From: Synechococcus sp. MW101C3
Lineage (GTDB): Bacteria; Cyanobacteriota; Cyanobacteriia; PCC-6307; Cyanobiaceae
Direction: 5' to 3'
NCBI RefSeq assembly: GCF_002252635.1
Contig: NZ_NQKX01000002.1
Coordinates: 1 to 64,000 of the forward strand
Length of the DNA stretch: 64,000 nucleotides
Part shown: in pieces, positions 1-64,000 of the stretch
Position numbering within the stretch: position 1 is the stretch's first letter
How the letters are laid out: each line of letters starts with the position of its first letter
Made by a program: the position numbers and the translations under genes
Notes under the pieces: generated by a model
Databases searched by the model: none
What the model saw: only the letters and a program-made list of their open reading frames with translations
What the model was told of the DNA's origin: nothing

Positions 1-1
1 C

Positions 2-106
2 CACCCCAGCGCCACGCTGGAGCCGGAGCTGCGGCCGCTGCTGGAGTTGCGCCAGGACGGGCCCACCCTGCCCCGCCAGCCCGGCTCGCTGCTGCGCTGG
101 CAGTGA
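2..106 (+). CDS. C-terminal fragment of an unidentified protein
   Basis: An open frame enters from the left edge and stops with TGA at 104-106, giving 34 residues that end in SLLRWQ. The codon use is GC-rich like the neighbours, so it is probably the tail of a real gene. Nothing in the fragment identifies the family. It converges on the cyclophilin gene, with about 127 bp between the two stops. Confidence 0.5.
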   Translation, partial: HPSATLEPELRPLLELRQDGPTLPRQPGSLLRWQ

Positions 107-233
107 GCTGGGCTGGCGGGGCCGCACCGACCGGCGCTTGGCACTGATCGGCTCTTGCTACTGATCGCCGGTTGGAACCGCCCAATCCGTCCAGGTCGTT
201 GGCCGGCGGACGGGCCGATCCGGCCACAGGCAT

Positions 234-674
234 TCAGGCCAGGATCGTCACCTTGTTGATCTTGGTGCCCTTGCGGATGGCGAGCACCACATCCAGATTC
301 CCTGCCTGGCCAAACACGGTGTGAACCCCGTCGAGGTGCGGCTGGGCATCGTGGCACAGGAAAAACTGGCTGCCGCCGGTGTTCTTGCCGGCGTGGGCCA
401 TCGAAAGGGTGCCGGCCTGGTGCTTGCGGCTGTTGATCTCACAGGGGATCTTGTAGCCAGGGCCACCGGTGCCGGGGGCGCCGGCTGCGCCGGGTCTGGT
501 GTTGGGGCAGCCGCCCTGAGCCATGAAACCATCGATGACGCGATGGAAGGCCAGGCCGTCATAGAAACCGGCTTCGGCCAGCTTCACGAAGTTGGCCACC
601 GTTGCGGGGGCATCGGCGTCGAACAGCTCGAGTTCCACGATGCCGGCATCGGTCTCCATCTGGGCTTTGGTCAC
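234..674 (-). CDS. cyclophilin-type peptidyl-prolyl cis-trans isomerase
   Basis: A 146-residue single-domain cyclophilin that catalyses cis-trans isomerisation of X-Pro bonds. The translation shows the family landmarks in order: [26 protein letters not shown] with the catalytic Arg, [15 protein letters not shown], and [10 protein letters not shown]. There is no signal peptide, so it should act in the cytosol. The start is a GTG at 674, placing the first beta strand ([13 protein letters not shown]) right after it. It is divergent from mtnP, with 89 bp between the start codons. The family is certain; the specific paralogue name (PpiB-like) is not assigned. Confidence 0.95.
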
Positions 675-763
675 GGCAGGCTCGGGAAAAACGGACTTTA
701 TCCACTCTCAGGTAGAACAGTGCCCCACCCTCCGCTCGGGGATTCCCCCTCACCCCTGACGTC

Positions 764-1708
764 ATGAGTGCCACCGCTCCCGCTCCCAACGGCTCCGGTC
801 ACGACCTGGGCGGTGCCCGGCTCGGCATCCTCGGCGGCAGTGGCCTCTACGCCATGGAGGGCCTGGAGGATGTGCGGGAACTCTCGCTCGACACCCCATT
901 CGGAGCCCCTTCCGACAGCCTGCGGCTGGGCCGGCTCGGCGGCCTTGAGGTGGTGTTCCTGGCGCGCCACGGTCGCCATCACAGCCTCACCCCCACCGAG
1001 GTGCCCTACCGGGCCAACATCTGGGCCCTGCGTTCGCTCGGCGTGCGCTGGATTCTCTCCTGCTCGGCTGTCGGGTCACTGCAGGAGCCGCTGCGCCCGC
1101 TCGACATGCTGGTGCCGGATCAGTTCATCGATCGCACCCACCAACGACCGCTGAGCTTCTTCGGCAACGGCGCCGTGGCCCACGTGGGCATCGCCGATCC
1201 TTTCTGCCCCAGCCTCAGCCGCCTGCTGGCCGATGTGGCCGACAGCCTCATGCCGGCCGGCCGCCAGTTGCACCGCAGCGGCACCTACCTCTGCATGGAA
1301 GGCCCCGCCTTCTCCACCCGCGCTGAATCCAACCTCTACCGCAGCTGGGGCTGCTCGGTGATTGGCATGACGAACCACAGCGAGGCCCGCCTGGCGCGGG
1401 AGGCGGAGATCGCCTACGCCACCCTGGCCATGGTCACCGATTACGACTGCTGGCACAGCGACCATGCCTCGGTGAGCGTGGAGCTGGTGATCCAGAACCT
1501 GCACGCCAATGCACAGCTAGCGCAGCAGGTGGTGAAGGTGGCGGCCGAGCGCATCGCCGCACAACGGCCCGCCAGCAGCGCCCACAGCGCCCTGCGCAAT
1601 GCCCTGATGACGCCGAAGGAGCGGGTGCCGGCCGAAACGCGCGAAAAGCTTGACCTGTTCACCGCTCCCTACTGGGGCCCCTTCGTGCCTGACGAAGCTG
1701 CCGCCTGA
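764..1708 (+). CDS. mtnP: S-methyl-5'-thioadenosine phosphorylase
   Basis: A 314-residue purine-nucleoside phosphorylase-fold enzyme that splits methylthioadenosine with phosphate to adenine and methylthioribose-1-phosphate (methionine salvage). Visible motifs: GILGGSGLY near residue 22, the phosphate-binding RHGRHHSLTP, MEGPAFSTRAES, and GMTNHSEARLAREAEI with the substrate-specific region of the MTAP subfamily, followed by VTDYDCW. The length fits the family. The ATG at 764 follows a divergent spacer shared with the cyclophilin gene. A related purine-nucleoside phosphorylase is the main alternative, but the motif set favours MtnP. Confidence 0.93.
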   Translation: MSATAPAPNGSGHDLGGARLGILGGSGLYAMEGLEDVRELSLDTPFGAPSDSLRLGRLGGLEVVFLARHGRHHSLTPTEVPYRANIWALRSLGVRWILSCSAVGSLQEPLRPLDMLVPDQFIDRTHQRPLSFFGNGAVAHVGIADPFCPSLSRLLADVADSLMPAGRQLHRSGTYLCMEGPAFSTRAESNLYRSWGCSVIGMTNHSEARLAREAEIAYATLAMVTDYDCWHSDHASVSVELVIQNLHANAQLAQQVVKVAAERIAAQRPASSAHSALRNALMTPKERVPAETREKLDLFTAPYWGPFVPDEAAA

Positions 1709-1740
1709 TCAGCCTGCCCTCCAAGGGGCGCCCCGGGCAC

Positions 1741-2688
1741 TCAGTGGCTGAGCTGGGCGCCAAGGGCGGCCAGAGCAGGCCGCAGGTGACCGCCGGCCGC
1801 ATCGAGCGCCGCCGCCGCCGCTGCGGCATCCAGATCGGTGACCGCCATGAGCAGGGCCCGCTTAACGGATCCGCCCGCTGCCTCGAGCAACTGGATGCCG
1901 CGCGGTCGCTCCACCCCGGCCAGATCCCGCAGGATGCGCAGGGCCCGGTCTTCCAGCTTGCTGTTGGTGACCGCCACATCCACCATGCGGTTGCCGTGCA
2001 CCTTGCCCAGCTTCACCATCACGCCGGTGGAGAGGATGTTGAGGGCCATCTTGGTGGCGGTGCCGGCCTTGAGCCGGGTGGAGCCGGTCACCAGTTCAGG
2101 GCCGGTGAGCAGGCGGATGTCGATGTCGCAGGGCATCGGCGCCTGGGAGGTGGGCACACAGGCCATGCCGATCGTGAGGGCGCCGAGACGGCGCGCATGC
2201 AGGAGAGCGCCATGCACGTAGGGGGTGGTGCCCCCCGCGGCGATTCCCACAAGCGCGTCGTCGCTGCAGAAACCGCGGGCTTCCAGGTCGGTCTGCCCGG
2301 CTTCGGCGCGGTCTTCCAGTCCTTCGGAGCTGCGCAGCAGGGCCGGCGCCCCCCCGGCGAGCACCCCTTGCACGAGCTCGGGCGGGCTGCAGAAGGTGGG
2401 AGGGCACTCGGCGGCATCCAGCACACCCAGGCGGCCGGAGGTGCCGGCACCGAGGTAGAAGAGCCTGCCACCTGCGCGCAGCCGGGCCACGATCGCGTCA
2501 ACGGCGGCACTGAGCGCCGGTGCCGCTGCGGCCACCGCCAGCTGGGAGCAGCGCTCCTCTTCGCAGAACAGTTCAACAATGGCGCGGGTTTCCAGCTGAT
2601 CCAGCGCACTGCTGGCGGGGTTCGGCTGTTCGGTGAGCAGGTGACCGCGGTCACCGGCGGCCACGCCGAAGGCTGAGGACTGGCTCAT
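1741..2688 (-). CDS. murQ: N-acetylmuramic acid 6-phosphate etherase
   Basis: A 315-residue SIS-domain lyase that removes lactate from MurNAc-6-phosphate to give GlcNAc-6-phosphate (cell-wall recycling). Recognised by the N-terminal ALDQLETRAIVELF helix, the sugar-phosphate-binding YLGAGTSGRLGVLDAAECPPTF near residue 78, GIAAGGTTPYVHGAL, and the family signature TKMALNILSTGVMVKLGKVHGNRMVDV. Its start overlaps the stop of the DUF3110 gene by 4 nt (ATGA), so it is translationally coupled to the end of the dnaK3-dnaJ3 operon. It converges with mtnP, 32 bp between the stops. Confidence 0.95.
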   Translation of the reverse strand: MSQSSAFGVAAGDRGHLLTEQPNPASSALDQLETRAIVELFCEEERCSQLAVAAAAPALSAAVDAIVARLRAGGRLFYLGAGTSGRLGVLDAAECPPTFCSPPELVQGVLAGGAPALLRSSEGLEDRAEAGQTDLEARGFCSDDALVGIAAGGTTPYVHGALLHARRLGALTIGMACVPTSQAPMPCDIDIRLLTGPELVTGSTRLKAGTATKMALNILSTGVMVKLGKVHGNRMVDVAVTNSKLEDRALRILRDLAGVERPRGIQLLEAAGGSVKRALLMAVTDLDAAAAAAALDAAGGHLRPALAALGAQLSH

Positions 2689-3149
2689 AGCAAGCCTTCA
2701 AGCCGGCGCCGAAAGGCTTCCAGTTCATCGCTGGCCGCTGAGGCCTCGGCTTCGGGCACGCCGTCGTCGGTGGAGACCAGGCCGGCGGTGGTTTCTGCCG
2801 CACCGCTTGCTGCAGTGCTGGTCCCGCTGGCCTCCTCGTTCCAGTTGCTCACATCCATGTTGCGTTCCGGGGGCGAGATCCACAGCCGCTCCTCCGGCGA
2901 CTGGGGCAGGAAGCCCGTGGGCACGAAGCGTGCCTCGTAGCCAGCCTGGGCGCAGAACAGCTCCATCTCCTCCCGCTCCAGCGCCTCTACCGAAGGCAGC
3001 GGGAAATCCTGGGCTTCCAGCAAGCCCGCGTAGCGCTCGGCGTCGTCGGGGTCTTCGAACAGCAGCACCACCGTGTGGCCGCCGAGTTCAAGCGAATGGA
3101 TGCCTTCGTTGTCTGTGCCGGCGTCAAACAGCAACACATGGACCGTCAT
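2685..3149 (-). CDS. DUF3110 domain protein
   Basis: A 154-residue cytosolic protein with the DUF3110 domain in roughly the first 90 residues (VHVLLFDAGTDNEGIHSLE, LLFEDPDDAERYAGLLEAQDFPLPSV). The family is confined to cyanobacteria and plastids; its biochemical role is unknown. The C-terminal half is acidic and low-complexity (Ala/Glu/Thr-rich). The ATG at 3149 is preferred over one 18 nt upstream because it begins directly at the conserved MTVHVLLF. It lies 63 bp after dnaJ3 and overlaps murQ by 4 nt, which suggests cotranscription with the chaperone genes. Confidence 0.85.
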   Translation of the reverse strand: MTVHVLLFDAGTDNEGIHSLELGGHTVVLLFEDPDDAERYAGLLEAQDFPLPSVEALEREEMELFCAQAGYEARFVPTGFLPQSPEERLWISPPERNMDVSNWNEEASGTSTAASGAAETTAGLVSTDDGVPEAEASAASDELEAFRRRLEGLL

Positions 3150-3212
3150 GGAGCGCTCCAACGCCATGGGGTCAGTGTCTCACCCCGCGCCAGTGGTCAG
3201 CTCAGGCACCGG

Positions 3213-4220
3213 TCAGCCGGCTTCTGCTTCCGCTTCGGCCTGCTCGGCCAGTTGCTCCAATCGCCGGTAGAGCGCTGCCTCGGCGTCATTGAGCTGCTCC
3301 GGCACGACGATCCGAATCTCCACCAGCTGGTCGCCACGCTGGCCACGGTGGGCGAGCCCCCTGCCCCGCAGCCGCAGCAGACGTCCGCTGGAGGATCCAG
3401 GCGGCACGGTGAGCTGCACATCGCCCTGCAGGGTGGGCACCACGGCGCGGCAGCCGAGCGCGGCGGCGGGAGGGAAGAGATCCAGGGTGTAGAGCACGCG
3501 CAGGCCATCGATGCGCAGACCCTCAGGCGTGCATACCCGCAGTTGGATGAAATGGTCGGCCCCTCCGGGCGCCACCCCGGCCAGCCGCAGGCGCCAGCCG
3601 TCCCCGGCCAGCGGCGGGGTCCAGAGCTCCACAACGGTGCCGTCGGGCAGGGACAGTTCCAGTCGTTCCCCGGCCAGTGACTGCTCCGGGGTGAGCTCCA
3701 CGGTGGTTTCCAGATCAGCGCTGGCCTGCACCGGCGGCGGAGACGCTGGCGCCTGGGTCACCCGCCCGCCGCCATGTTCGCGGCTGCGCCCGGCCGGCGC
3801 TGAAGCAGGCGCCGCGGTCGGTTCCGGCGGCTCCTCGTCAGCGAGGTCGGTCGGGCCGTCCTCAGGCTCGTCGTCGTCGTCGCTGGCAGCCGTTGTGGTG
3901 CGACCGAACAGGGCCTCCAGGTACTCCTCAAATGCTGGGAAGCCACTGGCGAAGCGATCACGGCTGCCGCTCTGCGCCCCGCCGGCTTCCTGCCCCCGTT
4001 CCCAGGCCTGGCGACGCTTGGGGTCACTGAGCACCGCGTAGGCCTCATTGACTCGCTTGAAGCGTTCCTCGGCTACGGGATCGTTGCCATTGAGGTCGGG
4101 GTGCCAGCGGCGCGCCTGCTGGCGGAACGCCCGCTTGAGGGCAGCGGCGTCCGCACCGGGTTCAAGCCCCAGGGTCGCCCAGTAATCAATGGCCGCCGGG
4201 GGGGAGGCGCTGCGGGTCAC
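3213..4220 (-). CDS. dnaJ: DnaJ-type co-chaperone, DnaJ3-like
   Basis: A 335-residue J-domain protein. The J domain covers about residues 11-75 with the HPD tripeptide (RRWHPDLNG) that stimulates Hsp70 ATPase; a long acidic and proline-rich linker follows (about 85-165), then a CbpA-like C-terminal substrate-binding domain (LSLPDGTVVELWTPPLAGDGWRLRL onward). There is no zinc-finger domain, so it is a type II/B J protein. It lies 5 bp downstream of a long dnaK, the arrangement known for the cyanobacterial DnaK3-DnaJ3 pair, which acts at the thylakoid membrane. Assignment to DnaJ3 rests on that context. Confidence 0.93.
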   Translation of the reverse strand: MTRSASPPAAIDYWATLGLEPGADAAALKRAFRQQARRWHPDLNGNDPVAEERFKRVNEAYAVLSDPKRRQAWERGQEAGGAQSGSRDRFASGFPAFEEYLEALFGRTTTAASDDDDEPEDGPTDLADEEPPEPTAAPASAPAGRSREHGGGRVTQAPASPPPVQASADLETTVELTPEQSLAGERLELSLPDGTVVELWTPPLAGDGWRLRLAGVAPGGADHFIQLRVCTPEGLRIDGLRVLYTLDLFPPAAALGCRAVVPTLQGDVQLTVPPGSSSGRLLRLRGRGLAHRGQRGDQLVEIRIVVPEQLNDAEAALYRRLEQLAEQAEAEAEAG

Positions 4221-4225
4221 CGAGG

Positions 4226-6511
4226 TCAGTCCTCCGACCAGGGGTCGTCGGCGGCCGCTCTGACGCGGCGGGGCGGCGGTGCCGACGGATCCTCATCGCC
4301 GGAGGGGCGGTAGCGGTTGTCATCGGCGAAGCTCTGGCGACCGCGACTGGAGAGGTTGCGAGGGCTGGCGTCGTCAGCTGCTTCGCCATCCACGTCTCTG
4401 TAGCGGGGCGTGCCGTAGCTGGTGGTGGGATAAGTGGAGGTGCCATAGCTGGGGGGGCTGAAGCTCGGCGGCTTGTAGGTCGGCGAGCCGTAGCTGGGTG
4501 GCCCATAGTCAGTTGGGCCATAGGCCGCCGGAGCGTCGTAGGCGCTGCGGTTCAGCGGTGCGGAGTCCCAGGTCTCACGGCGCGGGCGATCGCGGCCGCC
4601 CGGGCGGTCCCAGTCGTCATCGTCGTCGGCGAACAGATCATCCTTGAGGGAGCCGAGCGTGTTCTTGAGGCCTTGCAGCGGCCCGGCCTCGCTCTTGCGT
4701 TCACTCACCAGCCGCCGGTTGAGCCCATAGAGGGCCTCCTGCAGCTGGCTCACGGCCAGATCCAGTTCCACCGGATCGTCGCCACCCACCAGCATCTGCA
4801 CATCGCGGAGCGCCATCTCCACCGATCGCTGCTGCCGCTCCGCCCCATAGGGCCCCAGCTCCAGCGCCGCATCGCGCAGCCGGCGCTCGGCCTGGGCCAC
4901 CAGCGTCTGGGCGCGGTTGCGGCGGTCCACCTCGGCCCGCTTGCGCCGGTCTTCCACCGCCTTGCGTTCCGCCTCCTCCAGCAGGGCGTTGATCTCGTCC
5001 TCGCTGAGGTTCGAGCCCCCCTGGATGCTGACGCTCTGCTGCCGGCCGGTGGTGCGGTCGGTGGCCGACACCTGCAGCAGCCCGTTGGCATCGATGTCGA
5101 AGGACACCTGCACCTGAGGCACACCACGGGGAGCGGGAGGGATGCCGGAGAGGCGGAAGCGGCCCAGTGATTTGTTGTCGGCCGCCATCTGCCTCTCGCC
5201 CTGCACCACGTGCACCTCCACCGCCGACTGGTTGGCCTCCGACGTGCTGAACACGTCGGAGCGGCGCACCGGGATCGCGGTGTTGCGCGGAATCAGCACC
5301 TTCATCACACCGCCGATCGTTTCCAGTCCCAGCGAGAGGGGGGTGACGTCATTGAGCATCAGGTCGCGCAGTTCACCGGTGAGGATGCCGGCCTGCACAG
5401 CCGCGCCGATGGCGACCACCTCATCGGGATTCACCGACTGGCAGGGCTCGCGCGGGATGAGGGTGCGCACCATGTCCTGCACCATCGGCATGCGGGTGGA
5501 GCCGCCCACCAGCACCACATCGTCGATCTCTTCGGCGGCCATGCCCGCATCCCGCAGGGCGCGCTGCACCGGCCGCAGCAGTCGGTCGAGCAGATCGGGG
5601 CAAAGCGCTTCGAACTGGCGGCGCTCCAGCACCACCTCGATGTGCAGTGGTCCTTCCGGACCGGTGGCGATGAACGGCAGGGACACCGGGGTGCTCGCCA
5701 CCCCGGAGAGCTCCTGCTTCGCCTTCTCGGCCGCCTCGGTGAGGCGCTGCAGTGCCTGTCTGTCGCGGCGCAGGTCGATGCCGTTGCTGCTCAGGAAGCC
5801 GTCGGCGAGCCAGTCGACGATGCGGCGGTCCCAGTCGTTGCCGCCCAGCTGAGTGTCGCCGCTCGTGGATTTGACGTCGAAGACGCCATTGGCGATGCGC
5901 AGCAGTGAGACGTCAAAGGTTCCGCCGCCGAGGTCGAACACCAGCACCCGCTTCACCAGGCTGCGATCGAAGCCATAGGCCAGGGCCGCCGCCGTGGGCT
6001 CATTGAGAATGCGCTCCACCGTGAGCCCCGCCAGGCGGCCGGCGTCGCGGGTGGCCTGCCGCTGGGCATCGTTGAAATAAGCAGGAACGGTGATCACCGC
6101 CGCTTCCACCGGTTCGCCGAGATAGGTGGCGGCATCGTCCACCAGCTTGCGCAGGATGCAGGCCAGCAGCTCTTCGGGCGCGTATTCCCGCTCGGTGGCA
6201 GGGCAGACAGCCCGCACGTTGCCCTGGTCGTTGGCACGCACGGTGTAGGGCACGGCCAGGCTGTCGTCGTCGAGCTCGTCCCAGCTGCGGCCCACGAAAC
6301 GCTTCAGGTTGGCGAAGGTGTTGCGGGGATTCAGCACCAGCTGGCGCCGGGCCGGTTGGCCCACCAGCAGCTCCTGGTCACGGTTGAAGCCCACCACCGA
6401 TGGGGTGGTGCGTGTGCCCTCGGCATTGGCGATCACCTGGGGACGGCCGCCCTCCAGAACCGCCACCACCGAGTTGGTGGTGCCCAGATCGATGCCGACG
6501 ATCCGACCCAT
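4226..6511 (-). CDS. dnaK: Hsp70 chaperone, long DnaK3-like form
   Basis: A 761-residue Hsp70. The nucleotide-binding domain shows GIDLGTTNSVVAV (5-17), FDLGGGTFDVSLL (about 192) and VLVGGSTRMPMVQ; the substrate domain shows NDVTPLSLGLETIGG. Common DnaK proteins are about 635 residues; here an extra tail of more than 100 residues carries Pro/Tyr/Ser/Gly-rich repeats of the type YGxPxY at about 655-710 and then an acidic end. A long divergent C-terminus and a dnaJ gene immediately downstream are features of cyanobacterial DnaK3. It heads the dnaK-dnaJ-DUF3110-murQ operon and is divergent from pstC. Confidence 0.95.
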   Translation of the reverse strand: MGRIVGIDLGTTNSVVAVLEGGRPQVIANAEGTRTTPSVVGFNRDQELLVGQPARRQLVLNPRNTFANLKRFVGRSWDELDDDSLAVPYTVRANDQGNVRAVCPATEREYAPEELLACILRKLVDDAATYLGEPVEAAVITVPAYFNDAQRQATRDAGRLAGLTVERILNEPTAAALAYGFDRSLVKRVLVFDLGGGTFDVSLLRIANGVFDVKSTSGDTQLGGNDWDRRIVDWLADGFLSSNGIDLRRDRQALQRLTEAAEKAKQELSGVASTPVSLPFIATGPEGPLHIEVVLERRQFEALCPDLLDRLLRPVQRALRDAGMAAEEIDDVVLVGGSTRMPMVQDMVRTLIPREPCQSVNPDEVVAIGAAVQAGILTGELRDLMLNDVTPLSLGLETIGGVMKVLIPRNTAIPVRRSDVFSTSEANQSAVEVHVVQGERQMAADNKSLGRFRLSGIPPAPRGVPQVQVSFDIDANGLLQVSATDRTTGRQQSVSIQGGSNLSEDEINALLEEAERKAVEDRRKRAEVDRRNRAQTLVAQAERRLRDAALELGPYGAERQQRSVEMALRDVQMLVGGDDPVELDLAVSQLQEALYGLNRRLVSERKSEAGPLQGLKNTLGSLKDDLFADDDDDWDRPGGRDRPRRETWDSAPLNRSAYDAPAAYGPTDYGPPSYGSPTYKPPSFSPPSYGTSTYPTTSYGTPRYRDVDGEAADDASPRNLSSRGRQSFADDNRYRPSGDEDPSAPPPRRVRAAADDPWSED

Positions 6512-6768
6512 TGAGCCTCAAACTGAAGGACCAAACTACCGGCTTCCCTGTCGGGCGGCCGCTGCAACGCCTCCCGCTGGCCAGGTTCAAGAGTGGGTCT
6601 CAGCCCAGGACCCCGAACCTCTCCAACCCCGCTGAAGGCCCACGGCCAGGCCCATCTGGGGTTGTCGTTAACGCCCTCTTAGTGGAATTCAAGCAGTGGT
6701 CGGCACTAGTTTTTGAGTGGACGCTGAACCATTGAGTTGAACCGACCGTCCTCCCGCGCCCACGATCA
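6512..6768. promoter_or_regulatory. divergent control region of dnaK3 and pstC
   Basis: A 257-bp gap between two divergent start codons must hold the promoters of both operons. It contains a local AT-richer part around 6,660-6,760 (GTTAACG, TTAGTGGAATTC, CTAGTTTTTGAGTGG). A Pho box (direct TTAAC-type octamers) would be expected in front of pst genes, but only one half-like element (GTTAACG at about 6,666) is seen, so none is called. Confidence 0.4.
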
Positions 6769-7722
6769 ATGACATCTGCGCCCCACAAAGATCAATTCAC
6801 GTTGCGGCGCAGGCCAGCGTCAGATCGCCTGATCGACAGTGGTTTTCGCAACCTCACGATCGTACTTGCCTCCTTTGTTGCGATTACCCTGCTGGCGATT
6901 TTCGTCACTGTTTTCCAGGGTGCTAGGGAGGCGATGCATGAGTTTGGCCTCTCTTTCCTGACCACCTCCAGCTGGAACCCCGTTGACAACGAATACGGGG
7001 CGTTCACGGCCATTTATGGCACTTTGGTGTCTTCGATCATGGCGCTGGTGATTGCCGTCCCGCTCGGGATCGGTACCGCCATCTTCATCACTGAAAATCT
7101 CATTCCCCTGCGCTGGCGCGAGGTGATCGGGGTGATGGTGGAGCTGCTCGCCGCCATTCCCTCGGTGGTGCTGGGCTTGTGGGCCATCTTCGTGATGGAG
7201 CCGTTCGTGCGGCCCTTTCTGCAATTCATTTACGACACGCTTGGCTGGCTGCCGATCTTCAACTCTCCGCCCCAGGGGCCGGGCATGGCGCCGGCGATCA
7301 TCATTCTGGTGGTGATGATTCTGCCGATCATCACGTCCATTTCAAGGGACGCCCTCAACCAGGTTCCCACGGAACTGCGCCAGGGAGCCTATGGGGTGGG
7401 CAGCACAAGGTGGGTGGCGATTCTCAACGTCATCCTTCCGGCCGCAGTGTCTTCGATCATGGGCGGGATCATGTTCGCGCTCGGACGGGCCATGGGCGAA
7501 ACCATGGCCGTCACCATGATCATCGGCAACTCGAACAATTTCAGTTTTTCCTTGCTGGCACCTGGCAACACAATCGCTTCGATGCTGGCCAACCAGTTTG
7601 GCGAAGCCGATGGGGTGCAGGTTTCGGCGCTTCTCTACGCCGCTTTGATTCTGATGGTGCTCACCTTGACGGTGAACATCATTGCGCAGTGGATCATCAA
7701 GAAACTCAGCCTTAAATACTGA
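6769..7722 (+). CDS. pstC: phosphate ABC transporter permease PstC
   Basis: A 317-residue inner-membrane permease of the high-affinity phosphate importer, with six predicted membrane segments and the conserved cytoplasmic loop (ELRQGAYGVGSTRWVAILNVILPAA) that docks with PstB. LLAAIPSVVLGLWAI and GRAMGETMAVTMIIGN are typical of PstC. It begins the pstCAB operon, 5 bp before pstA. No pstS is adjacent; in marine picocyanobacteria the binding protein is usually encoded elsewhere. PstC rather than PstA is called from order and from the long N-terminal region. Confidence 0.95.
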   Translation: MTSAPHKDQFTLRRRPASDRLIDSGFRNLTIVLASFVAITLLAIFVTVFQGAREAMHEFGLSFLTTSSWNPVDNEYGAFTAIYGTLVSSIMALVIAVPLGIGTAIFITENLIPLRWREVIGVMVELLAAIPSVVLGLWAIFVMEPFVRPFLQFIYDTLGWLPIFNSPPQGPGMAPAIIILVVMILPIITSISRDALNQVPTELRQGAYGVGSTRWVAILNVILPAAVSSIMGGIMFALGRAMGETMAVTMIIGNSNNFSFSLLAPGNTIASMLANQFGEADGVQVSALLYAALILMVLTLTVNIIAQWIIKKLSLKY

Positions 7723-7727
7723 ATCCC

Positions 7728-8618
7728 ATGACCACCGCCTTTCCTGCAGCTTCAAAGTCGCTTCGCTTCAACCCCTCCCTGAAGCGCAACCGGCTGGATC
7801 AATCTTTGACAGCCCTGGCTGGCTTGTTCAGCACTATTGCGGTGCTGCCCCTGGTGCTCGTTCTCCTCTATGTGTTGCTTCAGGGTGGACGCCTGATCAG
7901 CATCAGCCTGTTCACCCAGTTGCCGCCGGCACCGGGTCTGGAAGGAGGCGGCATCGGTAACGCCCTGATCGGCACCGTCACGGTGACGTTCATTGCCTCG
8001 CTGATCGCCATCCCGGTGGGTGTGGGTGGAGGGGTGTTCCTGGCCGAATACTCCAAGGGAGGCTGGTTTGCGCAGTTCATTCGCGTCGGCAACGACATTC
8101 TTGCCGGTGTTCCTTCGATCATCGCTGGTGTGTTCGTGTATGGCGCGATCGTGGCAACGCGGATCTTCTTCGGTCAGTCGTATTCAGCGGCGGCCGGCGG
8201 TATCGCTCTGGCGGTGCTGATGTTGCCGACGGTGATCAAAACCACCGATGAGGGTCTCAAGCTGGTTCCTCGCGAGCTCACATGGGGGGCCATCGGCGTG
8301 GGCGCCTCCAAGTTCGTGACCGTCACCCGCATCACGCTGCCCAGTGCCTTCACGCCGATTGCCACCGGGGTGGTTCTGGCAATCGCCAGGGCGGCCGGTG
8401 AAACCGCACCGCTGATCTTCACAGCCCTCTTCTCTCCCTTCTGGCCGGAGGGCCTCTTCAACCCGATCGCCACCATGTCGGTGTTGATCTTCAACTTTGC
8501 GATCATGCCGTTCGAGGCTCAGAACGAACTGGCCTGGGCCGCTTCGTTCGTGCTTGTGGTGATGATCCTCGCGGCGAATCTCTTTGCCCGCTGGCTGCGC
8601 CGCTTCGCCTCCAAGTAA
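7728..8618 (+). CDS. pstA: phosphate ABC transporter permease PstA
   Basis: A 296-residue permease, partner of PstC. It has six hydrophobic segments, GVPSIIAGVFVYGAIV in the middle, the ABC-docking loop VPRELTWGAIGVGASKFVTVTRITLPSAF, and ARAAGETAPLIFTALFSPFW near the end, all characteristic of PstA. It starts 5 bp after pstC and is followed 60 bp later by pstB, so the three genes should form one phosphate-regulated transcript. Confidence 0.95.
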   Translation: MTTAFPAASKSLRFNPSLKRNRLDQSLTALAGLFSTIAVLPLVLVLLYVLLQGGRLISISLFTQLPPAPGLEGGGIGNALIGTVTVTFIASLIAIPVGVGGGVFLAEYSKGGWFAQFIRVGNDILAGVPSIIAGVFVYGAIVATRIFFGQSYSAAAGGIALAVLMLPTVIKTTDEGLKLVPRELTWGAIGVGASKFVTVTRITLPSAFTPIATGVVLAIARAAGETAPLIFTALFSPFWPEGLFNPIATMSVLIFNFAIMPFEAQNELAWAASFVLVVMILAANLFARWLRRFASK

Positions 8619-8678
8619 GACGGCAAGGCCCCTTCCCCAACCTCACTTCGCCTTCGATCCCACCTCCACCTGAATCCC

Positions 8679-9488
8679 ATGACCTCGACCCTGCAAGCGA
8701 CACCGGCCCCCAGCACCTGTCTGGCCCTTGAGGACGTCACGATCAGCTACGGCAGCTTCGAGGCGGTGCGGAACGTTCACATGGAGATTCCCGCTGGCAA
8801 GGTCACGGCCTTCATCGGACCCTCGGGTTGCGGCAAGTCCACCGTGTTGCGAGCCCTCAACCGCATGAACGATCTGATCGAGGGCTGTACGTTAAAGGGC
8901 CGGGTGGTGTTCGACTCCCAGGACATCTATGCCAAGGAGGTGGATCCGGTGGAAGTGAGGCGGCGCATCGGCATGGTGTTCCAGAAGCCGAACCCCTTCC
9001 CCAAATCGATCTACGAAAACATCGCCTTCGGTGCCCGGATTAACGGCTACAAGGGCGACATGGATGAGCTGGTGGAGCGCTCCCTGCGCAAGGCCTTCAT
9101 CTGGGATGAAACCAAGGACAAGCTCAAGGAGAGCGGCAATGCCCTTTCCGGCGGTCAGCAGCAGCGTCTGTGCATCGCGCGCGCGATTGCGGTGGAGCCT
9201 GAGGTGATCCTGATGGACGAACCCTGCTCAGCCCTTGACCCGATCTCCACCTTGAAGATCGAGGAGTTGATGCACGAACTCAAGAAGTCCTTTTCGATCG
9301 TGATCGTTACCCACAACATGCAGCAGGCGGTTCGGGTCTCTGATCAGACCGCCTTCTTCAATGCAGAAGCCGTGGAAGGCGGCAGCGGCAAGGTGGGCTA
9401 TCTGGTGGAGTTCAACGACACCGAGCGCATCTTCAACGCTCCGGTGCAACAGGCCACCCAGGACTATGTGACCGGCCGTTTCGGCTGA
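8679..9488 (+). CDS. pstB: phosphate ABC transporter ATPase PstB
   Basis: A 269-residue ABC ATPase that powers PstCA. Walker [10 protein letters not shown] (about 47-55), signature [14 protein letters not shown], Walker [14 protein letters not shown] and the switch His in [10 protein letters not shown] are all present. The PstB-specific motif [15 protein letters not shown] is visible. It closes the pst operon and is followed by a 210-bp stretch rich in hairpins. Confidence 0.97.
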
Positions 9489-9500
9489 TCAACACCCGGC

Positions 9501-9598
9501 TTCACTCCCTTGGTCTGCTGCCTGCACAGGCAGATTCACTCCCTTGGTTCGCGGCCTAGCCGGTCGCGAACTGATCGGTGATTTTCATTTGAAATGAA
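9501..9598. repeat. repeat and hairpin cluster downstream of pstB
   Basis: Two identical 14-bp direct repeats (TTCACTCCCTTGGT at 9501-9514 and 9535-9548) flank a 7-bp hairpin (CTGCCTG/CAGGCAG, 9518-9533). Right after the second copy lies a 7-bp inverted repeat (GTTCGCG 9547-9553 and CGCGAAC 9565-9571), then a 15-bp palindrome (TTCATTT G AAATGAA, 9584-9598). These may form the end of the pst transcript, though no classical T-run follows; a short noncoding RNA is an untested alternative. Confidence 0.55.
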
Positions 9599-9663
9599 TG
9601 GTCTGGTTCAAGCAGCGCCTGATCAGTTGTGCGCCGCTGGGCCTCTCCCCGCAGCAACAAAAA

Positions 9664-9687
9664 AAGACCGGCGCTAAGGCCGGTCTT
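9664..9687 (-). terminator. Rho-independent terminator of tRNA-Ser
   Basis: On the minus strand, a perfect 9-bp stem (AAGACCGGC/GCCGGTCTT, loop 6 nt) is followed directly by a run of T (seven A on the plus strand, about 9658-9665). It lies 12 bp beyond the 3' end of the tRNA-Ser gene, the expected place and orientation for its terminator. Confidence 0.85.
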
Positions 9688-9699
9688 GGTGAATCTGGA

Positions 9700-9786
9700 C
9701 GGAGAGGGAGGGATTCGAACCCTCGATAGAGTTGCCCCTATACAGCATTTCCAGTGCTGCGCCTTCGACCACTCGGCCACCTCTCC
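9700..9786 (-). tRNA. tRNA-Ser (anticodon GGA)
   Basis: The minus strand reads a complete 87-nt class II tRNA. The acceptor stem pairs GGAGAGG (9786-9780) with the block at 9701-9707, the discriminator is G at 9700, the anticodon loop is CTGGAAA giving GGA (serine), a long variable arm follows, and the T arm contains GGTTCGAATCC. CCA is not encoded. A terminator follows at 9664-9687. Confidence 0.97.
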
Positions 9787-9847
9787 AGCGGCTGTCATGG
9801 GGCAGGTGGCAATGTAGCAGCAGGCCGTTTGTGGTTCACGTCAGGCG

Positions 9848-10216
9848 ATGACCAAGCGTTTTCCGATCACGGTGCACTGGCGCCAGCAGAACAGGGTGAT
9901 CCGGCTGGATGTACCGGAGGGGGAGTACGTGCTGCGCAGCTTTGAGCAGCAGGGCCAGCCGCTCCCGTTCAGCTGCCGCAATGGCTGCTGCACGGCCTGC
10001 GCCGTGCGCGTGCTCTCGGGTGAGATCGATCAGCGCGAAGCGCTCGGCCTCTCGCAGGAGCTGCGCAAGCGCGGTTATGGCCTGCTCTGCGTGGCCCGCG
10101 CCATCGGCCCCCTCGAGGTGGAAACCCAGGATGAGGATGAGGTCTACGACCTGCAGTTCGGCCGCCACTTCGGACGTGGCCGCATTCGCCCCGGCCTGCC
10201 GATCGAAGAGGAGTGA
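9848..10216 (+). CDS. plant-type [2Fe-2S] ferredoxin
   Basis: A 122-residue soluble electron carrier. The cluster ligands are Cys43, Cys48, Cys51 and Cys81, exactly the C-x4-C-x2-C-x29-C spacing of plant-type ferredoxins, within SCRNGCCTACAV and YGLLCVA. After the core (about residues 1-95) there is a tail of about 27 residues with an acidic stretch (QDEDEVYD) and a basic GRHFGRGRIRPG segment, longer than photosynthetic PetF. It is thus probably one of the secondary cyanobacterial ferredoxins, with an unknown partner. It lies 52 bp before the inositol-phosphatase gene on the same strand. Confidence 0.9.
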   Translation: MTKRFPITVHWRQQNRVIRLDVPEGEYVLRSFEQQGQPLPFSCRNGCCTACAVRVLSGEIDQREALGLSQELRKRGYGLLCVARAIGPLEVETQDEDEVYDLQFGRHFGRGRIRPGLPIEEE

Positions 10217-10268
10217 GCCCCCAGCCATGCCCCTTCAGCCATAAACGCCCAGCCATGACTCCCCAGCC

Positions 10269-11171
10269 ATGACCATCAGCCTCCAGCCACCGGCCGCCGG
10301 CCATCCCTGTCTTTCCCAGCAGGCTCTGCAGGCCTCTGGCCTCAGCGCTGGGGACCTGGAGCGTCTGGCCGGGGTGGCCCGCCGGGCTGCCGCCGCCGGG
10401 GGCGCCGAGCTCACGCGTCATTTCGGCAAGCTGCGTCAGATCCGGGAGAAGGGCCGCGCCGGGGATCTGGTCACTGAGGCCGACCTGGCGGCTGAGCAGG
10501 CGGTGCTCGCTGTGCTCGCCGCTGAGAGTGCCGGTGTGGCCGTGCTTGCGGAAGAGAGCGGCCACAGTGCCACCCGCTCCGAACTGGAGTGGTGCGTGGA
10601 CCCGCTCGATGGCACCACCAACTTCGCCCACTCCTTCCCGCTGTTCGCCACCTCGGTGGGTCTCACCTGGCGGGGCACGCCGCTGCTGGGGGCAATCGAA
10701 GTGCCGGCCCTGGCGGAGCACTACTGGGCGGCGCCTGGCCTGGGCGCCTGGTGCAACGACCAGCCGATCCAGGTGAGCGGCTGCACCGAGCTCTCCGCCT
10801 CACTGCTGGTCACAGGCTTTGCCTACGACCGCACCACCCAGCCCGACACCAACTACACAGAGTTCTGCTGGTTCACCCACCGCAGCCATGGGGTGCGCCG
10901 CGGCGGGGCTGCCGCCGTGGATCTGGCCTTCGTGGCGGCCGGCCGACTTGATGGTTACTGGGAGCGCGGCCTTTCCCCGTGGGATCTGGCCGCCGGCGTG
11001 GTGCTGGTGGAGCAGGCGGGAGGCATCGTCAGTGCCTACGACGGCACGCCGTTGGTGCTGGCCGACGGGCGGCTGATCGCCACCACCCCCGGCCTGCATC
11101 GCGCCTTGATGGATGGGTTGGCCCAGTGCCGGCCGTTGCCAGGCGCGTTGTTCGGCGCCCCTGAGCTCTGA
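10269..11171 (+). CDS. inositol monophosphatase family protein
   Basis: A 300-residue Mg-dependent phosphatase of the IMPase family. The metal-binding motifs are EADLAAEQAV, LAEESG, WCVDPLDGTTNFAHSFP (DPxDGT) and WERGLSPWDLAAGVVLVEQAGG (WDxAAG). The substrate may be inositol-1-phosphate or another sugar phosphate; sequence alone does not decide. Several short copies of CCAGCCATG lie just upstream (about 10,219-10,271), so alternative ATGs exist; the one at 10269 gives a normal family length. It is followed by hisZ after 60 bp. Confidence 0.92.
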   Translation: MTISLQPPAAGHPCLSQQALQASGLSAGDLERLAGVARRAAAAGGAELTRHFGKLRQIREKGRAGDLVTEADLAAEQAVLAVLAAESAGVAVLAEESGHSATRSELEWCVDPLDGTTNFAHSFPLFATSVGLTWRGTPLLGAIEVPALAEHYWAAPGLGAWCNDQPIQVSGCTELSASLLVTGFAYDRTTQPDTNYTEFCWFTHRSHGVRRGGAAAVDLAFVAAGRLDGYWERGLSPWDLAAGVVLVEQAGGIVSAYDGTPLVLADGRLIATTPGLHRALMDGLAQCRPLPGALFGAPEL

Positions 11172-11231
11172 GCGGGCCCCACGCCGCTCCATAGGATCCA
11201 GCCGCTCCCCTTCACTTTCCTCTGATTTCCC

Positions 11232-12419
11232 ATGGCCCTGCAACCCGCCGCCGGCGCCAGGGATCTCAATCCCGTCCAGGTGGGCGGCAACCGCCGCCTG
11301 CGCGAGCGTCTGGCGGAGGTTTATCGGCTCTGGGGTTACCAGGAAGTGGCGCCCCCGTCGGTGGAACGGCTCGACACGCTGCAAGCCGGCGGCGGCATCG
11401 CCGAGCAGGACGTGGTGCGCCTCGCGGCGGAAGAACCGCTGGGCCTGCGGCCTGAGTTCACGGCCTCAATCGCCCGGGCGGCCTCCACCCGCATGGCTGC
11501 GCGCCCACGGCCGCTGCGCCTCTGGGCGGAAGGGCCCACCTTCCGCGCCCTCGTGGGTGATGCGGGCGGGCAACGCATCAGTGAGCAACTGCAGAGCGGT
11601 GTGGAGCTGCTCGGGGTGCCCACGGCCTCCGCCGATGTGGAGCTGATCCGCCTGCTGCTGGCCTGCACCGAAACGATCGGGTTGGAGCCCAGCCATGAAC
11701 CCCAGCTGCTGGTGGGCCACCACGGGCTGCTCAGCACCTTGCTCGAACGCTTGCCTTCCCAGCACCGCACTGCCTGTCGCCGTGCCCTCACGGGCTTCGA
11801 TCCGCTGGCCCTGGCTGCCATTCCGCTGGAGCCTGCGGAACAGGCGCAGCTGCAGGCCCTGCTGCGCCTGCGCGGCGAACCGGCCTGGGTGCTGAAGGAA
11901 CTGGAGCGGCACCTGGGGTCCAGCCCCCTGCTGACGGAGCTGGCCACCACGCTGGAGCTGGTGCGCCCAGCGGCCGAGCGCCTTGGGGTGCAACTGCAGC
12001 TGGATCCCAGCTTCCAGCCCCACTTCGATCTCTACGACGGCATCGTGCTCAAGCTGGTGTGTCGCGGTGCGGCGGCACCGGTGGATGTGGCCAGCGGCGG
12101 CCGCTACGACGCCCTGGTGGGTCGCTTCTGCGCCGATGCGGCCCTGGCCGCCGGTGTGGGTTTCGCCTTTTCGATCGAAGACATCCGCGAGCTGCTCAAC
12201 GGCACCCCCGGCAACAAGGAAGCGACCAGGCTGGCGGAGCGCCCGCTGCTGGTGGCCTACAGCCACCCCGACGGACTCGCTTCTGCCCTGGAACGGCTCG
12301 ATCAGCTCCATGCTCAGGGCCGCGCTGCCGAGCTGCTGCCGGAGCCGCTCGGCTCGCACGCTGAGGCGGAGGCGGTCGCCTTCAGCCGCGACAGCCAAGG
12401 GCTGGAGTGGCTTGGCTGA
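11232..12419 (+). CDS. hisZ: ATP phosphoribosyltransferase regulatory subunit
   Basis: A 395-residue class II aminoacyl-tRNA synthetase paralogue that pairs with short-form HisG in the first step of histidine synthesis. HisRS-like motifs are visible: RRLRERLAEVYRLWGYQEVAPPSVERLD (motif 1 region), LRPEFTASIARAASTRM, and ASGGRYDALVGRF near residue 291 (a HisA-type glycine-rich motif). The C-terminal anticodon-binding domain of true HisRS is missing and replaced by a shorter tail, which supports HisZ over HisS. Same strand as the upstream phosphatase. Confidence 0.92.
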   Translation: MALQPAAGARDLNPVQVGGNRRLRERLAEVYRLWGYQEVAPPSVERLDTLQAGGGIAEQDVVRLAAEEPLGLRPEFTASIARAASTRMAARPRPLRLWAEGPTFRALVGDAGGQRISEQLQSGVELLGVPTASADVELIRLLLACTETIGLEPSHEPQLLVGHHGLLSTLLERLPSQHRTACRRALTGFDPLALAAIPLEPAEQAQLQALLRLRGEPAWVLKELERHLGSSPLLTELATTLELVRPAAERLGVQLQLDPSFQPHFDLYDGIVLKLVCRGAAAPVDVASGGRYDALVGRFCADAALAAGVGFAFSIEDIRELLNGTPGNKEATRLAERPLLVAYSHPDGLASALERLDQLHAQGRAAELLPEPLGSHAEAEAVAFSRDSQGLEWLG

Positions 12420-12476
12420 GCCGGAGCAGGGCCTGGCGGATTTCTAGGATCGCGCCACGCTTGCGCCCGCCCCGTC

Positions 12477-12701
12477 ATGGCCCACACGATCCTCACCGAT
12501 GTCTGCGAGGGCGTGGCCGATTGCGTGGATGCCTGTCCCGTGGCCTGCATCAAGCCGGGCTCGGGAGCCAACAGCAAAGGCACCCCCTTTTACTGGATCG
12601 AATTCGACACCTGCATCGACTGCGGCATCTGCCTGCAGGTGTGCCCGGTGGAGGGGGCGATCGTGCCGGAGGAGCGGCCGGCCGAGCAGCGTCGCAGCTG
12701 A
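12477..12701 (+). CDS. small bacterial-type Fe-S ferredoxin
   Basis: A 74-residue ferredoxin with two Cys clusters. The second, CIDCGICLQVCPVEGAI, is a canonical C-x2-C-x2-C-x3-CP binding site for 4Fe-4S. The first, CEGVADCVDACPVACI, resembles the 7Fe ferredoxin pattern but is two residues shorter than in the Azotobacter protein, so its cluster type is uncertain. Its stop (12699-12701) is one base before the GTG start of the cytochrome gene, so it is the first gene of a three-gene redox operon. Confidence 0.93.
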   Translation: MAHTILTDVCEGVADCVDACPVACIKPGSGANSKGTPFYWIEFDTCIDCGICLQVCPVEGAIVPEERPAEQRRS

Positions 12702-12702
12702 G

Positions 12703-13299
12703 GTGTCACCCTCCCGCCATCGGCATCCGCTCTGGACGCGGGCCTTCCACGGGTTCAACCTGGTGGTGTTTCTGGTGATGGCTGCCAGCGGTCTGCAGAT
12801 TTACAACGCCCATCCCGTGTTCGGTGGTCGTGGCGGCGCCACAGTGCCGGAGCTGTTCACCCTGGGCGGTTGGCTGGCCGGCGGCCGCGACTGGCACTTC
12901 GGCTTCATGGGCCTCTGCGCCTTGAACCTTGGACTCTGGATCGCCCTGCTGATCCAGCGGCGCCGCGACCGGCTGGCGCAGAGCAGCGATCTGGCCACGC
13001 TGAACGCGAGTTCGAATCTGGCCAGGCGACGCCTGGCGGCGCATCGCCTGATCTACACCTTGATGCTTGTTCTGCTGGCCTTTGCGCTGATGACGGGCCT
13101 GGCGATGTACAAGCCGGCTCAGTTCTGGTGGCTGTCGGGCCTGTTCAGCTTCGGGGAACTGTTCGGTGCCACCAGCTGGCACACCTTGCGTGTGGCTCAC
13201 CTGGCCACGATTCCCGCCATCGCCTTCCTCACCCTGGCCCATGCCACCCTCTCCTGGCGGGTCGGAGGATGGCGGCTCTGGCGCTCCATGCTCGCTTGA
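12703..13299 (+). CDS. cytochrome b561/Ni-hydrogenase-type membrane cytochrome
   Basis: A 198-residue protein with four predicted membrane segments and His residues placed as haem ligands (RAFHGFNLVVFLVMAASGLQIYN, HFGFMGLCALNLG, AAHRLIYTLMLVLLAFALMTG, HTLRVAHLATIPAIAFLTLAH). This is the pattern of the diheme Ni-hydrogenase/formate dehydrogenase b-type subunit fold. The GTG at 12703 is chosen because the open frame upstream lies inside the ferredoxin gene. It overlaps the molybdoenzyme gene by 31 bp. It probably passes electrons between the membrane pool and the exported molybdoprotein. Confidence 0.85.
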   Translation: MSPSRHRHPLWTRAFHGFNLVVFLVMAASGLQIYNAHPVFGGRGGATVPELFTLGGWLAGGRDWHFGFMGLCALNLGLWIALLIQRRRDRLAQSSDLATLNASSNLARRRLAAHRLIYTLMLVLLAFALMTGLAMYKPAQFWWLSGLFSFGELFGATSWHTLRVAHLATIPAIAFLTLAHATLSWRVGGWRLWRSMLA

Positions 13300-14009
13300 C
13301 ACCGCAGAGCCCCTGGCTGACCCGCCGGCAATTGCTAGGCCTGGGTTACAGCGGTGGGGCTCCTTTGCTGCTGGGCGGGTGCGCTCTCAATCGCTTCAGC
13401 GAGCAGGTGGGAAAGGCTACGCAGCCGTTGAACGAGCGTCTTGAAGCGTTGCTGCAGGGGAAGGGCAAGGTGCCCGAGTTTCGCCGGGATCAGGTGGATC
13501 CTGCGGCGCTGCTGGTGAACAGCTTCAACGGTGTGCCGCGGCTGGATCCTGCGCGCTACCGGTTGCGCGTGGATGGGCTGGTGCGCCAGCCGCTGCAGTT
13601 GAATCTGGCCGATCTGGCCGCTCTGCCCCAGCACGAGATCACCATCCGCCATGTGTGCGTGGAGGGTTGGGCGGCAATCGTGTGCTGGTCGGGGGTGCGC
13701 CTCGCCGATGTGCTGGCACTGGCTGGATTTTCCAGCCTGGGCGGCTACGTGGCGATCGAATCCGCCGATCAGTTCTTCACCACCTGGGACATCGCTTCCG
13801 CGCTGCATCCCCAGACCCTGCTGGCCACCGGCATGAACGGTGCGCCGCTGCCGGTGGCCAATGGTGCCCCCCTGCGCCTCGCCTCGCCGATCAAGCTGGG
13901 CTACAAGCTCAGTAAATGGGTGACGGGGCTGGAGGTGATCAGCTCACTCGACCCGTTGCGGCGTGGCACCTGGGAAGACAACGGCTACGAGTGGTTTGCC
14001 GGGCTTTGA
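13269..14009 (+). CDS. YedY/sulfite-oxidase-type molybdopterin oxidoreductase
   Basis: A 246-residue oxidoreductase with the sulfite-oxidase Mo-binding fold. The N-terminus carries a Tat-like TRRQLLGLGYSGG followed by LLLGGC, which looks like a lipobox, so it is probably exported and membrane-anchored. The Mo-ligating Cys is in IRHVCVEGWAAIVCWSGVRLADVL; GAPLPVANGAPLRL and SPIKLGYKLSKWVTGLEV are further family blocks. The ATG at 13269 lies inside the end of the cytochrome gene. Family relatives (MsrP/YedY) reduce methionine sulfoxide or similar substrates; the substrate here is unknown. The neighbouring cytochrome is not YedZ-like by length. Confidence 0.88.
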   Translation: MAALALHARLTPQSPWLTRRQLLGLGYSGGAPLLLGGCALNRFSEQVGKATQPLNERLEALLQGKGKVPEFRRDQVDPAALLVNSFNGVPRLDPARYRLRVDGLVRQPLQLNLADLAALPQHEITIRHVCVEGWAAIVCWSGVRLADVLALAGFSSLGGYVAIESADQFFTTWDIASALHPQTLLATGMNGAPLPVANGAPLRLASPIKLGYKLSKWVTGLEVISSLDPLRRGTWEDNGYEWFAGL

Positions 14010-14744
14010 GCGGAATTGAGCAACGAACTCCGCCCTCATGCGCCGAGGTGTGTATTCCCACCAGGGCATTCAGCATGCGCTCAGAGCCATGCCTGAGCTG
14101 CTGAGTGGGCTGTTGCTGTTGAGTGCGTGGCCACACGTGTGGTTGGAGCTAAAGACGGCTGATGCACCAACGACTGGCAATGGGCCGGATCCGTCGGCAG
14201 CGAAAGAGTCTTCATCAGCTTGCCATCTGTCCGGACCATCCATGCTCCTATCCGCAGGGATGTTGCTCTGCATCCCCCCAGATGGCTCGATGCTCCGCGT
14301 AAGGCTCCGCGCTCATCCCATGCCAGGCAAGAAGGAATCAGATCCCTGTTGGCTTGTGGCCGGTGAAAGCAATCTCTGCGCTGAGGACTATCCCCCCCTT
14401 GCAAGGTCCATCCGGCTGCCCACTTCATCCGTTCAGATGGCCATCGCTGGCGGCTGACCATCCCTGCTCCAAGGCGTCGCCTGGTGCTGCTGGGCTCCGG
14501 ATGGCAGCGCAACCGGCACCCCGCCACAGCGTGCCCAAGGGGTAGGCGCAAGCACCCATGCAAGGCGCGGCCAGGACCTGGACCTGCACTGGTGTCTCCC
14601 CCTCCATGCGCTTGGCACGCGTCAATGGCGCCCGCGCCGCCCGCGATGCCCTTGCCACCACACCAGGGGTTCGGAGACCCCTCCCTGCCACGGCTTGAGC
14701 CCGTCCAGGGGGATCCCTAAGGTCGCGTCAGTGACTCAACTGCC
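14010..14744. other. 735-bp gap without a supported gene
   Basis: Between the molybdoprotein and htpG, several open frames exist on both strands (the longest about 160 codons on the minus strand), but none has a recognisable family, signal sequence or plausible domain and the codon use is erratic. It probably holds the htpG promoter in its last 150 bp and otherwise decayed sequence. Confidence 0.5.
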
Positions 14745-16634
14745 ATGACGGTGCTGGAACAGGGCCAGATTCAGATCCACACCGAGAACATCTTTCCGAT
14801 CATCAAGAAGGCCGTGTATTCCGGCCATGAGGTGTTTCTGCGGGAGCTGGTGAGCAATGGGGTGGATGCCATCAGCAAGCGCCGCATGGCAGCGATGGCT
14901 GGAGATTGCAGCGAGGGTGAGGAAGGCCGGATTCAGATCCGCATCGATCGCGAAGCCAAGACCCTCACCATCAGCGACAACGGCATCGGCATGACGGCCG
15001 ATGAGGTGAAGCGCTACATCAACCAGGTGGCCTTCTCCAGCGCCGAGGAGTTCCTGGAGAAATACAAACGGGAAGACGACGCCATCATCGGCCATTTTGG
15101 CCTTGGCTTCTACTCCAGCTTCATGGTGGCGGCAAAGGTTGAGCTGGTGAGCCTGAGCGCACGCCCCGAATCCGAGGCTGTGCGCTGGAGCTGCGACGGC
15201 TCCCCCAACTTCAGCCTCGAATCGGGCGACCGCGCCGAGCCTGGCACCGATGTGATCCTGCACCTGCAGGAGGAGGAGATGGAATACATCGAGCCATCCC
15301 GCATTCGCTCGCTGATCACCACCTACTGCGATTTCCTGCCGGTGGAAGTGCAGTTGGAAGGCGAAACGGTCAACAAGCGGCAGGCACCGTGGCGCCAGAG
15401 CGCCCGCGACCTCACCGAGAACGACTACATCGAGCTCTACCGCTATCTCTACCCCTTCCAGGGTGATCCCCTGCTCTGGGTTCACCTCAACACCGACTAC
15501 CCCTATAACCTTCAAGGCATCCTCTACTTCCCCAAACTCACAGGCCGGGGCGATTGGGAGAAAGGCGAAATTCGCCTGTACTGCAACCAGGTGTTCGTCA
15601 GCGATTCGATCAAGGAGGTGGTGCCCCGCTACCTGCTGCCGCTGCGCGGCGTGATCGACTCTCCCGACATCCCCCTCAACGTCAGCCGCTCCGCTCTGCA
15701 GACCGACCGGCGCGTGCGCTCAATCGGTGGCTTCGTGGCCAAGAAGGTGGGTGACCGCCTCAAGCAGCTCCAGAAGGACGAACCGACCCGCTACGCCGAG
15801 ATCTGGGAGGGTATCGCTCCCTTCATCAAGATCGGCGCCATGGAAGACGACAAGTTCGCCGAGCAGGTGGCCGATCTGGTGCTGTTCGGCACCACGGCCG
15901 CTGCCGCCGACCCCGAGCCGATCGCCGTGGGCGGTAAGGCGTTCACCACCCTCGCCGCCTACCGCAGCCGGCTGGCTCCTGAGAACGACAAGCGCATCCT
16001 CTATTGCACCGATGAGGCCGGCCAGGCCGGAGCTCTGGCCCTGTGGCAGAGCCAGGGCGCCGAGGTGCTCCTGGCCGATGCCCTGATCGATGCCCAGTTC
16101 ATCCCCTGGCTGGAGGCACGCCACGAGGAGCTCACCTTCAACCGCGTTGACGCCGAACTCGACGACAGCCTCCAGGAGAAGGAGAGCGAGCTCACCGATT
16201 CCCAGGGGAAGGACAGCTCCGAGCAGCTGCGCAGTCTGTTCAAGCAGGCCTTGGCTAACGACAAGGTGACCATCCAGGTGCAGGCCCTCAAGGGGGACAA
16301 CGCCCCAGCGGCCTTGATCCTGTTGCCGGAGCAGATGCGGCGCATCAATGACATGGGCGCCTTCATGGAGCAACGTCTGCCCGGCCTGCCCGACCACCAC
16401 GTGCTGCTGATCAACCGCCGCCATGCCCTGGTGGAGGGGCTGCTGAAGCTGTCCGCCGGCGCCGTGATCACCGGTGGCGGCAGCTCCCCCAGCCAGCAGC
16501 TCGCCGACGACCTCAGCCGTCACATCTACGAGCTGGCCCGCCTTTCGGTGGGAGGCCTTGAACCCAACGAGCTGGCGGGCTTCCAGCAGCGCAGCTCCAA
16601 CCTGATGGGTCGCCTCATGGAGCGGGGCCTCTGA
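14745..16634 (+). CDS. htpG: Hsp90 chaperone HtpG
   Basis: A 629-residue Hsp90. The N-terminal ATPase (GHKL) domain has ELVSNGVDAISKRR, ISDNGIGMTADEVKRYINQVAFSSAEEF and GHFGLGFYSSFMVA; the middle domain includes YLYPFQGDPLLWVHLNTDYPYN and LPLRGVIDSPDIPLNVSRS; the C-terminal dimer domain follows. Length is usual for bacteria. In cyanobacteria HtpG supports heat, cold and oxidative stress survival and phycobilisome and tetrapyrrole homeostasis (family knowledge). The ATG at 14745 begins directly at the conserved N-terminal helix. Confidence 0.97.
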   Translation: MTVLEQGQIQIHTENIFPIIKKAVYSGHEVFLRELVSNGVDAISKRRMAAMAGDCSEGEEGRIQIRIDREAKTLTISDNGIGMTADEVKRYINQVAFSSAEEFLEKYKREDDAIIGHFGLGFYSSFMVAAKVELVSLSARPESEAVRWSCDGSPNFSLESGDRAEPGTDVILHLQEEEMEYIEPSRIRSLITTYCDFLPVEVQLEGETVNKRQAPWRQSARDLTENDYIELYRYLYPFQGDPLLWVHLNTDYPYNLQGILYFPKLTGRGDWEKGEIRLYCNQVFVSDSIKEVVPRYLLPLRGVIDSPDIPLNVSRSALQTDRRVRSIGGFVAKKVGDRLKQLQKDEPTRYAEIWEGIAPFIKIGAMEDDKFAEQVADLVLFGTTAAAADPEPIAVGGKAFTTLAAYRSRLAPENDKRILYCTDEAGQAGALALWQSQGAEVLLADALIDAQFIPWLEARHEELTFNRVDAELDDSLQEKESELTDSQGKDSSEQLRSLFKQALANDKVTIQVQALKGDNAPAALILLPEQMRRINDMGAFMEQRLPGLPDHHVLLINRRHALVEGLLKLSAGAVITGGGSSPSQQLADDLSRHIYELARLSVGGLEPNELAGFQQRSSNLMGRLMERGL

Positions 16635-16706
16635 GGCCTCGCCTCCCCTTTGCTAGATTCGCCCCTTCGGGCCTGGCCCGTTTGTCATTTTCAGCAGCTG
16701 AACGTC

Positions 16707-16943
16707 ATGTCCCGGGTTTGCCAACTCACCGGTAAGCGTGCCAACAACGGCATGGCGGTCAGCCATTCCCACGTGCGCACCAAGAAGCTCCAGCAGGTGA
16801 ATCTGCAGGAGCGTCGCCTGTGGTGGGCTGAAGGCAACCGATGGGTGAAGCTGCGCGTGGCCACCCGCACCCTTCGCACCATCCAGAAGAAGGGTCTGGG
16901 CGCCTACGCCCGCGAACTGGGCATCAACCTGGCCAAAATCTGA
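16707..16943 (+). CDS. rpmB: ribosomal protein bL28
   Basis: A 78-residue large-subunit ribosomal protein: [21 protein letters not shown] at the N-terminus, [19 protein letters not shown] in the middle and [20 protein letters not shown] at the end, all diagnostic. The frame extends upstream to 16650, but family length and the conserved MSRxC start select the ATG at 16707. In cyanobacteria rpmB often follows htpG, as here, 72 bp downstream. Confidence 0.97.
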
Positions 16944-16962
16944 GCCGGTACGTTCCGGTTCG

Positions 16963-17535
16963 GTGAAGCGTCGACGACTCCTGCAGGGTTCCGCCCTGTT
17001 TGTATCCGCATGGCTGGCCCGACCGCGTGCGGCCACAGCGATGGGTGGAACCCTTCCGGAGCTCGACCGTCCAGCTCCTTCGTTTCGTTTGCCGGCCTTC
17101 ACGGCCGATCAGCTGGAACCCACCACCCTCGGGCTTGAAGATTTCCGCGGCCGCTGGCTCGCGCTCTACTTCTATCCCAAGGATTTCACCGGCGGTTGCA
17201 CGCTGGAAGCGAGAGGCTTTCAGAACGATCTGGCCCGCTTCCACAGCCTTCAGGCTGAGGTGGTGGGCATCAGCGCCGATGCACTCGATGATCACGCCGC
17301 CTTCTGCGACAGCGAGGGACTGGCCTTTCCGCTGCTTTCCGACCCCGGCGGCAAGGTGAGCCAGCGTTACGGCTCCTGGCTGCCGCCCTTTTCCCAGCGT
17401 CACACGTTCCTGATCGATCCTGAAGGGATACTGCGGACCCGCTGGGTGGCCGTGCGGCCCAGCGGCCACAGCAAGGAAGTGCTTGATGAACTCGAGCGCC
17501 TTCGCGGGCTATCCAGCGGTTCGCTTACCACCTGA
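16963..17535 (+). CDS. exported peroxiredoxin, Bcp/PrxQ family
   Basis: A 190-residue thioredoxin-fold peroxidase. The N-terminus MKRRRLLQGSALFVSAWLARPRAATA is a short Arg-rich signal sequence (export to periplasm or thylakoid lumen). The peroxidatic Cys79 is in YPKDFTGGCTLEARGF. In typical two-Cys PrxQ the resolving Cys is five residues later; here that position is Arg84, so it either works as a 1-Cys enzyme or uses Cys115 (FCDSEGL). FLIDPEGILRTRW and a C-terminal helix complete the fold. It lies 19 bp downstream of rpmB and starts with GTG. Confidence 0.9.
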   Translation: MKRRRLLQGSALFVSAWLARPRAATAMGGTLPELDRPAPSFRLPAFTADQLEPTTLGLEDFRGRWLALYFYPKDFTGGCTLEARGFQNDLARFHSLQAEVVGISADALDDHAAFCDSEGLAFPLLSDPGGKVSQRYGSWLPPFSQRHTFLIDPEGILRTRWVAVRPSGHSKEVLDELERLRGLSSGSLTT

Positions 17536-17735
17536 TGGCGGGGGGGACCTGCTGAACTTGCGGCAGCGAGCATGGGGTGAGCGTTCTGCTGCGTGCATCT
17601 GGTGAGAGGGACGCAGAGTGCCTCTGCTGCACCCTGCACGTTGTACGTTCCATCCCGCCGTGCCAAGACCTCAACATTCGGTTGACGTGAGGCTCAGGAA
17701 ACAGCAGCGTTCTGCTGCACCCCGATTCTCTCTCC

Positions 17736-18545
17736 GTGCCTGAGAGCCTCGCCCTGATCACTGCGATCGTCGTTCCGTTCATCTTCAAGCTGGTGGGCGC
17801 TGTTGCCCTCTGGATTGCCGGCGGCTGGCTCATCACCCTGGCCGTGCGCCTTTTACGCAGCTCTCTGCGCCACAGCAGCCTCGACGCGACGGTGGTGTCT
17901 TACCTGCTCAACATCCTCGCGGCAGTGCTGCGGGTGATCCTGGTGGTGGCCATCCTTGGCTTCTTCGGCATTGAAACGGCCAGCTTCGCCGCCCTGCTGG
18001 CCGGTGCAGGCGTGGCCATCGGCGCGGCCTGGAGCGGCATGCTGGGCAATTTCGCCGCCGGGGTGTTCCTGCAGGTCTTCCGCCCCTTCAGCGTGGGCGA
18101 TTTCATCACTGCCGCCGGCGTCACCGGCACCGTGGAGGAAATCGGCATGTTCGTGAGCTCGGTGCTCTCTCCCGATAATGTCCGCAATATCATTCCCAAC
18201 GGCAAGCTCTTCAGCGACAACATCCAGAACTATTCCGTGCATCCGTTCCGGCGGGTGGAACTGGTGGCCCAGCTCGACAACAGCGCCGATGTGGCCCGTG
18301 CCGTGGCCCTGCTTAAGGAGGGCATCAAGAGCGTTCCCAACCAGTACGACGGCATGCCGGCAGATGTGGAGGTGCTGGAGTTCACCGAGCGCGGCCCGAA
18401 ACTTGCCGTTCGCCCTTACACCCATACGGACAACTACTGGCAGGTCTACTTCGACACCAACCGCATGATCGTGGATGTGCTGGGCAGCAATGGCTTCCCG
18501 GTGCCCCGCATCCCGCTGGCGATGGCCGCTCCTGCCAGCAACTAG
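17736..18545 (+). CDS. MscS-type small mechanosensitive channel
   Basis: A 269-residue channel protein. It has three membrane segments: about residues 8-30, 55-75 and the pore-lining TM3 with LLAGAGVAIGAAWSGMLGNFAAGVFLQVFRPF, rich in small Gly/Ala residues as in MscS. The beta domain follows (FSVGDFITAAGVTGTVEEIGMF, NIIPNGKLFSDNIQNYS). Its role is release of osmolytes upon hypo-osmotic shock. GTG at 17736 is the start. The 200-bp gap upstream holds nothing recognisable. Length is close to E. coli MscS (286). Confidence 0.93.
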   Translation: MPESLALITAIVVPFIFKLVGAVALWIAGGWLITLAVRLLRSSLRHSSLDATVVSYLLNILAAVLRVILVVAILGFFGIETASFAALLAGAGVAIGAAWSGMLGNFAAGVFLQVFRPFSVGDFITAAGVTGTVEEIGMFVSSVLSPDNVRNIIPNGKLFSDNIQNYSVHPFRRVELVAQLDNSADVARAVALLKEGIKSVPNQYDGMPADVEVLEFTERGPKLAVRPYTHTDNYWQVYFDTNRMIVDVLGSNGFPVPRIPLAMAAPASN

Positions 18546-18588
18546 AAGGCTGCGGTCACTGGCCGCTGACCACCGTCCGCGGCCAGGT

Positions 18589-18687
18589 TCACGGCTTGTC
18601 GAAGAAGCCGAGCGTGCTCAGCCAGTAGGCCATCGCCCCCAGCGGGATCAGCACGCTGAGCAGGATCTGCAGTTTCACGCGGTCCAT
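18589..18687 (-). CDS. small hydrophobic protein, unknown
   Basis: A 32-residue open frame starting at ATG 18687 encodes one membrane span (KLQILLSVLIPLGAMAYWLS) with a short LGFFDKP tail. Its size and layout recall small cyanobacterial thylakoid or membrane peptides, but I do not recognise the family. It lies alone between the convergent mscS gene and the csaB-like gene. It could also be chance; the clean single-span topology and terminal polar tail argue for a real gene. Confidence 0.5.
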   Translation of the reverse strand: MDRVKLQILLSVLIPLGAMAYWLSTLGFFDKP

Positions 18688-18876
18688 CGGAGAGGGGCAA
18701 AGGTCACCGGCTTGCCAGTCAAACCACTCGCCAAGCCGGCCGCGAGCCACAGACGGCAAACAGCTGTGCTTCGAGCCGGATCCTGCCAACAATTCCGTTG
18801 CCAGCCGGATGTGGCAGCACTTCTGATGCGTGCCGCGGGGCCGTCGTCCTTCGGTTCTGCGAGCCGAAGCCGGTGG

Positions 18877-19929
18877 TCAGCCCAGCTGCTGATGCAGCAA
18901 CGCAGCGTGAACTGCCGTTTGCTGGCGCAACTGCTCAATGGTGGCTCCTGCCGGGGGAATCTCGGCAGCGCTCAGCCAGCTCTGCGCCAGGGGTCCTGTC
19001 TGGTGCGCCGCCAGGGCCGTTGCTTCCAGATCGATGCAGGGACAGGCGAGAGCATCAGCGGCCCTCCTCACCTTGGGGTCGTAGCTGAGTGCTGCGCAGG
19101 GGGCTCCTGCCAGGGCCGCCAGGATCAGGCCATGCAGCCGCATCGACACCACCAGCGCGGCCCCATGGAACTGCTCGCAGGCCTCCTCTGGAGTCTTCAC
19201 CTGCAGCTCCCGGCTGCGGGCCTCAAGCCCCTGCGGTAAGAGACCCCTCTCCTTCAACTCCTGCAGCAAGCCCGTGTCCTGCTCCCGGTGGAAGGGCAGC
19301 CAGTGCACCGGCCGGTCCAGGCGGCGCGCCACCTGGTCAAGGGCCTGCAGCAGCACGGCCCAGCCGCTGTCATTGAGCAGCCTGGTGGGGCGCCAGCAGA
19401 GCACGATCGGTCCGCCCGGCCCCTGCCAGCACTGAGCCGGCAACGACCACACCGGATCACTGCCCACTGGCGCCTGCACGCCCCACTCAGCAGCCAGGGC
19501 CGCTGAACCGGCATCCCGCCAGGTGATCCCCTGCACCAGAGGCAGCAGGCGCTGCACCAGCAGGCGGCTGCGGCGGCGGCGCAGTGGGCCCAGCCCCTGT
19601 CCCCAAAGCAGCACCGGCAGGCCAGCCAGGCGCGCCCGCAGGATCAGTCCCGTGTAATAGATCAGGCTGCCGAAGCTGGTGACGTCCTGCAGCAGGCTGC
19701 CGCCACCCAGCACCAGCGCATCGCAGCCACCCAGGGCCTGCAACACCGACGCCAGGCGCCGACGGTCCACGGTGCGCACCCCGAAGCAGCGCTCCACCTC
19801 CTCGCGATCGAATGCGGTCACGAGCGGATCGCATCCCGCTGGCAGCTGCGCCAGCAAGGCAGTGAGCAGGGCGTCGTCGCCGAGGTTGTGCTCGCCGTAG
19901 TAGCCGCAGAGCAGGGGACGGTTCGGCAT
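18877..19929 (-). CDS. csaB: CsaB-like polysaccharide pyruvyl transferase
   Basis: A 350-residue member of the polysaccharide pyruvyl transferase family, which transfers pyruvate ketals from PEP to cell-surface sugars and so makes anchoring sites for SLH-domain outer-membrane proteins. Recognised by LLCGYYGEHNLGDDALLTALLAQL at the N-terminus, LGGGSLLQDVTSFGSLIYYTGLILRARL, LLWGQGLGPL, ITWRDAGSAAL, and C-terminal VSMRLHGLILAALAGAPCAALSYDPKVR. The length is typical. In cyanobacteria CsaB homologues are commonly single genes, as here. Confidence 0.93.
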   Translation of the reverse strand: MPNRPLLCGYYGEHNLGDDALLTALLAQLPAGCDPLVTAFDREEVERCFGVRTVDRRRLASVLQALGGCDALVLGGGSLLQDVTSFGSLIYYTGLILRARLAGLPVLLWGQGLGPLRRRRSRLLVQRLLPLVQGITWRDAGSAALAAEWGVQAPVGSDPVWSLPAQCWQGPGGPIVLCWRPTRLLNDSGWAVLLQALDQVARRLDRPVHWLPFHREQDTGLLQELKERGLLPQGLEARSRELQVKTPEEACEQFHGAALVVSMRLHGLILAALAGAPCAALSYDPKVRRAADALACPCIDLEATALAAHQTGPLAQSWLSAAEIPPAGATIEQLRQQTAVHAALLHQQLG

Positions 19930-20066
19930 CAGGGGGTCGGCATCAGTCGGGCTGCCAGTGACGTGGCAGGCAGGGGCGCGGCAGGCAGGGGCGAGATCGG
20001 AACTGCCAACGCTGGCATGGTCGCAGCGGGCTCCTTCATGATGAGGCCACTCAAGCGGACGCTCCG

Positions 20067-20366
20067 ATGCACGCGCTCTCGCTGCCCACCTGGTGGATCC
20101 ACATCGCCTCGGTGCTGGAGTGGATGCTCGCCATCGCAGCGATCGTGCGCTGGGGGGAACGGCGCCATGAACCGCAGTGGCGCTGGCTGGCCCTGGCCAT
20201 GCTGCCTGCGCTTTTGAGCGCCATGGCGGCCTGCACCTGGCACCTGTTCGACAACACCGAAGCTCTGCGTGGCCTGGTGGTGTTTCAGGCCTTCACCACC
20301 TTGGTCGGCAACATCGCACTGGCGGTAGCTGGCTGGCAGTTGCTGCCGTCTCCGCGTCAGGCCTGA
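20067..20366 (+). CDS. DUF2499 membrane protein
   Basis: A 99-residue protein with three hydrophobic spans (SLPTWWIHIASVLEWMLAIA, WLALAMLPALLSAMAACTWH, and FQAFTTLVGNIALAVAGWQLL). The SxPTWxxHxSSxxEW pattern and the NxxxLxxLVxxQAxxTxxGN-like end mark DUF2499, found in cyanobacteria and plastids with unknown function. Its usual neighbour DUF3593 follows 9 bp later, which supports the call and an operon. Confidence 0.88.
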   Translation: MHALSLPTWWIHIASVLEWMLAIAAIVRWGERRHEPQWRWLALAMLPALLSAMAACTWHLFDNTEALRGLVVFQAFTTLVGNIALAVAGWQLLPSPRQA

Positions 20367-20374
20367 CGGAGATC

Positions 20375-20941
20375 ATGACGCTTCTTGTCATTCCGTTGTC
20401 TGTCATCGCTCTGCTCACTGCCCCCCTCCACTCCATCGATCAGCTTGCTGCCCCTTTCCATGCGTTCGTCATGGCCAGCAGCGCTGCAGGCAGCTCCGGT
20501 CTGAGCGGGGCCGTTGGCGCTGTTCAGGATGGATGGCGCCACGGCCTCTGGTTGCTGCAACCGCTGGCAGCTGTGGATCCTGCGCCCCTGTTCGTGCTCT
20601 CCTTGCTGCCCTACCTGGCCTTCCTGCGCTGGGCCGGGCGCAGCGGCCGTTTCCCGCCGCTGGCCTTGCGAGGCTTTCAGTTCACGCTGGTGTTCGTGGC
20701 CGTCACGATCGTGGCCGCCGTGGTGGCAGAACTCCGTTTTGGCCAGCAGCTGGCGGATGTGGACCCCTTGCATGGCGCTGCCGAGGCCTTCCTCACCGTG
20801 GCCAATCTGATGGTGTTGCTGGGTTTCAGCACCGCCTCCGCGGACGGCCCACCGCCTCAGGGCCATGAACAAGTTTTACGCCCGGGTGAGGATGGAGTGG
20901 TTCACCCGGAAGATGGGGCGTCGGTTTCAGATCCAAGATGA
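20375..20941 (+). CDS. DUF3593 membrane protein, long form
   Basis: The DUF3593 core is evident in the second half: DPAPLFVLSLLPYLAFLRWA, LALRGFQFTLVFVAVTIVAAVVA, DVDPLHGAAEAFLTVANLMVLLGF. The family is typically about 90 residues. From the ATG at 20375 the product would be 188 residues with an extra hydrophobic N-terminus; a GTG at 20573 would begin right at the core and give about 122. The C-terminal tail after the last span is polar, unlike most members, and its last 4 bp overlap psaK. The role is unknown; pairing with DUF2499 is conserved. Confidence 0.8.
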   Translation: MTLLVIPLSVIALLTAPLHSIDQLAAPFHAFVMASSAAGSSGLSGAVGAVQDGWRHGLWLLQPLAAVDPAPLFVLSLLPYLAFLRWAGRSGRFPPLALRGFQFTLVFVAVTIVAAVVAELRFGQQLADVDPLHGAAEAFLTVANLMVLLGFSTASADGPPPQGHEQVLRPGEDGVVHPEDGASVSDPR

Positions 20942-21195
20942 TCGCTCCGCTCCTCGCGCTTGCCCCCGCTTCGATTTCCTGGTCACCGAAAGTGGCTCTG
21001 GTGATGATTGTCTGCAATGTGATTGCCATCGGCATCGGCAAGGCCACCATCAAGTACCCCTCCGAAGGCGCCCAGCTGCCCAGCCCGCAGTTCTTCGGCG
21101 GCCTGAGCCATGCCTCCCTGCTGGCCACCACCAGCCTGGGCCACATCTTCGGCATCGGCGCCATTCAGGGCCTGGCCTCCCGGGGTGTGCTCTGA
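20938..21195 (+). CDS. psaK: photosystem I subunit PsaK
   Basis: An 85-residue two-span PSI peripheral subunit. The first helix is SPKVALVMIVCNVIAIGIGK, followed by the charged stromal loop ATIKYPSEGAQLP, and the second span FFGGLSHASLLATTSLGHIFGIGAIQGLA with the family pattern LxxxSxGHxxG. PsaK sits at the PSI edge and helps antenna attachment. The start overlaps the preceding DUF3593 frame by 4 nt, but the gene probably also has its own promoter inside that frame. Confidence 0.95.
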   Translation: MIAPLLALAPASISWSPKVALVMIVCNVIAIGIGKATIKYPSEGAQLPSPQFFGGLSHASLLATTSLGHIFGIGAIQGLASRGVL

Positions 21196-21220
21196 GTTCA
21201 AGGGCCGTGTGGGTGGCGCT

Positions 21221-22429
21221 TCAGCGCCACCCCAGCAGGTAGGGGAGCATCCGCCCCCCGTAACGCTCGAAGCGGTAGTGGAACAACAGCGCGGAGAGAT
21301 CGCCGGCGGCAGCGGTCTGCTCGAGGCCGTGCAGCAGAGCTGAAAGTCTGCGGTCTCCCCGCTCGTCCACCAGGCCAAGCCAGGTGCGTTGGGCCAACCT
21401 GCCGCTCAGGCTCCAACGCCAGCCCAGCATGCGCTTGAGTTGGCCTGGGTAGCGGTCCAGCGGCCGTTCGTTGCCGGCCAACGCCTCCACCAGCGCCGGT
21501 ACCAGCAGGCGGCCACTTGCCATGGCGTGGCGAATCCCCTCACCGCCCAGCAGGTTGGCGGTGCTGATGGCATCGCCCAGGCCCAGCAACCTGCCGCGGC
21601 GGTGGGGTTCCCGGCGACGTACCGAGCTGCGGATCACACCGCCGTGCCGATCCACCACCTCTGCCTCCTGTAGCAGCCAGCGGCGCTGCAACTGCTGCAG
21701 GCAGGTGCCAAGGGCCGGTTGAGTTCCCTGGCGGCGAGGATCTTCCAGGCGGCACACACCCAGTTTCAACAGGCCGGGCTGCATGGGAAACACCCAGCCG
21801 TAGCCCTGGGGCATCCACTGGGAGCCGAGGCAGAAGCTGAGCCGGTTGCTCCAGCGGCGCCAGAGCGGCTCCGGCACCTGCAGCAGCCATTCCACCCCCA
21901 CCCCACGCACCAGCGGATCGCGGCTGGGGGGAGGGTCACCGATCAAGGCTCGCCCCTGGCCACTGGCGTCCACCACCCAGTCGCTCTCCACCTCCACCAG
22001 AGCACCTGACGCCCCGACCAACGAGGTGCGCAGGCGATCGCCCACCGCGTCGCAGCGCTTCGCCCGCAGGCCCAACGCAAGGCGAGCTCCCCAGCCACTG
22101 GCCTGCAGCCCCAGCCAGTGGCGCAGGGCCCCGAAGTCGAGCACGGCCCCTAGCGGTTGCTCCTGGCTCCAATGGCGCTGGTCGTCGCCGGGGCCGAACA
22201 GCTGCCAACCGCTCCAGCGGCTGGCCACCACCTCCGGCGGCAGACCGAAGCGTTCGATCGCCTGCAGCGGTAGCGCGGCGCTGCTGAAGGCACGCGTCCG
22301 TAGATCTGGCAGGGCATCCACCACCAGCACATCCACGCCGCTGCGGGCCAGGCCCCGGGCCAACTCTCCGCCCGCCGGTCCGCAGCCCACGACCAGCACC
22401 TGGCAGCGCAGCCGTTCGCTTGAGCTCAA
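21221..22429 (-). CDS. FAD-dependent oxidoreductase, geranylgeranyl reductase/lycopene cyclase-like
   Basis: A 402-residue flavoprotein. A Rossmann FAD site is at residues 9-38 (QVLVVGCGPAGGELARGLARSG), a WVVDASGQGR motif near 150, and a second FAD block LLGLGDAISTANLLGGEGIRHAMASGRLL near 285. This is the fold shared by geranylgeranyl reductase (ChlP) and lycopene cyclase families; specific residues of neither could be confirmed. It starts 8 bp after the dxs stop, so it is the second gene of a dxs operon, which supports an isoprenoid or pigment-related role (inference). Confidence 0.85.
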   Translation of the reverse strand: MSSSERLRCQVLVVGCGPAGGELARGLARSGVDVLVVDALPDLRTRAFSSAALPLQAIERFGLPPEVVASRWSGWQLFGPGDDQRHWSQEQPLGAVLDFGALRHWLGLQASGWGARLALGLRAKRCDAVGDRLRTSLVGASGALVEVESDWVVDASGQGRALIGDPPPSRDPLVRGVGVEWLLQVPEPLWRRWSNRLSFCLGSQWMPQGYGWVFPMQPGLLKLGVCRLEDPRRQGTQPALGTCLQQLQRRWLLQEAEVVDRHGGVIRSSVRRREPHRRGRLLGLGDAISTANLLGGEGIRHAMASGRLLVPALVEALAGNERPLDRYPGQLKRMLGWRWSLSGRLAQRTWLGLVDERGDRRLSALLHGLEQTAAAGDLSALLFHYRFERYGGRMLPYLLGWR

Positions 22430-22437
22430 GGCGCGAT

Positions 22438-24348
22438 TCAGACCGTGAGTGGCTGGCGCAGCACGCCGAGTTGAAAGCGCTGCAGGATGCGGGTAGCCAT
22501 CTGCGGCGGGGTGAGCCCCAGCGCCTGCTTGCTCTGGTCGGGGCTGGCGTGATCCACCAGCACATCTGGAATGCCGATGCGCAGCACCGGCACCAGCACG
22601 TCGTTGTCGTTGAGGGCTTCCACCACGGCAGCGCCGAAGCCACCGGGCAGAGCGCCTTCTTCCATGGTGACCACGCGGCCGATGCGCTGGGCCAGGGGCA
22701 CGATCAGGGAGTCGTCGAGAGGGCGCAGGAAGCGGGCATTCACGACGGCCGCCCGCACACCCTGCTCCTGCAGCAGCCCTGCGGTGGCCATGGCCGGGTA
22801 GACCATGGCGCCATAAGCCACGATCAGCAGGTCGTCGCCATCGGCGAGCTGTTCGCCACGGCCGATGGCGATCGGCTCCCAGCCTTCCTCCACCAGCGGC
22901 ACCCCTTCGCCTTCGCCCCGGGGGAATCGGATCGCGGTGGGGCCGGTATGGGCGATCGCCGTGACGAGCATGCGCTGGAGCTCGGCTTCATCTTTGGGCG
23001 CCATCACCGTGAAGTTGGGTACGGCGCGCAGGTAGCTGATGTCGTACTGGCCCTGGTGGGTGGGGCCGTCGGCACCGACGATGCCGGCGCGGTCGAGCAC
23101 GAAGGTGACCGGCAGGTTCTGGATGCCGACATCGTGGATGAGCTGGTCGTAGGCGCGCTGCAGGAAGGTGCTGTAGATCGCCACCACAGGCTTGACGCCG
23201 TTGCAGGCCATGCCTGCCGCCATGGTGACGGCGTGCTGCTCGGCGATACCGACGTCGAAGTATTGGTCGGGGAGTGCCTTTTCGAGCAGATCGAGGCCGG
23301 TTCCGGTGGCCATGGCGGCCGTGATGCCCACCACGGTGGGGTCGAGCTCGCAGATCTTCACCAGCGTCTGGCCGAACACCTTGCTGTAGCTGGGTGGCTT
23401 CGGCTTGCTGGAGGGGTAGGCCTTGCCGGTTTTCAGATCGAAAGCCGACTGGGCGTGATAGGCCACCTGATCGGCCTCGGCGTAGGGGTACCCCTTGCCC
23501 TTGGTGGTGACCACATGCACGAGCACCGGGCCTTCGCAGCGGTGTGCCGCCTGGAAGGTGCGCATCATCCCGGCGATGTCGTGGCCGTCGACCGGGCCCA
23601 TGTAGGTGAAGCCCAGCTCTTCGAACACCGCGCCCACCTTGGGCACCGAGAGCCGCTTCATGCTCTCTTTGAGGGTCTTGAGCTCAGGCGGCAGCTCGCC
23701 GTGCATGAAGGGCAGGTGCTTCACCGCCTCTTCAGCGCTGCCGGAGAGAAACTGCAGCGGCGGGCTCAGCCGCATGCGGTTGAGGTATGTGGAGAGCGCA
23801 CCTACTGGTGGTGAGATCGACATGTCGTTGTCGTTCAGCACCACCAGCAGCCGGGTGTGCGGCAGGTGGCCGGCATGGTTGATCGCCTCCAGCGCCATGC
23901 CGCCGGTGAGGGCGCCATCGCCGATCACCGCCACGCACTTGAAATCCTCGCCGCGCCGATCGCGGGCCAGGGCCATGCCCAGGGCTGCCGAAATGCTGGT
24001 GGAGGCATGGCCGGCGCCGAAGGCATCGAAACGGCTCTCGCTGCGCTTCAGATAGCCGGCCACGCCACCCTGCTGACGCAGGGTGTTGAAGCGGAGGTAG
24101 CGGCCGGTGACCAGCTTGTGGGGATAGGCCTGGTGGCCCACGTCCCACACCACTTTGTCGTGGTCGAGATCCAGGGTTTGGTAGAGGGCGAGGGTGAGTT
24201 CGACCACCCCCAGGCCGGGGCCCAGGTGGCCGCCGCTGCTGGAGACCACCTCCAGGTGGCGCTCTCTGATCTGCCTCGCGATGCCTTCCAGCTCGGCGAC
24301 GCTGAGCCCATGCAACTGATTGGGATGGCTCAGCTCGCTGAGATGCAT
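22438..24348 (-). CDS. dxs: 1-deoxy-D-xylulose-5-phosphate synthase
   Basis: A 636-residue thiamin-diphosphate enzyme that condenses pyruvate and glyceraldehyde-3-phosphate, the entry step of the MEP isoprenoid pathway. Motifs: [13 protein letters not shown], the TPP/Mg site [20 protein letters not shown] (about 140-160), the transketolase pyrimidine domain with [17 protein letters not shown], and [23 protein letters not shown]. Length is standard. It leads an operon with the FAD oxidoreductase; the stretch upstream to ilvA (178 bp) is the divergent promoter region. Confidence 0.97.
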
Positions 24349-24526
24349 GCCCCGGCCTGTTCAGTACAGGTCAATCTACGTTCCCCCTCCCGCCGGTTGG
24401 CGGCAATGGTCACCAATGGGCAGGGGAAGGCGAGTGCTGAGGGAGTGAGCCGCTTGTGAACGGCCTCCAGATCGAGGTTGAGCGGTCTGCAGCCAGCCAC
24501 CGGCCGGCCCTTGTCACACTGGGTCA

Positions 24527-26089
24527 ATGAGCGATTACCTCCAGCGGATCCTGCGTGCCCGCGTCTACGACGTGGCGATCGAGTCGCCGCTCGACCCGGC
24601 GCCCAATCTCTCGCGCCGCATCGGCAACCACGTGCTGCTCAAACGGGAGGACCTCCAGCCGGTGTTCTCTTTCAAGCTGCGCGGTGCTTACAACCGCATG
24701 ACCCACCTCACCGCCGAGGAGCTGGAACGGGGGGTGATCGCCGCTAGTGCGGGCAACCACGCGCAGGGTGTGGCGCTGGCGGCGGGTCGCCTCGGCTGCC
24801 GGGCCGTGATCGTGATGCCGCTCACCACTCCGGAGATGAAGGTGCGCGCTGTTGCCGCGCTCGGGGCCGCGGTGGTGCTCCACGGCGACACCTATGACGA
24901 GGCCTGCCTGGAAGCCCGGCGCCGCGCGCGGGAGGCGGGCCTCACCTTCATCCACCCTTTCGACGACCCTGAGGTGATCGCTGGCCAGGGAACGATCGGC
25001 CTGGAGATCCTGCGCCAGTGCTCCTCACCCCCCGATGCGATCTACGTGGCGGTGGGCGGCGGCGGCCTCATCGCCGGCATCGCCGCCTATGTGAAAAGTG
25101 TGTGGCCGGAGGTGGAGGTGATCGGTGTGGAGCCGGTGGATGCTGACGCCATGGCCCGCTCCCTGGCGGCCGGCCGACGCATCCGCCTGGAGACGGTGGG
25201 CCTGTTCGCCGATGGGGTTGCGGTTCGGGAGGTGGGTGAACACACCTTCGCTCTGGCCCAGCAGCACGTGGATGCCATGGTGACGGTGACGACCGACGAG
25301 ATCTGCGCAGCGATCAAGGACGTCTTCGAAGACACCCGCTCGATTCTGGAGCCGGCCGGCGCCCTGGCGATCGCCGGCATGAAGGCAGACGTGCAGCGCC
25401 GCCAGCTGCAGGGACGCACCTTGGTGGCGGTGGCCTGCGGCGCCAACATGAACTTCGACCGCCTGCGTTTCGTGGCCGAGCGGGCCGAGCTGGGCGAGGC
25501 GCGCGAAGCGATGGTGGCCGTGGAGATCCCGGAGCGGGCCGGCAGCCTGCGGCAACTGTGCGAGCTGCTGGGTTCCCGCAGCCTCACGGAATTCAGCTAC
25601 CGGATGGCAGATCCGAAGCTGGCGCACATCTTCCTGGGGGTTCAGATCAGCGGCGCCGACGACACGGCCGGCCTGATCGCCCAGCTGCAGGCGAGTGGCT
25701 TCCCCTGCCTCGATCTCAGCGGCAACGAGCTGGCGAAGCTGCATCTGCGCCACATGGTGGGGGGCCGCCGTCCCCAGGGCTTCAGCGGCGAGGGGCAGGA
25801 ACTGCGCCAGGAACTGCTCTACCGCTTCGAGTTCCCGGAACGGCCGGGCGCCTTGATGGCGTTTGTCAACGCCTTGCACCCCAACTGGTCGATCAGCATC
25901 TTCCACTACCGCAACCAGGGCGCCGACGTGGGGCGGATCGTGGTGGGGGTGCAGGTGGAACCGGAAGACAATGCCGCCTGGCACACCTTTCTCGAAGGGC
26001 TGGGCTACCGCTACTGGGACGAGACCGACAACCCCGCCTACCGCCTTTTCCTCGGACCCGTCCTGCCGCCGATCCCTGCCCTGGCCTGA
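24527..26089 (+). CDS. ilvA: threonine ammonia-lyase (biosynthetic)
   Basis: A 520-residue PLP enzyme that converts threonine to 2-oxobutanoate for isoleucine synthesis. The catalytic Lys50 is in FSFKLRGAYN; ASAGNHAQGVA and the phosphate-binding AVGGGGLIAGI (about 180) follow. Two ACT-like regulatory domains lie at about 330-415 (VAVEIPERAGSLRQLCELLGSRSLTEFSY) and 425-510 (YRFEFPERPGALMAFVNAL), the arrangement that gives isoleucine inhibition and valine activation in the biosynthetic form. Length is right for the long form. Confidence 0.97.
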   Translation: MSDYLQRILRARVYDVAIESPLDPAPNLSRRIGNHVLLKREDLQPVFSFKLRGAYNRMTHLTAEELERGVIAASAGNHAQGVALAAGRLGCRAVIVMPLTTPEMKVRAVAALGAAVVLHGDTYDEACLEARRRAREAGLTFIHPFDDPEVIAGQGTIGLEILRQCSSPPDAIYVAVGGGGLIAGIAAYVKSVWPEVEVIGVEPVDADAMARSLAAGRRIRLETVGLFADGVAVREVGEHTFALAQQHVDAMVTVTTDEICAAIKDVFEDTRSILEPAGALAIAGMKADVQRRQLQGRTLVAVACGANMNFDRLRFVAERAELGEAREAMVAVEIPERAGSLRQLCELLGSRSLTEFSYRMADPKLAHIFLGVQISGADDTAGLIAQLQASGFPCLDLSGNELAKLHLRHMVGGRRPQGFSGEGQELRQELLYRFEFPERPGALMAFVNALHPNWSISIFHYRNQGADVGRIVVGVQVEPEDNAAWHTFLEGLGYRYWDETDNPAYRLFLGPVLPPIPALA

Positions 26090-26137
26090 GCCTGAACGGC
26101 TGCGGTACGTTCGGCCCAGACTCTGCTGGTCGGCTCC

Positions 26138-26725
26138 ATGTCCAGCGACGACACGACGGGCCTCACCGGAGGCTCCCTGGGTGCGGCGGCCACGGGCGCG
26201 GCTTCCCTGTCGCTGGCGGCGCGCATCGAGGCGATCCTCTATCTCAAGGGACGGCCCCTGGATCTGGCCGAGCTGGCCCGGCTTGCCAGCCTGGAGCCTG
26301 GCGTGGCGCTGGTCCCCGAAGCGGTTGAGCTGGCCCTGATCACGCTGATGGCCGACTACGCCCATCGGGACACGGCTCTGGAGATTCGCCAGGAGGGGCG
26401 CCAGTACAGCCTCCAGCTCCGCGAGAGCCTCAGCGGCCTGGTGCAGAACCTGCTGCCGGTGGAGCTCTCCACCGCCACCCTGCGCACGCTGGCCACCATC
26501 GCCCTGAAGAAACGCATCCTTCAGTCAGATCTTGTGGAACTGCGCGGTTCCGGGGCCTACGACCACATCAAGGAATTGCTGGCCCAGAACTTCATCGAAC
26601 GTCGCCGGCAGAGCGACGGCCGTTCCTATTGGCTCAGCCTCAGTGAGAAGTTCCACCGCACGTTCGCCGTGCGTGGTGAGGCTGAACTCCCTGGCGGCCG
26701 CACGCCACCGCGCACCTCCCCATAA
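26138..26725 (+). CDS. scpB: segregation and condensation protein ScpB
   Basis: A 195-residue winged-helix kleisin-interacting subunit of the SMC-ScpAB chromosome condensin. Typical blocks are ARIEAILYLKGRPLDLAELARLA, the ALEIRQEGRQYSLQLRESL beta-rich turn, LSTATLRTLATIALKKRILQSDLVELRGSGAYDHIKELLAQNFIERRR and the final winged helix. It sits 48 bp after ilvA and 17 bp before yggT on the same strand. Confidence 0.93.
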   Translation: MSSDDTTGLTGGSLGAAATGAASLSLAARIEAILYLKGRPLDLAELARLASLEPGVALVPEAVELALITLMADYAHRDTALEIRQEGRQYSLQLRESLSGLVQNLLPVELSTATLRTLATIALKKRILQSDLVELRGSGAYDHIKELLAQNFIERRRQSDGRSYWLSLSEKFHRTFAVRGEAELPGGRTPPRTSP

Positions 26726-26742
26726 AGTCGAAGCACGAGCCG

Positions 26743-27057
26743 ATGGCGCCCATGTCCCTGACGATCCTGAGCCAGTTGTTTGCGGTGCTGGCCCAGACCC
26801 TCAGCATCTACAGCCTGGTGCTGCTGGTGCGGGTGCTGCTGAGCTGGTTCCCCAATCTCGACTGGAGCAACCCGGTGCTCTCCACCGTGAGCTCGATCAC
26901 CGATCCCTATCTCAACGCCTTTCGGGGGCTGATTCCGCCCATTGGCGGCCTTGACCTTTCTGCCCTGATCGCCTTCCTGGCGCTCAGCCTGGGCCAGAGC
27001 CTGCTGGGCGCAGCGAGTGGCTCGCTGATGGGCGCCGGCGCCGGCTTCGGTTACTGA
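26743..27057 (+). CDS. YggT family membrane protein
   Basis: A 104-residue protein with two membrane spans (LAQTLSIYSLVLLVRVLLSWFP and IGGLDLSALIAFLALSLGQSLL) and the family pattern VRVLLSWFPNLDWSNPVLSTVSSITDPYLNAFRGLIPPIGGLDLS. Cyanobacterial and plastid homologues (YlmG/Ycf19) take part in nucleoid or division-site organisation and membrane protein accumulation. An ATG at 26752 is an alternative start. Proximity to scpB fits a chromosome or division context. Confidence 0.93.
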   Translation: MAPMSLTILSQLFAVLAQTLSIYSLVLLVRVLLSWFPNLDWSNPVLSTVSSITDPYLNAFRGLIPPIGGLDLSALIAFLALSLGQSLLGAASGSLMGAGAGFGY

Positions 27058-27094
27058 CTCCACCCGCTGATCACGGCGGCTGAGGCCTGCGCGA

Positions 27095-27727
27095 TCAGCT
27101 CAATTCCTGCTCCTGCACCGCCTGCTCCAGTGGCAGCAATTCATCGCCTTCCGCCGCGCGTGTGCGCACGGGGGCGCTGAAGCCATGGGCACGGGCCTTG
27201 CGCACCTGCAAGGGTTCTGGCGTGCCAGCGGGAACGGCCAGGCGCAGGGCGAAGTCGGAGCGGCCGGGCGGCACATCACCGATCGAGCCCACCCGGCTGC
27301 GGTTCTGCAGCACCGGCTCGCCGCTGGCATCCACGATCACGGCGAACACATCAGTGTCGACAACGGGCTTGCGGCCCGGGTTCTCCACCACGCCCCGCAG
27401 GGCATAGCAGCTGGCTTCGGCGGCACGGCGCAGGAGGGGTTGGGCGCCCGCATCAGCGGCCGGGCAGGCCTCCAGGGACACGTCACTCACCACCAGATCG
27501 GCGGCCCAGCCCGGCGGCACAGGGCCGAGGAGCACGAAGGCCACCAGCAGGGAAGCCAGCATCACAGGGGGCAGAAGCGGCCCCAGCAGGCGCTGAGGAC
27601 GGCGAGCCAGGCAGGCTTTCAGGGCGCGGGCAGACCGCCGGCTCAAAGCTTGTTCCGCGTCCTGGATCGGTGCGAAGAATCGCCCCCAGCACATGGCATG
27701 AACAAGGCGATCACGCAGGTTCTGCAT
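27095..27727 (-). CDS. conserved-looking exported or membrane-anchored protein, unknown
   Basis: From the ATG at 27727, 210 residues. A basic N-terminus is followed by one hydrophobic stretch (LLPPVMLASLLVAFVLLGPVPPGWA, about 47-71) ending in a possible signal-peptidase site, then a beta-rich soluble domain with LVVSDVSLEACP, SCYALRGVVENPGRKPVVDTDVFAVIVDASGEPV and PPGRSDFALRLAVP. The latter pattern resembles FxLYD/transthyretin-like extracellular domains used to describe protein export partners, but no family is claimed. It is convergent with yggT. Confidence 0.7.
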   Translation of the reverse strand: MQNLRDRLVHAMCWGRFFAPIQDAEQALSRRSARALKACLARRPQRLLGPLLPPVMLASLLVAFVLLGPVPPGWAADLVVSDVSLEACPAADAGAQPLLRRAAEASCYALRGVVENPGRKPVVDTDVFAVIVDASGEPVLQNRSRVGSIGDVPPGRSDFALRLAVPAGTPEPLQVRKARAHGFSAPVRTRAAEGDELLPLEQAVQEQELS

Positions 27728-27895
27728 GGCACTCCAGGAACGCAGGGGGATCGGAAAACAATGGCGAAAGACGGGCTCAGGCGCACCAAGAGCGACAGGG
27801 GGCTGGTCATGCCCTGCAGTTGCGAGTGGGCCCGGGTGAGGCCAGGTGGTCGCGGTACGAGCGCGTGCCGGCCCCATCGGATGCTGCCGCTGGGT

Positions 27896-28225
27896 TCAGC
27901 GCTGATCGCCGCTGCCACCGATGACATTGCGGCATTGACGGTCGGCAAGCTTGGCGAGGTTGGCGGCTGCCACGGTGTTGAGATCGAAACCGAGCTCGCT
28001 TGACAGCTGAGCCACGTACCAGAGCACGTCTCCCAGCTCCAGCATGATCGCGCTTCGCACGTCCGCGTCGAAGCTCCCGTCCCCGTCGCGCAGCACCTTC
28101 TTGACCTTGTCTGCCACTTCGCCGGCCTCTCCGCAGAGCCCCAGGGTGGGGTAGATGGGATTGCTTCCCACCGAGGGGTAGCGGGCGGTGGAGCGCGCTT
28201 CCTGCTGGTAGTGGTTGAGCTCCAT
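27896..28225 (-). CDS. MazG-like nucleotide pyrophosphohydrolase
   Basis: A 109-residue all-alpha NTP pyrophosphatase. The Mg-binding motif ExxE...ExxD is visible in LGLCGEAGEVADKVKK and AIMLELGDVLWYVAQL. Family members clear non-canonical or regulatory nucleotides; the substrate here is unknown. Cyanophages carry related mazG genes, but this gene lies among housekeeping genes, so it is likely chromosomal. It is divergent from pyk, 66 bp between start codons. Confidence 0.9.
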   Translation of the reverse strand: MELNHYQQEARSTARYPSVGSNPIYPTLGLCGEAGEVADKVKKVLRDGDGSFDADVRSAIMLELGDVLWYVAQLSSELGFDLNTVAAANLAKLADRQCRNVIGGSGDQR

Positions 28226-28291
28226 GGCGACGGGCGCGGCGGGTGCCTGGTGGTTTCGGATGGTAGTTTCCGCTCACCGTCCGGCGCTCCG

Positions 28292-30079
28292 ATGGCTGCT
28301 CCCGATCTTTCGCGTCGCACCAAGATCGTGGCGACCATCGGTCCGGCCACCGAAAGCCCCGAGCGCCTGCGTGAACTCATTCACGCCGGTGCCACCACCT
28401 TTCGCCTGAATTTCTCGCACGGCGATCATTCCGAGCACGCCCTGCGCATCGCCACCATCCGTCAGGTGGCCCATGAGCTGGGCATCCACGTAGGCATCCT
28501 GCTCGACCTTCAGGGGCCGAAGATCCGGCTCGGTCGCTTCGAGCAGGGGCCGATCACCCTCGCCAACGGCGATCCCTTTGCGCTCACCTCCAGGGAGGTG
28601 CCCTGCACCCAGTCGGTGGCCACGATCACGTACGACAAGCTGGCCGATGAGGTGCCCGCCGGCAGCCGCATCCTGCTGGATGACGGCCGGGTGGAGATGG
28701 TGGTCGACGCGGTGGATCAGACGGGTCGCACACTCCACTGCACGGTGGTGGTGGGCGGCGTGCTCTCCAACAACAAAGGGGTGAACTTCCCCGATGTGCA
28801 GCTCTCGATCCGGGCTCTCACCACCAAAGACCGCCAGGACCTCGCCTTCGGTCTGCAACAGGGGGTCGATTGGGTGGCGCTCAGCTTCGTGCGCAACCCC
28901 TCCGACATGCAGGAGATCCGCGAGCTGATTGCCACGCTGGGACACAGCACTCCGGTGATCGCCAAGATTGAGAAGTTCGAGGCGATCGATCAGATCGACG
29001 CGATCCTGCCCCTCTGCGACGGGGTGATGGTGGCCCGCGGAGACCTGGGCGTGGAGATGCCTGCCGAGGAAGTGCCGCTGCTGCAGAAGGACCTGATCCG
29101 CAAGGCCAACATGCTCGGGATCCCGATCATCACGGCCACGCAGATGCTTGACAGCATGGCCAGCTGTCCGCGGCCAACTCGCGCCGAAGTGAGCGACGTG
29201 GCGAACGCCATCCTGGATGGCACCGATGCGGTGATGCTGTCCAACGAAACCGCCGTGGGTGACTATCCCGTGGAGGCGGTGGCCACCATGGCCCGCATCG
29301 CCTTGAGGATCGAGCGCGACTACCCCACCCGGCACGTCGATTCGCATATGGCGAGCACGATCCCCAATTCCATCAGCCAGGCGGTGAGCACGATTGCGCG
29401 CCAGCTCCAGGCGGCGGCGATCCTGCCGCTCACCAAAACCGGTGCCACCGCCCGGAACGTCAGCAAGTTCCGCCCCTCCACCACGATTCTGGCGATCACC
29501 AACGATGTGAACGTGGCCCGCCAGCTGCAGCTCGTGTGGGGGGTGAACCCCCTGCTGATCAGCAACCAGGACTCCACCACCAGCACCTTCACCCTGGCGA
29601 TGGGGGTGGCTCAGGAGCAGGGCCTGCTCAAGGACGGCGACCTGGTGGTGCAGACCGCCGGCACCCTGGCGGGTGTCAGCGGCTCCACCGATCTGGTGAA
29701 AGTCGGCATTGTTTCGGCCGTGCTCGGTCGCGGTCTGGGCATCGGCGATGGCTCCGTCAGTGGCCGGGTGCACGTGGCCAACAGCCCTGAAGACGCAGCG
29801 CGGCTGGAGGCAGGTGAAATCCTGGTGGTGCGTGAAACCACCGTGGCCTACGTGGAGGCGATCCGCAAATCGCGGGGCGTGATCGCCGAAACGGATGGCA
29901 GTGACAGCCATGCCGCCGTTATCGCTCAGCGCCTAGGCGTACCGGTGATCGTGGGCGTGGCCAATGCCACCACCGATCTCCGCCACGGCGAGTTCGTCAC
30001 GCTCGAGCTGCGCGAGGGCCTCGTGCACCGCGGCGCACGCAACCACACCCAGGGTGGCCGCCAGACCCCAGAGATCTGA
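28292..30079 (+). CDS. pyk: pyruvate kinase with C-terminal PEP-utiliser domain
   Basis: A 595-residue kinase that makes pyruvate and ATP from PEP. N-terminal RRTKIVATIGPATESPERL, FRLNFSHGDHSEH, LLDLQGPKIRLG, and the active-site KIEKFEAIDQIDAILPLCDGVMVARGDLGVE with catalytic Lys are clear. After the usual 475-residue enzyme, about residues 510-590 form an extra domain with SDSHAAVIAQRLGVPVIVGV, the phosphohistidine-type swivel domain of PEP-utilising enzymes. This long form is known in cyanobacteria and some Firmicutes. The ATG at 28292 is preferred over one at 28211, which would add a non-homologous leader. Confidence 0.96.
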   Translation: MAAPDLSRRTKIVATIGPATESPERLRELIHAGATTFRLNFSHGDHSEHALRIATIRQVAHELGIHVGILLDLQGPKIRLGRFEQGPITLANGDPFALTSREVPCTQSVATITYDKLADEVPAGSRILLDDGRVEMVVDAVDQTGRTLHCTVVVGGVLSNNKGVNFPDVQLSIRALTTKDRQDLAFGLQQGVDWVALSFVRNPSDMQEIRELIATLGHSTPVIAKIEKFEAIDQIDAILPLCDGVMVARGDLGVEMPAEEVPLLQKDLIRKANMLGIPIITATQMLDSMASCPRPTRAEVSDVANAILDGTDAVMLSNETAVGDYPVEAVATMARIALRIERDYPTRHVDSHMASTIPNSISQAVSTIARQLQAAAILPLTKTGATARNVSKFRPSTTILAITNDVNVARQLQLVWGVNPLLISNQDSTTSTFTLAMGVAQEQGLLKDGDLVVQTAGTLAGVSGSTDLVKVGIVSAVLGRGLGIGDGSVSGRVHVANSPEDAARLEAGEILVVRETTVAYVEAIRKSRGVIAETDGSDSHAAVIAQRLGVPVIVGVANATTDLRHGEFVTLELREGLVHRGARNHTQGGRQTPEI

Positions 30080-30106
30080 CACGCCCGGGCGCCGTTCGGG
30101 CTGGCC

Positions 30107-31363
30107 ATGATGAGCCCTGAACCCGTTTCAGGCATGGCGTCGAAGCTGCCCATTGGCGAAACCATCCGGATGTCGCTCTCCACGCTGGGGGCCAACCGCA
30201 TGCGCAGCCTGCTGACCATGCTCGGCATCGTGATCGGCAATGCCTCGGTGATCACCCTGGTGGGGGTGGGCAAGGGGGCCCAGAACCTGGCGGAAGGGCA
30301 GCTCAGCACCCTGGGCGCCAACGTGCTTTTTGTGGTGCCCGGCAACAACGACACCCGCCGCCAGGGGCTCCAGAACCCCCGCACTCTTGTGTTGGAAGAT
30401 GCGGAAGCGATCGCCTCCCAGGTGCCTTCTGTGCGGCGGGTGGCCCCCCAGATCACCATGAATCTGGTGGTGCAGGCAGGCGCGCGCAGCTCCAGCGCGT
30501 CGGTGTCGGGCATCACGCCTGAATTCCTGCCAGTGCGCCGCTTCGAGATCGCCCAGGGCCGCTTCTTCAGCGAAGAAGATCTCAGCTCCGCCCGCAACGT
30601 GGTGGTGATCGGCCCGGATCTGCGCAACAAGCTGCTGCCTGGCGATTCCCCGATCGGCAAGATCCTGCGCATCCGCGACCAATCCTTTGAGGTGATCGGC
30701 GTGACGGCCGCGAAGGGGGCGGTGTTCGGCAACAACCAGGACGAGGCTGCTTACATCCCGCTCACCACCATGGTGAGCAAACTGAGCGGCCGCGATCCAA
30801 CGTACGGCGTGGTGCTGACGTTCATCAGCGTGGAGGCGCGCGATGAGGCCAGCACCGGCGCCGCCAAGTTCCAGATCACCAACCTGCTGCGCCAGCGGCA
30901 CCGCATCCTGCGCGAGGACGACTTCGCGGTGCGGTCCCAGCAGGATGCGCTTTCGATCGTGGGCACCATCACCGGCGGACTCACCCTGATGCTTGGCGCG
31001 ATCGGCGGCGTGTCCCTGCTGGTGGGCGGCATCGGCATCATGAACATCATGTTGGTGTCGGTGAGCGAGCGCACTCAGGAGATCGGGCTACGCAAAGCGG
31101 TGGGCGCCCGCAGCGGCGATGTGCTGGCCCAGTTCCTGGTGGAGTCGCTGGTGCTGGCCAGCCTCGGTGGCTTGATCGGCAGCGCGGTGGGGCTGGCCAC
31201 GGTGGCAGGGGTCGCCCGCTTCACGCCCCTGCCGGCTTCGATCGATGCCGGCAGCGTGCTGTTCACGGTGGGGCTATCCGGCTCGATCGGATTGTTCTTC
31301 GGGGTGGTGCCGGCGCGGCGCGCGGCGCGGCTGGATCCGATCGTGGCTTTACGGAGCCTCTGA
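30107..31363 (+). CDS. MacB/FtsX-type ABC transporter permease
   Basis: A 418-residue permease. Topology is one N-terminal span (RMRSLLTMLGIVIGNASVITLVGVG), a large periplasmic MacB-like core (about 60-270: LGANVLFVVPGNN, VRRVAPQI, GRFFSEEDLSSARNVVVIG), and three C-terminal spans (LMLGAIGGVSLLVGGIGIMNIMLVSVSERTQEIGLRKAVGA...). This is the FtsX/MacB fold of efflux or mechanotransmission transporters. No ATPase gene is adjacent, so its partner must be elsewhere. It starts 27 bp after pyk. Confidence 0.9.
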   Translation: MMSPEPVSGMASKLPIGETIRMSLSTLGANRMRSLLTMLGIVIGNASVITLVGVGKGAQNLAEGQLSTLGANVLFVVPGNNDTRRQGLQNPRTLVLEDAEAIASQVPSVRRVAPQITMNLVVQAGARSSSASVSGITPEFLPVRRFEIAQGRFFSEEDLSSARNVVVIGPDLRNKLLPGDSPIGKILRIRDQSFEVIGVTAAKGAVFGNNQDEAAYIPLTTMVSKLSGRDPTYGVVLTFISVEARDEASTGAAKFQITNLLRQRHRILREDDFAVRSQQDALSIVGTITGGLTLMLGAIGGVSLLVGGIGIMNIMLVSVSERTQEIGLRKAVGARSGDVLAQFLVESLVLASLGGLIGSAVGLATVAGVARFTPLPASIDAGSVLFTVGLSGSIGLFFGVVPARRAARLDPIVALRSL

Positions 31364-31416
31364 ACCGATCAGGCCCCGCCACACAATCCCGAGAAAAGAT
31401 TAAGAAAGCCTATTGG

Positions 31417-31431
31417 TGGTCACTGTGACCA
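31417..31431. promoter_or_regulatory. palindrome upstream of DUF1830 gene
   Basis: A perfect 15-bp palindrome (TGGTCAC T GTGACCA) 53 bp before the GTG start of the DUF1830 gene. Its symmetry and position suit a dimeric regulator such as a CRP-type protein, but it does not match the NtcA (GTA-N8-TAC) or LexA consensus. Operator function is inference. Confidence 0.4.
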
Positions 31432-31484
31432 AACGGGAGGTGCCGATGGTGCGTTTATGAGGGTTCTGAGATGAGGCACCAACC

Positions 31485-31775
31485 GTGGCACTACTCCCCT
31501 GCGGGTATCGCAACGCCAGCGACCGCATGGTGATCCTTCGTTGCTGCGGCCCTGAAACCTTCTATCTGGAACGGGTGGCGTTTCCCTTCGAGTTCCTCAG
31601 CTTCGAGGCCCCCCCCAGCAGTGAAGTGGAGATCTGGACCCACACCCTTGGCGGCCCCGACCTGATCGAAACGCTGTCGGTGAACGACCTGCTGATGGAA
31701 AGCGATCCGGGGGTGGTGCTGGCCGAGGGGCTGCAGCCGGATTCTCAGGAAACCCGCCCCACCATGGCAGGCTGA
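31485..31775 (+). CDS. DUF1830 family protein
   Basis: A 96-residue protein with the DUF1830 pattern: CGYRNASDRMVILRCCGPETFYLERVAFPFEFLSFEAPPSSEVEIW. The family is restricted to cyanobacteria and its function is unknown. The start is GTG at 31485. The gene lies alone between the MacB-type permease and ftsH, with a palindrome in its upstream region. Confidence 0.85.
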   Translation: MALLPCGYRNASDRMVILRCCGPETFYLERVAFPFEFLSFEAPPSSEVEIWTHTLGGPDLIETLSVNDLLMESDPGVVLAEGLQPDSQETRPTMAG

Positions 31776-31828
31776 GGGAAGCGCGGATCTGGAGGGAGCA
31801 GTCTCCATCTTGGATCCCGAGCTTTACA

Positions 31829-31842
31829 GTTGTTAAAACAAC
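31829..31842. promoter_or_regulatory. palindrome next to the ftsH start
   Basis: A perfect 14-bp palindrome (GTTGTT AA AACAAC) ends 10 bp before the ftsH ATG. It overlaps the place where a ribosome-binding site would be, so it could act as an operator or an RNA hairpin that affects translation. No AGGAGG-like site is visible. Confidence 0.35.
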
Positions 31843-31851
31843 CTCTCAGCC

Positions 31852-33780
31852 ATGAACCAGCGCTGGCGTCTGATCGCACTTTGGCTTCTCCCTGTCGGAG
31901 TGGCTGTGTTTCTTGGCTGGCAGGTGCTCGGCAGTGGCGGCCCCGCCCGCTTCGCTGATAGCACCGGTGCCGGCATCTCCAGCGCACGTAACACGGCTGT
32001 GGCCCGCATGAGCTACGGCCGCTTCCTCGACTACGTGGAGGCGGGACGCGTCACCGCGGTGGACATCTACGACGGCGGCCGCAGTGCCGTGATCGAGGCG
32101 GTGGACCCGGACCTCGACAACCGCGTGCAGCGCCTGCGTGTGGATCTGCCCGGCGTGGCCCCTGAGCTGATCAACAATCTCAAGCAGAAGGGCATCAGCT
32201 TCGACATCCACCCGCCGCGCAATTCGCCGCCGGCCCTGGGCCTGCTCGGCAACCTGCTGTTCCCGCTGCTGCTGATCGGTTCCCTGATTTTCCTGGCACG
32301 CCGCTCCTCGGGCATGCCCGGCGGTCCTGGCCAGGCCATGCAGTTCGGCAAAACCAAAGCCCGCTTCGCCATGGAAGCGGAAACCGGCGTGAAGTTCGCC
32401 GATGTGGCCGGCGTGGAAGAAGCGAAGGAAGACCTGCAGGAGGTTGTCACCTTCCTCAAGCAGCCCGAACGCTTCACTTCGGTGGGCGCCAAGATTCCGC
32501 GTGGACTTCTGCTGGTGGGCCCCCCTGGCACCGGCAAGACCCTCCTGGCCAAGGCGATCGCCGGTGAGGCCGGTGTGCCTTTCTTCTCCCTCTCCGGCTC
32601 CGAGTTCGTGGAGATGTTCGTGGGCGTCGGCGCCAGCCGCGTGCGCGACCTGTTCAAGCGGGCCAAGGAAAACAGCCCCTGCCTCATCTTCATCGATGAA
32701 ATTGACGCGGTGGGACGCCAGCGCGGCGCCGGCATCGGCGGCGGCAACGATGAGCGCGAGCAGACCCTCAACCAGCTCCTGACGGAGATGGATGGCTTTG
32801 AAGGCAACAGCGGCATCATCATCATCGCGGCCACCAACCGCCCCGATGTGCTCGATTCAGCGCTGATGCGTCCGGGCCGGTTCGACCGTCAGGTGAGCGT
32901 CGACGCGCCTGACATCAAGGGCCGCCTCTCGATTCTGGAAGTGCACTCCCGCAACAAGAAACTCGCTGAGGATGTGTCGCTTGAGGCGATTGCGCGTCGC
33001 ACCCCCGGCTTCACAGGGGCCGATCTTGCCAACCTGCTCAACGAGGCGGCCATCCTCACCGCGCGGCGCCGCAAGGAGGCCACCAGCCTGGCTGAGATCG
33101 ACGACGCTGTGGATCGGGTGATCGCCGGCATGGAAGGCAAGCCGCTCACCGATGGACGCAGCAAGCGCCTGATTGCCTATCACGAAGTGGGCCATGCCCT
33201 GGTGGGCACCCTGGTGAAAAACCACGACCCCGTGCAGAAGGTCACACTGATTCCTCGCGGCCAGGCCCAGGGCCTCACCTGGTTTGCCCCCGATGAAGAG
33301 CAGATGCTTGTGAGCCGCTCCCAGTTGCAGGCACGGATCATGGGTGCCCTGGGCGGGCGTGCTGCTGAAGCCGTGGTGTTCGGCCATGCCGAAGTCACCA
33401 CCGGTGCTGGCGGTGACATCCAGATGGTGGCGGGCCTTGCCCGTCAGATGGTCACCCGCTTCGGCATGAGCGATCTTGGCCCCGTTTCGTTGGAGGCAGG
33501 CAACCAGGAGGTGTTCCTTGGCCGCGACCTGATGACCCGCAGCGACGTGTCGGAATCGATCGCGCGCCGCATCGATGAGCAGGTGCGCCTGATCGTGGAC
33601 CGTTGCTACCAGGACACCCTTGAGCTGGTAGGCAATCACCGCGAATGCATGGATCGCCTGGTGGAACTGTTGATCGAAAAGGAAAGCCTCAACGGAGACG
33701 AGTTCCGCAGCATCGTGGCTGAATTCAGTGTGATTCCAGAAAAGGAACGCTTCTCCCCCCTGCTGCCAGCCACCACCTGA
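31852..33780 (+). CDS. ftsH: ATP-dependent zinc metalloprotease FtsH
   Basis: A 642-residue membrane AAA protease. An N-terminal span ([17 protein letters not shown]) and a second span near 130-147 ([19 protein letters not shown]) enclose a lumenal/periplasmic domain. The AAA module has Walker A GPPGTGKT (about 223-230), Walker [17 protein letters not shown] and the [22 protein letters not shown]. The zinc site HEVGH is at about 444. In cyanobacteria FtsH complexes degrade damaged D1 in the PSII repair cycle. A 9-bp-stem terminator follows the stop. Confidence 0.97.
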
Positions 33781-33790
33781 GCCAGGCCAA

Positions 33791-33817
33791 GGGCTGATGA
33801 CCTTGCGACATCAGCCC
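33791..33817 (+). terminator. Rho-independent terminator after ftsH
   Basis: A perfect 9-bp stem (GGGCTGATG/CATCAGCCC) with a 9-nt loop begins 11 bp after the ftsH stop and is followed by the T-rich CTTCCTTTATCT. The position and orientation fit an intrinsic terminator. Confidence 0.8.
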
Positions 33818-33918
33818 CTTCCTTTATCTGCTATTAACCCTGATCAGTCTTTTCATCCCGCTTGGTCCGATAAAATTGGCCTCATTGCATCAGAGCGTTG
33901 AGCGATATCAAATCCCCG

Positions 33919-34140
33919 ATGGAGTCGTTCAGTCGTTACCACGGTGACGACTGGACCCCTGAGGGCGCAGCTTTTCACCAAAACCTTGAGCAGTTCGCCG
34001 ACCGTGTGGGACTGATCGTGGGATTGCAGGCCAATGGCAAGATCACCCAAACCGATGCCTACGACCAAATCCGCTCTCTTTGGAAAGAGCTGAAATTCAG
34101 CAAGAGCTACTTGCTTAAGTCGGATCAACCGAAAGATTGA
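33919..34140 (+). CDS. DUF7219-type small cyanobacterial protein
   Basis: A 73-residue soluble protein starting with MESFSRYHGDDWTPEGAAFHQNLEQFADRV and ending in YDQIRSLWKELKFSKSYLL. This SRYHG...NLxxFAxRV...AYxxIxxLWKxLKxSK pattern is widespread in cyanobacteria (DUF7219); the function is unknown. A TTG at 33898 could extend it by seven residues, but homologue-like starts favour the ATG at 33919. Confidence 0.8.
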   Translation: MESFSRYHGDDWTPEGAAFHQNLEQFADRVGLIVGLQANGKITQTDAYDQIRSLWKELKFSKSYLLKSDQPKD

Positions 34141-34782
34141 GCCTTGGTTTCGACTCCTCGCTTTCAGGAAGCCGGCATGCCCCCTTTCCTGGAGTTCAGC
34201 TTCTAAAGCAGCAATTCCAGAAGGTCGGTAAAGTCTGAAGGACTCAACTTCAATAGTCTTCAATAGGCCGACACTCGGAAGACTGTTTGCAGAACGTTGA
34301 GTAAATCGATGGTTGATCATCAAGTCATTGATTTCGCGATCATCCAAGTCCTGCGTTATCCATTCTCGGAGAACCAATCCTGAGAATGTCTGTCAATGCA
34401 CAGCGAGTTCTTGCTTGTTTACGCGGATCGTCATCGATTGAGGGTTGGCTCTATCGTTTGCCTCCTTCCACCCTCTCTCTCGGGGCGCTTTTGAGTCAGT
34501 TGGCAGGGTCAGATTGTAGGGTTAAATTGTATGGTCGCTTTTCGAGTTATCCTTCGGGCCTATTTGTTGCAAGTGACAAGCGTTAGCAGTTAGCTGACTC
34601 TTAGGTAGGCGTAAAGTCGGCGCTGCGCTTCGGGGCGATGAACTGAGTGCTGATGGCGCTGGCACAGTGCGCGTTGACAAATACGCCTGGAAGCAACAGA
34701 AGCTGGTGAGGACTACCGCGCTTCGGCCATTGGCTCCAGGCGTGAAGAGTTGCGGATGCGCCGGCAACCAGGACCTGACGTC
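34141..34782. other. 642-bp AT-richer gap
   Basis: Between the DUF7219 gene and the clpP stop no gene is supported. The GC content is visibly lower than around it. A 66-codon plus-strand frame (34386-34586) and a minus-strand frame reaching into the DUF7219 gene are present, but neither has recognisable features. The part near 34,610-34,760 is again GC-rich and has two similar GCGCTTCGG elements. Confidence 0.5.
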
Positions 34783-35376
34783 TCAATCCACAGGGCGGAT
34801 CGGGCGGCGTTCGATCACTTTGTCGATCAGGCCGTAGCTCACCGCTTCTGCCGGTGACATAAAGAAGTCACGGTCGGTGTCGACCTGGATGCGATCGAGG
34901 GGTTGGCCGGTGCGATCAGCCAGTTCGCGGTTGAGCTTGTCTTTGAGGAAGAGGATTTCGTTGGCCTGAATGCGGATATCGCTGGCCTGGCCGCGGGCGC
35001 CACCGAGCGGCTGGTGGATCATGATGCGCGAGTGGTGCAGGCTGCTGCGCTTGCCCTTGGCGCCGGCCGTGAGAAGAAAGGCCCCCATGCTGGCGGCCAG
35101 GCCCACGCAGACGGTCTGGACGTCGGGCTTGATGTGCTGCATCGTGTCGAAGATGCCAAGGCCGTCGTAGACGGAGCCACCGGGAGAGTTGATGTAAAGG
35201 AAGATGTCCTTTTCAGGGTCTTCTGCTTCCAGAAACAGCAACTGAGCCACCACCCGGTTGGCAGATTCCGCCGTGACCGTTTCACCAAGAAAAATGATGC
35301 GCTCGCGCAGCAGCCGGGAATAAATATCGAACGCGCGCTCGCCCCGGCCCGAATCCTCAATCACGATCGGGATCAT
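34783..35376 (-). CDS. clpP: ATP-dependent Clp protease proteolytic subunit
   Basis: A 197-residue serine protease subunit. The catalytic Ser96 is in [11 protein letters not shown], His121 in [17 protein letters not shown], and the Asp lies in [15 protein letters not shown] (about 172). The N-terminus [31 protein letters not shown] is characteristic of a cyanobacterial/plastid ClpP. Cyanobacteria have several clpP paralogues plus clpR; the specific number (ClpP1-3) is not assigned. All three catalytic residues are present, so it is active and not ClpR. It is divergent from psb29. Confidence 0.96.
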
Positions 35377-35551
35377 GGACGAAAAATCAGCAACTCCCCC
35401 ATCTTACCGAGGCCAGTGCACCCACGGTTCCCCCTCGCTGGGCCTGGGCCAGCTCGCCGGAGCAGGTCCAGCTCAGTGAGCGCTAGCGGTGGCGCCGGCC
35501 CATCGGGCGGGAGGGGGCAGCGCTAAGGTCCAGATAACCAGGAGAATCAGT

Positions 35552-36325
35552 GTGGGCGCCTGCCTCACCGTCGCTGACAGCAAGCGTTCGTTCCATCGTG
35601 CGTTTCCCCATGTGATCGCGCCCCTCTACCGGCGCATGGTGGACGAACTGCTGGTGGAGCTGCATCTGCTAAGCCGCCAGAAGGGCTTTCAGATCGATCC
35701 GCTGTTCGCGGTCGGCCTGACCCAGGTGTTCGACAGCTTCGCCCGTGGCTATCGGCCTGAAGCGCAGAGGGAACCGCTGTTCCAGGCCCTGTGCGCGGCC
35801 TGCGGCTATGAGGCCGATCATTTCCGCCGCCTGCGCAATGAGGCAGTGGCGGCCGTGGGCCAGCACAGCGTCGAAGACGTGCGCCGCTGGATCACCGAGC
35901 AGGGCACCGGTGCTCCTGAGCCGATCGCTGGTGTTCTCCAGGCGGTGAAGCGCCCGGACTTCCACTATTCGCGTCTGCTTGCCGTCGGGCTGCTCAGCCT
36001 GCTGCAAAAGGCCAAAGGGGCTGACGCTGTGGAGCCCCAAGCCCTGCGCCAGGCCGCCCACGACACCGGCGAAGCGATGGGTCTGCTCAAGGATCGTGTC
36101 GACAAGGACCTCAGCCTGTATGTGTCCAACCTCGAGAAGATGGCCCAGGCCGTTGAGCTGATGGAGGAAACGGTGGCGGCTGAGCGGCGGCGGCGTGAGC
36201 GCCAGAGCCTTGGCGCTACCTCTGAAGCTCCTGCCGCGGAGCCCGGTGTGGCTGTGGCCTCCGGCTCCGCTGACATCGCCGCAGGTCCTGAAGCGGGCAG
36301 CGGCACCGCAGCTCCCAGCGCCTGA
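35552..36325 (+). CDS. thf1: photosystem II biogenesis protein Psb29/Thf1
   Basis: A 257-residue protein needed for PSII assembly and stable FtsH complexes in cyanobacteria and for thylakoid formation in plants. The signature TVADSKRSFHRAFPHVIAPLYRRMVDELLVELHLLS opens the protein; FDSFARGYRPEAQREPLFQALC and VKRPDFHYSRLLAVGLLSLL follow, then a coiled-coil-like helix (YVSNLEKMAQAVELMEETVAAERRRRERQ) and an Ala-rich tail. GTG at 35552 is chosen because GGAG lies 10 bp upstream and it precedes the conserved start. ftsH lies 1.8 kb away, in keeping with the functional link. Confidence 0.93.
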   Translation: MGACLTVADSKRSFHRAFPHVIAPLYRRMVDELLVELHLLSRQKGFQIDPLFAVGLTQVFDSFARGYRPEAQREPLFQALCAACGYEADHFRRLRNEAVAAVGQHSVEDVRRWITEQGTGAPEPIAGVLQAVKRPDFHYSRLLAVGLLSLLQKAKGADAVEPQALRQAAHDTGEAMGLLKDRVDKDLSLYVSNLEKMAQAVELMEETVAAERRRRERQSLGATSEAPAAEPGVAVASGSADIAAGPEAGSGTAAPSA

Positions 36326-36350
36326 AGCTGGCTTGCCCTGGGGCTGACCC

Positions 36351-37844
36351 TCAGGGCCTTGGCGGTGACTCCACCGGTGCGGCGCCCGGTGCAGCGTCAA
36401 GGGTGAGAGAGCCTGCCAACAAGGCCTGGGCCTGACCACTACTGCTTCCTTTCGCGACAGCTGGCCAACGGGCTACGAGCTCTAACTGGTCAGATTGCTG
36501 CAGCACCGGAGGCAGAGCCGGGGGCAGCAGTCCCAACGCGGCCAGCGCCTGGGGTCTTGCACGCAGCCGCAGGGTCTGCGGAAGTGTGGCCACTGCAGGA
36601 GTGAGCTCGATCTTCGGCAGCGGCGGCGCCGGCACGGGTGGCGGCAACGAGCCCAGAAACAGGGACAGCAGCGGCGGGGCGCCGGCGGTCGGCTGGATCC
36701 AGCGCCATCCCCCCACCACGGTGCCGTCCTGGCGCAGCCACACGCCCGTGGGCAAGGGAGGGGCCGGGTTGGCAGCAGCTTCACCAGCACGCTCCGCTGC
36801 TGACGGCAGCTGCTCCACCAGCCCCTGTTGCTTGAGCACCTCACGCAACTGGGCCAGCCACTGGATCCACTCCTGCCGTTGCTTGCCCACCTGCAGTTGC
36901 AGGTCGAGGGACGCCTGGAAGGCCCCCGCCGGCTGGGGGCTCAGCCGCAACCGGAACGGGCTGCCGCCTAACCGCCGCAGCAGGGTTTCCTGCAGTCCAT
37001 ACCGATCCACCAGCGGCTGGCGGATCAACTGACGGCTGAGCAGGCCTTCGAACAGCAGATCCAGGCGATCCCCCTCCACGTCGAGCAGCAGTGTTGCGGG
37101 CAGGGGCTGACGCGACGGCACGGCCGGCAGCTCAGCCAGCTCTGCCGCAGCTGCGGCCTTGCCGGATCCTGTGGCTTCCCCCCGCCAGGTGAGGCCCGTG
37201 GCATCTCCCGCCAGCACCAGGCAACCCTGTTGAAAACGGCCCAGCAGCGGCGCCAGGGCTCCGGTCAGCTGGCTGACAGCCGTGCCCGTCCAGGCGACCG
37301 TCTGGGCGGAACGCAGCTGGTCCACGCAGCGCTTCTCCATTCCCTTGGGCGGGCGAGCCGTGCGGCTCAGCTGCTGCTGCAGCTGCTGCCGGGAGAGGGG
37401 ATCCGCGGCAATCACCAGCAGATCGTCAAGGCGAAAGCTGTTGGCGGGAAGTGCACGCTCGGGCAGTCCCTCGAAGCCCCTGCCACTGATCGCCAGCAGG
37501 GTGCCCCCATCACCGCTCTCTCCCCACAGCTGCCACCACTGCCCCTGCTGCCGTGCCCACAGCCGCGCGGCCAGTGGCTGCGACAGCCGCTCCTGCCAGA
37601 GTGCGGGCACGGGGCGAGCGGGCGCAGCGGCAAAGCTCTGAATCAGGGCAGCGACGGGGACCAGCCGCTCTAGGCCCGCGGCATTGGAGCGGGGGAACCG
37701 CTGCAGCTGAAGCGCCGGCAGCAGCAGCAGCACGATCACGCCGCTTGTGACCGGCAGCAGCGAGCGCCAACGAGGCATCCTGGGAGTGGGCAGACCTGGC
37801 CGGGGGAGCGGAGGCAGACGCCAGCGAGGGAAGGTGAGGCTCAT
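36351..37844 (-). CDS. single-span periplasmic-domain protein, DUF3352-like size
   Basis: A 497-residue protein of unknown function. After a Pro/Arg-rich cytosolic leader, one membrane span (LLPVTSGVIVLLLLPALQL, about 28-46) leads to a large Ala/Leu/Gln-rich exterior domain with repeated beta-strand-like parts and several proline-rich links. Cyanobacterial proteins of this layout are often annotated DUF3352, but I could not verify the family. Its ATG overlaps the cofH stop by 4 nt, so it is the last gene of the petN-cofH operon. Confidence 0.75.
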   Translation of the reverse strand: MSLTFPRWRLPPLPRPGLPTPRMPRWRSLLPVTSGVIVLLLLPALQLQRFPRSNAAGLERLVPVAALIQSFAAAPARPVPALWQERLSQPLAARLWARQQGQWWQLWGESGDGGTLLAISGRGFEGLPERALPANSFRLDDLLVIAADPLSRQQLQQQLSRTARPPKGMEKRCVDQLRSAQTVAWTGTAVSQLTGALAPLLGRFQQGCLVLAGDATGLTWRGEATGSGKAAAAAELAELPAVPSRQPLPATLLLDVEGDRLDLLFEGLLSRQLIRQPLVDRYGLQETLLRRLGGSPFRLRLSPQPAGAFQASLDLQLQVGKQRQEWIQWLAQLREVLKQQGLVEQLPSAAERAGEAAANPAPPLPTGVWLRQDGTVVGGWRWIQPTAGAPPLLSLFLGSLPPPVPAPPLPKIELTPAVATLPQTLRLRARPQALAALGLLPPALPPVLQQSDQLELVARWPAVAKGSSSGQAQALLAGSLTLDAAPGAAPVESPPRP

Positions 37845-39088
37845 GCGGGCAATGCCTCAGCCGCGACAGGGCCGTACAGGGTGGTGCGCTGCCGGACCGG
37901 GCGGCCCAGACCCAGGGCGGCGCTGCTCAGCTCCTGGGGGCTGCGGCTCGTGCCGCCAGTGGCGCCGGCCATGGTGGTGATGTGTTCTTCCATCAAGGTG
38001 CCGCCGATGTCGTTGCAACCCCAACGCAGGGCCTCGGTGGCCCCATCAAGGCCCAGCTTCACCCAGCTGGGCTGATGGTTCACCAACCAGCGCCCCAGCA
38101 GCAGGCGGGCCTGGGCGGTGAGTGTGAGCATGGCGGAGCGATCGGGCTGGTCGCGGCCCACCCGGCGCCGCAGGGGCTCAGGCGCGGCGGCGCCGATGAA
38201 CGGCAGCAGCACAAACTCGGAGAAGCCCGGCACCCCTGCCTGCCAGGCCCGCTGCTGCAGCGCCACCAACGTGAACCAGTGGGCCACACGATCGGCGGCC
38301 GCTTCGATGTGACCCGTCATCATCGTGGCGGTGCTGGCCAGACCGTGGCGCTGCACCTGCAGCACCACCGCGCACCAGGCGCGCGCCGACAACTTTTCGG
38401 GGCACAGCTGCCGACGCACCCGCTCACTCAGCACCTCGGCGGCGGTGCCGGGCACCGAGCCCAGACCGGCTTCCCGCAAGCGTTGAATCACGGTGTCGAG
38501 CGGGCAATCGTCCTGCTCGGCGATGAAGAGCAGCTCCTGAGGCGAGAAGGCATGCAGATGGATCCCCGGGGCGGCTTCCAGCAAGGCTCCAAGCAGCGCC
38601 TCGTAGTAGCGCAGGGCGCTGCCCGCCTCGCGGGCCATCGGGTTGAGGCCGCCCTGCAGACACAGCTCAGTGGCGCCCCACGCCTGAGCGGCGCGGGCTT
38701 TCTCCTGCAGCAACGCAAAGCCATGCCAGAACGCCCCCTCGGCGCCGGCATCCCGGCGAAAGGCACAGAACCCACAGTGCTTCACGCAGTGGTTCGTGAA
38801 GTTGAGATTGCGGTTGATCACGTAGGTGACCGTTTCTCCCGCCAGTTGCCTGCGCAGCGTGTCAGCGCCGTGCTGCAGGGCTGCCGCAGGATGGTCGCCG
38901 CCGCAGAGTGCCAGGGCAGCGCCAGGATCGGGGAGCTGCTCCTCGTCAGAGGCCAGGCTGGCGATCAGCTCGTCCGTGGGGACTGAGCTCCATCGATCGG
39001 CAGCAGAGTGTGGGGGAGGCGGCACCAGAGCGTCACCCGCTTCGCGCCAGGCCCACGGCGCGATGGGCCTGAGCGGGTCGAGGGTCAT
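37841..39088 (-). CDS. cofH: FO synthase subunit 2 (CofH), radical SAM
   Basis: A 415-residue radical SAM enzyme that joins tyrosine-derived 4-hydroxybenzyl to 5-amino-6-ribitylaminouracil in the synthesis of the deazaflavin FO. The [4Fe-4S] ligands are in NHCVKHCGFCAF (Cys101, 105, 108; C-x3-C-x2-C). ELCLQGGLNP, HAFSPQEL, AGLGSVPGTAAEVLSE and TATMMTGHIE are conserved blocks. In cyanobacteria FO serves as antenna of deazaflavin-type photolyases. The ATG at 39088 overlaps the stop of the upstream small gene by ATGA, so translation is coupled. No cofG is seen nearby. Confidence 0.93.
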   Translation of the reverse strand: MTLDPLRPIAPWAWREAGDALVPPPPHSAADRWSSVPTDELIASLASDEEQLPDPGAALALCGGDHPAAALQHGADTLRRQLAGETVTYVINRNLNFTNHCVKHCGFCAFRRDAGAEGAFWHGFALLQEKARAAQAWGATELCLQGGLNPMAREAGSALRYYEALLGALLEAAPGIHLHAFSPQELLFIAEQDDCPLDTVIQRLREAGLGSVPGTAAEVLSERVRRQLCPEKLSARAWCAVVLQVQRHGLASTATMMTGHIEAAADRVAHWFTLVALQQRAWQAGVPGFSEFVLLPFIGAAAPEPLRRRVGRDQPDRSAMLTLTAQARLLLGRWLVNHQPSWVKLGLDGATEALRWGCNDIGGTLMEEHITTMAGATGGTSRSPQELSSAALGLGRPVRQRTTLYGPVAAEALPA

Positions 39089-39234
39089 CGACGCGGGTTG
39101 GCGGCGCGCTGACGGCGGCGGCGATCCCGCCACTCGACGGTGGACAGGTAAACGACGCCTCCACTCACGAACACAAGCAGCACAGAGGCCACGACCGCCA
39201 GAGCGTTCGTGAGGGTGAAGGCTGTTTCAGGCAT
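39085..39234 (-). CDS. small single-span membrane protein between petN and cofH
   Basis: A 49-residue peptide that starts at ATG 39234. It has one hydrophobic span (NALAVVASVLLVFVSGGVVYLSTVEW) and a strongly basic tail (RDRRRRQRAANPRR), so the C-terminus should face the cytosol. The stop overlaps the cofH start (ATGA) and the start lies 24 bp after the petN stop, which supports a real gene. The family is not recognised; a small thylakoid complex subunit is possible by context. Confidence 0.75.
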   Translation of the reverse strand: MPETAFTLTNALAVVASVLLVFVSGGVVYLSTVEWRDRRRRQRAANPRR

Positions 39235-39258
39235 CAGTTGCGCCGAACGGGGCTCAGA

Positions 39259-39360
39259 TCAGAAGTTGATGCTGCCGTCGCCGTTGCGGCCCCACACCAC
39301 CATGGCGATCGAGAAGCTGAAGAGGGCGGCGAGCGAGGACCAACCCAGGGTGATCAGCAT
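39259..39360 (-). CDS. petN: cytochrome b6f complex subunit PetN
   Basis: A 33-residue single-span subunit of the cytochrome b6f complex. The sequence opens with [20 protein letters not shown] and continues [13 protein letters not shown], which agrees nearly residue by residue with the known cyanobacterial PetN pattern ([21 protein letters not shown]). The gene is too short for most automatic callers. It heads the minus-strand operon leading to cofH and is divergent from clpS. Confidence 0.95.
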
Positions 39361-39429
39361 GGCGTGGACACGGCTTTGACTCGGCGCACTTTACCTAAGC
39401 TGCTGCCTTGCCGGTATTGGCCGGTCGCG

Positions 39430-39801
39430 ATGGCCATGGTTCGTCTTTTCTTCGCCACGCCAGGGGCAGGGGTGTCTGCCAACCCATGGGCCGGGTCTGC
39501 CCCTTGGAACGTTGCTCCTGGCAAAGCCGCCACGGTGCTGGAGCCTGTGCGCCTGCAGCAGCCCTATCCCAACTTCAAGGTGGTGGTGCTCGACGACGAC
39601 GTGAACACCTATCAGCACGTGGTGGCCTGCCTGCTGACCTACATCCCCGGCATGCAGCCGGACCACGCCTGGGCCCTGGCCAAGCGGATCGACACCGAAG
39701 GCTCGGCGGTGGTGTGGTGTGGTCCGCAGGAGCAGGCGGAGCTGTACCACCAGCAACTCGCCGCCGAAGGGCTCACCATGGCGCCCCTGGAGCGGGCATG
39801 A
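39430..39801 (+). CDS. clpS: Clp protease adaptor ClpS
   Basis: A 123-residue adaptor that delivers N-degron substrates to the Clp ATPase. The core covers about residues 45-120: YPNFKVVVLDDDVNTYQHVVACLLTYIPGM, where DDDxNT and the His line the N-degron pocket, followed by AWALAKRIDTEGSAVVWCGPQEQAELYHQQL. The N-terminal 45 residues are a variable linker. Start at ATG 39430, with MVR six bases later as an alternative. Cyanobacteria have ClpS1 and ClpS2; this one is not resolved. Confidence 0.93.
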   Translation: MAMVRLFFATPGAGVSANPWAGSAPWNVAPGKAATVLEPVRLQQPYPNFKVVVLDDDVNTYQHVVACLLTYIPGMQPDHAWALAKRIDTEGSAVVWCGPQEQAELYHQQLAAEGLTMAPLERA

Positions 39802-39806
39802 CCGGC

Positions 39807-40022
39807 TCAGGCCAGATCACGCGTCAGCGAGGAGAGTTCCAGCAGATTGCGCGTGCGCACAGAGCCGGTGCAGGCATCGAGCACGAAGCTCATCACGCGC
39901 CCGGGGCATACGGCCAATCCACGGATTCTGTGCCCCTGGGCCACATCGGCCTTCACCACCTGAACGGCTTCACCCTGGTGCGAACTGAGCTGACGGGCGA
40001 TGGCGGCGCGTGTCTGATGCAC
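39807..40022 (-). CDS. small hypothetical protein
   Basis: A 71-residue frame from GTG 40022, convergent with clpS (5 bp between the stops). The C-terminal part, CPGRVMSFVLDACTGSVRTRNLLELSSLTRDLA, looks like a short beta strand followed by a charged helix and reads as protein-like. I cannot name a family. It is divergent from the DUF2103 gene by 68 bp. Confidence 0.5.
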   Translation of the reverse strand: MHQTRAAIARQLSSHQGEAVQVVKADVAQGHRIRGLAVCPGRVMSFVLDACTGSVRTRNLLELSSLTRDLA

Positions 40023-40090
40023 GGAATGCCCTCCGAACTGTCATCGTTTTAACAGTTCCTGCGACCGTTTCTCATGAAGGACACCGTTTG

Positions 40091-40369
40091 ATGGGTCGCG
40101 TGGTGATCACCCACAGCACCTACATCGAGGGTCTGATTCCGGTGTTGCGGCGGCTGGCGGCCGGCGATGGCGTCGACACGGTGACCCCGGCGGTGATCAC
40201 CCGCGTGAAAGGCCGCAGTCCAGTGCTGCGCTTGAAGGTGTCCGCACCGATCCGAGGTGGCTTCAAGCTGCTGGCGCGCAAGGGCACCACCGCCCAGGAG
40301 GTGTTCGTGGTGACCACCCTGGAGAAGGAGGCGCTGCAGTCGAGGTTGGATGGCCTCACTGAGGCTTGA
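40091..40369 (+). CDS. DUF2103 family protein
   Basis: A 92-residue basic protein: MGRVVITHSTYIEGLIPVLRRLA, VTPAVITRVKGRSPVLRLKVSAPIRGGFKLLARKGTTAQEVFVVT. The pattern HSTxIxGLIxxLxxL and the GGFKLxARxGxxxQEVFVVT end match DUF2103, annotated as a predicted metal-binding or nucleic-acid-related family in cyanobacteria and archaea; function is unknown. Start at ATG 40091 begins with the conserved block. Confidence 0.85.
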   Translation: MGRVVITHSTYIEGLIPVLRRLAAGDGVDTVTPAVITRVKGRSPVLRLKVSAPIRGGFKLLARKGTTAQEVFVVTTLEKEALQSRLDGLTEA

Positions 40370-40690
40370 TGGACAGCAAGAGGTGTGGTGGGGGGGTTGC
40401 GCCGGTTTGCTGGACGGATCCAGGCGGCGGCGAGGCAGTGATCCGGCCCGCATGAACGCCGCAGCAACGGCCGGGGAGCTTGAGAGAGAAAAGGGTGAAC
40501 CGCCGTGCCGTCTTGCCCCAGATTTCGACCTGGAAGAACCAGAGGGGCAGGCAAAGCGGGGCTTCGTTTCCAGCAGCAAGGCCGGCATACGTCACCGTCG
40601 CGACAGACCACCCACGTCGAAGAAGGAGTCAGATCAGAAAACTGTGAAAGGCAGTCACCAACACAGCAGTTCGACCACACCCTAAGGCTT
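40370..40690. other. 321-bp gap, no feature seen
   Basis: Between the DUF2103 gene and the purK stop (convergent). Frames on both strands are short and unrecognised; no clear terminator hairpin was found. Confidence 0.5.
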
Positions 40691-41953
40691 TTACTCGGGA
40701 GGCAGCGGCCAGATCGCACGCACCTGATCGAGGCGATCCATGGCCTCCTGCAGCCGCTGTTCCGGTTGCTGCTCACTCAGCAGCACGGTGACGTGGCCCA
40801 GCTTGCGGCTCGGACTCGACTCCCGTTTTCCGTACCAATGCACGCTGGCGCCGGGCAGGTCGGCCAGGGCTCGGCGCTGCTCCTCGTAGGACGACTCGGC
40901 AGTTTCAAAGCCCAGCAGGTTCACCATCAGGGCGCCCGGCACCTTCAGGGCCGTGTCACCGAGGTCGAGACCCTGCACGATGCGCACCTGCTGCTCGAAC
41001 TGGCTGGTGGCGGTGGCCTCGATCGTGTAGTGGCCGGAATTGTGGGTGCGGGGTGCCAGTTCGTTCACCTGGAGCCCGGCTGAACCGTAGAAGAACTCCA
41101 CCGACAGAACTCCGGCGTAATCGAGCGCCGTGAGCAGGGAAGCCGCCACGTTCCGGGCGCGCGCCTGCACCGCATGGCTCACAGGGGCGGGGGCGAGCAC
41201 CCAGTCGCAGACGCGGTTGTGCTGGTGGGTCTGCACCAGCGGGAAGGTGCGTACATTGCCGTCGCGATCCCGGCAGGCCACCAGGGCGAGTTCCTGCTCG
41301 AATGTCACGAACTCCTCCAGCAACCACTGCTCAGGCGGCACACGCTCCAGCAGTGCGGCCAGTTCCTCGTCGTCGTGGATGCAGGCGGTGCCGCGGCCGT
41401 CGTAGCCGCCGGTGGCGGCCTTGGCCATCAGGGGAAAGCTGAAGCCCTCCGGCAGATGGGGGGCGGCAGGTTCGGGCGGGTTGGCAGGCTGAAGGATGAC
41501 CGGCTGCCAGCCCCCCGCGGCGGGCCCGCCCTCTGGCTGTGGCAGCGGACCAGGAGCCAGCCCCGCAGGAGGCGCCAGCACCGCTTCGAGCGGAATCCAG
41601 CGGGGCGAGGCCAGCTGCAAGCGGCCGAGCAGTTCCCGCTGGCTGCGCTTCGACACCAGCGGCTGCAGCGCCTGCAGCCGCGGCAGGAACACCACACCCT
41701 CTGCTTCCAGCGCTGCCAGGGCGTCGAGGTTGAGCCATTCGTTCTCGAAGCTGATCGCCTGGCACAGGGCAGCCAGGGCCCGGGTGCCGGCCAGGTCATC
41801 GATGGGCGCGAGAACCACGCTGGTGGCCAGGGCTGCGGCCGGGTCGGTGGCCAGGGGCGTCTGGACGTGAAGCTCGACGCCCAGCCGCCGCGCCGCTTCC
41901 GCCAGCATCAGGGCCAGTTGGCCGCCCCCCACCACGCCGATGCTGCCGCTCAT
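40691..41953 (-). CDS. purK: 5-(carboxyamino)imidazole ribonucleotide synthase
   Basis: A 420-residue ATP-grasp enzyme that carboxylates AIR with ATP and bicarbonate in purine synthesis. Motifs: GVVGGGQLALMLAEAARRLG at the N-terminus, FPLMAKAATGGYDGRGT (ATP-binding lysine loop), EQWLLEEFVTFEQELALVACRD, and VLSVEFFYGSAGLQVNELAPRTHNSGHYTIEA. The ATG at 41953 is chosen over one 42 nt upstream because it precedes the conserved N-terminal strand directly. A Pro-rich insert (about 135-160) lengthens it relative to E. coli PurK (355). Confidence 0.96.
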   Translation of the reverse strand: MSGSIGVVGGGQLALMLAEAARRLGVELHVQTPLATDPAAALATSVVLAPIDDLAGTRALAALCQAISFENEWLNLDALAALEAEGVVFLPRLQALQPLVSKRSQRELLGRLQLASPRWIPLEAVLAPPAGLAPGPLPQPEGGPAAGGWQPVILQPANPPEPAAPHLPEGFSFPLMAKAATGGYDGRGTACIHDDEELAALLERVPPEQWLLEEFVTFEQELALVACRDRDGNVRTFPLVQTHQHNRVCDWVLAPAPVSHAVQARARNVAASLLTALDYAGVLSVEFFYGSAGLQVNELAPRTHNSGHYTIEATATSQFEQQVRIVQGLDLGDTALKVPGALMVNLLGFETAESSYEEQRRALADLPGASVHWYGKRESSPSRKLGHVTVLLSEQQPEQRLQEAMDRLDQVRAIWPLPPE

Positions 41954-42029
41954 GGTTGCTGCCCCTGATGGTGGTCCGCCGGGGCGGCCGAGCAAGCGTG
42001 CAGCCTGACATCCACCGCGTCCATCGGGC

Positions 42030-43016
42030 TCAGGTGAGGCTGCGGTCGCCGGCCAGCAGGTAGCGCAGCAGCGAGAAGACCAGCACGATCAGGAACAGGG
42101 CCAGGCCCACGGTGCAGGCATAGCTGATCTCCAGTTCCGAGAAGGCCTGGTCATAGACGTAATAGACGAGGGTGCGGGTGGAATCGGCCGGCCCCCCCTG
42201 GGTCATCAGGAACACCTCTTCGAACACCTTGGTGGCCGCGATCGCCGAGATCACCGCCACCAGGGTGATGTAAGGGCGCAGCAGGGGCAGGGTGATATCC
42301 AGATGGCTGCGCCAGCCTTCGCTGCCATCCAGTGCCGCCGCTTCGTAGAGCTCCGGCGAGATGCCCTGCAGACCGGCCAGGAAGATCACCATGTAATAAC
42401 CCAGTCCCTTCCACAGGGTGACGAGCATCACCGCCGGCAAGGCCAGCAACGGGCTGGTGAGAAAACCGATCGGTTCGAACGTGCCGCCCAGCAGCGCTGC
42501 CAACCAGCCGTTGATCAGGCCGTTTTCGGCGTACAGCCAGCGAAAGGCGATCGCCGCCACCACGATCGACACCAGCACGGGGGTGTAGAAGGCGGCCCTG
42601 AACCAGTGGATGCCGGGCAGGCTGCGGTTCACGAGCACCGCCAGGGCCAGCGAGCCGAACACGATCGGCGGCACCACACCCACCAGATAGAGAAAAGTGG
42701 TGCCCAGCACCTGAAAGAACACCGGGTCGGTGAGCAGGCGGCGGATGTTGGCGAGGCCCACGAACCGCAGCGGTTCGCTCATGTCCAGGCCGGTGGCGGT
42801 GAAGCTGATCACCAGAGCCATCGCCGCCGGCACAAGCACGGACACCGCCAGCAGCAGCAGCGCCGGCGCCAGGAAGCCCCAGGGGGTGAGGCGACGACCA
42901 AGGAGCGAAGGCGTGGGCGAGGGCGTGACCGGGGCTGTGGACATTGCCGTTCCCGTGGGCGTGGCCAGAGCCGGGGCCGCAGCAGGGGCCGGGCGCGGTA
43001 CGGATGGGCCGTTCAT
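42030..43016 (-). CDS. sugar-type ABC transporter permease (MalF/UgpA family)
   Basis: A 328-residue inner-membrane permease with six spans after an Ala/Pro/Thr-rich N-terminal leader of about 45 residues. The ABC-docking EAA loop is YEAAALDGSEGWRSHLDITLPLLRPY. The GFLAPALLLLAVSVLVPAAMALVISF first span and the FLMTQGGPADSTRTLVYYVYDQAF block are typical of MalF/UgpA-type importers of sugars or glycerol derivatives. No binding protein, second permease or ATPase is adjacent, so it is an orphan here. It is divergent from recQ; the start at 43016 leaves a small gap. Confidence 0.9.
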   Translation of the reverse strand: MNGPSVPRPAPAAAPALATPTGTAMSTAPVTPSPTPSLLGRRLTPWGFLAPALLLLAVSVLVPAAMALVISFTATGLDMSEPLRFVGLANIRRLLTDPVFFQVLGTTFLYLVGVVPPIVFGSLALAVLVNRSLPGIHWFRAAFYTPVLVSIVVAAIAFRWLYAENGLINGWLAALLGGTFEPIGFLTSPLLALPAVMLVTLWKGLGYYMVIFLAGLQGISPELYEAAALDGSEGWRSHLDITLPLLRPYITLVAVISAIAATKVFEEVFLMTQGGPADSTRTLVYYVYDQAFSELEISYACTVGLALFLIVLVFSLLRYLLAGDRSLT

Positions 43017-43076
43017 GGCGCCATTGTGGGAGATCAGCGCGCAGGGGCCACCGCCTTGGGACACCCGCAGCCGAGC

Positions 43077-44936
43077 GTGTCGCCGCAGGGCCCCTTGCAG
43101 CCCGGAGCTTCAGCGCAGGGCGTGCTGCGCGAGGTGTTCGGCTACGAGGCCTTCCGCGGCCCGCAGCAGGCGATCGTGGAGCACGTGATCGACGGTGGCT
43201 CGGCGCTGGTGCTGATGCCCACCGGCGGCGGGAAATCGCTCTGCTATCAGATCCCGGCACTGTTCCGCCCTGGGTTGGCGGTGGTGATCTCGCCACTCAT
43301 CGCCTTGATGCAGGACCAGGTGGAAGCCCTGCGGCAATCGGGCGTGCGGGCGGCGGCGCTGCATTCGGCGCTCGCGCCGGAGGAGAGCAGCGCCATCTGG
43401 CGCGCTTTCCAGGCCCAGGACCTGGATCTCTTGTATGTGTCGCCGGAGCGGCTGCTGGCCGGCGACCTGCTCGATCGGCTGGCGGAGCGACCGCTGGCGC
43501 TGTTCGCCATTGATGAGGCCCATTGCGTGTCGCAGTGGGGGCACGATTTCCGGCCGGACTACCTGCAGCTGGTGGAGCTGGCGACCCGCTTTCCCCAGGT
43601 GCCACGGCTGGCGCTCACCGCCACCGCCGACCCGCGCACCCGCGACGAGATCGTGGCGCGGCTGGCGCTGGAGCAGGGCCGTGTCTTCACGGCCAGCTTC
43701 GATCGCCCCAACATCCGCTACCTGCTGCGTGACAAGGACGAGGCCAAGGCCCAGCTGCTGGCCTTCCTCGAGGCGCATCGCGGCGATGCTGGCATTGTCT
43801 ATGCCCGCTCCCGCGCCCGGGTGGACCGCTTCGCCGCGGACCTGCGCGCCGCTGGTCATGACGCCATCGCCTATCACGCGGGAATGGAGGCGCCGCAGCG
43901 CAGCGCCGCACTCAGCCGCTTCCGCCGGGACAGCGGGGTGATCGTGGTGGCCACGATCGCCTTCGGCATGGGCATCGACAAGCCGGATGTGCGCTTTGTG
44001 GCCCATGTCGATCTGCCCAAGAGCCTGGAGGCCTACTACCAGGAAACCGGCCGGGCTGGCCGGGACGGGCTGCCGGCCACCGCCTGGATGGTGCACGGCG
44101 ACGGTGATGTGCCGCAGCTGCGGCGCTTCATCGACGACTCCGAGGCCGAGCCGGCCCAGAAACGGATCGAGCACGGAAAACTGGACGCCCTGATCGGCTT
44201 CACAGAAGCGCCCGGCTGCCGCCGTCAGGTGCTGCTGGCGCACTTCGGCGAAACGCTGGAGCAGCCCTGCGGCAATTGCGACCGCTGCCTGGAGCCCCAG
44301 GAGCGGACCGATGTGACGATCCCGGCCCAGAAAGCCCTCTCGGCGGTATATCGCACCGGGCAGCGGTTCGGCGCCGCCCACGTGGTGGATGTGCTGCTGG
44401 GGGCCGACACAGCGCGCCTACGGGCCCTGGGGCACCACGAACTGAGTGTGTACGGCATCGGCAAGGAACTGGACCGGGGCCAGTGGCGCACCCTGCTGCG
44501 GCAGCTCACCGCCGCCGGGCTGCTGGAGCCGGTGCCCGATGGACACGGGGGGCTGCGCTGGGGGGCCGAGGCGCAGGTGCGGCCGCTGCTGCGTGGCGAA
44601 CAGCGGCTGGAGCTGCCGCTGCCACCACCGCGCCAGGAGCGGCGCTCGCGGGCACGCAGCGGCGCGCTGAGCGGGGCCGCAGGCGCTGCCGGGGCTGGGG
44701 CCGACGGGCAGGGCGCCGATCTCGAGCTGCTGCAACGGCTCAAGGACTGGCGGCGGGAACAGGCGCGTGAGCAGGCGGTGCCTCCCTATGTGGTGTTCCA
44801 TGACCGGACGCTGGTGGAGTTGGCCGCGCGGCGGCCGCTCCAGAGCGCGGAACTGGCGGCGATCAGCGGCATCGGCGCTGCCAAGCTGGAGCGCTATGGC
44901 AGCGCCTTGCTGAGCCTGCTCAACAGCGACAGCTGA
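43077..44936 (+). CDS. recQ: RecQ family ATP-dependent DNA helicase
   Basis: A superfamily 2 3'-5' DNA helicase of about 619 residues. Walker A MPTGGGKSLCYQIPAL (about 46-54), DEAH box AIDEAHCVSQWGHDFRPDYLQL (about 145), TATADPRTRDEIV, and motif VI YYQETGRAGRDGLPA are clear. The RecQ-Ct zinc site is CRRQVLLAHFGE...CGNCDRCL, and an HRDC domain closes the protein (about 551-617, ending ISGIGAAKLERYGSALLSLL). The start is uncertain: GTG 43077 is chosen; GTG 43026 or TTG 43056 are alternatives. The long frame further upstream is antisense to the permease. Confidence 0.93.
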   Translation: MSPQGPLQPGASAQGVLREVFGYEAFRGPQQAIVEHVIDGGSALVLMPTGGGKSLCYQIPALFRPGLAVVISPLIALMQDQVEALRQSGVRAAALHSALAPEESSAIWRAFQAQDLDLLYVSPERLLAGDLLDRLAERPLALFAIDEAHCVSQWGHDFRPDYLQLVELATRFPQVPRLALTATADPRTRDEIVARLALEQGRVFTASFDRPNIRYLLRDKDEAKAQLLAFLEAHRGDAGIVYARSRARVDRFAADLRAAGHDAIAYHAGMEAPQRSAALSRFRRDSGVIVVATIAFGMGIDKPDVRFVAHVDLPKSLEAYYQETGRAGRDGLPATAWMVHGDGDVPQLRRFIDDSEAEPAQKRIEHGKLDALIGFTEAPGCRRQVLLAHFGETLEQPCGNCDRCLEPQERTDVTIPAQKALSAVYRTGQRFGAAHVVDVLLGADTARLRALGHHELSVYGIGKELDRGQWRTLLRQLTAAGLLEPVPDGHGGLRWGAEAQVRPLLRGEQRLELPLPPPRQERRSRARSGALSGAAGAAGAGADGQGADLELLQRLKDWRREQAREQAVPPYVVFHDRTLVELAARRPLQSAELAAISGIGAAKLERYGSALLSLLNSDS

Positions 44937-45005
44937 GCCGGCCGCAGGTAGCCGCGCCTTACCTTCAGCACGATCAGACCCCCCTCCGTTCGAAGGGTCT
45001 CCGCA

Positions 45006-46172
45006 ATGACCTCCAGCCAGCCCACCAGCTCCCGATCCGACCGCACCCCAGGCCCTGGAGTGGTGGCGGGGTCGCCGTTGCGCACGATCGAGGTGGCGCT
45101 GGCCAGCAATCCCTACACGGTGCGGATCGGTGAAGGGGCGCTGGAGGCGCTGGGCGGTCTGCTGGAGGAACGGGGCTGCGCGGCCGGCACCCAGGTGCTG
45201 CTGGTCACCAATCCTGAGGTGGATCACCACTACGGCGCCCGGGTACTGGCCAGCCTGCAGCGGCACGGCTTCCACACCACCCGGCTGGTGATCGCCGCGG
45301 GGGAAGAGCAGAAGACCCTCGCCACCGTGTCCCAGATCCACGACGCGGCCTACGCGCAGCGACTGGAGCGGCGATCCCTGGTGGTGGCGCTGGGCGGCGG
45401 TGTGGTGGGCGACATGGCGGGTTTCGCCGCCGCCACCTGGCTGCGCGGCATCCCCGTGGTGCAGGTGCCCACCACCCTGCTGGCGATGGTGGATGCGGCG
45501 ATCGGCGGCAAGACTGGCGTGAACCACCCCGGCGGCAAGAACCTGATCGGCGCCTTTCACCAGCCGGAGCTGGTGCTGGTGGATCCCGCCACGCTCACCA
45601 CGTTGCCGGAGCGGGAGTTCCGCGCCGGCATGGCGGAGGTGATCAAATACGGCGTGATCGGTGACCCGATCCTGTTCGCCGATCTGGAGTCGGCGGCGGA
45701 TCTTTCCAGCCTCGAGGCGATCGGCCCGGCCCGCCTGCAGCGGCTGCTGCAGCGCTCGGCTGCCGCCAAGGCCCGGGTGGTGGCAGCTGATGAACGGGAG
45801 GGCGGCCTGCGGGCGATCCTCAACTACGGCCACACCCTCGGCCACGTGGTGGAAACGCTCTGCGGCTACGGCACCGTGATCCACGGCGAAGCGGTGGCGA
45901 TGGGGATGGAGGCCGTCGGTCAGCTGGCTTTGGCGATGGGCCTGTGGAAAGCCGCCGACCAGGAACGCCAGCGGGCGGTGATCGCCAAGGCCGGCCTGCC
46001 GCTGGTTCTGCCGCCGCTGGACGTGGAGGCGGCGATGCAGACCCTGCAGAGCGACAAGAAGGTGAACCAGGGGCAGCTGCGCTTCGTGCTGCCCACCGGC
46101 ATCGGCCATGTGGTGATCCGCAACGACGTGGATCCGGCCCTGATCCGCCAGCTGCTGGCCGGCTCGCTCTGA
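45006..46172 (+). CDS. aroB: 3-dehydroquinate synthase
   Basis: A 388-residue NAD- and zinc-dependent enzyme that cyclises DAHP to 3-dehydroquinate in the shikimate pathway. The NAD-binding [25 protein letters not shown] (about 120), [35 protein letters not shown] and the zinc ligands in [30 protein letters not shown] are complete. The first 25 residues are a variable Ser/Pro leader. It starts 69 bp after recQ on the same strand. Confidence 0.97.
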
Positions 46173-46203
46173 GCGGCGACCGCGACGCCGCAGCCCCCTG
46201 GGC

Positions 46204-46551
46204 TCAGGCGCTAGTTGGTGAGCTGTGCGGTTCGCCGGCCTGCGCCAGCAGCATCCGCACCATCAGTGAGAGCGTCTGGCGGTTGCCGCCCGCGGAACGC
46301 CAGGCCTCCAGCCACACCTGCAGCGGTGCGGATTCGTTGCTGCTGCCCGTTCCGTTGCCGCTGGTGCCGGCGCCATTCGCAGCGGCAGGTTCTGCCGACA
46401 GGCGCGCCAGGAAGGCGGCGGCATCGTCGAGGCAGGAGGTTCCCTTGCCGAAGCCATCGAGCCGGGGATCAAGGGCCGCCAGCAGGGTTTCCAGCTGCTG
46501 GCGGTTCAGCGGCGGCAGCTGGGGCGCACCATCGTGGCCATCATTGAACAA
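46204..46551 (-). CDS. small hypothetical protein
   Basis: A 115-residue frame that would start with TTG at 46551. It has a helix-like N-terminal part (LNRQQLETLLAALDPRLDGFGKGTSCLDDAAAFLARL), a Gly/Asn/Ser-rich linker and a C-terminal helix (LQVWLEAWRSAGGNRQTLSLMVRMLLAQAG). The composition and strand order read as a real protein, but the family is unknown and the start codon is doubtful. Confidence 0.5.
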   Translation of the reverse strand: MFNDGHDGAPQLPPLNRQQLETLLAALDPRLDGFGKGTSCLDDAAAFLARLSAEPAAANGAGTSGNGTGSSNESAPLQVWLEAWRSAGGNRQTLSLMVRMLLAQAGEPHSSPTSA

Positions 46552-46601
46552 GGGAATGCCGTGAAACGCTGACCAAGCATCGCGGCAAAGCTGTCAAAAC
46601 G

Positions 46602-48176
46602 TCACGGTTTCTGGCGAATGAACAGCCCCAGCCCGTTGCGATCGAGGTTTCCGACCCACACGGTCGTGGGCATTCCGCCGGCCCCGGCCTGAAACGTGAC
46701 CGCCGCAGGGCCAAAGGCGTTTTCGCCGCGGGGTTGGTAGGAGAAGGTGTTGCCGCTCACCGGCGTGAGCGGGAAGCGCTGCGGCTCCGGGCCGATCAGC
46801 AGCTCAAGGCCGTCGGCCCCGCGGCGGATGTCGAGCAGCCCGAAGTAGTCGTTCTCGTAGCGGCCCACGTAGCGCTCCAGGGGCAGCGGCGGCACGACGA
46901 CAGCGGGGGCCACCACGGCGGGGTAGTCCTGCTGGCTCATGCTCTTGAAGATGCCCTGCAGCAAGGGGAGGTAGTCACGGCTGATCTCCCCTTCCACCGC
47001 CAGATCCAGAAAGCTGAGCGCCACCGCTTCCGGCAGGCCCACTGGTTGGCCGTTGGTGAGCACCACGATGCCGAGCTTTTCGGCAGGCAGCAGATACACA
47101 GCCGTGGCGGCACCAAGGAAGAAGGCACCGGAGTGGGAGAGCTGCACCAGCCCTGCTCCGTGCTTGCCCACATTCCAGCCGAGCCCATAGAGCCCGGCCG
47201 CATCGGTGGCTGGATCCGCCGGTGGGGTGCTGATCACCTGCGGGCGATGGGTTTCGGCCAGGGCAGCGGCCTGCAGCACGGGCTTGCCGGCAAAGCGGCC
47301 GCCGTTGAGCTGCAAGCGCAACCAGCTGCCCATGTCCCGCGCTGACGCGCTCACCCCGCCAGCGGGAGATTCCGCATCGGCATCGCGATCGAAGCGCGCC
47401 ACCCAGCCCTGTGCGGTGGGCACGTGCAGGCGGGCACGGTTGGCGTCGGCGATCAACGCGGCATGGCTGGAGGTGGTGCGCGTCATGCCCAGGGGCTTGT
47501 AGAGCCGCTCGCGCGAGATCGCCTCCCAGCTGCTGCCACCGGCACGGGCAGCCGCCTCTGCCGCGGCGGTGAAGCCGAAGTTGGTGTAGGCGTAGTGGGC
47601 CCGGAAACGGTTGTTGGTGGGCAGGAAACGCAGCCGGGACAGGATCGTGTTGCGATCGAAGCCGAGATCCTCCAGGTCGTCGCCGGCATGATCAGGCAGA
47701 CCGCTGCGGTGCGAGAGCAGATCGCGCAGGGTCACATCTGGCGCGGTGCCGGCCGGACCGATGCGGGCCTCAGGCAGGGTGCGCAGCACCGGATCGTCCC
47801 AGCCCACCACCCCATCTCCCACCAGGGCCGCCACCACGGTGCTGGCCACCGGCTTGGAGAGGGAGGCCAGCTGGAACATCGTGTCGGGATCGACCGTTCC
47901 TGCCTGCCCCGCCTTGCGCACGCCGTAGCCACGCAGAAACACCAGTTGATCGTTGTGCACCACCGCGATCGCCATGCCCGGCACGCCGGTGCGGCGCTGC
48001 ATGGAGGTGGCGAGGCCATCGAGGCGTGCCAGGGCGGCAGCGAGGGATTGTGGGGTGACCCGCTGGGCCGCTGCCGCCGCCCGTGCAGCTGGAGCCGCGG
48101 CGAAGCCGGTGGCGAGGCTGGCGGCCAGCAGGCCGGCAACCATCAGCAGGCGGGGGAGGCGGGAAGTGACCGGCAC
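46602..48176 (-). CDS. exported serine hydrolase, class C beta-lactamase fold
   Basis: A 524-residue protein with an N-terminal signal sequence (RLPRLLMVAGLLAASLATGFAAAPAARA). The hydrolase domain (about 40-400) has the nucleophile motif S105-L-S-K108, Y197-T-N199 and a HSG triad in LSHSGAFFLG, the three active-site elements of class C beta-lactamase/DD-peptidase/esterase families. A C-terminal domain of about 100 residues starts with PLERYVGRYENDYFG, a lipocalin-like domain common after such hydrolases. The substrate (peptide, ester or lactam) is not predictable. GTG start at 48176. Confidence 0.92.
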   Translation of the reverse strand: MPVTSRLPRLLMVAGLLAASLATGFAAAPAARAAAAAQRVTPQSLAAALARLDGLATSMQRRTGVPGMAIAVVHNDQLVFLRGYGVRKAGQAGTVDPDTMFQLASLSKPVASTVVAALVGDGVVGWDDPVLRTLPEARIGPAGTAPDVTLRDLLSHRSGLPDHAGDDLEDLGFDRNTILSRLRFLPTNNRFRAHYAYTNFGFTAAAEAAARAGGSSWEAISRERLYKPLGMTRTTSSHAALIADANRARLHVPTAQGWVARFDRDADAESPAGGVSASARDMGSWLRLQLNGGRFAGKPVLQAAALAETHRPQVISTPPADPATDAAGLYGLGWNVGKHGAGLVQLSHSGAFFLGAATAVYLLPAEKLGIVVLTNGQPVGLPEAVALSFLDLAVEGEISRDYLPLLQGIFKSMSQQDYPAVVAPAVVVPPLPLERYVGRYENDYFGLLDIRRGADGLELLIGPEPQRFPLTPVSGNTFSYQPRGENAFGPAAVTFQAGAGGMPTTVWVGNLDRNGLGLFIRQKP

Positions 48177-48645
48177 CGGGGCTTTGGCAGTACGGCCGGA
48201 AGCTAAGGCCGCTGCACAGATCCGCCCGCCACTGAACGGGGATGGTCATGCCCTGCGCCGGCGCGATGCCAGCAAGCGGGCATACTTGTCAAGGACCAGC
48301 ATTTCACGGTGGTGGTGCCTTCGGGCAGGGGTCTCGGGTGGTGGTTCACCTGAGACCTTTCCATTGGCAAGGTCTGCGGATGGCCTGTCCTGAGCCAGTG
48401 CGGCTGGCGCCGCTGGAGCTGCTGAAGCCGCGAGCGTTCTGCCGCGGTCCAGGGCTGGGTCTGGTCTGGATGGTTCACGCCGAAGCGTCGCAACGGAGGG
48501 CCTCCTGTGAATGGACCGAAGACCGGTGCCACAGCAGATCTGAACGATTCACGTCGGCAGAATGTCTGCACATCGTCCAGATACCGCCGAACAGCCGCCC
48601 AGTGTTACCCACATCTACCGACGCGACCCTGGCCTTGAGCTCTGC
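48177..48645. other. 469-bp gap
   Basis: No supported gene between the serine hydrolase start and the next minus-strand gene. Frames on both strands are short and unlike any family. The promoter of the hydrolase should lie at 48,177-48,300. Confidence 0.45.
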
Positions 48646-49059
48646 TTAGAAGTCTGCAGAAGAAAAGGATGACGGCGTCTTGCGACTAGTCTGAGCGAAT
48701 AGCCAAGCGCTGGTCGCGGCAACGCCGATGCATGGGAGCAGGAAAATGAACTCGCCAATGCCAACTTGATTCGAAGACAAGGTGACAACCACAAGGAAGC
48801 TGACAGCGGCAAGCAGGCACAGGCAAAGTGAGCTTGCTCTTTGCAGGCTTGGAATACAACCTGTGGCGACAAGGCAAACCCAAAGGGCAGGGGCTACGTA
48901 GATACCCCAGGCGAACCAGTCAAGGCTGTTCCAGGCGATCTCAATAAGGGCACCAAGGCCTCTTGCTCGTGCAACCTCACCGATGCAAAGAAAGAAGAGT
49001 GCCAGCACAACGTATGGAACGACAACGATGGCCCCAACGGCATGCAGGAGTCGATTCAT
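48646..49059 (-). CDS. small integral membrane protein, unknown
   Basis: A 137-residue protein with four predicted spans (LLHAVGAIVVVPYVVLALFFL, WFAWGIYVAPALWVCLVATG, LCLCLLAAVSFLVVVTL, IGEFIFLLPCIGVAATSAWLF) and a polar Ser/Thr tail. The regular hydrophobic pattern supports a real gene; no family is recognised. Base composition is lower in GC than the neighbouring core genes, so it may be part of an accessory segment that continues to the IS remnant. Confidence 0.7.
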   Translation of the reverse strand: MNRLLHAVGAIVVVPYVVLALFFLCIGEVARARGLGALIEIAWNSLDWFAWGIYVAPALWVCLVATGCIPSLQRASSLCLCLLAAVSFLVVVTLSSNQVGIGEFIFLLPCIGVAATSAWLFAQTSRKTPSSFSSADF

Positions 49060-49498
49060 TCCTTAGCCTCCAGAGAAGCGCACATCCTCTAGCCCATCAC
49101 ACAGTCCTGAGGCAGTCTCCATAAGTGCGCACTGAGAAGATGATCATAGCTTATTGATAGCGACGGAGGCCAATACGATCCATCCACTAGCGCCTTCACC
49201 GCGGCATCAAGGGCCTCAGCAGTGGCCCCAAGCTTCAACAGGTGGACGTCCTGCTCAGCCATCCCGATGGTCCCCCCTCGCGTAGCGCCCTCCCGGTCAA
49301 CGGCACCAAGGACGGCAGAGCCAGTGGCCAGTTGGCAGCCAGCGGCAGGAGCGACGGCATGGCCTGCAGCAAGGCCGGCGGCCCTGAGCTGCAGCACCTG
49401 GAGCAACGCCTGGATCGGCTGGAGCAGTTGGTTGCGCTGATCGCCTAGCTGCTGGCGGGTTCTAGCCTCCCGCCAACCTGAAGCTCGAGCCCTTGCTC
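49060..49498. other. 439-bp gap with one weak open frame
   Basis: A plus-strand frame from GTG 49242 to 49448 (68 codons) ends in a coiled-coil-like LQHLEQRLDRLEQLVALIA; the rest is low-complexity. It could be a small protein or a fragment. Nothing else is recognised. Confidence 0.35.
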
Positions 49499-49687
49499 AT
49501 GCCCTTAAACCTTGAGAAGCTGGGCCGCTTCCTACTGCGTGGCCTCCGTATTGGCGCCAGCACGATCTCGATCGTGGAGCTGCTGCGCAGTGACTGGACC
49601 GGCGGCATCGCCGCCGGCTTGGCCTGGCTGGTGTTTCTGCAGGTGGAGCGGCGGCTTCCGCCGGTACCTCAGGAGCCCAAGACCTGA
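49499..49687 (+). CDS. small membrane-associated protein
   Basis: A 62-residue frame from ATG 49499: an amphipathic start (PLNLEKLGRFLLRGLRIGAS), a short hydrophobic stretch (GGIAAGLAWLVFLQV) and a Pro-rich end. It reads as a real small protein, and its stop meets the decayed transposase on the opposite strand. Family unknown. Confidence 0.5.
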   Translation: MPLNLEKLGRFLLRGLRIGASTISIVELLRSDWTGGIAAGLAWLVFLQVERRLPPVPQEPKT

Positions 49688-49689
49688 TC

Positions 49690-50390
49690 CGTAGGCAGCT
49701 TGTTCGCTTTGCTGGCACACCCAGGCCTCCAGCGCCAGGCGCAGGTCATCAGGCAGATCACTGCCACGATTCCCCTTGCCGTAGCGACGATCCTCCTGGG
49801 CATCCAGGATTTGGGCCTTGCGCAACAAGGCGTTGATCTCCTGCTGGAGCTCCCTATCCGCCCTGAGCATCCACTCATGGCTCACGGCCTTGTGTTTGGA
49901 GGCATTGGCCTGAACCTTGGTGCCATCCAGCGCCACATGGCTCAGGCTCACCATCCCGGCTGGTTGTCAGAGCCGCAGGATTTGAACGAACAGACCCTTG
50001 AGCGCGTCAAGTGGGCGCGTCAAGGTTCCGGCGTCGGAACTCACTGATGTGGCTGTGGTCTGGCTGCTGGTTGGCCGTCAGCACCCGGAAGGCCAGGTCC
50101 TCGTAGCAGGCGTGCTCGATCCTGCGGGAAGAGACGATGCCCACGCAGTACGCATCGAGCAACAGCAGCGTCAACCGCTTCGCGGAAACCTGCCGGCTAA
50201 ATCCTGGGGTTAAAGCCCTTCTCCCCGCAGGGATCCTTGGGTTGAGCAGGTATCAGGACCTGTGAGAGATCCAGCTCATCCACCAGATCCAGCAGGAATA
50301 CACCTGATGGTCTTCTAAGAGCCAGTCACTGGGTGATGGCGGCAGCAGGGTGGTCTGCTCAGGCTGCCAGGGGCGGAAGGTCTTGGGCAT
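49690..50390 (-). pseudogene. decayed IS1182-type transposase
   Basis: On the minus strand, pieces of one transposase appear in order but in shifting frames: MPKTFRPWQPEQTTLLPPS (from ATG 50390), then FLLDLVDELDLSQVL one frame off, then LLLLDAYCVGIVSSRRIEHACYEDLAFRVL, PDHSHISEFRRRNLDA, and finally SLSHVALDGTKVQANASKHKAVSHEWML with AQILDAQEDRRYGKGNRGSDLPDDLR. This is the N-terminal half of IS1182-family transposases; the catalytic C-terminal half is gone. At least two frameshifts and a deletion make it inactive. Confidence 0.85.
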
Positions 50391-50770
50391 ACCCCATTCT
50401 CTCGCCCAGATTGATTGCAGCAACTTAGATCTGGGCGGTTTCAGGGGCTTCTGTGGAGAGGCTGGCCGCGGTCTACGGGCAACTAACTCCTAGCTGCACC
50501 CAATCCTTCCTTTATGGGGAAGCGGAGGCGTAATGGCTGGTTTCGGGGAGTGCCCTGCAAGGATCCACTGAAATGAAGCAGATGTGCTGACGATGCGCAT
50601 CAATTTGCCCATATCAGAATATGGCTGAATAAACTTACCAATCCTGCAGACTTAATGCAGAAGAGCTTAAGAAAGACGAAAGACCATTGGCGAATCAATG
50701 CTCGTGTTCATGAGCAGACTTGGAGCACATCCATATCACATGGATGTGCACATCCACAAAGGAGTCAGTC
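50391..50770. other. 380-bp AT-rich gap before the stress genes
   Basis: Lies between the transposase remnant and the CsbD gene. The part from 50,560 on is clearly AT-richer and should carry the CsbD promoter. No open frame of note. Confidence 0.45.
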
Positions 50771-50953
50771 ATGGGTATGGGAAAAGACATGAAAGCCACC
50801 GCTAAGAACATCGAAGGCAAAGTTCAGGAGGCCACTGGCAACATCACCGGTAACAAGAAGGATCAGCTAGCAGGCAAGGTCAAGCAAGCCCAAGCCAGCG
50901 GTGAACATGCCATGGAAGACCTGAAAGACACAGTGCGCGACGCCACCAACTAA
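50771..50953 (+). CDS. CsbD-family stress protein
   Basis: A 60-residue, highly charged, helical protein: KATAKNIEGKVQEATGNITGNKKDQLAGKVKQAQASGEHAMEDLKD. The GKxQExxGxxTGNxxxQLxGKxxQ pattern is that of the CsbD family, small general-stress proteins of unknown mechanism. The ATG at 50771 is chosen; an upstream frame start at 50720 would add an unlikely leader. It leads a compact cluster with DUF1328 and a second CsbD gene. Confidence 0.92.
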   Translation: MGMGKDMKATAKNIEGKVQEATGNITGNKKDQLAGKVKQAQASGEHAMEDLKDTVRDATN

Positions 50954-50996
50954 ATAGAGATTGCTCAGCTGATCAACACACTTTAGGAGCTTCGTC

Positions 50997-51161
50997 ATGC
51001 TTAACTACGCCATTACTTTCTTTGTCATTGCGATCGTCGCTGCGGTCCTGGGCTTCAGCGGTATCGCCGGATCAGCTGCGAGCATCGCTCAGATCCTGTT
51101 CCTTGTGTTTCTCGTGCTTGCCGTGATCTCTTTCCTCACCGGCCGGCGCGGCGCAATGTGA
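50997..51161 (+). CDS. DUF1328 (YtjA-type) small membrane protein
   Basis: A 54-residue peptide with two hydrophobic spans: [35 protein letters not shown], and [19 protein letters not shown]. This is the DUF1328/YtjA pattern (LxxAxxFxxxAxxAxxxGFxGIAxxAxxIAxxLF). GGAG lies 10 bp before the ATG at 50997. It is 43 bp after the CsbD gene; YtjA-type and CsbD genes frequently sit together and respond to osmotic or envelope stress in other bacteria. Function is unknown. Confidence 0.9.
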
Positions 51162-51319
51162 ATAGCAGCGTTAATCATAATGTTCTGCTCAGATCATTGT
51201 GATCGGAGTCCAGTAATCAATGGTTACTGACTATTGAACAACTCTGGACATGCAGTATTGGTTGCCACAGCTTTTCTTTTCATTGCACTAAACCTCTTTC
51301 CACCCTCGCTATCGTCACC

Positions 51320-51646
51320 ATGAAGCACCACTTTCGTTTTCTGCGCCAGTTGGCCGCCACTTGCCTTGGCCTTGTCTTCAGCCTGCTGGTGTTGATCGCC
51401 ACGCCGGCTTTGAGCGCTCCCGCCCAGGCCTCAGGAGCCTTCACTCTCAGCGCCTCCCCCTTGCCCCTGGCCTCCACCGCCGGCCGCGTCAAGGCTGGCG
51501 CCAAGGACATCGAGGGCAAGACCCAGGAATCGATTGGCAAGGTCACTGGCAACAAGGGAGATCGCCTCGCCGGTAAGGCGAAGCAGGCTGAGGCTAAAGG
51601 CCGGAATGCTGTTGAAGACGTCAAGGGCAAGGCCGGAATGGGCTGA
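51320..51646 (+). CDS. exported CsbD-family protein
   Basis: A 108-residue protein with an N-terminal signal sequence (RQLAATCLGLVFSLLVLIATPALSAPAQA, about 9-37) in front of a CsbD domain: AGAKDIEGKTQESIGKVTGNKGDRLAGKAKQAEAKGRNAVEDVKGKA. Common CsbD proteins are cytosolic, so this paralogue appears to be adapted for the periplasm. It resembles the CsbD gene 370 bp upstream in the domain part, which suggests duplication followed by gain of a signal sequence. A GC-rich hairpin follows the stop. Confidence 0.9.
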   Translation: MKHHFRFLRQLAATCLGLVFSLLVLIATPALSAPAQASGAFTLSASPLPLASTAGRVKAGAKDIEGKTQESIGKVTGNKGDRLAGKAKQAEAKGRNAVEDVKGKAGMG

Positions 51647-51658
51647 GCCAGGATCAGT

Positions 51659-51699
51659 GGCCCGGCCTGATATCACGCCTGAAAACGCCAGGCCGGGCC
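51659..51699 (+). terminator. GC-rich hairpin after exported CsbD gene
   Basis: A perfect 11-bp inverted repeat (GGCCCGGCCTG / CAGGCCGGGCC) with a 19-nt loop lies 12 bp after the stop. A T-run is missing, so it is a terminator-like hairpin rather than a textbook one. Confidence 0.5.
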
Positions 51700-51707
51700 G
51701 CTTACGT

Positions 51708-51744
51708 CTAGGAGCCTGTTGGTCTACGCGCAACAGGCTCCTAG
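51708..51744. repeat. 14-bp perfect inverted repeat
   Basis: CTAGGAGCCTGTTG (51708-51721) and CAACAGGCTCCTAG (51731-51744) with a 9-nt loop. It follows the terminator-like hairpin and lies about 200 bp from the attachment scar. It may be a bidirectional terminator or a remnant of an IS end pair. Confidence 0.6.
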
Positions 51745-51945
51745 CCCTGACGGAGTGATCTGTACTAGCACTGCCGCTCAAAACGGCCCAAGCCCGCCTT
51801 CTGGAACTGTTGCCACTGCTCCACAGCCTGCGTCGGCGAAGGCGGGTACGGATCTCCGTCCAGGAGAGGGCGTTACCTCAAGTCCGATGGGCTTCCGTCC
51901 ATCCCATGGCCAACCGGAGGTGGTCACCAATCCCTGAACAGTCAA

Positions 51946-51990
51946 TCGGGGCGACAGGATTCGAACCTGCGACCTAGTGCTCCCAAAGCT
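51946..51990 (-). other. attachment scar: 3' half of tRNA-Pro(UGG)
   Basis: The minus strand reads GCTTTGGGAGCACTAGGTCG followed by CAGGTTCGAATCCTGTCGCCCCGA: the anticodon loop (TTTGGGA, anticodon UGG), 3' anticodon strand, T arm and 3' acceptor strand of tRNA-Pro, ending with discriminator A at 51946. The D arm and 5' acceptor strand are missing; the sequence to the right is unrelated. The break within the anticodon stem-loop is where tyrosine recombinases typically cross over. Confidence 0.88.
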
Positions 51991-52197
51991 CTTATGTTAG
52001 GCCTGCCTCAGTTTTTGCAATCACTTGAGTTCCCTCCTCAAGCCACTGCTGTCACTGCCTTTTGGGCTGCCTGTGGTTGCCAAGTTCTGGCTGGCTATGC
52101 CAGACTTTGTGGATGATTCTCTTGCGGATTATCTTGCAAGTGCGTCGTTCTGCCTGATTGTCTGGATCCTGTGCCGAAGTCCCAAGCCGGCAGCCGC

Positions 52198-53463
52198 ATG
52201 GCAAGAGATGCAAGAGATCGCGATTGGGTGACAGCCTTGCGCTTGTCGCTGAAATCCGACCTGGGCCCCCGGAGTGGCTGGACCGTTTCGGAGATGCGTG
52301 GACGGGTCCTGCTCAATCTTTCGGCTGGGGCCGCTGGTGGAACACGCCAACAGCGGGTTTTGCCCATGGCCTGGGCTGCGACTGAGCGACAGCGGATTCA
52401 CACGGCTGTTCTCGCCATCCACAAGGCCTTTGGGGAAGGCGTACCGCTGGATTTGGCAATTCAGGCGAGCAACTCAACCCCAGGCGAGGACGTTGCCATT
52501 GGTAATGGAGCTTCCCCTTTGGACGTCGACTGGCCCTCACTCATTGAGGGTTTCAGGGAGTACAAGCTGAGTAGTGGAGCTATCAAGCCATCAACCTGGC
52601 AGAGCATCTACCGCAGGCGTATGGCAGCCATCCTCGAGGCCGCCGGAGGGAAGCGGCGTCCGGTCTCCCCCAAACAACTCCTGGAAACGATCGTTGGTGC
52701 CTGGAAGGATCGACCAGGGACCCGGGGACGACAGCTTCAGGTCCAGCTCACCGCCGCCTTACTCCGATGGGGCGTGGATTCCGAGCGGCTACAGCCCCAC
52801 TGGGCGCCACCCCTGGATCTTTCTGTCTATGTAGGCAGAAGGCGGGTGAGCAGCAGCATCACCACCCCGATCGAGGTAGAGCACATCCTGCAACTCGTTG
52901 CTGCTATCCCCGACGAACGCTGGCGTCTTGCTTTTCAGCTGATGGCTGCCTACGGACTGCGCCCCGAGGAATTGCAGCACCTGGAGCATCGGCAGGGTCA
53001 GCTCTGGACTACCTATCAGAAGGTGTCTAGTCGTGGACGGACTCGTCCTCGACTTTTGCGAGTGCTTCCCTGCGATGACTGGGCTGTGTCTTGGCAGCTG
53101 GAGAGGGTGTTTCGTCCTCAGTTGATGCCGCCGATGCGACCGGGCCACGGTGCTGAGGACTTCGGGACTTATATGCGTCGTCGCTCTCTCTGGAGGAACT
53201 TGCGCCTCCAGTACGAATCCTCGGGTGAGAAGTTGGTGCTCTACTCCTGCCGACACGGCTATGCCCACCGCGCTCATGTTGTGTGCGACCTGCCACCCAA
53301 GGTGGTGGCTGCGGCGATGGGGCACACACTGGAAACCCACCTGGCGGCCTACAGCCGATGGTGTGGTGACGACGTGGTGGATGACGCTTTCGCCAAGGCA
53401 GAGCAGAGGTTGGGCCGGGGCCTACGCGCTCAGATCTCTGCGATGCAATACCGCACGGCTTGA
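52198..53463 (+). CDS. tyrosine recombinase/phage integrase
   Basis: A 421-residue integrase. The C-terminal catalytic domain has the Arg box FQLMAAYGLRPEELQHLEH (about 250), box II YSCRHGYAHRAH with His and Arg (about 350) and MGHTLETHLAAYSRW carrying the catalytic Tyr (about 384). The N-terminal part contains the core-binding helix region (WPSLIEGFREYKLSSGAIKPSTWQSIYRRRMAAIL). It lies 200 bp inside the tRNA-Pro scar and points away from it, the usual arrangement for a recombinase that recognises this att site. GTG at 52171 is an alternative start. It overlaps the PIN gene by 34 bp (convergent). Confidence 0.92.
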   Translation: MARDARDRDWVTALRLSLKSDLGPRSGWTVSEMRGRVLLNLSAGAAGGTRQQRVLPMAWAATERQRIHTAVLAIHKAFGEGVPLDLAIQASNSTPGEDVAIGNGASPLDVDWPSLIEGFREYKLSSGAIKPSTWQSIYRRRMAAILEAAGGKRRPVSPKQLLETIVGAWKDRPGTRGRQLQVQLTAALLRWGVDSERLQPHWAPPLDLSVYVGRRRVSSSITTPIEVEHILQLVAAIPDERWRLAFQLMAAYGLRPEELQHLEHRQGQLWTTYQKVSSRGRTRPRLLRVLPCDDWAVSWQLERVFRPQLMPPMRPGHGAEDFGTYMRRRSLWRNLRLQYESSGEKLVLYSCRHGYAHRAHVVCDLPPKVVAAAMGHTLETHLAAYSRWCGDDVVDDAFAKAEQRLGRGLRAQISAMQYRTA

Positions 53464-53999
53464 GAGAACCTGCTCAAGCCTTGTTCCGCCATGGTCGCCA
53501 AGTACTCCTCGACTGTTTTGGGAGGATTCTTCAGGCTGGCTCGGTGCAGTCGCATCGCCGTGCAGACTCTCGCGCTATCCAGATTCAACTGATCCACCAG
53601 AAACGGATCGGGATGGCAGGCGCCAATCCCATAGCTCGCCAAGGCTTGCTCCGGGAAGTCATCCAGGTTGAAGGTGAGGATCAGATCGGCCCCGCACTTG
53701 ATGGCGGCGGCTAGGACATGGCGGTCGTCCGGATCAGGTAGCTCCAGGGCTGGAATCAGGGTCTGATGGCCATCCACCAGCGCATCGCGCACGTGAGCAT
53801 TCATCAGCGAGCGGGTGCGCTCCAGTTGCTGTTTGGGCAGATCAGGCCGGTTCCGCAGTACTGCTGTGATCCACTCGTCGTGAATCTGGTCGCTCCATCG
53901 CGCCTGGTAGAGATCCGTGAGGGCCAGTCGCATCAGCAGATCGCGAAGGGGAGCCGGATAGAGAACGCACGCGTCGTAGACGACGGTGAGGCGATTCAC
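53430..53999 (-). CDS. PIN-domain ribonuclease toxin
   Basis: A 189-residue PIN protein of the RSP_2648-like group. The acidic metal-binding residues are visible in order: VVYDACVLYPAPLRD, IHDEWITAVLRNRPDL, ELPDPDDRHVLAAAIKCGADLILTFNLDDFP. The C-terminal 55 residues (NPPKTVEEYLATMAEQGLSRF) are a helix typical of this group. GTG at 53999 starts one base after the antitoxin stop, so the pair is translated together. The toxin should cleave RNA when the antitoxin is lost and so stabilise the element. Confidence 0.9.
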   Translation of the reverse strand: MNRLTVVYDACVLYPAPLRDLLMRLALTDLYQARWSDQIHDEWITAVLRNRPDLPKQQLERTRSLMNAHVRDALVDGHQTLIPALELPDPDDRHVLAAAIKCGADLILTFNLDDFPEQALASYGIGACHPDPFLVDQLNLDSARVCTAMRLHRASLKNPPKTVEEYLATMAEQGLSRFSQAVRYCIAEI

Positions 54000-54000
54000 C

Positions 54001-54474
54001 TCAGTAGCCCATGCCCAGCTCTTGGGCCTGAGCTGCCAACTCATCGAGGGCTGCGGCACGCTGCTGATCGATGGCGTGCTTGTACGCCATCAGGTCGGCC
54101 GTGCGAATGCGCCGATGGGTACCGACCTTGCGGAAAGGGATCTCCCCTTGCTCTAGGCGCTCGATCAGGAACGGCCGTGACACATTCAGGAGATCAGCGG
54201 CTTGCTGGGTCCTGAGCTCGGCGTGCACCGGAACCAGCGTGACGGCATTGCCCTTGGCCATCTGCACCAGGATTCCCTGCAGCAACTCCAGTGCCGCAAC
54301 CGGGATGGGGACGGACGCGTGCTGGCCACCTTCCAGATCCAGGGAGAGGCTGGCTTGACGCAGGCCAAGGCTGGTACGGAGGCAGGAGAGATCGCGCAGG
54401 CTTGCTTCTGCGGCCTTGGCCGCCTCAGCCGTGGGGATCACGGGCTCAATTGAACTGGGAAAAGCGACGGCCAT
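54001..54474 (-). CDS. excisionase-fold HTH antitoxin
   Basis: A 157-residue protein whose C-terminal half carries a MerR/excisionase-like helix-turn-helix: LRTQQAADLLNVSRPFLIERLEQGEIPFRKVGTHRRIRTADLMAYK. A Leu-rich N-terminal helix region precedes it. Location directly upstream of a PIN toxin gene, one base apart, identifies it as the antitoxin that binds its own promoter. The start at ATG 54474 is preferred because the longer upstream frame has no coding character. Confidence 0.88.
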   Translation of the reverse strand: MAVAFPSSIEPVIPTAEAAKAAEASLRDLSCLRTSLGLRQASLSLDLEGGQHASVPIPVAALELLQGILVQMAKGNAVTLVPVHAELRTQQAADLLNVSRPFLIERLEQGEIPFRKVGTHRRIRTADLMAYKHAIDQQRAAALDELAAQAQELGMGY

Positions 54475-54613
54475 GGACCAGGAGGAGGGGAAGGCCACTC
54501 GAACCTTAATCGAAATAAACGGAGCAAACGCAGCTTCCGCAAGAGCGTTGGGCTGGCGCGTCCTATTCCTGCTCAGATCTATGCATGGTCCGATTGTGTC
54601 CGGCTCCGCTTCT

Positions 54614-54988
54614 ATGCGCCTGCTGCTGCTCGCCGCGTTTGTGATGGCAACCGCGCTGATCCCGTTGCCCGCCCAAGCCGCGGGTGACACCCTGGGCCAA
54701 TCGGTGGAGCTGCTGCAGCGGTTTCCCTTTCGGCCCGACTGTGACGGCAACACCCAGGAGATCGTGGCCTGCCAGTGGCGCCAGCGGAATCAGGATGACG
54801 CCACGCTGCAGCGCCTGCTGAGTAGTACAGCCCTGCTGGAGCAATGGCGCGCCAGCCGCCGACGAGTCTGTGAGCTAGCCGCAACGAAGGCGGAGGGGGG
54901 CTCAATTCACCCCATCGTCTGGCTGAGCTGCGAGACCAGCGTCAATGCAGCATTGATCCAGCAGATCAGCCAGCCCCTGGTCCCCTGA
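54614..54988 (+). CDS. exported LprI/DUF1311-like small protein (cargo)
   Basis: A 124-residue protein with a clear signal peptide (MRLLLLAAFVMATALIPLPAQA). The mature part resembles the LprI N-terminal (DUF1311) family: DCDGNTQEIVACQWRQRNQDDATLQRLL, WRASRRRVCELAATKAEGGSIHPIVWLSCE, with four Cys that could form two disulfides. Some family members inhibit lysozyme. As cargo in a mobile element it might protect cell wall from phage or grazer lysozymes, but that is speculation. ATG 54581 is an alternative start. Confidence 0.75.
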   Translation: MRLLLLAAFVMATALIPLPAQAAGDTLGQSVELLQRFPFRPDCDGNTQEIVACQWRQRNQDDATLQRLLSSTALLEQWRASRRRVCELAATKAEGGSIHPIVWLSCETSVNAALIQQISQPLVP

Positions 54989-55002
54989 TCGGGCCTCGAC
55001 AT

Positions 55003-55242
55003 CTACAGGTGGCGGCGGCTCCAGCCTGTGATGGTTGCCTCCACGTTCTCCAGGTGCCACTGGAGCGGACCCCGACCCTGGGTGCAGCCCCAGCGGCGGT
55101 AGTGCTTGCCTGGTTGCAGTACCCCCCGCAGCCGCAGCTGGCGGAGGGTTTCGCGGCTCATTCCCAGGGCAGCACAGGCCTCTGCCGTGGTCACCCAGAC
55201 CCGGTCACGCCCATTTTTGGGAGGTGTCGTCTGTTTCTCCAT
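55003..55242 (-). CDS. small HTH DNA-binding protein
   Basis: A 79-residue protein: VWVTTAEACAALGMSRETLRQLRLRGVLQPGKHYRRWG is an excisionase/MerR-like helix-turn-helix with a wing; the end (PLQWHLENVEATITGWS) is a short helix. It is the last gene of the leftward regulator operon; its ATG shares one base with the BRO gene stop (TGATG). It probably serves as excisionase (directionality factor) or repressor of the element. Confidence 0.85.
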   Translation of the reverse strand: MEKQTTPPKNGRDRVWVTTAEACAALGMSRETLRQLRLRGVLQPGKHYRRWGCTQGRGPLQWHLENVEATITGWSRRHL

Positions 55243-56024
55243 CAGGCCAGCTCCTGCAGAACGTCGATCAGGGCGGGGTTCCAGAAGGTTTGGTAACTGC
55301 TGAGGCCACCGGGGCAGTAGGGCAGGGCCTCTGCCCACTGCAGGCCAGCATTGGTGAGCTCCCATTCCCCACGCTGGTTGCGGACCTGCAGCCCACAGGC
55401 GGCGAGGTGCTGGTTTGTTTCTTTGGTCTTCATGCTCAGCAACTGCCCGAGCCCCGTGGCATTGAGGGAGCAGATCGGTTTCTCCGTCGCCGGCAGTGCC
55501 CGCCGCAGGGTTTCGGTCGCCAGGCCAGTGTTCACTTCAATGCAGGTGAGTGTGGCGGCCATGGCGATGCCGAGCTTCACGCCGGGGAGCTGGGCCACTG
55601 CCTGACCGATCAGCAGCAAGGCGCTGACGCTGTCCTGCTTGTCAGGCTGTAGAGCCGCTTGGGCAGGAGCCATGCCGGGTATGGCGTAGTGACCGGTGCG
55701 GCGGAGGGTGGGGAGCACCTCATGTGTGACCCAGCGCTTGAAGCATCTGGCCTCAGGCTTGTGGCTGCCGAGCACCAGGTCGTAGAGCCCCGGCTCGTTG
55801 ATCAGACTCAGGCTGGGCGGATCGCCCGCGGAAGCACCCTCATTTGAAATGAGGGTCTTCTCGTCGGCATCGAGGCGGCTGAGAGCCTGGCTGACATTGC
55901 CAATGGCGAGGGTGGCGCAGACATTGGCGGCGACGAACCAGGGTTCGCCACGCTCGTCGGTGAAGACCCGGATCTGTTGTCTCTCGAACTCGAAGGGCAC
56001 TAGGGAGAAAGCGGTGTTGGTCAT
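55242..56024 (-). CDS. BRO-N domain antirepressor-like protein
   Basis: A 260-residue phage-type regulator. The N-terminal BRO domain (about 1-115) shows FEFERQQIRVFTDERGEPWFVAANVCATLAIGNVSQALSRLDADEKT, INEPGLYDLVLGSHKPEARCFKRWVTHEVLPTLRRTGHY. The C-terminal part contains LNATGLGQLLSMKTKETNQHLAACGLQVRNQRGEWELTNAG, a KilA-C/Phage-antirepressor-like second module. Start ATG 56024 overlaps the upstream small gene stop by 4 nt. Such proteins commonly switch lysogeny control in phages; here it may sense a helper phage. Confidence 0.9.
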   Translation of the reverse strand: MTNTAFSLVPFEFERQQIRVFTDERGEPWFVAANVCATLAIGNVSQALSRLDADEKTLISNEGASAGDPPSLSLINEPGLYDLVLGSHKPEARCFKRWVTHEVLPTLRRTGHYAIPGMAPAQAALQPDKQDSVSALLLIGQAVAQLPGVKLGIAMAATLTCIEVNTGLATETLRRALPATEKPICSLNATGLGQLLSMKTKETNQHLAACGLQVRNQRGEWELTNAGLQWAEALPYCPGGLSSYQTFWNPALIDVLQELA

Positions 56025-56326
56025 CGTTGTGAAATTGGTTTGAAGGACGGTGCCCAACCGGTGGTGGTGACCGCATCGGGGCGCAAGACGGCGTTGGTGC
56101 TGGACGGAATGAGCCGCGGCGGTATCGAGCCAGCGTTCACCAGTAGAAGGGTGCTCAGCTGTAAAACCAGGACCAGCAGCAGCAGCCGGTAGAGGTCCCG
56201 CAGGCTGCTGACGTGGACGGTGGTGGTGGGCCGGCGGGCGCGGCAAATGGTCGGCGGCTGGGGTTTTCCCCCCTGGGTCCGGCCGCCGCCACCAACACCG
56301 CCGCCGATGTTGAGGAGGTGTGTCAT
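56021..56326 (-). CDS. small single-span protein in the regulator operon
   Basis: A 101-residue frame from ATG 56326, whose first base coincides with the last of the preceding stop (TGATG) and whose stop overlaps the BRO start (ATGA). It has a Gly-rich N-terminus, a hydrophobic segment (LYRLLLLVLVLQLSTLLLVNAG) and a polar tail. The double coupling speaks for translation; the composition is unusual and no family is recognised. Confidence 0.55.
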   Translation of the reverse strand: MTHLLNIGGGVGGGGRTQGGKPQPPTICRARRPTTTVHVSSLRDLYRLLLLVLVLQLSTLLLVNAGSIPPRLIPSSTNAVLRPDAVTTTGWAPSFKPISQR

Positions 56327-56763
56327 CAGAAGGGCACCTCCTCAACATCGGCGGCCCAGCCCCTGGAGCCTGTGCCGGTGGACGCGCTGGCCGCGGGGTA
56401 GCCGTCGAGCTCGTTCAACCCATCGGTTGGATCGACCTGTTCGTAGGGCGCGAACTTCACGACCTGAGCGGTGCGCAGATGTGAGGGGAAGCCCTCCACA
56501 TCCACGTAAAGCGTCCTGCGCTTGCCGGTGTCGCCGGTGGTAGCGCTCACGAACTGGGGAGGGATACGACCACGGTCGATAGCCGCGCGCAAGGCCCGGG
56601 AGCTGGGGAAGTGGAGGGCCCTTGCTGCCTCTGCCAGGGGGAGCCAGGGGCTGCTGCTGAGTCTGGGCTTGAGCTCCAGACGCGCCTGAATCAGATGCAG
56701 CTGAGCACTGATCAGATCGAACAGCTGCTTGGTGTCGTCTGTGGCTGTCAGGGAAGGACGCAT
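56326..56763 (-). CDS. HTH-like protein, first gene of the regulator operon
   Basis: A 145-residue protein. The N-terminal helix (TKQLFDLISAQLHLIQARLEL) is followed by PWLPLAEAARALHFPSSRALRAAIDRGRIPPQFV, which looks like an excisionase-type HTH that reads DNA, then a KRRTLYVDVEGF strand, and a disordered acidic tail. It starts about 57 bp from the large palindrome at 56820-56874 and is a good candidate for the protein that binds there. Family not named. Confidence 0.7.
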   Translation of the reverse strand: MRPSLTATDDTKQLFDLISAQLHLIQARLELKPRLSSSPWLPLAEAARALHFPSSRALRAAIDRGRIPPQFVSATTGDTGKRRTLYVDVEGFPSHLRTAQVVKFAPYEQVDPTDGLNELDGYPAASASTGTGSRGWAADVEEVPF

Positions 56764-56819
56764 GGCAGATGAGTTGGCACAGACACATTTCAGCCCATTG
56801 GATTAACAGATGGAGGCAC

Positions 56820-56874
56820 TTAAACCGTGCAAACCGTGCGAGTTCAGCGGAACTGCACGGTTTGCACGGTTTAA
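56820..56874. promoter_or_regulatory. 55-bp palindrome built from AAACCGTGC repeats
   Basis: Two perfect 20-bp arms (56820-56839 and 56855-56874) in inverted orientation. Each arm contains AAACCGTGC twice in tandem, so four copies of a 9-mer are arranged as two direct plus two inverted. The 15-bp centre has its own inverted repeat (AGTTC 56841-56845, GAACT 56850-56854). It lies between the divergent regulator operon and the primase-helicase gene, so it is likely the master operator of the element; a replication-initiation site is the alternative. Confidence 0.8.
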
Positions 56875-56956
56875 GGGAGTGCACTATGGCTGGGTTCCGA
56901 TTCAAATAAATGGGCCACAGCGCGCTTCGCCGCGCCTCCTACACTTGTTGCCATTT

Positions 56957-57220
56957 ATGTCATGGCGAGCACTCTTTACTGCACATGGCCTGCTTGTTGA
57001 AGGGTGCAATCTGACGGGGGGCAGTAGCATGAAGGCTGCCGAACATTGTATGAGTTGGTGGATTAGCAGCTCCGCCTGGGCTGGTAATAACGGCGGTGAT
57101 CGGGGGCGTGATCGGCAGGTCGTTCCACTACTGAGTGGGTGGCACAGGTCGTTACCGCTGGATGGACCGTCACCGTTCATCAATGCCGCCGAAGGCACCG
57201 CCATCGGAGGGGCCCGCTGA
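56957..57220 (+). CDS. possible small leader gene coupled to the primase
   Basis: An 87-residue frame from ATG 56957 whose stop TGA shares its last base with the primase ATG (TGATG at 57218-57222), as in the regulator operon. The product lacks recognisable features and is rich in Gly/Ser/Arg. The junction is the only support; it may be chance. Confidence 0.3.
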   Translation: MSWRALFTAHGLLVEGCNLTGGSSMKAAEHCMSWWISSSAWAGNNGGDRGRDRQVVPLLSGWHRSLPLDGPSPFINAAEGTAIGGAR

Positions 57221-60200
57221 TGGACGACCTCAACCAGAGCAACGCGGCGGGACTGGGGGATGCCACCGTGCGGCCCACCACCGGGGTGGCAATAGCCGAG
57301 CTACCGCATGAGAGAGCAAGGCCAAGAGCCTCGTCGACCTGGTGGAGGGACATCGCCGTGGCCTTGCGGGTAGATGTGGAGGAGGAGGAGAAGACAAGGG
57401 AAGCGGAGAAATTCGGCCTCTGGATGGAGAAGTACATCCGCCTAGAGGAGTCGCTGCGGCACATCAAGTTGTTGGGTCTGAGGGATGACGAGGTGCGGTT
57501 CCGAACGGTGCCCGTCAACCCAGAACACAAAAGCCTCCGCCGCAACTTCAAAGGCGAGGAGGGCGATCGAGATATTGCTAAAACAATCGTGGAAGAGCTA
57601 GCGCCTCTGGTGATGAATGGTGCTGCTGCCTTTGTGCTGCCAAATCCTGGCGGCAACAAGAAAGCCGACATAACCGAGGTCAGATCGATCAGGGCTGAGT
57701 GGGACGACCAGCCAATCGAATGGCAGATCGAGGGGTGGAAGGTGTTAGGCCTGCCCAAGCCCACATTCCAGGTAGCCACTGGAGGGAAAAGCGTCCACAG
57801 CTACTGGGTGCTCACCGAGGGGGTAGATCCTTTGCGGGGGGAGCTGGCAGCACGCCGGGTGGTGAAGCGGGCCACGGATGCGGGCTTTCCCTCGGATCCG
57901 GCGGTGGTGGGCAGGTCGCAGCCGATGCGGCTGGCCGGATCGCTCTATATCGGCAAGCCCTCCAAGGAGGGGCAGCCGAAGAACCCGCTGGCGGGTAAGC
58001 CCATTGGCTATGCCCAGATTTTGGAAGGAGCGGATCCGGAGCGGCGTTACACAATTGAGGAGCTTGAGGCGGTGCTGCCGGAGCTCACCAAGGGCGAATC
58101 CGAGGAGGAGGGTCGGGTACGGGCCGCTGCAGGCCACGTGTCGCACTCAGGCGAAGAAGATCCCTGTCCGGTTTGTGGTCGGGATTCCGACGCCGATTGC
58201 ACGATCTTCGACAACCCAGATGGGGTGGTGGTGGTGTGCCATCGCGGGAAGAGCTTTAACCCGCCGACGGAACTGACCAAGGGTGATGTGATCGCCGGGA
58301 AGGTGGATCCTGCGACTCGGTGGGCGTACGCCGGGGAATCGGCCACGGGGAGCTGGGGACGACCGGCCGCGAAATTCAAGGAGGTGGGGCCGGAGGTGGC
58401 TCTGTTTAATGCCCGTCAGATGGAACAAGCCCTGACTGAGGCGCTGGCCACTCCGCGGCCGAAGCGAGATGAGGGGGCAGTGGCTTCGACTCCAGAGGAG
58501 GTGTCCACTCAAGAAGAAGCTCCTGCTCTAGGGGTCACCGGCAACCCCGACATCGATTGGAAGACGGCGGTTTACTGGGCGGAGAGCGAAGAGGATCGAG
58601 CCGCCCTAGGAGCAGCAGGTTTTGCCATCGCTGAAGGGATGGAGGGCAAGGACTTCCAGAGACGAACGGTGTTCCTGTGTTGGCCCAGCCGAGCGATGGT
58701 GAAAGTGCCACAGGCATTGAAGAAAGTCGCGGTGAAGTTTGCTGGCGTTGGTGGGGATCCTCGTCTGATTTACATGCCTTGTGAGGTGCCGCAGACCCGT
58801 GGTGGGTTGGACCCTGACGCGAGCGCGAACACACCGTCCAGCTTCCTCAAGCGACATGGGGGGAAGGAGCTGCTGCTGCTTGCAAGTCAGGCGGAGATGT
58901 GCTGCAAAAGAGATGAAGGCCGGCTGAAGTGGTGCTGGGATGGGTCACGCAAAAAGCCGAAGTTGCCGGTTCAGGTCACTATTGCAATGTCCGTTTTCAA
59001 GGATCAGTTCGTCGTTGATGGGCATGAGGAGCGCCTCTACGAATGGGAGGGTGATCACTGGTTGCCGTTGCCGGGAAAAGCGAGCACGGCGATTCAGCAG
59101 CCTCTGCAGCGGTGGGTGGCGGCGATGCAATGGAGCAACGATCTCACTCTTGACAGCAAGGCGAGGATCGGATTGGTCGCCGAGTTGCGCGATCACCCGA
59201 GTCGGCGGGCATTGTCTCTTGATCCGGTAGTTCAGCACGGGGTGCTGCCCATGCGAAATGGGGTTGTCAGGCTGTTGGATGGGGTGCTGCTGCCCCATGA
59301 CCGGAAGTACGGCAACACCTGGGTGCTGCCATACGAGTTCAGGCCGGACGAGCTGCCTGTGAAGATCCTCGCTTGCATCGAGCAGTTGCTGCCAAAGCCG
59401 CATCAGCAGCGGTTGTTTCGGGCGGCATGTGCAGCCGCGTTGCGGCGGCTGGGGGCTAAGGGCTTCGTGGAGCTGACCGGCGTCGGTGACTCCGGCAAGT
59501 CGGTGCTGGCGCGGCTGCTGGAAGCACTGGTTGGGAGGGAATGTACGGCCAGCAGTCAGCTCCATCTAATGGAGGACAGGAACCAGCGGTTCGAGACGTA
59601 TAAGGCGCGGGGTGCGGCGCTGCTGCAGTTTGCGGAGAGCCAGGACTATGCAGGACCGCTGGAGCGGCTGAAAGCCTTCACCGGGGGGGACTCCATCGTG
59701 GCTGAACGCAAGAACTCGACCGAGAAGTATGACTTCACCTTTCGCGGCTTGGTGCTGTTAGTGGGGAACTCAGCGGTCAAGGCGAAGGACGACTCTTCGG
59801 CGGTATTTAATCGAAGGAGGAGTATCCACCTTGATCAGCCTATCCCTGTGGCAGACCGGAGGGACATGTTGTCCTGGCGGGTTGATCACTGGGAAGGAGA
59901 GTTGGCGGACGAGCTGGGGGCCTTCGTGCCATGGGTGTTGGCCATGGATCCTCAGGAGGCAAGGGAGGCCATGGAGGAATCTGGGGGGCTGGCTGAGCTT
60001 GATGGGTTGCTGGATATGGAGCTGACTAACCCACTGGCGGATTGGGCGGAGCAGTATCTGATCTTCGATGACACTCCAGATGAGAAGGGGAAGTATCACG
60101 GGCTAAAGATCGGTACCATCACCTCCAGTGAGGGTTCCATGTTCGATGCGCCGAATCACAATATCTCGATGTTCGCTTACCCCGCCTACCGCGGCTGGAT

Positions 60201-60450
60201 GGAGGATTCTGGCCTCAAGGGCAAAGAGTTGGCTCTAAGCCGGTTCAAAACCGCGCTTGTGAGTCTGTTGCGTGATCGATTGGGGCTACCACTGCCGAAG
60301 GGTTCAATGAACGTGAGTCCTTACAGGACAGGGTATGGGGCACGGATCCCGATGCTGAGGATGCGGAACGGAAATGTGGACGCTGATGTCCCTGGAGTAA
60401 TTCGGTTTGCACTTCAGCGGAAGCTCGGCGGCCATTCGATGGAAGCGTAA
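57220..60450 (+). CDS. phage/satellite primase-SF3 helicase
   Basis: A 1,076-residue replication protein. N-terminal third (about 130-270): archaeo-eukaryotic primase-like features, RAEWDDQPIEWQIEGWKVLGLPKPTFQVATGGKSVHSYWVL and DPAVVGRSQPMRLAGSLYIGKP. A zinc-binding module (CPVCGRDSDADC...VVVCHRG, about 315-338). C-terminal half: a D5/P4-type superfamily 3 helicase with Walker A TGVGDSGKS (about 752-760), Walker B ALLQFAE (about 800), motif C LLVGNSA (about 846) and the arginine finger-like FNRRRS. It should melt and prime the element's own origin. The ATG at 57220 is preferred over 57139. Confidence 0.9.
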   Translation: MDDLNQSNAAGLGDATVRPTTGVAIAELPHERARPRASSTWWRDIAVALRVDVEEEEKTREAEKFGLWMEKYIRLEESLRHIKLLGLRDDEVRFRTVPVNPEHKSLRRNFKGEEGDRDIAKTIVEELAPLVMNGAAAFVLPNPGGNKKADITEVRSIRAEWDDQPIEWQIEGWKVLGLPKPTFQVATGGKSVHSYWVLTEGVDPLRGELAARRVVKRATDAGFPSDPAVVGRSQPMRLAGSLYIGKPSKEGQPKNPLAGKPIGYAQILEGADPERRYTIEELEAVLPELTKGESEEEGRVRAAAGHVSHSGEEDPCPVCGRDSDADCTIFDNPDGVVVVCHRGKSFNPPTELTKGDVIAGKVDPATRWAYAGESATGSWGRPAAKFKEVGPEVALFNARQMEQALTEALATPRPKRDEGAVASTPEEVSTQEEAPALGVTGNPDIDWKTAVYWAESEEDRAALGAAGFAIAEGMEGKDFQRRTVFLCWPSRAMVKVPQALKKVAVKFAGVGGDPRLIYMPCEVPQTRGGLDPDASANTPSSFLKRHGGKELLLLASQAEMCCKRDEGRLKWCWDGSRKKPKLPVQVTIAMSVFKDQFVVDGHEERLYEWEGDHWLPLPGKASTAIQQPLQRWVAAMQWSNDLTLDSKARIGLVAELRDHPSRRALSLDPVVQHGVLPMRNGVVRLLDGVLLPHDRKYGNTWVLPYEFRPDELPVKILACIEQLLPKPHQQRLFRAACAAALRRLGAKGFVELTGVGDSGKSVLARLLEALVGRECTASSQLHLMEDRNQRFETYKARGAALLQFAESQDYAGPLERLKAFTGGDSIVAERKNSTEKYDFTFRGLVLLVGNSAVKAKDDSSAVFNRRRSIHLDQPIPVADRRDMLSWRVDHWEGELADELGAFVPWVLAMDPQEAREAMEESGGLAELDGLLDMELTNPLADWAEQYLIFDDTPDEKGKYHGLKIGTITSSEGSMFDAPNHNISMFAYPAYRGWMEDSGLKGKELALSRFKTALVSLLRDRLGLPLPKGSMNVSPYRTGYGARIPMLRMRNGNVDADVPGVIRFALQRKLGGHSMEA

Positions 60451-60502
60451 CGGTGGCTCGAGCTGGAGGCAGCGATGGCAAGGAACCAGTCGGACCTAGG
60501 GG

Positions 60503-60776
60503 GTGACGGATCCCGGCAAGGGGAGATGGGTTCGTTATGTACTTGTGACGTTAAGAACCCAGTCGTGAACAGGGATGTGACGGATGTGACGCTTTTCTTC
60601 TATTGAGATTTTGATTGGGAAAGAAAGGGAGAGAAAGAAAGGGGGTTGGTGACGAGTATGTCTACCCCTGAGTGGGGCCGATGGAGTTGGGAATATCCAT
60701 CACATCCACCACACCCCCTGGTAGGCCTGGGTTTTTGACGTCACCTATCCGTCACGCCCCCGTCACCACCCATCAC
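60503..60776. repeat. GTGACG iteron array, candidate replication origin
   Basis: GTGACG occurs at 60503, 60545, 60577, 60586 and 60649 on the plus strand; the last two of the left group form the tandem 9-mer GATGTGACG (60574-60582, 60583-60591). The inverted form CGTCAC occurs at 60739, 60750 and 60761, exactly 11 bp apart, with CATCAC at 60771. A purine- and AT-rich tract (about 60592-60645) lies between the two groups. It begins 50 bp after the primase-helicase stop, where PICI-type elements carry their origin: two iteron sets around an AT-rich melting region. Confidence 0.7.
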
Positions 60777-61226
60777 GCTGCGCCCGGCTTCGCCCACTGC
60801 GGTGGCTTTAGGGGGCGCCCCCGGCGCAAGTGGCAAGGCGCCAAGCTGCCCTCACCTCAGGCGAGCGCATAGGTATCAAGCCACTTGGCAAGTGTTACAC
60901 GAAACCCTTGCGTGCCGCTCCTGTGTCCGCTCATTGCAGACTCTGGTGCCCTCACGCTTCCTGGGTTTGGCCAAGAAGATAGGCGGCCTTACAAGGCGGC
61001 AGTAAACTTAACTATCAGATGCTGGTTCCCCGCGTGGTCTTTAAGCGCCTGGAGCCCTGGCAAGTCTCCCGCATCCGCCTCAGCCCTCATACTTCATCCA
61101 GATCGGCCAGTGGGCTGAGTCAGGAGCGGTTGGCGGAAGCAGAAGGCACGAGATGGCCGTAGTGGATGTCGCCACTGCTGGAAGGCCCGCCAAAACTGAC
61201 GAAATCCAACTCGAACAGAAGCTGCA
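60777..61226. other. 450-bp gap between ori-like region and terS
   Basis: No gene recognised. Short plus-strand frames exist but have no features. The last 100 bp should hold the promoter of the TerS-like gene. Confidence 0.45.
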
Positions 61227-61691
61227 ATGACCTCAGCAACCCTGAAACCCAGGCAAAGGAAGGCCGTTTTGATGACGGCTGAGGGGATGCAGCTGCGTGA
61301 AATTGCGCAGGAGCTGGGTATTGGCTACACGACGCTGCTGTCATGGGGGCGGAACCCTGCGTATGTGCGAGCGGTTGATGAGGCCTTGCAGCACATTGAA
61401 TCTGAGGCAACGAAGGAGTTGCAGCAGGGCTACGGAGATGCGGTTCAAAAAGCCAGAGAGCTGCTGCAGTCACAATCCGAATCGATTGCTTTAGGGGCTG
61501 CAAAGCTGATTATTAACACCATGAACCATGTGGTCGAGCGTCGTGAGTCTGCTACTCGGTGGGCAGAACTATCGCAGCAGATTGAGGGCTTAGAGAAGCG
61601 TCTGGCACGCAACGAGGTCATGGCCTCGGCGCATGACGTGGACCTGGGCGAAAGGGCGATAGAAGCGCACAGCATTGCTAGTCGGGGATAG
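61227..61691 (+). CDS. TerS-like HTH protein (small terminase candidate)
   Basis: A 154-residue protein. The N-terminus is a helix-turn-helix of the kind in phage small terminases (TLKPRQRKAVLMTAEGMQLREIAQELGIGYTTLLSWGRNPAYVRAVDEAL), followed by a long alpha-helical, partly coiled-coil segment (IESEATKELQQGYGDAVQKARELL...) and a C-terminal helix (WAELSQQIEGLEKRLARNEV). That layout (HTH plus oligomerisation helices) fits TerS, which chooses the DNA to be packaged. No large terminase is present, so it would act on a helper phage's packaging machine. A plain regulator is the alternative. Confidence 0.65.
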   Translation: MTSATLKPRQRKAVLMTAEGMQLREIAQELGIGYTTLLSWGRNPAYVRAVDEALQHIESEATKELQQGYGDAVQKARELLQSQSESIALGAAKLIINTMNHVVERRESATRWAELSQQIEGLEKRLARNEVMASAHDVDLGERAIEAHSIASRG

Positions 61692-62921
61692 ATGGTCATT
61701 ACGCAGAGCTTCTTGTGGCCACATTCGCCATTTGTTTGGTCTGTGGGGAGTGATCGTGAGAATGGCCAGGACAATACCCCTGTGACTGTTTTGTAGATTG
61801 CGGACATGACGTCATTTTGCGATCATGCCAATGACCAGCTTGGTTCCCTTTGACTTTATTGATTCAGAGGATGGCTGGATCCAGTCTTCTGTGTCTGAAA
61901 GTCTGCATGACTGATTCATTGAGAAGGGAGGACTTTTCCTGACAGCCAGTGTCATCCTTCATTCAGCTCTCCACTGAAGAAGTTCTCCGCGCTGGCCTCT
62001 CTAGCTCTTCTCTTTCACTCTTATACATTTACAAGTAACTATATGTCTTGTCTGCTTCTCTAAGGCTCATTCAGGATCTCGGTCATTGCCCGGCTGGTAG
62101 TCATTCAGTCCTCCTCAATTGCTTGACGTATTGCTCGCTGTGCCCTTATGTTGCTTTCAACCGATGAGACAGGACTGCGCCGCAGTCGCTCACTCTCACC
62201 GGTCAGGCTCACAGCCTTGATGCTGAGAGCCAAAGTGTCTAATCCTTCCTCCAACAACAGCGCAACTTGCGCACCAACCCTATGCATCATTGCTAGCGGT
62301 ATTTGCTGCGGCTACAACATAGAAACGCTCCCCCAAGGTCGTACGGATCCCAGCCACTCCCGGTTGTGGTGCCGTCAACCGGTAGGTGCAAACGAGACGC
62401 CTGACGGTATTCAATCCGTTCAGCGCAGGGCATGCGGCCCCGTAGAGATACTCGTTCGACCAAACGACGGAGGGGTTTAGCGGGAGGACGAGGGCAGCAG
62501 ATGCCCGAGGACGGATCGAGCCGGTGCGCACCGTTGTGCGGGTCAACAGGCTTCCCGTGACTAAGTCTCTCCAGCGTTGCGCCAACACACAACAGGCGCC
62601 CATACATGCGCAGGACAGTATCAATAGACGCTAAGTCTTCCTCCTGCGGGGCCTTGCGGCCCTGACGCGCTACGCCCTTCCTTTGCCCATTGGGGCCCGG
62701 CGGTGCCGTCGCAGCGAGATCGAGCACGATCTCCTTCCCTCTTCCCATCTCTTCCAGATGGATCACCAGGGATGCGGTGCAAAACCGGCTTCCAGTCTCC
62801 GGATGGGACTGAAAAGAAGGGCAAGAACACCCGACGAACACCATCCAAATCCCCAATCCACCTGCATGCCTTCCAGACCTCTTGGAGGTCACTGCGTAGC
62901 AGGCAAGGCGCAGCGAGCGCC
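61692..62921. other. 1.2-kb region with only weak open frames
   Basis: The first 400 bp are clearly AT-rich and noncoding. On the minus strand a 61-codon frame (62105-62290; LLEEGLDTLALSIKAVSLTG...RAQRAIRQAIEED, helical) and a 114-codon frame (62280-62624) overlap by 11 nt and could be one broken gene or two coupled ones; a longer minus-strand frame (62293-62892) covers the same DNA in another phase. No family is recognised for any of them. Confidence 0.4.
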
Positions 62922-62970
62922 TGACGTGACCCCCTTTGCTGGTCCAGTTCCTCTGAGAGCTTGGGGGTAG

Positions 62971-63780
62971 TCAGGCCGCTCTCCACTGCTGGAGGACTTC
63001 CAGGGGCGTACGCCCCTGGAGCGCCGAATGCGGTCTGTAGGTGTTGTACTCGATTCGGTGCTGTTCCGCCAACAGCCTGGCTTCCGCCACCGTTGCGAAC
63101 AGCTCGATATTCAGGAACTCATCCCGGAAGCGGCCGTTGAACGACTCCACGAATGGATTCTCCCAGGGCGAACCTGGCTCGATGTAAGCCGTACACAAAC
63201 CGCTGCCTGTGCACCACTCCTGCAGGGCATGAGCAATGAACTCAGGCCCATTGTCCATTCGCAGATAGGTGGGTGCCGGAAACAGCCTGAGCAACTCCTC
63301 GATCGTGTCGATCACATCTACAGCCTTGCAGCGGCGGCCGACACGAATGGCCAGGCAGACCCGGCTGTATTCATCCAGCACGTTCAGGAACTTCAGCGTC
63401 CGTCCATCCATCGTCTGGTCAAACTGGAAGTCGATCGCCCAAACCTGGTGGGGGTATTCGGCCCGCAGGAGCTCTCTGGAGCCGCTGGCAGTGCGGGAAC
63501 GCTTGCGCCGGCGCGGCAGGGGCCGCTGGAGGCCCTCCTCCCGCCAGATCCGTTGCACCCGCTTGTGGTTGACACTCCAGCCCTCCAGCCGCAGCCGGCG
63601 GTAGACCAGACGCCGGCCCCAGCGCACATGGCGCCGGGCCAGCTCACGGATCCGCCGGCGGAGCTTCTGCTCCTCGATCGCCGCCACCGGCATGGGCCGG
63701 CGCTGGGTGTTGCGGTTCTGGCCGGCCAGCCGGCAGGCCCGTCTCTGGGAGACCCGGAATTGATCCTGCAGAACCATCAC
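62971..63780 (-). CDS. IS3 transposase OrfB (DDE integrase core)
   Basis: 269 residues from ATG 63780; the natural product is probably an OrfAB fusion made by -1 frameshifting. An N-terminal HTH_21 region (RVSQRRACRLAGQNRNTQRR, RRHVRWGRRLVYRRLRLEGWSVNHKRVQRIWREEGL) precedes the rve catalytic core with the DDE residues in VWAIDFQFDQTMDG, YLRMDNGPEFIAHAL and NPFVESFNGRFRDEF. RPHSALQGRTPLEVL closes it. The reading frame is intact, so the IS may be active. Confidence 0.93.
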   Translation of the reverse strand: MMVLQDQFRVSQRRACRLAGQNRNTQRRPMPVAAIEEQKLRRRIRELARRHVRWGRRLVYRRLRLEGWSVNHKRVQRIWREEGLQRPLPRRRKRSRTASGSRELLRAEYPHQVWAIDFQFDQTMDGRTLKFLNVLDEYSRVCLAIRVGRRCKAVDVIDTIEELLRLFPAPTYLRMDNGPEFIAHALQEWCTGSGLCTAYIEPGSPWENPFVESFNGRFRDEFLNIELFATVAEARLLAEQHRIEYNTYRPHSALQGRTPLEVLQQWRAA

Positions 63781-63803
63781 TGCCCTGCGACGTCGTTCCG
63801 GGC

Positions 63804-64000
63804 TCAGAAGTTTCCCTCGGCCAGCTCCTTCAGCATCGCCTTGTCCAGCTCAGCGTCGGCCAGCAATCGCTTGAGACGAGTGTTCTCCTGCTCAAGCTCC
63901 TTGAGGCGCTTGGCTTCTGTGGCCTTCATGCCGCCGTAGAGCTGCTGCCAGCGGTGGTAGCTCGGGACCGACACCTCCAGGGCTCGACACACGTCGGCGA
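63804..64000 (-). CDS. IS3 transposase OrfA, partial
   Basis: The frame enters from the right edge and ends with TGA at 63804-63806. It shows the end of the OrfA helix-turn-helix (CRALEVSVPSYHRWQQLYGG) and the leucine-zipper helix (KATEAKRLKELEQENTRLKRLLADAELDKAMLKELAEGNF). About 25 N-terminal residues are outside the window. OrfA binds the IS ends. Confidence 0.92.
   Translation of the reverse strand, partial: ADVCRALEVSVPSYHRWQQLYGGMKATEAKRLKELEQENTRLKRLLADAELDKAMLKELAEGNF
63810..63816 (-). promoter_or_regulatory. -1 frameshift slippery heptamer GGGAAAC
   Basis: Read on the minus strand in the OrfA phase, G GGA AAC lies two codons before the OrfA stop (TTC TGA). It matches the X XXY YYZ rule; slipping back one base continues into the OrfB frame as KLLSPERRRR, giving an OrfAB fusion transposase. 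Confidence 0.8.

Follow-up and report, generated by a model that had tools for sequence, protein, structure and literature searches.

A conserved cytochrome b and molybdoprotein gene pair, a probable variant of MsrPQ, placed behind a housekeeping ferredoxin gene in Synechococcus sp. MW101C3

The b-type cytochrome and the molybdoprotein encoded next to each other in Synechococcus sp. MW101C3 are a real conserved two-gene redox unit and probably a variant of MsrPQ, and the ferredoxin gene directly upstream of them is probably only a recent host operon. The window, that is the whole stretch of DNA analysed, covers bases 1-64000 of contig 2 of the 3.03-Mb genome (G000), and its molybdoprotein gene is the single PF00174 gene of this genome. 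The features on which the analysis is built are listed below.

9848..10216, + strand: [2Fe-2S] ferredoxin of the conserved suhB-hisZ-fed8 block, in the position of fed2 in the published cluster
10269..11171, + strand: inositol monophosphatase family gene (suhB-like) of the same conserved block, from Pfam and synteny
11232..12419, + strand: hisZ, the upstream neighbour that fixes the ancestral context of the ferredoxin (NF008939, 453 bits, cut-off 335)
12477..12701, + strand: ferredoxin, bacterial-type and Fed8-like, 74 aa (Fer4_7, 36.7 bits, cut-off 27)
12703..13299, + strand: b-type cytochrome of the hydrogenase/formate dehydrogenase type (PF01292, Ni_hydr_CYTB), GTG start, 198 aa
13269..14009, + strand: molybdoprotein (PF00174, sulfite oxidase/MsrP fold), predicted to be exported as a Tat lipoprotein; its start may be ATG 13269 or TTG 13296
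13323..13328, + strand: codons of the twin arginines R19 and R20 of the molybdoprotein signal, invariant alignment columns
13380..13382, + strand: codon of the lipobox Cys38 of the molybdoprotein (LLLGGC), invariant alignment column
13656..13658, + strand: codon of Cys130 of the molybdoprotein, putative Mo ligand in an MsrP-like CVExW motif, from the alignment and the PDB profile search
14745..16634, + strand: gene that we take to be htpG-like, downstream border of the insertion interval fed8-htpG, used as a query

The ferredoxin, cytochrome and molybdoprotein reading frames are all open in the window, and Pfam matches above the cut-offs for Fer4_7, Ni_hydr_CYTB and Oxidored_molyb agree with the original prediction of three redox genes of these types. 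The same prediction described the genes as tightly packed. The gap of 1 nt between ferredoxin and cytochrome was confirmed, but the overlap of 31 nt between cytochrome and molybdoprotein holds only with the ATG at 13269 and shrinks to 4 nt with the TTG at 13296. The automatic start choice for the molybdoprotein of a sister species (L083) is also a TTG near the RR motif, and due to these TTG alternatives both the molybdoprotein start and the 31-nt figure are uncertain.

It is near certain that the cytochrome and the molybdoprotein form a true conserved unit, and since the pairing recurs across the phylum it is not mere chance proximity. Chance proximity would have shown in relatives with the molybdoprotein but without the other two genes, and for the cytochrome this is not the case, as it adjoins the molybdoprotein, upstream on the same strand, in 37 of the 38 relatives' loci with a close molybdoprotein (the exception is L105). 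It was also found in 71 of 80 named loci, and part of the nine loci without it stop early at a contig border; the samples overlap, with loci L083-L100 and L160-L188 coming from shared genomes. Cytochrome matches were obtained in 46 of 292 cyanobacterial genomes, and the molybdoprotein search matched 108 of 386 at E 0.001, many of the matches being distant paralogues. Within the family, 19 of 151 genomes have the molybdoprotein. In the literature we found no paper on this cytochrome b-molybdoprotein pair and none joining YedY, cytochrome b561 and cyanobacteria, and the literature on ECF sigma factors, anti-sigma factors and methionine sulfoxide reductase in cyanobacteria gave nothing relevant.

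The ferredoxin has a different history: it is an old housekeeping protein, the Fed8 of the suhB-hisZ-fed8 block, and does not belong to the pair as a dedicated component. A conserved gene order with fed2, suhB, hisZ and fed8 has been published, and fed8 is essential in Synechocystis, according to the part of the source available (PMC4284462). The bacterial-type ferredoxin of the window lies inside the same fed2-suhB-hisZ block. All 30 ferredoxin loci examined have hisZ upstream, whether the pair is present or not, and the cytochrome comes next after the ferredoxin in five of them (one truncated), with htpG directly after it in other loci of this set. The ferredoxin occurs in 111 of 151 family genomes compared to the 19 with the molybdoprotein, and only five of the 38 molybdoprotein loci contain it anywhere in the fetched stretch, hisZ being present in all five. 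The five ferredoxin loci among the 80 named ones, again all with hisZ, are by position and content the same five genomes. The ferredoxin is intact in the sister species G441, in which similarity to the cytochrome ends after about 45 codons and the molybdoprotein was not found in the genome (88% complete). Behind the cytochrome remnant G441 has, on the opposite strand, a frame that reads as a SulP-like transporter (L156:2135-3868; name by sequence reading). A dedicated ferredoxin was thus rejected because of the distribution of the gene and the hisZ synteny, and G441, which keeps the ferredoxin without the pair, points the same way. The predicted wiring, in which ferredoxin would feed electrons through the membrane to an outside acceptor, consequently loses its support, the ferredoxin belonging to the suhB-hisZ-fed8 order. 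It is conceivable that Fed8 reduces the cytochrome directly from the cytoplasm and that the electrons then reach an outside acceptor through the molybdoprotein. The spacing of 1 nt that the window shares with G413 (G445 has about 3 nt with the chosen starts) and the lack of the sigma motif upstream of the cytochrome in the window's genus might suggest this; against the distribution, the constant company of hisZ and the retention in G441, we regard it as very improbable. These results suggest caution in inferring function from tight spacing, as here the nearest neighbour is the incidental one.

The cytochrome belongs to Ni_hydr_CYTB (PF01292) with 37.8 bits, above the cut-off of 30.1. Pfam finds no other domain in it, and PF01794 (Ferric_reduct, the domain of MsrQ/YedZ) is absent from G000. 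The identity as YedZ/MsrQ was rejected on these grounds, in line with the original prediction of a hydrogenase/formate dehydrogenase-type cytochrome. Invariant histidines were found at positions 16, 65, 114, 166 and 180 among the aligned relatives, and these five would be enough to hold two haems. The structure model (mean pLDDT 85.9) matched best to HyaC of hydrogenase-1 (4gd3, Z 8.2) and FdnI (1kqf, 7.4), scores that are weak for a helical protein, and a PDB search directly with the cytochrome sequence gave two chance-like matches only. The cytochrome is the putative quinol-oxidising membrane partner of the molybdoprotein.

The molybdoprotein shares the fold of its family, as indicated by 121.6 bits to Oxidored_molyb (PF00174, cut-off 24) and Z scores of 17.5-15.5 to family structures. 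All 38 aligned molybdoproteins have R19, R20, the lipobox C38 and C130, so that the Tat-like and lipobox features of the original prediction stand, and with the conserved Tat signal the protein is predicted to be exported as MsrP is. In the whole set, a regular expression for twin arginines followed by a lipobox matched 76 of 79 sequences; of the three misses, one has an atypical RRQW, another LLLDSC and the third a wrong start. The stretch C130 V131 E132 G133 W134 is likewise invariant in 38 of 38 and aligns to MRCVEAW of 1xdq, the E. coli MsrP form. The alignments comprised 20 of 39 molybdoprotein sequences (A1), 37 of 79 molybdoprotein sequences and the window (A3) and 36 of 64 sequences and the window (A4). 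Among the NCBIfam models NF003767 (MsrP) scored best, although its 85.2 bits are far under the cut-off of 207 (relatives' molybdoproteins reach 97.0 and 98.3 bits), and SorA, SoxC and SorT gave 61.3 of 600, 53.5 of 420 and 22.3 of 570 bits. A PDB profile search placed MsrP first (1e-24) and SorA next (1.3e-13). The structure model (mean pLDDT 75.8), in contrast, matched SorA slightly better (2blf Z 17.5, 2c9x 17.4), followed by SoxC (16.5) and MsrP (15.6).

These structural scores support sulfite oxidation, the main rival to a repair function, in which the molybdoprotein would oxidise sulfite outside the membrane and the cytochrome would pass the electrons to the quinone pool. Two genes near the pair, both named by sequence reading, would fit the same function, one of them persulfide-dioxygenase/rhodanese-like (5 of 80 and 3 of 38 loci), the other for a TauE-like exporter (3 of 80 and 4 of 38 loci). 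The motif after the Mo cysteine, however, is CVExW as in MsrP and unlike that of sulfite oxidases, and the sequence scores favour MsrP. In sulfite oxidases an arginine takes part in substrate binding (R55 in SorA, R138 in chicken sulfite oxidase), and in the region where they place it, residues 80-90 of the molybdoprotein, no invariant or near-invariant Arg was found, the alignment there being uncertain by about a residue. Together with a promoter motif common to the pair and msrA (see below), this makes a sulfite dehydrogenase rather improbable. The persulfide dioxygenase/rhodanese-like genes were seen in Synechococcus-type loci (L095, L098, L099, L170, L174, L184, L185 and L187), several of which also have an ArsR-like regulator, hinting at a link to sulfur oxidation (names by reading).

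Recurrent neighbours of the pair in relatives were found by clustering and then named by Pfam and NCBIfam. They comprise a SigK-like ECF sigma factor, an RskA_C anti-sigma factor, DM13 and DUF4079 proteins, an MsrA whose N-terminus resembles a signal, a thioredoxin-like protein that carries an RR signal, either a CcdA-like protein or a DipZ-like fusion, and a Met-rich (MXKDX) lipoprotein near TIGR02953 (39.1 bits, below the cut-off of 41). In one genome (G346, L120) sigma, RskA, Met-rich MXKDX, thioredoxin, CcdA, cytochrome and molybdoprotein follow in succession on one strand, and L207, L231 and L232 share the gene order Met-rich, thioredoxin, CcdA, MsrA, cytochrome and molybdoprotein. Over the 80 named loci the partners were thioredoxin/DipZ (23), CcdA (21), DM13 (17), sigma (15), RskA (15), MsrA (10) and the Met-rich protein (6, of which L210 is doubtful). 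None of 20 control loci from another PF00174 subfamily in the phylum holds any partner or a Met-rich gene. Nine matched pair loci from genomes shared with the control had the cytochrome in eight cases and partners in one, and the control is thus clean as regards the cytochrome but less strong for the remaining partners, whose clusters lie in other genera. In the family, RskA accompanies the molybdoprotein in 18 of 19 genomes and occurs in 15 of the 132 that lack it (Fisher 2e-13); for DipZ the counts are 9 of 19 and 3 of 132 (Fisher 2e-7). These p-values are too small because the genomes are related. Co-occurrence of MsrA is uninformative here, as paralogues put MsrA in 144 of 151 family genomes.

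A linked ECF sigma and anti-sigma factor, as in loci of the Azospira/Brucella type, is therefore found in relatives, while in the window the two are unlinked from the pair, and MsrQ, the membrane partner in loci of that type, is replaced by another cytochrome. No partner gene lies near the pair within the 64 kb of the window, and in G000 neither a close exported MsrA nor DipZ is present. On contig 4 of G000 sigma/RskA stand beside moaC-like and moeA-like genes (L154:7870-9300, 9786-11586; names by sequence reading), so that the regulator which flanks the molybdoprotein in relatives looks to be placed with cofactor-synthesis genes in this genome. Genes resembling moaC/moaE were also seen near the pair in the family members L093, L094, L100, L169 and L188.

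Spaced 5-mers enumerated upstream of the sigma, DM13 and cytochrome genes of the family revealed a 25-bp promoter-like motif, [CA]ATCC-N15-CGGTA, that is common to the upstream regions of the sigma, DM13, cytochrome and msrA genes. Six of 18 relatives carry it 49-76 nt ahead of the cytochrome gene, and L093 has it 40 nt upstream of msrA. When 3000 windows of 300 nt were drawn at random from the same set of loci, 28 contained the full motif, true sites counted in. In 14 further family loci, taken on both strands, 18 of 18 strict matches were within 250 nt upstream of the four gene kinds (sigma 8, DM13 5, cytochrome 4, msrA 1), a test that is not fully independent because these loci are related to the training loci and some sites are identical. 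Among the 27 family loci in which the cytochrome has a start, 13 repeat earlier loci, and L176 and L177, having no start, were dropped. Outside the family the strict motif gave 2 matches in 51 loci, and a de novo search there yielded nothing but coding-like repeats. A looser pattern matched 16 times in G000 compared to 8 for a backward control, one match preceding the sigma gene and one a DM13 gene. AATCC-N15-CGGTA is found upstream of a DM13 gene on contig 3 of this genome (183548-183572; L271), beside EamA-like and DUF4079-like frames. No motif was detected upstream of the cytochrome in the window, the best partial match falling inside the ferredoxin gene. From this, and from the position of the pair 1 nt after fed8, we infer expression via fed8 in the window's genus. 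The term operon in the original prediction may thus be literally right in this genus, where cotranscription is possible, although the arrangement is recent.

We consider it fairly probable that the pair is an MsrPQ-like system for the repair of methionine sulfoxide in the envelope, in which a cytochrome b of the hydrogenase type stands in for MsrQ, because of the MsrP-like motif, the company of MsrA, thioredoxin, CcdA and Met-rich proteins, and the parallel with bcrXQP of Brucella. Electrons would enter from (plasto)quinol at the membrane diheme cytochrome b and go on to the molybdoprotein, anchored by its lipid outside the membrane, and this enzyme would then reduce methionine sulfoxide residues of envelope proteins. 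Stress may, in relatives, free the SigK-like ECF sigma factor from RskA, by which the pair, DM13 and MsrA would be raised together, in an envelope-stress regulon that would also hold CcdA-thioredoxin and scavenger proteins rich in Met; its exported MsrA would be fed by thiols. In the window's genus, with no detectable sigma promoter, the pair is probably expressed together with fed8. In Brucella, an ECF sigma factor drives a Met-rich MXKDX peptide and MsrQP, contributing to HOCl resistance, as given in the part of the source available (PMC8315932), and a reference that PMC7406223 cites calls SigK-RskA of M. tuberculosis redox sensitive in its title.

The CVExW motif common with E. coli MsrP and the rank of MsrP over SorA in the sequence profile thus speak for repair. 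Against it, the MsrP cut-off is missed by far, most loci are without repair partners (outside the family most show the cytochrome only), some Synechococcus loci have sulfur-oxidation genes nearby instead, the window is without any partner, and no reported activity was found in the literature for this molybdoprotein subfamily. Due to the SorA structural scores, the sulfur genes, the partner-poor loci and the absence of reported activity we do not hold repair more firmly than this. The same fold and wiring would also serve the reduction of another S- or N-oxide outside the membrane (e.g. DMSO, free methionine sulfoxide or hydroxylated compounds), with protein repair as a side activity, and MsrP/YedY indeed reduces DMSO and TMAO weakly, according to the part of the source available (PMC4228395). 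The MsrA, Met-rich and CcdA-thioredoxin neighbours, however, suggest protein repair and not oxide respiration, and we find this function unlikely. Going one step further with the repair function, we tentatively suggest a cyanobacterial version of MsrPQ in which a Tat lipoprotein with the MsrP fold, supplied from the plastoquinone pool through the hydrogenase-type cytochrome b, stands under a SigK/RskA envelope-stress switch along with a Met-rich scavenger and a thiol-fed MsrA, and it is possible that the window's genus has moved this module to the essential gene fed8, from stress repair to housekeeping. If this is true, photosynthetic electrons would repair oxidised proteins outside the membrane. 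Photosynthetic cells make oxidants, and the conserved pair and the putative shared sigma-factor promoter provide a gene set that is open to deletion and assay.

The locus can be compared with several known systems. The SigF/NrsF-MrpX-YedYZ locus of Azospira combines ECF sigma/anti-sigma, a Met-rich MXKDX protein and a molybdoenzyme-cytochrome in a comparable stress locus. The BcrS/AbcS-bcrXQP locus of Brucella is a stress locus that likewise unites ECF sigma/anti-sigma, Met-rich MXKDX, a molybdoenzyme and a membrane cytochrome, in the part of the source available (PMC8315932). In contrast to both, the relatives examined here have a SigK-like sigma and an RskA_C anti-sigma factor, use another cytochrome family and add CcdA-thioredoxin and MsrA, and in the window none of these regulatory and repair partners is linked. 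Sulfite dehydrogenases of the SorA/SorT/SoxC type share the PF00174 fold and give the best structural matches to the molybdoprotein, but they have another motif at the Mo cysteine, and their conserved substrate Arg was not found here. Their partner is c-type, compared to the b-type partner in this pair. Fed8 (ssr3184) of Synechocystis, also a bacterial-type ferredoxin, shares its block with fed2, suhB and hisZ, in the part of the source available (PMC4284462), a likeness by gene context, and it differs in that the window's genus has the cytochrome-molybdoprotein pair after the ferredoxin.

Canonical MsrP (NF003767 above cut-off) occurs in 58 of 386 cyanobacterial genomes, the pair-type molybdoprotein in 54 (hand-listed matches at E 1e-60 or better) and both in five. 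We make no claim of mutual exclusion between them, which was dropped because of a Fisher p of 0.30. Fourteen canonical msrP loci (L260-L267, L284-L289) showed no recurring MsrQ-like neighbour, and in the four genomes checked with both canonical MsrP and PF01794 the PF01794 genes are far from msrP; one canonical locus (L260) has RR plus a lipobox-like LLAGC. A further comparison is with MsrPQ (YedYZ) of E. coli, also an exported Tat molybdoprotein with CVExW beside a membrane b-type cytochrome, and the electron path proposed here, from quinol through haem and Mo to methionine sulfoxide, would be alike. The differences are that the molybdoprotein is shorter (246 aa versus a model of 320 positions), is predicted to be a lipoprotein and scores far below the MsrP cut-off, and that its membrane partner is PF01292, not PF01794; if the repair function is true, an unrelated cytochrome family would have replaced the MsrQ half of MsrPQ.

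Follow-up and report, generated by a model that had tools for sequence, protein, structure and literature searches.

Downstream of a primase-helicase gene in Synechococcus sp. MW101C3, the hexamer GTGACG recurs on both strands within 274 bp (positions 60503-60776), raising the question of what this cluster does and which protein reads it. The window referred to below is the whole stretch of DNA analysed, 64,000 nucleotides of contig NZ_NQKX01000002.1. The initial annotation took the cluster for the probable replication origin of a mobile element. Conserved iterons, linkage to Rep and the layout of the site support this reading at the level of sequence, and the stretch 60503-60776 very likely serves a 48.2-kb island as its replication origin; the island's own Rep would bind the iterons, and helicases facing apart would be loaded at the two arms of the site.

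Exact GTGACG copies start at 60503, 60545, 60577, 60586 and 60649 on the plus strand and at 60739, 60750 and 60761 on the minus strand, that is, five direct copies followed by three inverted ones; the copy at 60503 lies 53 bp past the rep stop codon. This census matches the one originally reported and is far above chance expectation: in 5,000 dinucleotide shuffles, GTGACG occurred a mean of 0.19 times and at most 3 times per 274 bp, compared to the 8 observed, and the commonest hexamer reached a maximum of 6 per 274 bp in 2,000 shuffles of the 777-bp interval between rep and TerS. Two previously described regularities, a period of 11 bp within the inverted trio and a tandem 9-mer at 60577/60586, are exact in the sequence.

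The initial annotation had tied its reading to the presence of iterons in relatives with the same helicase. Two close relatives, a single-contig genome (G090) and Cyanobium sp. CACIAM 14 (G273), encode Reps 71-77% identical to that of the window, and both keep the repeats in the same place relative to rep. Leaving aside the copy at 60649, the exact iterons are 93% identical in G273, versus 70% for unclassified spacer, and 86% identical in G090 (aligned inverted), versus 62%. The 60649 copy, which lies in the core, retains 3 of 6 bases in both relatives and is therefore probably a chance occurrence outside the iteron set, among which it had originally been counted.

The presence of two opposed groups was confirmed, but degenerate copies that complete a symmetric plan (60707, 60698 and 60534/60523) had been overlooked. 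Both arms share the spacing 11-11-32-9, in which an outer trio in 11-bp steps is followed, 32 bp start to start, by an inner 9-bp pair bordering the core. CACCAC at 60707 and CATCAC at 60698 mirror the 9-bp pair at 60577/60586, and the copies at 60534/60523, which match at 4 of 6 bases, are the counterpart of the 11-bp trio in the right arm. The outer trio is exact and the inner pair degenerate in the right arm; the inner pair is exact and two of the three outer copies are degenerate in the left arm, where the G090 counterparts at 4613, 4624 and 4635 all read GTGAC or GTGAT. The core flanked by these opposed arms has a GC content of 46% as a whole and of 38-42% in 50-bp windows from 60575 (its left part), versus about 55-65% in the surroundings. 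The features of the site, together with the adjoining gene, are as follows (G123 is a more distant relative described below).

57220..60450, plus strand: rep, primase-helicase and likely initiator (D5_N, DUF5906, Foldseek)
60503..60508, plus strand: leftmost outer GTGACG, exact; also in G090 (L003, 4593) and G273 (L031, 11525)
60523..60550, plus strand: left outer trio in 11-bp steps; GAGATG at 60523 and GTTATG at 60534 degenerate, GTGACG at 60545 exact
60553..60563, plus strand: box AAGAACCCAGT in the spacer separating outer from inner iterons; shared with G090 and G123
60577..60591, plus strand: left inner pair GTGACGGATGTGACG, 9 bp apart, exact; 9-bp inner pairs in most relatives
60592..60609, plus strand: pyrimidine element CTTTTCTTCTATTGAGAT at the start of the core; 95-100% identical in G273 and G090 (inverted)
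60610..60697, no strand assigned: purine-rich tract of the core, probable melting region; 38-42% GC near its left end; holds the non-conserved 60649 copy
60698..60712, minus strand: right inner pair, GTGATG/GTGGTG, 9 bp apart, degenerate; 32 bp from the outer trio, mirrors 60577/60586
60726..60736, minus strand: right spacer box AAAAACCCAGG; mirror of 60553-60563
60739..60766, minus strand: right outer trio, exact GTGACG in 11-bp steps; kept exactly in G090 (4828, 4839, 4850)
60771..60776, minus strand: fourth right outer copy, GTGATG, read from the sequence; GTGATG follows in G273 too

Comparison with G090 also revealed a rearrangement within the site. The G090 segment matching 60545-60766 lies on the opposite strand at 75% identity, the right flank is collinear and the left flank is back in the normal orientation, and the core alone, including the tract at 60610-60697, aligns with a score of 55 reversed versus 14 forward. 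It is the ~220-bp core that is inverted, together with its arms, which gives the site the appearance of two-fold symmetry. Because the arms are inverted repeats, the core could flip via recombination or template switching between them, and the persistence of the flipped form in G090 suggests that function is independent of core orientation. An assembly error may also account for the inverted core in G090.

The Rep encoded next to the site consists of an AEP-like N-terminal part, a helicase recognised by Pfam as D5_N plus DUF5906, and a C-terminal winged-helix-like domain, and its ATG start at 57220 agrees with the starts in both close relatives. A structure model of the last 492 residues had a mean pLDDT of 71, with about 80-89 for the winged-helix-like part, and a Foldseek search with this model of the helicase and C-terminus retrieved D5/E5/AsfvPrimPol proteins and the SaPI5 primase-helicase (7ola/7om0, E about 1e-11). 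Pfam and Foldseek thus both place Rep within the D5_N plus SF3/AAA helicase fold of SaPI5-type/D5 primase-helicases, although a sequence profile search of the PDB with Rep gave no match. Neither single-protein nor profile searches of viral contigs found relatives of Rep. At its N-terminus, Rep is similar to the cyanophage S-2L primase-polymerase, whereas several relatives have a TOPRIM-like DUF3854 there, which the window Rep lacks, indicating that the primase was swapped without separating the helicase from the origin. A single CGTCAC occurs at 57168-57173, ~50 bp upstream of the rep start codon, and G273 has one in the corresponding position (L031, 8027); this could possibly be a site for self-regulation of rep.

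The link between the iteron site and this Rep, proposed in the initial annotation, holds, and so does the layout beside distant Reps, with a different word. Genes for Reps with 38-42% identity in the helicase carry opposed iterons of their own at the 3' end, built on words (GGAACGG, CAAACGG) that differ from GTGACG: ten copies of GGAACGG (four direct, six inverted) in G123 and nine of CAAACG in G161. The right-arm spacing of G123 (9, 31, 11, 10, 11) is similar to that of the window. The repeats are wholly within the rep reading frame in G123 and partly so in G161; the reading frame of the window, G090 and G273 ends ahead of the first repeat copy or right at it. The G123 core also looks reversed, at p = 0.03, a level at which we do not claim repeated core inversion.

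The DNA around the rep stop was scanned for any hexamer with n direct copies followed by m inverted ones inside 320 bp, and the result compared with 200 shuffles. In a first set of 22 loci, which was partly exploratory, 9 (window included) beat all 200 shuffles and 4 more stood at 2-3/200. A search with tblastn identified related Reps on cyanobacterial plasmids. GTGACG itself occurs nine times beside the related Rep on Nostoc HK-01 plasmid7, 11 times on Gloeothece pP742404 and nine times on Oscillatoria pOSC7112.03, and GTGATG seven times on Allocoleopsis pMIC7113.06; on pP742404 and pMIC7113.06, this rep encodes the sole annotated protein resembling a replication initiator. When the test was fixed and applied to 12 further plasmid reps, 10 beat all 200 shuffles (several of these with GTGACG as their word), one stood at 1/200 and one failed, compared with 0/12 for upstream control windows at the same loci. 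P4 crr was likewise picked up, as were sites located 3' of the primase in one Serratia phage and in two PICI-like elements of E. coli that encode capsids. The scan gave no significant site on plasmids L118, L119 and L144 or in phages S-EIV1 (L125) and L126, and a match to an AT-rich word on plasmid L122 is probably spurious. Out of sample, 11 remote picocyanobacterial helicases were nearly all negative (the best two at 1/200 shuffles), and the layout rule therefore does not cover all D5-like helicases. Cumulative GC-skew minima of three plasmids did not fall at the iterons.

Two plasmids with a related rep have further features. A protelomerase-family gene adjoins the related rep with its GTGACG site in Gloeothece verrucosa Cy782202 (L133, 6583-9075; NC_014534), a plasmid recorded as linear at 474 kb that is possibly hairpin-ended. 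The 22.6-kb pP742404 (L128, NC_011732) encodes several TIR-domain proteins and a CBASS phospholipase: a small plasmid devoted to defence.

Centromeres and operators typically contain iterated repeats in helical phase, and the cluster might accordingly be a parS/parC-like partition site or an operator for rep or the genes downstream. On pMIC7113.06, rep has a ParM gene in its vicinity. No partition gene was seen close to the site in the window, however; moreover, the site follows rep on unrelated backbones, and opposed arms around an AT tract are what is found at known PICI origins (PMC6092414) and P4 crr. We therefore consider a centromere or operator very improbable as the main function, while an additional role of the origin in self-regulation of rep is possible.

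The iteron sites compared here appear to share a grammar: outer iterons in steps of 10-12 bp, then a spacer of ~32 bp that contains an AACCC box, then inner iterons in a 9-bp step. Spacings between same-strand neighbours in 18 elements were 9 bp in 30 cases, 10-12 bp in 51, 22 bp in 10 and 31-34 bp in 20, counts that are approximate because the pattern used for G215 held both words, so that this element was counted on both strands, and because a few windows had stray copies. AACC or ACCC occurs in the spacers of 16 of 23 arms versus a shuffle mean of 3.8, a significance inflated by the choice of the pattern after the sequences had been viewed. The box is partly coding (peptide ETLA in several plasmids), and part of its conservation in such copies may be at the protein level; non-coding arms have it too, as does the opposite strand. 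Since the box persists where the iteron word differs (G123, G161), some partner distinct from the iteron-binding domain may recognise it, though this is a guess.

The element that this origin would serve is delimited by a 44-bp fragment of tRNA-Pro, located by exact pattern matching, which has just two copies in the genome and encloses a 48.2-kb island inserted in tRNA-Pro. The relevant features are as follows.

51946..51989, no strand assigned: attL, 3' part of tRNA-Pro, 44 bp; exact match to attR at 100135-100178, on the same contig outside the window
52171..53463, plus strand: tyrosine integrase of the island (PHROG 1 integrase)
61227..61691, plus strand: TerS-like small terminase (PHROG 7344 and 2538; E about 1e-10 and 1e-9)

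The island encodes the tyrosine integrase, excisionase-like HTH (HTH_17) proteins, a BRO antirepressor, Rep and TerS, followed by a heavy-metal cargo that comprises a CusA/CzcA transporter, two metal P-type ATPases, a CueO-like multicopper oxidase, MerR/CadR regulators and an Nramp transporter. Tycheposons, as proposed for marine picocyanobacteria, are tRNA-targeted tyrosine-recombinase islands with cargo; with its tRNA-Pro insertion, tyrosine integrase and metal-resistance genes, the island is a possible candidate for that class. The G090 island (46.6 kb, in tRNA-Leu) has the same Rep and TerS, the latter 80% identical, and much of the same cargo; its integrase is a different one, 26% identical to that of the window over part of its length. 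That nearly the same Rep-origin-TerS block occurs with very different integrases (52171-53463; L032, 7416-8570) and tRNA genes (Pro, Leu) suggests integrase exchange between islands sharing it. A tRNA-Met adjoins the G273 integrase. An IS3-type transposase (62971-63780) lies between TerS and a TIGR03299 gene and is probably a later insertion, as the flanking blocks are contiguous in G090. At 53430-54753, beside the integrase, a PIN-domain protein overlaps an HTH_17/excisionase-like gene, possibly forming a toxin-antitoxin pair. No large terminase (Terminase_6N) was found in the genome, and the element is therefore satellite-like, yet its size greatly exceeds that of a typical PICI; in the subset of island ORFs examined, none was recognised as a phage structural or lytic gene.

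The proximity of TerS raises the possibility that the repeats are instead a pac- or cos-like packaging site to which TerS binds, marking island DNA for a helper phage. TerS lies 450 bp downstream in the window and immediately downstream in G090, and a hexamer scan cannot discriminate between DNA-binding proteins. The same site occurs, however, with no TerS found nearby in the G123 and G161 elements and on fully annotated plasmids, and it follows rep, often within the rep gene itself. Given this distribution, a packaging site is exceedingly improbable.

Among characterised systems, the origin most closely recalls those of PICIs and SaPIs. The PICI origin comprises two iteron sets flanking an AT-rich region directly 3' of rep, a layout held to be exclusive to PICIs (Fillol-Salom 2018, PMC6092414), and SaPI origins likewise sit directly 3' of rep (PMC7581432). 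The site at 60503-60776 has the same position, immediately 3' of its initiator gene, and the same two iteron sets around an AT-rich tract, next to a Rep with the SaPI5 primase-helicase fold; it differs in its two-fold symmetric arms with a fixed plan, in its 48-kb host element, and in lying inside the rep coding sequence in many relatives. The PICI label given in the initial annotation accordingly stands for the origin layout and for the integrase, primase-helicase and TerS content, but not for size, PICIs being typically about 12-15 kb. As for PICI module genes, the integrase, primase-helicase, HTH_17/excisionase-like and BRO antirepressor genes are present, with no Stl or AlpA shown.

A second parallel is satellite P4, whose alpha protein belongs to the same helicase superfamily and whose crr, directly 3' of alpha, contains opposed type-1 repeats, some 9 bp apart; an alpha-type initiator with opposed iterons 3' of its gene is thus common to both. 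Since crr is a cis-required region and the P4 origin (ori1) is annotated about 4.6 kb away, the repeats here might by the same token be an enhancer or copy-control site, with the true start elsewhere in the island. P4 differs in having these two separate annotated sites and another word. No GTGAC cluster other than 60503-60776 was found in the 48-kb island, and the origins of PICIs and SaPIs are a single site 3' of rep (PMC6092414, PMC7581432), making a crr-like accessory role unlikely and favouring the cluster itself as the origin.

SCCmec Cch2 (PMC7581432) is also a D5_N-type self-loading helicase, and its C-terminal domain binds repeats 3' of its gene. Its binding site differs in comprising only three iterons (AAGTG), and deletion of the inverted repeats left binding unaffected. 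CyRepA1 and CyRepA2 are cyanobacterial plasmid initiators with DUF3854, as in several of the relatives here, but their helicase is described as DEXDc rather than D5/DUF5906, and the two papers on them describe no iterons (PMC10079941, PMC9978351).

The iterons, the 11-11-32-9 symmetry of the arms, the excess conservation, the linkage to the Rep family and the core inversion in one relative can be read directly from the DNA, and from work on SaPIs, PICIs and P4 we infer a course of events comprising binding, melting, a bidirectional start, excision, and packaging or mobilisation. Rep would bind the GTGACG iterons, the probable contact being the winged-helix domain at its C-terminus, as SaPI Rep and Cch2 bind their sites via their C-terminal domain (PMC7581432); residues of the Rep domain that might explain the change of iteron word were sought, and none was clear. 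One Rep multimer would assemble on each mirror-image arm, the AT/purine core between them would melt, and two helicases would be loaded facing apart, so that the excised circle could be copied bidirectionally. Copying would take place during mobilisation with a helper phage, in keeping with the presence of TerS, the sole hint of induction and packaging by such a phage, and the failure to find a large terminase.

Given that the layout occurs beside D5/DUF5906 Reps on many cyanobacterial plasmids as well as on a 48-kb island, it appears to characterise the initiator family and not PICIs in particular. It is evenly balanced, in our judgement, whether the islands and plasmids of cyanobacteria have in common a two-fold symmetric origin module that works in either orientation and is often placed in the 3' coding end of rep, with the PICI layout being general to D5-type replicons. 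Such a module would consist of outer iterons, the AACCC box, 9-bp inner iterons and a melting core, followed by the mirror image of these parts. The helicase end and the origin would then travel as one cassette, as the tolerance of the module for word change and core inversion implies, with exchange of the primase domain, the integrase and the cargo. Natural inversion of the core and the changes of word offer a direct way to test how symmetric and how specific such origins are, and the sites could serve as the basis of narrow-specificity cyanobacterial vectors.
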